Positions 1 to 20,153 of a stretch of DNA of 20,153 nt are shown here, in pieces; the stretch's first letter is position 1, and each line of letters starts with the position of its first letter. A program made the translations under genes and the position numbers. The stretch is from a virus, in IMG/VR virus record IMGVR_UViG_3300044302_002875, positions 1-20,153 of that record; one strand, given 5' to 3'. The notes under the pieces were generated by a model. That model did not search any database. It worked only from the letters and a program-made list of their open reading frames with translations, and was not told where the DNA came from.

Positions 1-1428
1 GAGTACGAAGACGCCAGAGGTCTCCCGGTCATAACAAAAGACGGAGTAACGGTCGCAGAATCAGTAGTCTTATTTGACCCGGTTGAAAATATGGGAGCGA
101 CTTTAATTAAAGAAGCTGCTAAAAATACAGTGAGAGAAGCGGGTGACGGTACTACTACGGCTACTGTTCTCGCTGAATCTCTTTTAAAAGAAGTAAATAG
201 TAGCGATGCTACTACAAGAGAAATTAAAGACGGGATAAAAACCGGTCTTAAAAAGGTAAATGATTACCTAGATAAGATTTCTGTCAAGATCGAGGGCGAT
301 ATGCTGGAATCTGTTAGCTCAATAAGTTGCAACAATGATGCAGAGCTAGGAAAGATTATAGCAGAAGCTTATACTAAAGTAGGTAAAGATGGTGTGGTGC
401 TCATGGAAGAGTCTCCAACTGAAGAGACATACGTCGAAGTAGTTGACGGCGTGCAGATCGACTCAGGACTCACATCTCCACATTTTGTTACTGATAAGGA
501 CAAGCAAATATGTGAGCTTGATAACCCGTTAGTATTAATAGTATCTTCAGAAATACCTAACATAAGAAGAATACAAACTGTATTAGAGCATGTTATAAAA
601 ACTAAACGATCACTTTTAATCGTTGCTCCAGTAGAACAGCAAGTTAAAGCTGCTCTTCTTATGAATAAGGTGAAAGGTAATATAAAAGTTAATATAGTTG
701 ACTTACCAGGTTTTGGACCAACAAAGGAAGATACTGTGGCTGACCTAGCGTTCCTTGTTGGTGCTAAAGTAATTAATGAGCAGTTAGGTGATGATCTTGA
801 TTTGATAGATATAGATTGTTTAGGTGAAGCTCATACAGCAATAACTGATGATAAAAATACCGTGTTAACTATAGATACTCCAGAAAACGAAATGGAGGAG
901 AGAATTGAGAATATTAAGAAAACTATAGATAAGTGGGAGAAAAACCCGTTTATACAGAAAAAACATAGAGAAAGATTGGCTATGCTATCAGGAAGTGTTG
1001 GAATGGTAAAAGTAGGTGCTGATTCCAAAGTTGAAATGAAAGAGAAAAAAGATAGGGTAGAAGACGCGATATATGCGACAAAAGCAGCCTTAAAAGAAGG
1101 TATTGTTCCAGGCGGTGGAATAGCGCTATTAAACGCTTCACAAAAAATCACCGCTAAAGCGGTAGGTGAAGAGATACTTCTTAAAGCTATCCAAGCTCCT
1201 TGTAAGACTATACTTGAAAACGCTGGGCTAAAACAAGATATCGATTTTAATGAAGGTACTGGTATTAATGTAATAACTGGTAAACCTGTTAATATGATAG
1301 CCAGCGGAATTATAGATCCTGTACTTGTAACTAAGTCAGCACTTAAAAACGCAGTAAGTGTAGTATCAACGATTATATCTGCAGATTGTGTAATTTCAAA
1401 TATGAGAATGAATGAGAAAAATATATAG
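1..1428 (+). CDS. groEL: GroEL-type chaperonin (60 kDa family), 5' partial
   Basis: Phage-encoded group I chaperonin subunit, expected to form an ATP-driven folding cage in the host cytoplasm. The reading frame is open from base 1, so the gene starts upstream; alignment by eye to E. coli GroEL puts the first visible residue near position 39. Visible signatures are ITKDGV, ENMGA, the ATPase motif GDGTTTATVLA, the apical PGFG, VEMKEKKDRVEDA (carrying the hydrolysis aspartate equivalent to Asp398) and PGGGIALL. All three domains are therefore present and apparently intact over 475 codons. Oddities: the protein ends soon after the equatorial strand, without a GGM-repeat tail, and the apical GYLSPYF of E. 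coli reads GLTSPHF here. The first ~60 bases are about 53% GC, richer than the rest. The end overlaps the next gene by 17 bases. The family call is very secure; phage rather than bacterial origin is inferred from the downstream virion genes. Confidence 0.96.
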   Translation, partial: EYEDARGLPVITKDGVTVAESVVLFDPVENMGATLIKEAAKNTVREAGDGTTTATVLAESLLKEVNSSDATTREIKDGIKTGLKKVNDYLDKISVKIEGDMLESVSSISCNNDAELGKIIAEAYTKVGKDGVVLMEESPTEETYVEVVDGVQIDSGLTSPHFVTDKDKQICELDNPLVLIVSSEIPNIRRIQTVLEHVIKTKRSLLIVAPVEQQVKAALLMNKVKGNIKVNIVDLPGFGPTKEDTVADLAFLVGAKVINEQLGDDLDLIDIDCLGEAHTAITDDKNTVLTIDTPENEMEERIENIKKTIDKWEKNPFIQKKHRERLAMLSGSVGMVKVGADSKVEMKEKKDRVEDAIYATKAALKEGIVPGGGIALLNASQKITAKAVGEEILLKAIQAPCKTILENAGLKQDIDFNEGTGINVITGKPVNMIASGIIDPVLVTKSALKNAVSVVSTIISADCVISNMRMNEKNI

Positions 1429-1837
1429 AAATTTCATAACAAAAGAAGACGCTGATATTCTTAAAGATTTAGAAAACGCTAGGTTATTAAAAACTGAAAA
1501 TAGTGTCGTTAAAAAAATAATAAACAAGTTAAATGAAGATTTTAACTTTACAATAAAAGAAAAATCGTATTCTTATATAGAAAGATATCCACGCGGACAC
1601 GGTTGGCATATAGATATTGGTAACGAAGGGCACATGCGGTGGTGCGAAGTAGGGGCATCTATACTATTAGAGAGTCCAAAATCAGGTGGAGATACTTACT
1701 ATGGTGATGATATTAATGGAACTAATAAAATTAAGTCAGATAGAAAACTATATGATTTAATAGCACATACATCAGATGAGTATCACATGGTTGAGCCTCA
1801 CGAAGGAACTAGAACTGTATTTTTACTATTTATTTAA
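1412..1837 (+). CDS. 2-oxoglutarate/Fe(II)-dependent oxygenase (prolyl 4-hydroxylase-like)
   Basis: A 141-aa protein with the signature of the double-stranded beta-helix dioxygenases that couple 2-oxoglutarate decarboxylation to substrate hydroxylation. The iron-binding triad is visible: H66-x-D68 in GWHIDIG, and a distal H125 in HMVEPHEGTR, where R134 would bind the 2-oxoglutarate carboxylate. This matches the H-x-V-x-P-x(2)-G-x-R pattern of the prolyl-hydroxylase branch. SGGDTYY (91-97) is the usual strand before the distal motif. The N-terminal ~55 residues are charged and helical. The start overlaps groEL by 17 bases and the stop is 6 bases before the groES-like gene, so all three are probably translated from one message. 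The substrate is unknown; phage and marine 2OG oxygenases modify proteins or nucleic acids. Fold and cofactors are confident, the target is not. Confidence 0.85.
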   Translation: MRKIYRNFITKEDADILKDLENARLLKTENSVVKKIINKLNEDFNFTIKEKSYSYIERYPRGHGWHIDIGNEGHMRWCEVGASILLESPKSGGDTYYGDDINGTNKIKSDRKLYDLIAHTSDEYHMVEPHEGTRTVFLLFI

Positions 1838-1843
1838 TTTAAT

Positions 1844-2101
1844 ATGAAAGCAATAAATCACTACATAATAGTAGATAAAATAAAAACAGGACCTAAAAAA
1901 GTTGCTGGTCTTATAATGACAGACGACACTGATGTTGACAATAGGTATTTAAAAGCAAAAATAATATCGTGTGGTAATTTAGTTGAAGGGCTAAAAGATG
2001 GAGATACGATATACTACGATAAACATGCTGGACACGACATATCATGGAAAGACACTCTTTATAGAGTTATTCGTGATGGTGACATTGTCCTAGTAGATTA
2101 A
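1844..2101 (+). CDS. groES: GroES-like co-chaperonin
   Basis: An 85-aa protein fitting the GroES/Cpn10 pattern: an opening strand NHYIIVDKI, a mobile-loop region around residues 15-30 with the hydrophobic tripeptide LIM (23-25) where bacterial GroES has IVL, a central strand KAKIISCGN, then GLKDGDTIYYDKHAG (the usual x-V-K-V-G-D-x-V-x-F turn) and a closing strand YRVIRDGDIVLVD. It is slightly shorter than E. coli GroES (97 aa). It would cap the GroEL cage encoded just upstream, with which it is probably co-transcribed. It could alternatively work with the host GroEL, as T4 gp31 does. No Shine-Dalgarno is visible; the start ATG follows an A/T stretch. The symbol is used for the family; identity to host GroES looks low. 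Confidence 0.85.
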   Translation: MKAINHYIIVDKIKTGPKKVAGLIMTDDTDVDNRYLKAKIISCGNLVEGLKDGDTIYYDKHAGHDISWKDTLYRVIRDGDIVLVD

Positions 2102-2137
2102 ACCTAAACTACAAACCTTAAACCTTAAACTTAAAAC
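2100..2137 (+). repeat. Degenerate 7-nt tandem repeat (AAACCTT-like) in leader
   Basis: Starting in the stop codon of the groES-like gene, the sequence reads as consecutive units AAACCT, AAACTAC, AAACCTT, AAACCTT, AAACTT, AAAAC. The two central units (2113-2126) are identical. Function is unknown; it lies in a 71-base gap before the first structural gene. Confidence 0.6.
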
Positions 2138-2172
2138 AACAAACAAATTATTAATTAATCAAAAAAATAAAA
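2102..2172 (+). promoter_or_regulatory. G-free leader before the first structural gene
   Basis: The 71 bases between the groES-like stop and the next ATG contain no G on the + strand. The RNA should therefore be largely unstructured, and it carries no Shine-Dalgarno. A/T-rich, SD-less leaders are normal in Bacteroidota. I see no flavobacterial TAnnTTTG promoter element here (none is possible without G), so this is probably an mRNA leader rather than a host-type promoter. A phage-specific promoter cannot be excluded. Confidence 0.5.
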
Positions 2173-2532
2173 ATGGAACAAGAAACTTATTTGTATTTTG
2201 GAGAAGCTACGCTAGGAGTGGGTGCTACGGCAGCTTGCTACCCAGTATCTAATTTTATTAGTGCTGGTCCTTCGGCTGCTGGTAAAATAAAACTAATGTT
2301 CAAAGCGCAAAATGGTACAGCTGTTGACGACGTGGTAGAACTTACATTTACAACAGACCATGCTCATCGAAATGCTTTAGAAGCTATAACTAGAGTTATG
2401 GCTCGTCCAAATGGCGCTAATAGAAGCAATATAATAACAGTATTCGATGGTGTAACAAGTACTGGTTTAGATATAGCACCTTTTAATGGGACAGCACAGT
2501 CTTTTAGTGCTGTAGATCTTACAATAGCATAA
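2173..2532 (+). CDS. Small beta-rich probable virion protein, paralog 1
   Basis: A 119-aa protein rich in Ala, Thr, Gly and Asn, with no Cys-rich, membrane or enzyme motif. Residues 38-75 (KIKLMFKAQNGTAVDDVVEL, then a short helix NALEAITRVM) match an equivalent stretch in the next two genes: a K-x-x-L-x-F-x(3)-G-T/A-x-x-D-x-V-x-L-T pattern followed by an amphipathic helix. It also begins with YLYFG, echoed by YVYFG in the third gene. The three probably share a fold and descend by duplication. Composition and position beside head genes suggest a capsid decoration or other abundant virion protein, but I recognise no named family. It is the first gene after a G-free leader and starts at aaaaATGG. 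Confidence 0.7.
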   Translation: MEQETYLYFGEATLGVGATAACYPVSNFISAGPSAAGKIKLMFKAQNGTAVDDVVELTFTTDHAHRNALEAITRVMARPNGANRSNIITVFDGVTSTGLDIAPFNGTAQSFSAVDLTIA

Positions 2533-2559
2533 TCACTAACTTTAAAAAAATAAAAACAA

Positions 2560-2925
2560 ATGGCAAAAAATTATATATGGAGTGCTAATGGTGATGATAC
2601 CTTAGATGCTTTGGGCGATGCAATATTATTTCCCGCAACGTCAATTTTAAGAATAGACCCTACAAGTGCTACAACTACAACTATTAGTATTGCAGCCGCT
2701 GATGGTACAGCTGATTCAGATACAATAGTAATAACACACGCATCTGGACTTAACAAAAAAGTTATGAACGCTGTTGTTAAATTAGCTCAAGGGGCAAGAA
2801 TAAAAAACGGAATGTCAGTAATGAACGATTATTATCTTGAAGATGCTGGTGGTTTAGAAACATTCCCAATTAATGAACTAGATGGAGATATTGCTGTTAC
2901 TAATGTACAGTATACTGCGTCATAA
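2560..2925 (+). CDS. Small beta-rich probable virion protein, paralog 2
   Basis: A 121-aa protein of Thr/Ala/Asp-rich, beta-type composition. Residues 39-77 (TTTISIAAADGTADSDTIVI, then THASGLNKKVMNAVVKLAQG) align with the shared motif of the preceding and following genes: hydrophobic strand, D/N-G-T-A-D turn, strand ending in I-T-H, then the helix. The start follows a 27-base G-free spacer. The cluster arrangement suggests three related proteins used in one structure, such as decoration subunits of different sites or sizes. No catalytic or membrane features are visible. Function is inferred from composition and neighbours only. Confidence 0.7.
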   Translation: MAKNYIWSANGDDTLDALGDAILFPATSILRIDPTSATTTTISIAAADGTADSDTIVITHASGLNKKVMNAVVKLAQGARIKNGMSVMNDYYLEDAGGLETFPINELDGDIAVTNVQYTAS

Positions 2926-2938
2926 TAAATAAGAGAAA

Positions 2939-3796
2939 ATGGATAATTATGTATATTTTGGTAAGAGATCACATTTCTCTCACCTCGCAAACACTGGTGG
3001 TGCTTTGCAACAATCAGATACTTTAACAGCAGCTAATTTTGGTATAGTTCCAGCAGATTTTACAGCAGGTACATCTACTGACGCTGCTAGAGGTATTGAA
3101 GTATTAATTCACACTGGTGAGGCTAACGGTAGTACAAGAGGTACAGCTGTATCAGCATTATTAGATGTAGCAAAAGGGACGGCTTTTGCTTCTCCTATAG
3201 CAACAACAGTTATTGGTGATGTATCAAGAATGATATGGGACGCTACTGGTATTTCTTCTGGAGTTATAACTGTAGCGAATTTTGGTGCTGATGGCACTAA
3301 TGGCTATTTAATAGATGCTACTGACCAGTGGGTTATTAGAGAGTTAATAAGTGGCACACATGGTAGTAGTGCCGCTAGCTTTGGTGGTGTTGCAGCTGCT
3401 AGTACAAACGCGGCTTTATACGCGACTCCAGCTATTCAACAAACAGGAATGTTTAATATGAGCAACTTCTTAGGGGCTGATCCTGTTGATACTTCTACTG
3501 CTGCTACAATTGGTGTAGATATAGATTACGATAATGGCGGAACTTACGAAGTAGAAAAAACAAAACTTTCGTTTAAAGGTGGTGATGGTGGTGCTACTGT
3601 AGATTATGTTGTATTAACTCATGCTGCTAATAAATTTAAAGATATTTGTGCAGCAATGGAATCTTTAAGAAATGGTAGTTATGCTAAAAAAGCAGGTGGA
3701 GCATATATATTTACTAATTTAATGAGTGGAGAAAAAACATTTTGGGATAATGAATTCGGAATTGTTGGAGCCCATATGGTTAATACTACTCTATAA
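2939..3796 (+). CDS. Larger probable virion protein, paralog 3 with N-terminal extension
   Basis: A 285-aa protein whose C-terminal third (207-245: KTKLSFKGGDGGATVDYVVL, then THAANKFKDICAAMESLRNG) carries the motif of the two preceding small genes. About 200 residues of Gly/Ala/Thr/Ser-rich sequence precede it, beginning MDNYVYFG like the YLYFG of paralog 1. It appears to be the same domain fused to an extra beta-rich region, as seen in phage decoration or fibre-like proteins. The stop TAA (3794-3796) is followed without a gap by a TTG in the same frame that opens the next gene. Structural role inferred; exact function unknown. Confidence 0.7.
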   Translation: MDNYVYFGKRSHFSHLANTGGALQQSDTLTAANFGIVPADFTAGTSTDAARGIEVLIHTGEANGSTRGTAVSALLDVAKGTAFASPIATTVIGDVSRMIWDATGISSGVITVANFGADGTNGYLIDATDQWVIRELISGTHGSSAASFGGVAAASTNAALYATPAIQQTGMFNMSNFLGADPVDTSTAATIGVDIDYDNGGTYEVEKTKLSFKGGDGGATVDYVVLTHAANKFKDICAAMESLRNGSYAKKAGGAYIFTNLMSGEKTFWDNEFGIVGAHMVNTTL

Positions 3797-4237
3797 TTGA
3801 GATTAACCGCGCAAGATTTGCGTGAATTAAATATCCTTAAGTATTACAGGCTCACTAGAAAGTGGGTCTGTAAAACTTACGGGTTAAAAGACGCAGACTT
3901 AGAATTATTAATTTATTTAGATTGTAAAGGAAGATTTACACGAAAAGATTTCATGGACGGAGTTTATACATATTCATGGGATAAAGCAAGATGGGAGAGA
4001 TTAAGAAGTGAGGGTTGGATAGATGTATGGAGACATAGAAATAGAACTACTATAATGTACTCTGTGTTTAAGACCTCATGGAAATGCTCTCAAATGATAA
4101 GTAGGATATATAGAATCTTATTAGGAGAAGAAGATTTACCTACATCAGAAAGAAATATATTTTATAAGAATAAATCATATACAGACAAAGTTTATAATAA
4201 AGCTATAGATGATATGATTAAAGATAAAGACAGATAA
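3797..4237 (+). CDS. Winged-helix-like conserved phage protein, TTG start
   Basis: A 146-aa basic protein. ADLELLIYLDCKGRFTRKDF (33-52), followed by a helix with KARWERLRSEGW (63-74) and a wing-like IDVWRHRNRTTIMYSV (75-90), resembles the MarR/winged-helix layout: helix, turn, recognition helix, beta wing. The C-terminal part (GEEDLPTSERN..FYKNKSYTD) is of a kind that recurs in phage proteins. I chose TTG at 3797 because the first in-frame ATG (3953) would remove the conserved-looking N-terminus and because TAA-TTG abut, allowing termination-reinitiation. The upstream gene is in the same frame, so readthrough would fuse the two. Possible roles are a late-gene regulator or a virion-associated DNA-binding protein. 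The fold call is by eye and moderate. Confidence 0.65.
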   Translation: MRLTAQDLRELNILKYYRLTRKWVCKTYGLKDADLELLIYLDCKGRFTRKDFMDGVYTYSWDKARWERLRSEGWIDVWRHRNRTTIMYSVFKTSWKCSQMISRIYRILLGEEDLPTSERNIFYKNKSYTDKVYNKAIDDMIKDKDR

Positions 4238-4238
4238 T

Positions 4239-4454
4239 ATGCCAGGAAAACATAAAAGTGTTTTTAAAATGAAATACCAAGGAAATCACAGTGCTTTCCC
4301 TTTTAAAGATACAAAAAAAGAAGATAAGTTTAATGTTGATGATCTAGTTGATTACGACTTTGAAGACGTTCCTGTTGATGAAGAAAATATTGCTATTCAT
4401 TTTGAAGAAGGTAGTATTCCTGAGCAAAGGGAATTGCGAAAAAAAAATAAATAA
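4239..4454 (+). CDS. Small hypothetical protein
   Basis: A 71-aa protein of unknown function: basic N-terminus (MPGKHKSVFKMKYQ), then an acidic middle (DDLVDYDFEDVPVDEE) and a Lys-rich tail. It has no membrane segment and is probably mostly disordered. It begins one base after the preceding stop, and its last base is the A of the next ATG (TAATG), so translation is likely coupled on both sides. Such small charged proteins in head modules may be minor virion components or adaptors, but nothing in the sequence decides this. Confidence 0.7.
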   Translation: MPGKHKSVFKMKYQGNHSAFPFKDTKKEDKFNVDDLVDYDFEDVPVDEENIAIHFEEGSIPEQRELRKKNK

Positions 4455-4885
4455 TGGGATTTAAACTAGGGACTAATAGAGGATTAGAAGCTACCGGTGG
4501 TGAAATCAAAACAAAAATGCGTTTTGGTAAACAATCCGGTGAAGAAGGATCTGTACCTGGAACACCTGTTATTAGAGTACCATTAGAAGAAGGTGTTATG
4601 GGTGAAGCTAATATGGATGGTTCTATATATATTAATGAAAATTTAACTCCTGGTAGTCATGATTTTAACCAAACACTTAATCATGAAATGAGACACGCTA
4701 CTGATATAAAGATAGGTAAACTTGCTTATGATGATGATAGCGTAACATACAACGGTGAGGTTTTTGCAAGAGAAACTAGAAATGGTAAAGATATGATTAA
4801 AGTTGATGGGAAATGGAAAGAAGCTGGTGACACTGGTTTTCCATGGGAAGAAGATGCAAATAATGGAAATGATGAACATATTTAA
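4454..4885 (+). CDS. HExxH metallopeptidase-like protein
   Basis: A 143-aa protein with a zinc-peptidase-type motif H77-E78-M-R-H81 followed by A-T-D84, inside NQTLNHEMRHATD. This is preceded by a beta region with SIYINENLTPGSHDF. The Asp after HExxHA and the later GEVFARET (101-108) offer candidates for a third ligand; the C-terminus carries GFPWEEDAN. No signal peptide is visible. It sits just upstream of two holin-like membrane proteins, so it may be an accessory cell-wall or protein-degrading factor; a prohead or virion-associated protease is an alternative. Translation is coupled at both ends: TAATG at the start and a 17-base overlap with the next gene. The motif is clear; activity is unproven and the protein is small for a peptidase. 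Confidence 0.65.
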   Translation: MGFKLGTNRGLEATGGEIKTKMRFGKQSGEEGSVPGTPVIRVPLEEGVMGEANMDGSIYINENLTPGSHDFNQTLNHEMRHATDIKIGKLAYDDDSVTYNGEVFARETRNGKDMIKVDGKWKEAGDTGFPWEEDANNGNDEHI

Positions 4886-5084
4886 AGATAATAACGAGTG
4901 GAATGAAAAATCAATAATAGGGGCTGTAGCTTTTGTTATTATGTGTCTTGTTATGATATTGGATTTGTTAACAGGTTGGTTAGGAAGAGATTTAGCTATA
5001 AATGAATTTGTATATGATTCGTTTGTATTAGTAGTACTAGGATGTTTTGGTATTGCTGGATTAGAAAAATTCGCAAGAAAATAA
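4869..5084 (+). CDS. Two-TM holin-like membrane protein
   Basis: I place the start at the ATGATG at 4869 (MMNIFKDNNEW), not at the upstream ATG 4803, which would overlap the previous gene by 83 bases for a poor N-terminus. The 71-aa product has two hydrophobic segments, about 16-38 (SIIGAVAFVIMCLVMILDLL) and 47-65 (FVYDSFVLVVLGCFGIAGLE), joined by a short charged loop, with a Lys/Arg-rich end (EKFARK). This small, two-span layout is typical of phage holins and of small inner-membrane proteins. Its position between an HExxH protein and a 3TM-type holin-like gene supports a lysis role, but the sequence does not prove it. Confidence 0.65.
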   Translation: MMNIFKDNNEWNEKSIIGAVAFVIMCLVMILDLLTGWLGRDLAINEFVYDSFVLVVLGCFGIAGLEKFARK

Positions 5085-5093
5085 AATTAAACT

Positions 5094-5387
5094 ATGACTA
5101 TATTAACAAAAATACACGGAATACCTTTATATAGTAACGTAAAAGATGCTACGCAATGGGCTAAGACAAGAGGGTTAAGTAGTTACCATGTCCATCATTG
5201 GAAAAGACAAATAGGATATATGGGTGGTACTAATCACTCGCAAGCCCGCGCAGGCCATGAAAATTATATGAGCGCGGTTAACGCGCGTCGAACTACTACA
5301 ACGCGTCGAACCACCACAACGCGTCGAACTTCTACAACGCGAACAACGCCAACCCGAATAATAAGTAGTGGTGGTGGTGGATATTAA
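5094..5387 (+). CDS. Conserved small phage protein with Arg/Thr repeat tail
   Basis: A 97-aa protein in two parts. Residues 1-55 form a compact-looking domain (KIHGIPLYSNVKDATQWAKT, then GLSSYHVHHWKRQIGYMGG) with many His and aromatic residues; I have the impression of a recurring phage motif (HGIPLY...YH.H....GYMGG) but cannot name it. Residues 65-86 are a repeat RRTTTT-RRTTTT-RRTSTT-RTTPTR, followed by a Gly-rich end SSGGGGY. The tail is strongly basic and probably disordered, suited to binding DNA or an acidic surface, or to glycosylation on Thr. It lies between two membrane-protein genes. Function unknown. Confidence 0.65.
   Translation: MTILTKIHGIPLYSNVKDATQWAKTRGLSSYHVHHWKRQIGYMGGTNHSQARAGHENYMSAVNARRTTTTRRTTTTRRTSTTRTTPTRIISSGGGGY
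5284..5350 (+). repeat. 18-nt in-frame tandem repeat encoding RRTTTT
   Basis: Three full 18-nt units (5284-5301, 5302-5319, 5320-5337), each starting CGCGTCGAAC, plus a partial fourth. Units differ at few positions, mostly synonymous (ACT/ACC; one TCT changes Thr to Ser). The ACGCGTCG core is much richer in GC than the surroundings. Unit length keeps the frame. Confidence 0.85.
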
Positions 5388-5397
5388 AAATTAAATT

Positions 5398-5784
5398 ATG
5401 TTAGGAAACTTATTATCAGGTGGTGCTGCAGATCTTGTGAAAGGCGTAGGTGGAGTTATAGACGACTTGCATACCTCTGAAGAAGAGAAGTTAGCAGCCG
5501 AACAAAAAATAAAAGAAATTATTGCCAACTATGAAGTTGAGATGGAGAAAAACATCACAAGCAGATGGGAGGCAGACTTAAAATCAGACTCTTGGTTAAG
5601 TAAAAACGTTAGACCAATGGTTTTAATATTTTTAATAGTATGCACCATGCTATTAATATTTATAGATGCTGGTGCACTAAAATTTAACGTAAAAGATTCT
5701 TATATAGATCTTTTACAAATGGTATTAATAACTGTGATCGGCGCTTATTTTGGTGGTCGATCATTTGAAAAAGTAAAAAAATAA
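5398..5784 (+). CDS. 3TM-type holin-like protein (GTA holin family-like)
   Basis: A 128-aa membrane protein resembling the 'holin of 3 TM segments' family associated with phages and gene-transfer agents. Residues 1-24 are a weakly hydrophobic Gly-rich helix (LLSGGAADLVKGVGGVIDDL), 27-60 a charged helix, then the family-typical SWLSKNVRPMVL (65-76) entering a strong membrane segment (72-92), a short loop, and a second strong segment (104-120) ending in a basic tail (RSFEKVKK). It would accumulate in the inner membrane and permeabilise it at lysis. No endolysin is recognisable next to it. The family call rests on the W-L-x-x-N-x-R-P junction and topology. Confidence 0.72.
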   Translation: MLGNLLSGGAADLVKGVGGVIDDLHTSEEEKLAAEQKIKEIIANYEVEMEKNITSRWEADLKSDSWLSKNVRPMVLIFLIVCTMLLIFIDAGALKFNVKDSYIDLLQMVLITVIGAYFGGRSFEKVKK

Positions 5785-5788
5785 AATT

Positions 5789-6160
5789 ATGGCAATATCA
5801 CAAGATACAGCTTATGGCTTTGGTCAATTAGGATCAATGTACACTACTAATGGGCAAGCAGCGATTAGCCCACCAACAGGTAAGGTTTTTGTTGCTATCA
5901 CGATGCTAGCAGACACAGTGTTTGATTCTAGTGGAGGCTTAGTCGCTGACACCACAAATACAGCAATTGCGGGTTTAGAGTACGTGGGTACTGAAGTAGC
6001 TGCCCACAATCTTGCTGACGGTAGTGAAACTTCAATATCTGGTTCAGAAGGTTTAGTAGTAGATTCAGTTACGTTTCCAAAAGGAGTAACTATTTATGGT
6101 CGTTGGACTGAAATAGACATTTCTTCTGGAGGTGGGGTTATAGCTTATATAGGAGACTAA
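5789..6160 (+). CDS. Probable virion structural protein
   Basis: A 123-aa Gly/Thr/Val/Ser-rich protein predicted to be mostly beta strands. The pattern AYGFGQLGS near the start, PTGKVFVAITMLADTVF (30-46) and FPKGVTIYGRWTEIDISSGG (96-115) looks like the small structural proteins common in marine phage genomes, but I cannot name a family. No enzyme or membrane motifs are present. The start follows aaaatt, and the stop overlaps the next start as TAATG, so it is translationally coupled to the LamG-like gene. A surface or fibre-associated role is plausible. Confidence 0.65.
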   Translation: MAISQDTAYGFGQLGSMYTTNGQAAISPPTGKVFVAITMLADTVFDSSGGLVADTTNTAIAGLEYVGTEVAAHNLADGSETSISGSEGLVVDSVTFPKGVTIYGRWTEIDISSGGGVIAYIGD

Positions 6161-6873
6161 TGTTAGGAATAGGAAATGGTTTAGTTTATGGCGGACATAT
6201 AGGTTTCGAACCTACAGAGATAGCTGATATATCATTTTGGTTTGACGCAACTCATGGCACGACTTTAGATACGGATCTTGTTGATAGTTGGGCAGCTAAA
6301 TTTGGTCCTTGGTGCGCTAAAAGTCCTAGTGGTGGTGCTACTAGACCAACTCATAATGATACTTATATAACTTTTGACGGGGGTGATGATCTAGATATTT
6401 ATAGATCTGATTGTAGTACAGCTCTTGATATTACACTCGACAGTGGTAGTGGTGGCTGGACACTACTAGCTATATATACAGACGCTGATTGGAATGGGGC
6501 TCAACAAGCTATATTTGGGCATAAAAGTGCTAATACTGATTTTGTAAGGCATGACTTAACTAATGATAGGTTTGAAATAAAAATAAATAATAATCTTAGA
6601 ACTATAGATTTAGATTCCGCGTTAACAGATAGTCAATATTATGCTATAATGTTAACATTTGATGGAACATTAACTTTATATATAGATAATGTTGCTCAAG
6701 CTGACACAGAAACTCTATCTGATAGTAATGACATAACGATTAATGCTTTCGCACAAAGAAACAATGTGGATAAATTAACTGGAGATGTAAAACATCTAAT
6801 AGGTTACGATAGAATATTAACAAGTGGCGAGCGTGCACAAATACAAAGTTGGGCTAACCAATTTATAGGATAA
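6160..6873 (+). CDS. LamG/concanavalin-like jelly-roll protein
   Basis: A 237-aa protein whose residues ~20-235 fit the LamG/ConA-like beta-sandwich seen in phage surface proteins: SFWFDATHGTTLDTDLVDSW near the start (the 'artificial substrate' opening of many bacterial LamG domains), WTLLAIYTDADWNG, FEIKINNN, YYAIMLTFDGTLTLYIDNV and GDVKHLIGYDRILTSGE. These folds usually bind glycans. In a phage the likely places are a capsid decoration or a tail-associated receptor-binding or adhesion protein. It is coupled to the upstream gene by TAATG. The family call is by pattern; the location on the virion is unknown. Confidence 0.75.
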   Translation: MLGIGNGLVYGGHIGFEPTEIADISFWFDATHGTTLDTDLVDSWAAKFGPWCAKSPSGGATRPTHNDTYITFDGGDDLDIYRSDCSTALDITLDSGSGGWTLLAIYTDADWNGAQQAIFGHKSANTDFVRHDLTNDRFEIKINNNLRTIDLDSALTDSQYYAIMLTFDGTLTLYIDNVAQADTETLSDSNDITINAFAQRNNVDKLTGDVKHLIGYDRILTSGERAQIQSWANQFIG

Positions 6874-6901
6874 AATTAAAATTAACTTAAATTAAATAAA
6901 A

Positions 6902-7192
6902 ATGGCAAAAAAAGAAAAAATAGTAGATTTAAAATCTAAACCTGAAAAAATAACTGAAGAACAGTTAAAAAGGGTTCAAGACACTGTAAACGATATAAAT
7001 AGAACTCAATTAGAAATTGGTTCATTAGAAGTAAGACAGCATGAATTGATGCATAATATATCTGGATCAAGGGAAAGTCTTACAGTGTTACAAAAAGAAT
7101 TTGAAGAAGAATACGGTACTTTTGATATTGATATTCAATCTGGAACTATAAACTATCCACAGGAAAATGGCGAAGCTAATAAGGAAGATTAG
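6902..7192 (+). CDS. Small coiled-coil protein
   Basis: A 96-aa protein dominated by one long helix, about residues 17-68 (EEQLKRVQDTVNDINRTQLE, then the second half through LTVLQKEFEEE), with heptad-like hydrophobic spacing. It ends in EYGTFDIDIQSGTINY, a short beta hairpin. Helical hairpin or coiled-coil proteins of this size recur in phage head modules; possible roles are chaperone, scaffold helper or linker. It starts after a 28-base G-free spacer and overlaps the next gene by 26 bases. Function unknown. Confidence 0.7.
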   Translation: MAKKEKIVDLKSKPEKITEEQLKRVQDTVNDINRTQLEIGSLEVRQHELMHNISGSRESLTVLQKEFEEEYGTFDIDIQSGTINYPQENGEANKED

Positions 7193-7388
7193 TGTAGGTA
7201 AAGATTACAAGAATGACGCTATGCACTATGCCGTGGGGCAAGAAGTGTATGGTGGTCATACTATTTGCGATATAATAGAAGAAGATGAAAAGTTTTCTGT
7301 TTATATCAAGAAGAATAAAGATGTATTACCTTGGAAAGACTTTAATAAAAACATGGCGGTATCTGTAGAATATAATCTAGAGTACTAA
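7167..7388 (+). CDS. Small conserved hypothetical protein
   Basis: A 73-aa protein (MAKLIRKISVGKDYKNDAMH, then a short strand-rich region with GGHTICDIIEEDEKFSVYIK and KDFNKNMAVSVEYNLEY). It looks like a compact mostly-beta domain; no known motif is visible. I keep ATG 7167 despite the 26-base overlap with the upstream gene because LIRKISVG looks like part of the conserved domain; the next in-frame ATG (7221) would delete it. Its end overlaps the next start as TAATG. Function unknown. Confidence 0.65.
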   Translation: MAKLIRKISVGKDYKNDAMHYAVGQEVYGGHTICDIIEEDEKFSVYIKKNKDVLPWKDFNKNMAVSVEYNLEY

Positions 7389-7978
7389 TGAAAAGTGTTT
7401 ACAACTTTGTTGTAAAACCAAAAGGAGAAAGATATAACAATAAAAAGAAAGTTGGTGATTCAGAGTTGATTCTCAACACTGAAATTTTTAATCATCAATA
7501 TATAAATAGAGAGGCTATTGTTATATCAATCCCTATGATTGGTGATACAGATATAAAACCAGGAGATACAGTTATAGTTCATCATAATGTATTTCGTAGA
7601 TGGCATAACGTAAAAGGTGTTGAAAAAAATAGTAAGTGTTATTTTAATGAAAATACTTATTTTATAAATAAAGATCAAATATTTTTATACAAAAGAAATA
7701 AAGAGTGGGTGGCGCCAAAAGGTTATTGTTTTGTAAAACCCTTAAAAGCACAAAACCCACTTAATATAGATTTAGAAAAACCTTTACAAGGTATTGTTAA
7801 GTATTCAGACGGTACCGCGGAGGTTAATGATCTAGTTGGCTTTAGACCAAATAGTGAATATGAGTTTATAGTCGATAGTGAAAGGCTATATCGAGTTTTA
7901 TCAAATTTTATTACAATCAAATATGAATATCAAGGAGACGAAGAAGAATATAATCCAAGCTGGGCAAAAAGCAGTTGA
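7388..7978 (+). CDS. Putative tandem GroES-like protein
   Basis: A 196-aa protein that reads as two GroES-type barrels. Half 1 (1-101): NFVVKPKGER opening strand, a loop with SELILNTEI, REAIVISIP, then IKPGDTVIVHHN and closing YFINKDQIFLYKR. Half 2 (108-180): GYCFVKPLK, QGIVKYSDGTAEVNDLVGFR, then RLYRVLSNFITIKYE. Each repeats the GroES order of strand V-x-P, loop, strand G-x-V, turn (V/I)-x-x-x-D-x-V, and closing strand ending in an Ile-rich pair. This is inference from pattern; no single diagnostic residue proves it. The end NPSWAKSS overlaps the terminase small subunit candidate by 56 bases. If right, it may act with the phage or host GroEL in head assembly; otherwise it is a conserved head-module protein of unknown role. 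Confidence 0.6.
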   Translation: MKSVYNFVVKPKGERYNNKKKVGDSELILNTEIFNHQYINREAIVISIPMIGDTDIKPGDTVIVHHNVFRRWHNVKGVEKNSKCYFNENTYFINKDQIFLYKRNKEWVAPKGYCFVKPLKAQNPLNIDLEKPLQGIVKYSDGTAEVNDLVGFRPNSEYEFIVDSERLYRVLSNFITIKYEYQGDEEEYNPSWAKSS

Positions 7979-8198
7979 TGAACTGATTAAAGTCGCTAAG
8001 GAACCAATTGTAGATTCAGACGATGATATATCAGCAGATAGATTGAAAAATGCCGCGGCTACTAAAAAACTAGCTATATTTGACGCATTTGAAATACTTA
8101 ACAGAATCCAAGAAGAAGAAAACTTGCTTGAGGGAAAAGCACCTGAAGAGACAAAGAAAAAAACTTTTAAAGGATTCGCAGAAGGTAGATCTAAGTAA
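7923..8198 (+). CDS. terS: Terminase small subunit candidate
   Basis: I place the start at ATG 7923 (MNIKETKKNIIQAGQKAVDE) rather than 7878: the N-terminal 15 residues of the longer form look like out-of-frame readings of the upstream gene. The 91-aa product is almost all helical, with VDELIKVAKEPI, ISADRLKNAAATKKLAIFDAF and a charged helix LNRIQEEENLLE, and a basic Gly-rich tail GFAEGRSK. Small helical proteins immediately upstream of the large terminase, here coupled by TAATG, are usually the DNA-recognition subunit that marks the packaging site. There is no sequence motif that proves it; the call rests on position, size and composition. Confidence 0.6.
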   Translation: MNIKETKKNIIQAGQKAVDELIKVAKEPIVDSDDDISADRLKNAAATKKLAIFDAFEILNRIQEEENLLEGKAPEETKKKTFKGFAEGRSK

Positions 8199-10411
8199 TG
8201 TACGAGCAAGATTTAGTTAAAATTATAGAGCCTATAAAAAAGACAACTATAAGTCGTCTTAATAAAGGTAAGAAGTGGAAATATGGTTACGACAAAGAGC
8301 ACGATATAATTGTATTATCTCGTAATGGTCAAATAGGTGAAATTATAGAAATACAAAATTTAGTTATAGCGCTACCAAAGGCTCCAAAAGAAATATACAA
8401 ACACGCCAAAAATAAATGGGTAAGATTCGAGCAACCTAAAGAACTCTCTCGTTTAAAAAATATATTTGATTGGAGAGGTTATCCGGAAGATGAAAAAGAA
8501 AAATGGTACGATTATATAGATCAAGAGTTCAAGCGACGAGAGGAAGGTTTTTGGTTTATGAACAATGGTAATCCAACCTGGATAACTGGTACGCACTATA
8601 TGTATTTACAATGGAGTAAAATAGACGTAGGCGCTCCAGATTTTAGAGAGGCAAATAGATTATTCTTTATATTCTGGGAGGCTTGCAAAGCAGATAAAAG
8701 ATGCTATGGTATGTGCTACCTAAAGAATAGAAGATCAGGGTTTTCGTTCATGTCATCTGCAGAAACAGTTAATTTAGCCACTATATCGAGTGATAGTAGA
8801 TATGGTATATTATCTAAAACAGGTGCTGATGCTAAAAAAATGTTCACAGACAAAGTGGTACCTATTAGTATTAATTACCCTTTTTTCTTTAAACCTATTC
8901 AAGATGGTATGGATCGTCCTAAGTCTGAGTTAGCATATAGAGTACCGGCTAGTAAGTTTACAAGAAAAAAAATAACAGCTAACGAACAGTTAGAAGATAT
9001 ACAAGGATTAGATACTACTATTGACTGGAAAAATACTGGAGATAACAGTTATGACGGTGAAAAATTAAATCTATTAGTACATGATGAAAGTGGTAAATGG
9101 GAAAGACCAGACAATATATTAAATAACTGGAGAGTTACAAAAACTTGTTTAAGATTAGGTAGTAGAATTGTGGGTAAATGTATGATGGGGTCAACTTCCA
9201 ACGCCCTAGATAAAGGTGGAGATAATTTTAAAAAATTATATAATGCATCAGATGTCACTAAGCGAAATAGAAATGGTCAAACAAAATCTGGTTTATACTC
9301 TTTGTTTATCCCAATGGAGTGGAACTACGAAGGATTTATTGATGAGCACGGAATTCCAGTATTCACTACTCCTGACACAGATGTGTTTGCCCCAGACGGT
9401 GAATTAATAGATGTAGGTGTAATAGATAATTGGCAGAACGAAGTAGATGGTTTAAAAGATGATCAAGATGCTTTAAACGAATTTTATCGACAATTCCCAA
9501 GAACTACAGAACATGCTTTTCGTGATGAAACGAAAAATAGTATATTTAACTTAGTTAAAATATATGAGCAAATAGATTACAACGAGGAAATGTCTAGAAC
9601 CTTAGGAATTACAACTGGTAATTTTCAATGGGTGAATGGAATTAAGGATTCACAAGTAATATTCTATCCAGATCCAAAGGGTAGATTTAAAGTTAGCTGG
9701 GTTCCACCTCAACAATTACAAAATAGAGTGGTACTTAAAAATGGTATTAAATATCCTGGTAATGAACACATGGGAGCATTTGGTTGTGACTCTTATGATA
9801 TATCAGGGACCGTAGATGGAGAAGGTTCTAAAGGAGCATTACACGGCTTAACCAGGTTTAGTATGGAGGACGCTCCTGCGAATAGTTTCTTTTTAGAATA
9901 CTTATCAAGACCACCTACGGCTGAGATATTCTTTGAAGATGTATTAATGGCATTAGTATTTTATGGAATGCCAATACTTGCAGAGAATAACAAACCTAGA
10001 TTATTATATTATTTAAGAAGAAGAGGATATAGAGGTTTTAGCATGAATAGACCAGATAAAGTTTGGAACAAATTATCTGTAGCAGAAAAAGAAGTAGGTG
10101 GTATACCTAACTCCTCAGAAGATATAAAACAAGCTCATGCAGCCGCAATTGAAATGTATATTCAAGATCACGTTGGTATGAGACAAGATGGAACATTTGG
10201 TGATTTATACTTTAATGATTTATTAAATGATTGGAGTAGATTTGATATCACAAAAAGAACAAAGTATGATGCGACAATAAGTAGCGGTTTAGCTATAATG
10301 GCTAACAATAGACATTTATATGCGCCTAATGCTAAGGTTGAAAAACCTAAATTAAACATAAACATCTCTAAGTATAATAATACTGGAGTTAATTCACAAA
10401 TAATCAAATAA
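8198..10411 (+). CDS. terL: Terminase large subunit
   Basis: A 737-aa packaging motor: an N-terminal ATPase drives DNA into the prohead through the portal and a C-terminal RNase H-like nuclease cuts it. Visible ATPase motifs are a deviant Walker A K176-N-R-R-S-G-F-S183 (pattern as in lambda gpA KSARVGYS, without the usual GKS/T), Walker B LLVHDE (292-297) with catalytic E297, and coupling motif GSTS (331-334). Nuclease acidic residues are likely D531 and D534 in GAFGCDSYD, followed by the conserved-looking FFEDVLMALVFYG (578-590) and AEN (595-597). Length is typical of large podovirus terminases. It is coupled to the upstream gene by TAATG and followed by the portal gene 5 bases after its stop. 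High confidence. Confidence 0.93.
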   Translation: MYEQDLVKIIEPIKKTTISRLNKGKKWKYGYDKEHDIIVLSRNGQIGEIIEIQNLVIALPKAPKEIYKHAKNKWVRFEQPKELSRLKNIFDWRGYPEDEKEKWYDYIDQEFKRREEGFWFMNNGNPTWITGTHYMYLQWSKIDVGAPDFREANRLFFIFWEACKADKRCYGMCYLKNRRSGFSFMSSAETVNLATISSDSRYGILSKTGADAKKMFTDKVVPISINYPFFFKPIQDGMDRPKSELAYRVPASKFTRKKITANEQLEDIQGLDTTIDWKNTGDNSYDGEKLNLLVHDESGKWERPDNILNNWRVTKTCLRLGSRIVGKCMMGSTSNALDKGGDNFKKLYNASDVTKRNRNGQTKSGLYSLFIPMEWNYEGFIDEHGIPVFTTPDTDVFAPDGELIDVGVIDNWQNEVDGLKDDQDALNEFYRQFPRTTEHAFRDETKNSIFNLVKIYEQIDYNEEMSRTLGITTGNFQWVNGIKDSQVIFYPDPKGRFKVSWVPPQQLQNRVVLKNGIKYPGNEHMGAFGCDSYDISGTVDGEGSKGALHGLTRFSMEDAPANSFFLEYLSRPPTAEIFFEDVLMALVFYGMPILAENNKPRLLYYLRRRGYRGFSMNRPDKVWNKLSVAEKEVGGIPNSSEDIKQAHAAAIEMYIQDHVGMRQDGTFGDLYFNDLLNDWSRFDITKRTKYDATISSGLAIMANNRHLYAPNAKVEKPKLNINISKYNNTGVNSQIIK

Positions 10412-10416
10412 TAAAT

Positions 10417-12837
10417 ATGGCAGAGTCTGGCATTAAAAGTTATTTCCCGAGTCAAACTGTAAGTGATGCTGAAAAGTTAAGTTACGATTATGGGTTGAAG
10501 GTAGGTAAGGCAATAGAGCAAGAGTGGTTTAATAATGATAGAAATCTTAATAGATTTAGATCTAATCAAAACAACTTTCATAGTTTGAGATTGTATGCTA
10601 GAGGCGAACAGTCGATACAAAAATATAAGGATGAGTTATCTATAAACGGTGATTTGTCCTATTTAAATTTAGATTGGAAGCCTGTTCCAATTATTTCAAA
10701 ATTTGTAGATATAGTAGTTAACGGTATAGCTGAAAGAACTTATGACATTAAAGCTTTTTCTCAAGATGTTTTTGGAATAGAAAAGAGAACACAATACATG
10801 GAGTCTATTGTAAGAGATATGCAAAGTAAAGAGTTTAATGATGCTGCAATGGAAAACTTCAATATCAATCTTTATGAAAATAAAAAAGAAGACCTACCAG
10901 AATCAGAAGAAGAATTAGCTCTTCATATGCAATTAAGTTATAAACAGGCTGTAGAATTAGCAGAAGAACAAGCTTTAAATGTTTTGTTTGAAGGTAATAA
11001 TTATGAGTTAATAAAGAAAAGATTTTATTATGATTTAACGGTTCTTGGTATAGGTGCTGTTAAAACTTCTTTTAACACCTCTGAGGGTGTTGTTATAGAT
11101 TATGTTGACCCAGCTAATTTGGTATATTCCCATACAGATTCTCCAAATTTTGACGATATATATTATGTTGGAGAAGTAAAAACTATACCTGTAAATGAAT
11201 TAGCAAAACAATTTCCTCATTTAACAGAGAGTGATCTTGAGGATATAATGAAAAATAAATCTAGTAATAGATCTAATTATAATTCAATACATAGTTATGA
11301 CAAAGAGGATAATAATACTATTCAAGTTTTGTATTTTAACTATAAAACCTATATGAATGAGGTGTATAAAATAAAAGAAACAGCTACTGGTGCAAATAAA
11401 ATTATACCTAAAGATGATACCTTTAACCCACCAAAAGATAAAGAAGGTGGTTATACAAGAATGTTAAGATCTATAGAGTGTTTATATGATGGCGCTATGA
11501 TTCTTGGTACAAATAAATTACTTAAATGGGAGATGGCATCAAATATGATGCGGCCAAAAAGTGATTTTACGAAAGTAAAAATGAATTATGCTATCGTTGC
11601 TCCTAGAATGTATAATGGTAAAATAGATTCATTAGTAAAAAGAATTACTGGTTTTGCAGATATGATTCAACTTACGCATCTTAAGTTGCAACAAGTAATG
11701 TCACGTATGGTACCAGATGGAGTTTATCTTGATGCTGATGGTTTAGCTGAGGTTGATTTAGGTAACGGAACAAATTACAATCCACAAGAGGCTTTAAACA
11801 TGTTCTTCCAAACTGGTTCGGTAATTGGTAGATCATTTACTCAAGATGGAGATATGAATCCAGGCAAAGTGCCTATTCAAGAGATTACATCGGGATCTGG
11901 TGGAAACAAAATTCAAGCTCTTATAGGTAATTATAATTATTACTTACAAATGATAAGAGATGTAACCGGTCTTAATGAAGCTAGAGATGGTAGTATGCCA
12001 GATAAAAACGCTTTAGTTGGTGTACAAAAATTAGCAGCGGCAAATTCAAATACTGCTACTAGACATATATTACAAGCTGGATTATATTTAACTGCTGAAA
12101 CAGCGGAGTGTCTATCTCTTAGAATATCTGATATCATAGAATACTCCCCAACTAGAGACGCTTTTATACAAGCTATAGGCGTACATAATGTAGCTACACT
12201 AGAAGAAATGAAAAATCTTCATTTATATGATTTTGGTATATTTTTAGAATTATCTCCAGATGAAGAAGAAAAAGCTATTTTAGAAAACAATATTCAAATG
12301 GCAATTCAACAGCAAAATATAGAGCTAGAAGATGCTATAGATCTTAGGGAAATACGTAATATAAAGTTAGCTAATCAACTTCTTAAAATACGTAGAAAGA
12401 AAAAACAAGAAAGAGATAGACAACTACAATTAGAAAATATACAAGCTCAAACTCAATCAAATGCGCAGGCTGCCCAGGCTGCTGCACAAGCAGATGTTCA
12501 AAAAAACCAAGCATTAAACGCTGGTAAAGCAGAGTTAATGCAAATGGAGGCGGAAATTGATGCTCAAAAAATGTTGCAAGAAGTTCAAATGAAAAAAGAG
12601 TTAATGGCATTAGAATTCCAATATAACATGCAATTAAAAGGTATTGAGGTTGATGGCATGAAAGAAAGGGAAAAACAAAAAGAAGATCGTAAAGACGAGA
12701 GAACAAAAATTCAAGCAACACAACAGTCAGAAATGATTGAACAAAGAAATAGTGGAAAACCACCTAAAAACTTTGAATCCGCGGGTAATGATATACTAGG
12801 TGGAGGATTTGATTTAGGGGCGTTTGAACCTAGATAA
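10417..12837 (+). CDS. Portal protein
   Basis: An 806-aa protein directly after the terminase and before the scaffold and capsid genes, the canonical portal position. The core (about 1-600) has mixed alpha/beta composition with portal-like features: an N-terminal helical wing, DPANLVYSHTDSPNFDDIYY, and a long-helix stem/crown region (GLNEARDGSMPDKNALVGVQ, KLAAANSNTATRHILQAGLY). Residues ~610-775 are an uninterrupted Gln/Glu/Lys-rich coiled coil, as in the long C-terminal barrel helices of P22-type portals. The protein ends NFESAGND...GAFEPR; NFESAGND recurs in the next gene. Twelve copies would form the DNA channel and dock terminase and neck proteins. No enzyme motifs. Confidence 0.88.
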   Translation: MAESGIKSYFPSQTVSDAEKLSYDYGLKVGKAIEQEWFNNDRNLNRFRSNQNNFHSLRLYARGEQSIQKYKDELSINGDLSYLNLDWKPVPIISKFVDIVVNGIAERTYDIKAFSQDVFGIEKRTQYMESIVRDMQSKEFNDAAMENFNINLYENKKEDLPESEEELALHMQLSYKQAVELAEEQALNVLFEGNNYELIKKRFYYDLTVLGIGAVKTSFNTSEGVVIDYVDPANLVYSHTDSPNFDDIYYVGEVKTIPVNELAKQFPHLTESDLEDIMKNKSSNRSNYNSIHSYDKEDNNTIQVLYFNYKTYMNEVYKIKETATGANKIIPKDDTFNPPKDKEGGYTRMLRSIECLYDGAMILGTNKLLKWEMASNMMRPKSDFTKVKMNYAIVAPRMYNGKIDSLVKRITGFADMIQLTHLKLQQVMSRMVPDGVYLDADGLAEVDLGNGTNYNPQEALNMFFQTGSVIGRSFTQDGDMNPGKVPIQEITSGSGGNKIQALIGNYNYYLQMIRDVTGLNEARDGSMPDKNALVGVQKLAAANSNTATRHILQAGLYLTAETAECLSLRISDIIEYSPTRDAFIQAIGVHNVATLEEMKNLHLYDFGIFLELSPDEEEKAILENNIQMAIQQQNIELEDAIDLREIRNIKLANQLLKIRRKKKQERDRQLQLENIQAQTQSNAQAAQAAAQADVQKNQALNAGKAELMQMEAEIDAQKMLQEVQMKKELMALEFQYNMQLKGIEVDGMKEREKQKEDRKDERTKIQATQQSEMIEQRNSGKPPKNFESAGNDILGGGFDLGAFEPR

Positions 12838-12865
12838 AATTTATTAATTATTATTATATTATATT

Positions 12866-14071
12866 ATGGAAGAAAAACTAGAAGAAGTAGTTGAAGAAAC
12901 TACACAAGAAACAACTGAACAAACTGAGGAAACTCCTCAAGTAAATGAATCTAATTTTGAAAGCGCTGGTGATGATAGCGTTATTAAAGTAGATTTAAGT
13001 AAACCACCAAAACCAGTAGAAGAAGAAAATGAAACTAAAGAAGATAACGCTGACGACAGCGGAGTGGTTGCAGAGTCTGAAAGTGCCGAGCCCACACAAG
13101 AACAAAAAGAAGTACAACCGGAAGCAGAAGCACAAGAAACTTCAGTATTAGAAGAGATAACAGAAGATTCTACCGAAGAAGAAGTTGCTGAAGTTGAAGA
13201 GCAAGTTGAAGAGGCTATTGCTGAGGCTCAGGCTACTGGAAAACCAATACCAGAAAATATCCAAAAACTAATAGATTTTATGGAAGATACTGGTGGAGAT
13301 TTAAATGATTACGTTAAACTTAATCAAGATTATTCAAAATTAGATGATAAAAATCTACTATATGAATACTACAAGCAAACAAAACCTCATTTAAATAATG
13401 AAGAAATTAACTTCCTTATGGAAGATTCGTTCTCTTATGATGAAGAAATTGATGAAGAAAGAGATATACGAAGAAAAAAATTAGCGCTAAAAGAGCAAGT
13501 TGCCAGCGCTAGAGCCCATCTGGACGGGCAAAAGTCCAAATACTATGAAGATATCAAAGCTGGAAGTAAATTAACTCCAGAACAGCAAAAAGCTGTAGAT
13601 TTCTTTAATAGATATAACAAAGAGTCAGAAGCAACTCAAAAAACAGTTAAAAAGAATACTGATATTTTTACACAAAAAACAAATAATGTTTTTAACGATA
13701 AGTTCAAAGGTTTTGAATACAATGTCGGTGATAAAAAGTACAGGTTTAATGTAAACAATGCTGAAGAAGTTAAAAATACTCAGAGCGATATAAATAATTT
13801 TACCAAAAAGTTTTTGGACAAAAATTCTACATTATCAGATGCTAAGGGTTATCACAAATCTCTATTTACAGCAATGAATGCAGACGCTGTTGCAAAACAC
13901 TTTTACGAACAAGGAAAAGCTGATGCTATGAAAGATAGTGTCGCTAAAGCCAAAAACGTGAATATGGATCCAAGACAAAGTCATGGGAAAATTGAAGCAG
14001 GTGGTTTAAAATTCAAAGTGTTAGGTGATAATGCTGCTGATTTTAAGTTTAAAAATAAAAATCAAAAATAA
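12866..14071 (+). CDS. Scaffold-like acidic head protein
   Basis: A 401-aa protein between portal and major capsid genes, where a scaffolding protein is expected. Residues 1-~125 are extremely rich in Glu/Thr/Gln and probably disordered; 125-350 is charged helix (with SSARAHLDGQK-like and NTQSDINNFTKKF stretches); the last ~40 residues are basic (GGLKFKVLGDN, FKFKNKNQK), like the coat-binding tail of P22-type scaffolds. N30-D37 reads NFESAGDD, almost identical to the portal's end. It would template capsid shell assembly and exit or be cleaved before packaging. No protease triad is visible. The assignment rests on position, acidity and helical layout. Confidence 0.72.
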   Translation: MEEKLEEVVEETTQETTEQTEETPQVNESNFESAGDDSVIKVDLSKPPKPVEEENETKEDNADDSGVVAESESAEPTQEQKEVQPEAEAQETSVLEEITEDSTEEEVAEVEEQVEEAIAEAQATGKPIPENIQKLIDFMEDTGGDLNDYVKLNQDYSKLDDKNLLYEYYKQTKPHLNNEEINFLMEDSFSYDEEIDEERDIRRKKLALKEQVASARAHLDGQKSKYYEDIKAGSKLTPEQQKAVDFFNRYNKESEATQKTVKKNTDIFTQKTNNVFNDKFKGFEYNVGDKKYRFNVNNAEEVKNTQSDINNFTKKFLDKNSTLSDAKGYHKSLFTAMNADAVAKHFYEQGKADAMKDSVAKAKNVNMDPRQSHGKIEAGGLKFKVLGDNAADFKFKNKNQK

Positions 14072-14093
14072 TAATTTAAAACATTTATAAAAA

Positions 14094-15548
14094 ATGGCAA
14101 TTTCAAGTGCAACGCCGATTGATGCGGCGCCAAGAAAACAAACGTTGTCGTCTAATTATGTAGACTTTACATCAAGTGATACTGAAGGATGGGCGCAACA
14201 ATACTTACCAGATCTTATGGAAAAAGAAGCTGAGATCTATGGTAAAAGAACAATCGCAGGATTTTTAGCTCAAGTAGGAGCTGAAGAAGCTTCTGCAGCT
14301 GACCGAGTTGTTTGGTCTGAACAAGGTAGATTACATTTAGCGTATAAAGGAACAATTGCTGGTTCTCCAGCTGGTGATGCTAGTGATAATATCATTACTA
14401 TTACTAAAGATATTGATGGTAATACAATTGCTTCAGGTGAGCATGGTATTAGAAAAGGTGATATCGTTATTGTTTCTCAAGCAACTGCAACTGTTAGAGG
14501 TTATGTAGACGATACTAGTGCAACTACTATCACTGTACATCCTTACAACGAAGCTGATTTAGATGCCGCTGGTTTATCAGATGATTCTACTGCTGACGCT
14601 GTAAGAATACTAGTTGTTGGTTCTGAGTTCGCTAAAGGAACAGCTGCTAGAGACTCTGCTAACTCTCCAAAGTTCAAATCTCATATGAACAAACATATTA
14701 TCTTAAAAGATTTCTACGAAGTATCAGGTTCTGATGCATCTGCAATCGGTTGGGTAGAAGTTTCCGGTGAGGAAGGACAAAATGGTTACTTATGGTATCT
14801 AAAAGCTGAAGGAGACACTAGAGCTCGTTTCGCTGATTATTTAGAAATGTCTATGTTAGAAGGTGAATTAACAGTTGCAAACTCTGTTATTGATCTTCAA
14901 ACTGGTACTGATACTGGTGCTGATGGTTCTGGTACTGAAGGTTTATTTAAAGCTATTACTGCTAGAGGTCACCAAACTACAGGTGTTACTGGTGTTAACG
15001 CTGCGACTGATTTAGCTGAGTTTGACGCTATTTTAGCTGTATTTGACCAAAATGGTGCTATTGAAGAAAACATGATGTTTGTAGATCGTTCTACTAGCTT
15101 AGCAATGGATGACATGTTAGCTTCTATGAATTCTTATGGAGCTGGTGGTACTTCTTACGGAGTATTTGATAACTCTGAAGACATGGCACTTAACTTAGGA
15201 TTCTCTGGATTCCGAAGAGGTTCATATGACTTCTACAAGTCTGACTTTAAATACTTAAACGATAAAGGTACAAGAGGTGCTTTAAATGACACTGTAAATG
15301 CAATTAGAGGTGTTGTTATACCAGCTGGTGTATCTTCAGTTTATGATGAGATGTTGGGTAAGAATATGAAGAGACCATTCTTACACGTACGTTATAGAGC
15401 TTCTGAAACTGAGTCTAGAAAAATGAAGACTTGGGTTACAGGTTCTGTTGGTGCAATGACTTCTGGGAAAGACGTTATGGAAGTACATTACTTATCTGAA
15501 AGATGTTTAATTACTCAAGGTGCTAATAACTTCATGTTAATGAACTAA
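14094..15548 (+). CDS. Major capsid protein
   Basis: A 484-aa protein after the scaffold gene, with codons biased toward GCT, GGT, TCT and AAC, as for an abundant protein. The N-arm (1-60), E-loop-like SEQGRLHLAYKG (75-86) and long P-domain helices fit an HK97-type fold. Residues ~84-182 look like an inserted beta domain (ITITKDIDGNT, KGDIVIVSQATATVRGYVDD, TTITVHPYNEADL). The C-terminus ends HYLSERCLITQGANNFMLMN, which closes the A-domain strand in many marine capsid proteins. No prohead-protease cleavage site is evident. A strong terminator follows 14 bases after its stop. HK97 fold is inferred from pattern and position. Confidence 0.88.
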   Translation: MAISSATPIDAAPRKQTLSSNYVDFTSSDTEGWAQQYLPDLMEKEAEIYGKRTIAGFLAQVGAEEASAADRVVWSEQGRLHLAYKGTIAGSPAGDASDNIITITKDIDGNTIASGEHGIRKGDIVIVSQATATVRGYVDDTSATTITVHPYNEADLDAAGLSDDSTADAVRILVVGSEFAKGTAARDSANSPKFKSHMNKHIILKDFYEVSGSDASAIGWVEVSGEEGQNGYLWYLKAEGDTRARFADYLEMSMLEGELTVANSVIDLQTGTDTGADGSGTEGLFKAITARGHQTTGVTGVNAATDLAEFDAILAVFDQNGAIEENMMFVDRSTSLAMDDMLASMNSYGAGGTSYGVFDNSEDMALNLGFSGFRRGSYDFYKSDFKYLNDKGTRGALNDTVNAIRGVVIPAGVSSVYDEMLGKNMKRPFLHVRYRASETESRKMKTWVTGSVGAMTSGKDVMEVHYLSERCLITQGANNFMLMN

Positions 15549-15561
15549 GCACAATTATTCT

Positions 15562-15600
15562 AAAGAGACTGGGATTAATTTCCCAGTCCCTTTATTTTTA
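15562..15600 (+). terminator. Rho-independent terminator after the major capsid gene
   Basis: Inverted repeat 15562-15574 (AAAGAGACTGGGA) and 15581-15593 (TCCCAGTCCCTTT) forms a 13-bp stem with one A-C mismatch around a 6-nt TTAATT loop. It is followed by a T-rich run (TTTATTTTTATT). Position 14 bases after the capsid stop makes it a convincing transcription terminator. Confidence 0.88.
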
Positions 15601-15623
15601 TTAATTTTATTATATATTATATT

Positions 15624-16469
15624 ATGGCAAAAAAAACAAAAAATACAGAGGTGGAATCAACTCCACCGGTTGTAGAACAACCAAAAGTTGAAACACCGGT
15701 TGTGGAAAAACCAAAAAAAGTTGAAATTAAATCAACAAATCCAGAAGATAATTGGGAGATAAAAGATAGATTATATTATTTAACTAAAAACAGAGCTCCT
15801 TTAACTTACTTAATAAGAGGTAGTAATATTCATTATTTTGACGAAGAAAAAGGGTATGAAAGAGAGTTAAAGTATACTTCAAATCAAAGAACTTGTTTTG
15901 TTGATGAAATGAAAGGTGAGCAAAGATTAGAACATATAATTTTTGAAAAAGGACATTTGTTTGTTCCTAAAAATAAAACCGTTTTACAAAAACTATTATC
16001 TTTATATCATCCACATAGAGATACTTTGTTTGAAGAATCAAAGCCTTCAGTTAAAGCCGCGAGTCAAATTGAAATTTTAGAATTAGAAATAGAAGCATTA
16101 AACGCTGCTAAAAACATGGATATAGATATGGCTGAAGCCATTATGCGTGTAGAAATTGGCTCTAGAGTATCAGAGATGAGTTCTAAAGAACTTAAAAGAG
16201 ATTTACTACTATATGCCAAGAAAAACCCAGCGTTATTCTTAGAATTAGTAAATGATGAAAATGTTGTTCTTAGAAACTTTGGTATTAAAGCAACTGAAAT
16301 GGGGATATTAAAATTATCTTCTGATCAAAGGACTTTTTCGTGGGGTTCTAATGATAGAAAACTAATGAATGTCCCATTTGATGAACATCCATATTCAGCT
16401 TTAGCCGCTTGGTTTAAAACTGATGAAGGAATGGAGATTTATCAAAATATTGAAAAAAGATTAAATTAA
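15624..16469 (+). CDS. Head-associated conserved protein with Pro/Val/Lys N-terminus
   Basis: A 281-aa protein directly downstream of the capsid-gene terminator. Residues 1-40 are Lys/Glu/Pro-rich with two PVVExPK repeats (disordered linker); ~45-120 is a beta-rich part (WEIKDRLYYLTKNRAPLTYL, FEKGHLFVPKN); 140-190 is a long helix (QIEILELEIEALNAAKN); the last third is compact and ends in LMNVPFDEHPYSALAAWFKT and EIYQNIEKRLN. It looks like a conserved head-module protein of podovirus-like phages, but I cannot name a family. No enzyme motif. The disordered Pro-rich arm could tether it to the capsid. Likely a head-completion or minor virion protein. Confidence 0.65.
   Translation: MAKKTKNTEVESTPPVVEQPKVETPVVEKPKKVEIKSTNPEDNWEIKDRLYYLTKNRAPLTYLIRGSNIHYFDEEKGYERELKYTSNQRTCFVDEMKGEQRLEHIIFEKGHLFVPKNKTVLQKLLSLYHPHRDTLFEESKPSVKAASQIEILELEIEALNAAKNMDIDMAEAIMRVEIGSRVSEMSSKELKRDLLLYAKKNPALFLELVNDENVVLRNFGIKATEMGILKLSSDQRTFSWGSNDRKLMNVPFDEHPYSALAAWFKTDEGMEIYQNIEKRLN
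15664..15716 (+). repeat. In-frame 23-nt direct repeat encoding PVVExPK
   Basis: 15664-15686 and 15694-15716 match at 21 of 23 bases, 30 bases (ten codons) apart. They encode PVVEQPK and PVVEKPK in the disordered N-terminus of the host gene. The 30-nt period keeps frame and suggests a recent local duplication. Confidence 0.75.
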
Positions 16470-16475
16470 TCTAAC

Positions 16476-16514
16476 TGTAGATGCAGTCGCTCTACGGGGC
16501 GATTGCAAACTACA
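16476..16514 (+). other. Strong RNA hairpin before the 54-aa gene, not a typical terminator
   Basis: Inner stem TGCAGTCGC (16482-16490) with GCGATTGCA (16499-16507), one G-T pair, around loop TCTACGGG; outer stem TGTAG (16476-16480) with CTACA (16510-16514). What follows is AAAAATTATATT, not a T-run. GTAGA (16477-16481) can alternatively pair with TCTAC in the loop, excluding the outer stem. GC content is well above the surroundings. Confidence 0.65.
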
Positions 16515-16527
16515 AAAATTATATTAT

Positions 16528-16692
16528 ATGCAAAATAAAAAATCAAAAGGATTGGGTGATACGGTTGCAAAAATTACAAAAGCAACTGGAATTAAAAAAG
16601 TTGTAGATACAGTCGCTAAAAAAACAGGTAAGGATTGTGGCTGTGCAAAAAGACAAAATACTTTGAACAGATTATTTCCTTATAATAATTAA
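16528..16692 (+). CDS. 54-aa CGC-motif small protein
   Basis: A short gene: ATG at 16528 after the leader ATTATATTAT, stop TAA 16690-16692. The product is basic and ends in a strongly patterned motif: TGIKKVVDTVAKKTGKDCGC, AKRQNTLNRLF, PYNN. The C-G-C followed by K-R-Q-x-x-L-N-x-L-F-P looks like a conserved small phage protein, with the two cysteines perhaps binding metal or forming a disulfide. The N-terminal part is an amphipathic helix (GLGDTVAKITKATG). It lies between head-associated and neck genes, suggesting a minor virion or assembly protein. The coding assignment rests on the start context, stop and patterned residues; function is unknown. Confidence 0.7.
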   Translation: MQNKKSKGLGDTVAKITKATGIKKVVDTVAKKTGKDCGCAKRQNTLNRLFPYNN

Positions 16693-16701
16693 AAAGAAAT
16701 T

Positions 16702-17367
16702 ATGGTAAATATAGATACGGTATATCAAAAAGTTTTAATGTTTGCTAATAAAGAGCAAAGAGGTTATATTACACCTCAAGAGTTTAATTTATTTGCTGAT
16801 CAAGCCCAATTAGAAATATTTGAACAATATTTTTATGATATGAATTTTTATCTATTAAAGCTTGGTAACACACAAGAATATAGTGATATAAGAGATAATT
16901 TAAATGAAAAAATTTCTATATTTGAAACAACAGGTGCAATTACCGCTGGGGTCTTACCAACAGATTTATATAGATTAGGAACCGTAATAACTTCTACTAA
17001 TATAGAAGTTGAAGAAGTTCAACAAAATGAGCTTTTATATTTAAATCAATCACCACTTACAACGCCGAGTTTATCGAGACCAGTATATGTTAGAACTTCG
17101 GGGAGTACTATTACAACAACTCCTGTTGTGGGTGTAACTTGTACTTATTTAAGAAGACCAGCACAACCCAATTGGGGTTATGTTGTTGTAAATGGAAAAG
17201 CTATGTATGACGCTGGACAAGTAACCCACTTTGAATTACACGAAGGAGAAGAAAACGAGTTAGTATATAAGATACTAAAATTTGCAGGATTATCTATGAA
17301 AAGAGATGATATAGCAAAAGGTGGACAGGGATTAGAAACACTACAAATTCAACAAGAAAAACAATAA
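16702..17367 (+). CDS. Head-tail adaptor-type neck protein
   Basis: A 221-aa protein. The helical first half (VYQKVLMFANKEQRGYITPQ, EFNLFADQAQLEIFEQYFYD) is followed by a beta-rich part (GVLPTDLYRLGTVITSTNIE, VYVRTSGSTITTTPVVGVTC) and a C-terminal helix pair (ENELVYKILKFAGLSMKRDD). This helix-then-beta layout and its position between capsid and stabilisation genes fit a head-tail connector such as the podovirus tail-tubular A/adaptor type. It ends only 6 bases before the next neck gene. No catalytic motif. The role is inferred from order and fold pattern. Confidence 0.65.
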   Translation: MVNIDTVYQKVLMFANKEQRGYITPQEFNLFADQAQLEIFEQYFYDMNFYLLKLGNTQEYSDIRDNLNEKISIFETTGAITAGVLPTDLYRLGTVITSTNIEVEEVQQNELLYLNQSPLTTPSLSRPVYVRTSGSTITTTPVVGVTCTYLRRPAQPNWGYVVVNGKAMYDAGQVTHFELHEGEENELVYKILKFAGLSMKRDDIAKGGQGLETLQIQQEKQ

Positions 17368-17373
17368 AAAATT

Positions 17374-18711
17374 ATGGGATTAATAACACAAACACCTCAA
17401 CAATATTATTCTGGGAATGTATTTGGTGATTATCAATTTACATCTTTAGATAATATAATAAATCATTTTATGATAGCTTATGTTGGTGAAGATAAAATTA
17501 TTCCTAAAACAAAAAGATTAGATGTGGCATATCATGCTCAAAGAGCTGTGCAAGAATTATCATTTGATACTTTTAAATCTTGCAAGGCACAAGAAATTAC
17601 AGTTCCTGCCACTCTGCAAATGACATTACCACCAGATTATGTTAACTACACTAAAATTAGTTGGGTAGATTCTGCTGGTATAAAACATCCATTATATCCC
17701 ACTAATAGAACTTCAAATCCATCATCAAACCCTCTTCAAGATGATGATGGTGATTTTATATTACAAGCTGTTGGGACTTTAGATTCTGCACTTAGCACTA
17801 TAGATTTAGACGCGGAATATAAAGATATTTTAGTTGGCATGAAAGTAATAGGGCCTTATATACCAGCTGGGACTATTGTAAAAAGCACTTCAAATTTAAA
17901 TAGTATTACAACAATAACAATAAGTAATGGCGCGGGTACTCCGGTTACACCAACAGAAAGTAATACTGGTACAACTTTAACTTTTGAAAATACAGATGGA
18001 TCATTAATTTTACCACAAAAAGAATCACATATAGTTGAAAATTTATCTTGGGACTTTACTTTAGCTGACTATAAAATAACAGGTACTGCTTCTGAATTAA
18101 CAGATTTAGAAATAGGTATGAAAGTATCTCATGATGATTTTCCATTAAATACAATAATTACAAATGTCTACGATACTACTATAGTAGTAAGTCACAATCC
18201 AACTACTACAGTTTCATCTGGTGGCGAAATAACTTTTGTTTCTCCAGACATATCAGATACAGACACTTGGGCTAATTACAAATCAACTACACCATCAGAA
18301 AATAATAACGACGATTATGAAGATGATACTTATTGGCCACATCATGGGCAGAGGTACGGCTTAGATCCTCAGCATGCACAGGTAAATGGTTCGTTTTACA
18401 TAGACTGTGCTTCTGGTAAAATACATTTTAGTTCTAATATTTCAGGAAAAACTGTGATCTTAGATTATATAAGTGACACTCTTGGATATGATAACGAAAT
18501 GCAGGTTCATAAGTTTGCTGAAGAAGCTATGTACAAATGGATTGCTTATGGTATATTATCAACAAGAGCTAACGTGCCAGAATATATAGTTCGACGTTAT
18601 AAAAAAGAAAAATTTGCTGAAACTAGAAAGGCAAAGTTAAGACTATCTAATATTAAATTAGAAGAAATCACTCAAATTTTAAGAGGTAAATCAAAACAAA
18701 TAAAACACTAA
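17374..18711 (+). CDS. Neck/connector protein with two inserted beta repeats
   Basis: A 445-aa protein. The N-terminal ~125 residues (LDVAYHAQRAVQELSFDTFK, VPATLQMTLPPDYVNYTKIS) and the C-terminal ~80 (HKFAEEAMYKWIAYGILSTR, FAETRKAKLRLSNIKLEEIT, RGKSKQIKH) look like a head-tail connector/tail-tubular protein. Between them lie two similar domains: 133-204 (LVGMKVIGPYIPAGTIVKST, ITTITISN, TGTTLTF) and 222-289 (LEIGMKVSHDDFPLNTIITN, TTIVVSHNPTTT, GGEITFVSP). Both follow a G-M-x-V, x-P-x-x-T-I-(V/I), T-x-I-x-(I/V)-S, L/I-T-F pattern common in adhesin-like phage domains. It abuts the stabilisation gene (3 bases). Probably a ring protein of the neck carrying surface decorations. Confidence 0.7.
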   Translation: MGLITQTPQQYYSGNVFGDYQFTSLDNIINHFMIAYVGEDKIIPKTKRLDVAYHAQRAVQELSFDTFKSCKAQEITVPATLQMTLPPDYVNYTKISWVDSAGIKHPLYPTNRTSNPSSNPLQDDDGDFILQAVGTLDSALSTIDLDAEYKDILVGMKVIGPYIPAGTIVKSTSNLNSITTITISNGAGTPVTPTESNTGTTLTFENTDGSLILPQKESHIVENLSWDFTLADYKITGTASELTDLEIGMKVSHDDFPLNTIITNVYDTTIVVSHNPTTTVSSGGEITFVSPDISDTDTWANYKSTTPSENNNDDYEDDTYWPHHGQRYGLDPQHAQVNGSFYIDCASGKIHFSSNISGKTVILDYISDTLGYDNEMQVHKFAEEAMYKWIAYGILSTRANVPEYIVRRYKKEKFAETRKAKLRLSNIKLEEITQILRGKSKQIKH

Positions 18712-18714
18712 TAT

Positions 18715-20153
18715 ATGCCGGAGATAAAGCGTAGTTTTACCAGTGGTAAAATGAATAAAGATCTTGACGAGAGACTTATTCCACCAGGCGAATATAGAGA
18801 TGCTCAAAATATACAAGTAGCAACGTCAGAAGGATCTGATGTTGGTACTGTTCAAAATATATTGGGTAATACTCCTGGTTGTAGTTATGCGTATCCTGGA
18901 GACAATCCGGTTCCAGAAGGATCAACAACAGTTGGATCTATTTCAGATGAAAAAAATGATACTTTGTATTGGCTTGTTGCCGGAACAAATTTTGAAGATG
19001 TGGTAGCGAATAACTTTCCATTAGCACCAGCAAGTGTTATGTCGTTTAAAGATCTCATAATGCGTTTAAATGCGGGGAGTGTTGGGTGTGAACCGGTATT
19101 TGTTGATAAATATAAATTCTGCACTGGTATACAACCTTCTTTAGCTGGAATACAAAATAGTATTTCATTAGACGATCCATCTTTATATGACCATATATTT
19201 GTTGGAATGACCGCCACTGGATTTATTGGTACAAGTCTTACTTGGCAAGCTAATGTAATTGATGTAGGTGAGATCAATATGCTGCCAGTTACATACACAT
19301 CTCATTTCAATCAAGTATCTGTATTACCACCTCCTATTAACACAGAAAATTTAAGAGTTAGAGGTCTTATAAATACTGGTTGTTTTGGTGGTCCGACACA
19401 ATTTGCTTTTAACGAAACTAGAGCTGGATATGCCTATGGATCAAATAATCCATCAGCAGGTTGCTGTCCTAATTATGGGGAGACAACCGGGGTTTTATCT
19501 AATCTTCCAGATTGTGATGCTTCTTCCAACCCTCCTTTTGGTGATTCACAATTTTGGATGCTACCTGCTGATTATGACCAAAGTATAGTTGTTGGTAGTA
19601 TAATATCAGACGTTATAGATATTAATACTCAATCATGTCCTATGAATGCTATGTGCGGGGTGCAGGCAGAAATTTTAGATATTCAATATCAACAAATCTG
19701 TGCGGATAGTGAAAATATAACTTCACCAGGTTTTAATACGATGCCTTCTCCATTTTTTCAAATGCACACATGTTTTATGGCCTATGTATTTACAATTGGT
19801 TATAATGGACAAAGTCGATGGCTTGAACGTAGTCTCTTGTCATATACAATTGGAAATCCTTATAATTGTACTGGAACAACAGCGCAAGCTGGTGGTGGAT
19901 GTAATGGTGAGGCTTATACATGGGCACCTCTTGAGGCTACTATAAGTCCACCGTCTTATTTGCAAAATGTTCCTAATAATACTATTTCAATATATTCTTC
20001 ACAGTGGTTAGATGAAATTTACAACACGCTTTACGATGCAAATGGCGCTCTAACAGGTGCTCAATTAATGATAGATAACAATCTTGGCGCTGGAATTTAT
20101 TGGCCTCCAAATTCATGTATTGATCCAGCTACTATTTCAGGTCCTTTGGATCT
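18715..20153 (+). CDS. Tail stabilisation protein, 3' partial
   Basis: Open for 479 codons from ATG 18715 to the window end. The start SFTSGKMNKDLDERLIPPGE then YRDAQNIQVATSEGSDVGTV, QNILGNTPG is the N-terminal signature of tail-stabilisation/tail-tubular B-type proteins (P22 gp10/T7 gp12-like, also named 'stabilization protein' in crAss-like phages), which form the tail hub after DNA packaging. The body is strand-rich (STTVGSISDEKNDTLYWLVA). Oddly for a phage tail protein, the visible part has about 14 cysteines, including a C-C pair and several before Pro or Asp. No stop is reached, so length and C-terminal domains are unknown. Start context is A/T only; it follows the preceding stop by 3 bases. 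Confidence 0.8.
   Translation, partial: MPEIKRSFTSGKMNKDLDERLIPPGEYRDAQNIQVATSEGSDVGTVQNILGNTPGCSYAYPGDNPVPEGSTTVGSISDEKNDTLYWLVAGTNFEDVVANNFPLAPASVMSFKDLIMRLNAGSVGCEPVFVDKYKFCTGIQPSLAGIQNSISLDDPSLYDHIFVGMTATGFIGTSLTWQANVIDVGEINMLPVTYTSHFNQVSVLPPPINTENLRVRGLINTGCFGGPTQFAFNETRAGYAYGSNNPSAGCCPNYGETTGVLSNLPDCDASSNPPFGDSQFWMLPADYDQSIVVGSIISDVIDINTQSCPMNAMCGVQAEILDIQYQQICADSENITSPGFNTMPSPFFQMHTCFMAYVFTIGYNGQSRWLERSLLSYTIGNPYNCTGTTAQAGGGCNGEAYTWAPLEATISPPSYLQNVPNNTISIYSSQWLDEIYNTLYDANGALTGAQLMIDNNLGAGIYWPPNSCIDPATISGPLD

Follow-up and report, generated by a model that had tools for sequence, protein, structure and literature searches.

A predicted head-to-tail adaptor with exchangeable domain cassettes in short-tailed relatives of Cellulophaga phage phi38:1

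Domains inserted in, or borne by, virion proteins have been described in several phage systems. The evolved Dit (evoDit) of lactococcal skunaviruses is reported to fall into 16 groups of insert types, with the inserts linked to host exopolysaccharide, and CBM insertions are reported to let the phages adsorb to hosts that bear exopolysaccharide (PMC10688798). For T5 and RcGTA, host adhesion is attributed to an OB-like insertion domain of the Dit (PMC10276861). The same paper judges the beta domain of the roseophage R4C adaptor to be structural and too near the head for adsorption (PMC10276861). Host binding has been proposed for tail-associated BACON repeats (PMC6949934), and the podoviral proteins TTPA and TTPB of Vibrio phage OWB are described as binding the host receptor (PMC7241545). 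In phicrAss001, the ring at the portal end is given as R1, gp43 (PMC10172136). Among the titles and abstract openings listed by our open-access full-text searches, none described exchangeable cassettes in a podoviral adaptor.

Here we analysed a 20,153-nt stretch of viral DNA (positions 1 to 20,153 of IMG/VR record IMGVR_UViG_3300044302_002875, hereafter the window), in which a gene for a putative adaptor bears a cassette of two beta domains (Table 1). The gene order of the window is also found in Cellulophaga phage phi38:1, Flavobacterium elemo phage and ctfjg026, and in Maribacter phage Panino with a few small added genes. The comparison with Pervagoviridae consists of a gene order as in phi38:1 and the presence of Cpn10; the core list reported for Pervagoviridae includes the portal, chaperonin cpn10 and common structural proteins (PMC8776804). 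With regard to Crassvirales, the window has a crassvirus-family muzzle protein, whose match to Pfam crAss_MUZ (PF25731) is confined to the N-terminal part and just passes the cut-off (27.7 bits, cut-off 27). A muzzle N-terminus of the window type was found in 301 of 302 downstream ORFs. The host is likely in Bacteroidota, because the cultured relatives infect Flavobacterium, Cellulophaga and Maribacter and the single match in the genome collection is on a 63-kb contig from a bin assigned to Sphingobacteriales.

Several other ORFs of the window can be described. Positions 91-1428 encode Cpn60 (PF00118, 142 bits, N-terminus not covered) and positions 1844-2101 the Cpn10 chaperonin (PF00166, 32 bits). 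A small membrane protein (5398-5784) comes near Pfam GTA_holin_3TM, at 22.8 bits and thus just below the cut-off of 24.8. A 237-aa protein (6160-6873) looks by eye like a LamG/concanavalin-type lectin, for which Pfam gives no supporting match. The capsid-type protein has a weak SU10_MCP match below the cut-off.

Table 1. Features of the window that bear on the predicted adaptor and its cassette
Feature	Position (nt)	Residues	Strand	Basis or remark
Terminase	8198-10411			
Portal protein	10417..12837		+	phrog_6547
Putative scaffold	12866-14071			by position only
Capsid-type protein	14094-15548			
Neck protein, 221 aa	16702..17367		+	phrog_14543
Predicted head-to-tail adaptor (ring) gene, 445 aa, bears the cassette	17374..18711		+	phrog_13977; AlphaFold2; adaptor/neck chains in 8/9 best rows
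Conserved N-terminal core half	17374..17727	1-118	+	alignments
Site 1, empty in the window	17410..17427	13-18	+	filled in 21/340 homologs
Site 2, linkers and cassette	17728..18336	119-321	+	relatives without cassette have linker only
Repeat R1	17764-17997	131-208	+	profile match to R2; pLDDT about 90-96
Repeat R2	18028-18246	219-291	+	profile match to R1; pLDDT about 87-93
Conserved C-terminal core half	18337..18708	322-445	+	alignments
Muzzle (tail nozzle) gene, continues past the window end	18715..20151		+	Pfam crAss_MUZ; phrog_14478

An earlier note, made from the letters alone, had read the span 17770-18240 as two adhesin-like beta repeats inserted in a head-tail connector. This span corresponds to residues 133-289 of the 445-aa ORF at 17374..18711. 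Two distinct stretches of the protein match phrog_13977 ('head and packaging, virion structural protein'), as expected given an insert, and this bears out the connector-like ends described in the note. The AlphaFold2 model was compared with other structures by VIA-align and Foldseek. Phage portal or tail assembly chains make up eight of the nine best VIA-align rows and are aligned over both core halves. The Z scores are 10.2 and 10.0 for phicrAss001 (7qog_B, which we take to be ring protein R1, and 7qoi_FS), 9.6 for KHP30, 9.4 for VP1, 9.3 for GP4, 8.4 for B2, 8.3 for Pa223 and 8.1 for N4, with T7 (7.9) and SU10 (7.6) in lower rows; these core matches are loose (rmsd 5.7-9.5). Foldseek found nothing in the PDB at E <= 0.001. 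Among viral models the best match is a 455-aa protein with 40% identity, and one weaker match is labelled head to tail adaptor.

The core fold of helices and a beta domain is as in known adaptors (Z 10.2-8.1 at rmsd 5.7-9.5), and the gene lies between the portal/capsid genes and the muzzle (nozzle) gene. The phage adaptor matches and this gene position agree with the earlier placement of the insert in a head-tail connector. From the sequence and the model, we interpret the window protein as forming the adaptor ring between head and tail in a short-tailed relative of Cellulophaga phage phi38:1. A kinship between the adaptor core and the neighbouring 221-aa neck protein was also considered, and no profile kinship was detected.

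As judged by their sequences, R1 and R2 are divergent versions of a single beta domain. Within the window protein alone, the two align with a Smith-Waterman score of 57, compared with 29.3 +- 5.5 for shuffled sequences; none of 2000 shuffles scored as high, ruling out a chance likeness. Profiles of R1 and R2, built from 72 cassettes of the class that includes the window (class A, see below), match each other with an hhalign probability of 96.8% (E 3e-10, 51 columns). The repeat pair proposed in the note thus holds, with the best limits being those in Table 1, and its shared landmarks are found in both copies (GMKV/GMKV, PAGTI/PLNTI, TITIS/TIVVS and LTF/ITF). In the AlphaFold2 model, residues 130-290 are all beta with block means of 87-96 pLDDT, while the mean for the whole protein is 75.3 and some core stretches fall below 50. 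In VIA, R2 resembles chain 8eci_1 of Arthrobacter phage Bridgette, presumably a decoration protein (Z 9.4, 24% identity over 75 residues). The window repeats also match the lambda tail tip 8k35_A (Z 6.6) and T5 pb9 (Z 5.8), in a range (Z 5-7) where many unrelated, non-binding proteins have the same fold. No match to any named family was found for the repeats in Pfam, PHROGs or PDB sequences. The predicted model is nearer to small barrels of the OB/EF-Tu-domain-2 type, as in decoration and tail-tip proteins of phages, than to the adhesins with which the note had compared the repeats. As a separate observation, residues about 85-180 of the capsid-type protein resemble, by eye, a similar small beta domain.

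To place the insert among relatives, we used a homolog sample from eight viral-contig scans and one genome-contig scan (best 80 each) together with four named phages. The resulting 537 loci contain 526 complete homologs, of which 340 are unique; seven truncated ORFs, ORFs with one core half, exact duplicates, the window's own copy (L319) and a second phi38:1 stretch (L390) were excluded. A cassette is present at site 2 in 193 of the 340 unique homologs and absent in 147, in a sample of chosen queries and best 80 per scan whose class frequencies are not the frequencies in nature. The relatives without a cassette have only a linker of 39-61 aa at site 2, and the adaptors of phi38:1, Panino, elemo phage and ctfjg026 (283-307 aa) are without insert. 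The repeats are an optional cassette between two conserved core halves. Missing from 147 of the 340 homologs, the insert is ruled out as a part of the core fold, and an arrangement in which both segments keep a constant length within that fold was not seen among the 340. The variable region expected in the note, and the alignment of homologs by which it was to be checked, are borne out by this absence, by the 103 of 193 cassettes that lie outside class A, and by the number of repeat copies in class A, which is two in 82 of 90 cassettes and one in the other 8.

A second site is used in some relatives. In 21 of the 147 homologs without a site-2 cassette, a different beta domain of 75-120 aa follows about residue 13 (site 1), and it is often recognisable by a pattern like SFTGDGTTTxFT; L141 5269-6426 is an example. 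Neither site is filled in 126 of the 340 homologs, whose C-core identity to the window is at least 55% in 50 cases and less in 76. Both sites are filled in none of the 340. Explaining the site-1 state on the tree takes 8 changes, yet only 1 is forced by strong branches, and an independent-pairs test of the exclusion has 1 usable pair (p 1). The overlap of 0/21 is therefore no more than suggestive of a mutual exclusion beyond ancestry.

Blast clustering at 1e-5 sorted the 193 cassettes into 16 clusters, namely A with 90 members (including the window), B with 58, C with 29, E with 3, one cluster of 2 and 11 singletons; class D is counted within class C in these later tallies. Class A shows no profile kinship with B, C, D or E, and class B none with C, D or E. 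Profile matches connect C with D (98.5%), C with E (80.7%) and D with E (46.9%). The class B model, obtained via L171 (mean pLDDT 68.8), matches CBM16 2zex_A with Z 13.5 and rmsd 2.3 over 129/147 residues (VIA), followed by CBM61, CBM4 and others, and Foldseek matches it to CBMs with E down to 4.8e-6. Among the matches listed, the fold also occurs in insecticidal-crystal-protein, ephrin-receptor and meprin MAM domains. In this model, class B cassettes have a CBM-type jelly-roll fold, for which glycan binding is predicted only. Class E is weakly CBM4/9-like; its scores against CBM_4_9 (PF02018) of 19.1 and 15 bits (E 0.0018 and 0.034) fall below the Pfam cut-off of 25.9, by which it is not a member. 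The singleton cassette of L380 matches Laminin_G_3 (PF13385) with 74.2 bits (cut-off 27.6, E 1.6e-20). A motif search found a common Cys-rich pattern like D-x-Y/F-C-x-C...CG in the cassettes of L451, L405, L433, L434 and L454, which are otherwise too unlike each other to cluster.

Closely related cores bear different cassettes. Among 400 sampled class-A pairs, the mean pairwise identity is 65.5% for the N core, 34.7% for the cassette and 71.3% for the C core, and the cassette has the lowest identity in 399 of them. On an IQ-TREE phylogeny of 117 core sequences, a partly hand-picked and partly random subset of 263 rows, explaining the cassette states takes 46 changes (minimum 11), and the strongly supported branches alone force at least 4-6 changes each for none, A, B and C. 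The corresponding figure is 65 (minimum 17) on a FastTree phylogeny of 263 near relatives. Such counts could be inflated by recombination within the core.

The exchange can also be followed in DNA. Different classes sit on core pairs that are up to 94% identical in protein (L145 with class B and L153 with class C). The L145 and L153 contigs share 96.2% DNA identity over 5356 bp, a stretch that reaches 14 bp into the insert region; they are unalignable across the insert and 80.9% identical beyond it, the junction being sharp on the 5' side only. Even within class B, the cassettes of L117 and L119 are 41.6% identical in amino acids between flanks of 95% (539 bp aligned) and 94% (1000 bp) DNA identity. 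The class differs in 10 of 39 pairs at 85% flank DNA identity and in 448 of 745 at 80%, counts that exclude pairs with no cassette on either side and for which the flank matches often span just part of the 1000-1500 bp given. Where both flanks reach 90% or more, none of the nine pairs has two different classes, so the class swaps seen in these sequences are not very recent. Cassettes have been replaced by unrelated folds and exchanged repeatedly, with flank and cassette discordant in DNA.

Inserts are also found in the muzzle gene. At least one of the cassette profiles R1, R2, C and E matches inside the first 450 residues in 27 of the 301 muzzle N-termini, and no class-B match was found in the 301. 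Class-C domains are located at about residues 85-250 of the muzzle in L023, L172 and L176. These profile matches indicate that the same domain pool extends to the muzzle gene. An insert is also present in the downstream ORF (muzzle) of L224, and by eye the muzzle of the window has its own insert at about residues 90-300 and a GM-type repeat near residue 165.

We consider it reasonably probable that the adaptor forms a ring with recombination-swapped, outward-facing cassettes that are predicted to bind, in many copies, the glycans of host capsules or particles. The two sequence-separated halves of the conserved core would build a ring between portal and muzzle and keep the DNA channel, probably in 12 copies by analogy with the phicrAss001 rings (PMC10172136). 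A loop between two core beta strands would take a foreign domain and leave the core undisturbed. In the window this domain is a predicted tandem pair of small beta barrels; in relatives it is a CBM-type jelly roll, a CBM4/9-like domain, a Laminin_G_3 lectin, a Cys-rich or other domain, or nothing, and some relatives instead fill a second loop close to the N-terminus. The exchange of cassettes between phages would proceed by recombination in the conserved flanks, and the cassettes diverge much faster than the core. The cassettes may project outward in many copies, bind host-capsule or particle glycans and hold the phage before irreversible binding, and their exchange could retune glycan binding like the CBM insertions in lactococcal evolved Dit.

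Binding-type folds swapped at a fixed, dispensable site, together with fast divergence, argue for a variable external partner. Most simply, this partner outside the phage would be the glycans of host capsules or particles, and the neck probably also serves as a sticky collar that can be changed. The suggestion of sugar binding comes mainly from the sequences and models of the domains found in place of the repeats in relatives; it is put forward most weakly, by position only, for the barrels of the window itself. The receptor binding of TTPA and TTPB in phage OWB supports the ability of adaptor-type proteins to touch the host. On the other hand, the structural reading of the R4C domain counts against a binding role of adaptor cassettes, and 126 of the 340 homologs do without any cassette.

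Alternatively, the cassette might be a structural brace, stabilising the neck through contact with the capsid or portal vertex and playing no part in host binding. The likeness of R2 to Bridgette 8eci_1 (Z 9.4), presumably a decoration protein, would suit a brace. So would the R4C adaptor, whose Ig-like attachment domain was read as structural (PMC10276861). However, a brace would be expected to co-vary with its partner and to keep one fold, whereas here unrelated folds swap on closely related cores and both sites are empty in 50 near relatives, and we regard this explanation as unlikely. We give even less credence to the idea that the cassette docks tail fibres or hubs of different kinds, with its class tracking the fibre type. 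The phicrAss001 proteins R1 and R2 are reported to form an interface with fibre docking hubs (PMC10172136), but a docking part would be missing from the 126 of 340 homologs without cassette, and jelly rolls and lectin folds are ligand-binding folds. A glycan-acting enzyme instead of a binder is very improbable, since no hydrolase family was found in any cassette scanned and the cassette folds are those of binding modules, although podoviral tail tubular protein A has been reported to hydrolyse polysaccharide or saccharide (PMC5440376, PMC5741709).

The preferred reading, a ring of swapped glycan-binding cassettes, can be widened tentatively. The adaptor might be a general display platform in which two mutually exclusive loops and a muzzle loop draw on one pool of lectins, CBMs and barrels for a predicted glycan-binding collar, many-copied and quick to be exchanged; we hold this wider version to be possible, with less than even confidence. 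If true, the collar would contribute, apart from the tail fibres, to the choice of the capsule or particle to which the phage adheres, and the pool of lectins, CBMs and barrels would circulate between phages of a large marine group. Studies of host range in short-tailed phages usually look to fibres and spikes and treat the adaptor as a plain scaffold, but here the adaptor is itself a part that varies, with lectin and CBM folds. The adaptor site would provide a concrete, countable locus for studying how marine phages follow capsule diversity or keep hold of particles.

Among known systems, the core fold is like that of the adaptors of phicrAss001 (R1, gp43), KHP30, GP4, N4, T7 and SU10 (Z 10.2 to 7.6), and the adaptor gene stands just before the muzzle gene, as gp43 is described before gp44 in phicrAss001 (PMC10172136). 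Unlike the window protein, the matched podoviral adaptor chains (190-243 aa, rmsd 5.7-9.5) are without the 160-aa cassette. A predicted small OB-like barrel inserted in a ring protein is reminiscent of the Dit of T5 and RcGTA (T5 pb9, Z 5.8), but Dit is another ring protein and the window match is weak and common to many unrelated barrels. BACON repeats of crAss-like phages are likewise tail-region beta domains of Bacteroidota phages, reportedly gained by transfer and duplication; they differ in being another domain, located in ORFs of their own and not inserted in an adaptor (PMC6949934). The roseophage R4C adaptor also bears a beta domain at its periphery, but this is an N-terminal Ig-like domain of one fold in a siphophage, read as structural by its authors (PMC10276861). 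The likeness to evoDit lies in CBM-type domains placed within a conserved ring protein of the virion, where the N- and C-terminal parts on either side can be aligned with the form that has no insert (PMC10688798). Whereas evoDit is a distal tail protein of siphophages, the carrier here, found in short-tailed phages, is by fold and position not a Dit but a head-to-tail adaptor, and its inserts cover a wider range of folds. Our best reading, by analogy, is that the cassette system is an adaptor analogue of 'evolved Dit' with predicted glycan-binding domains round the neck.
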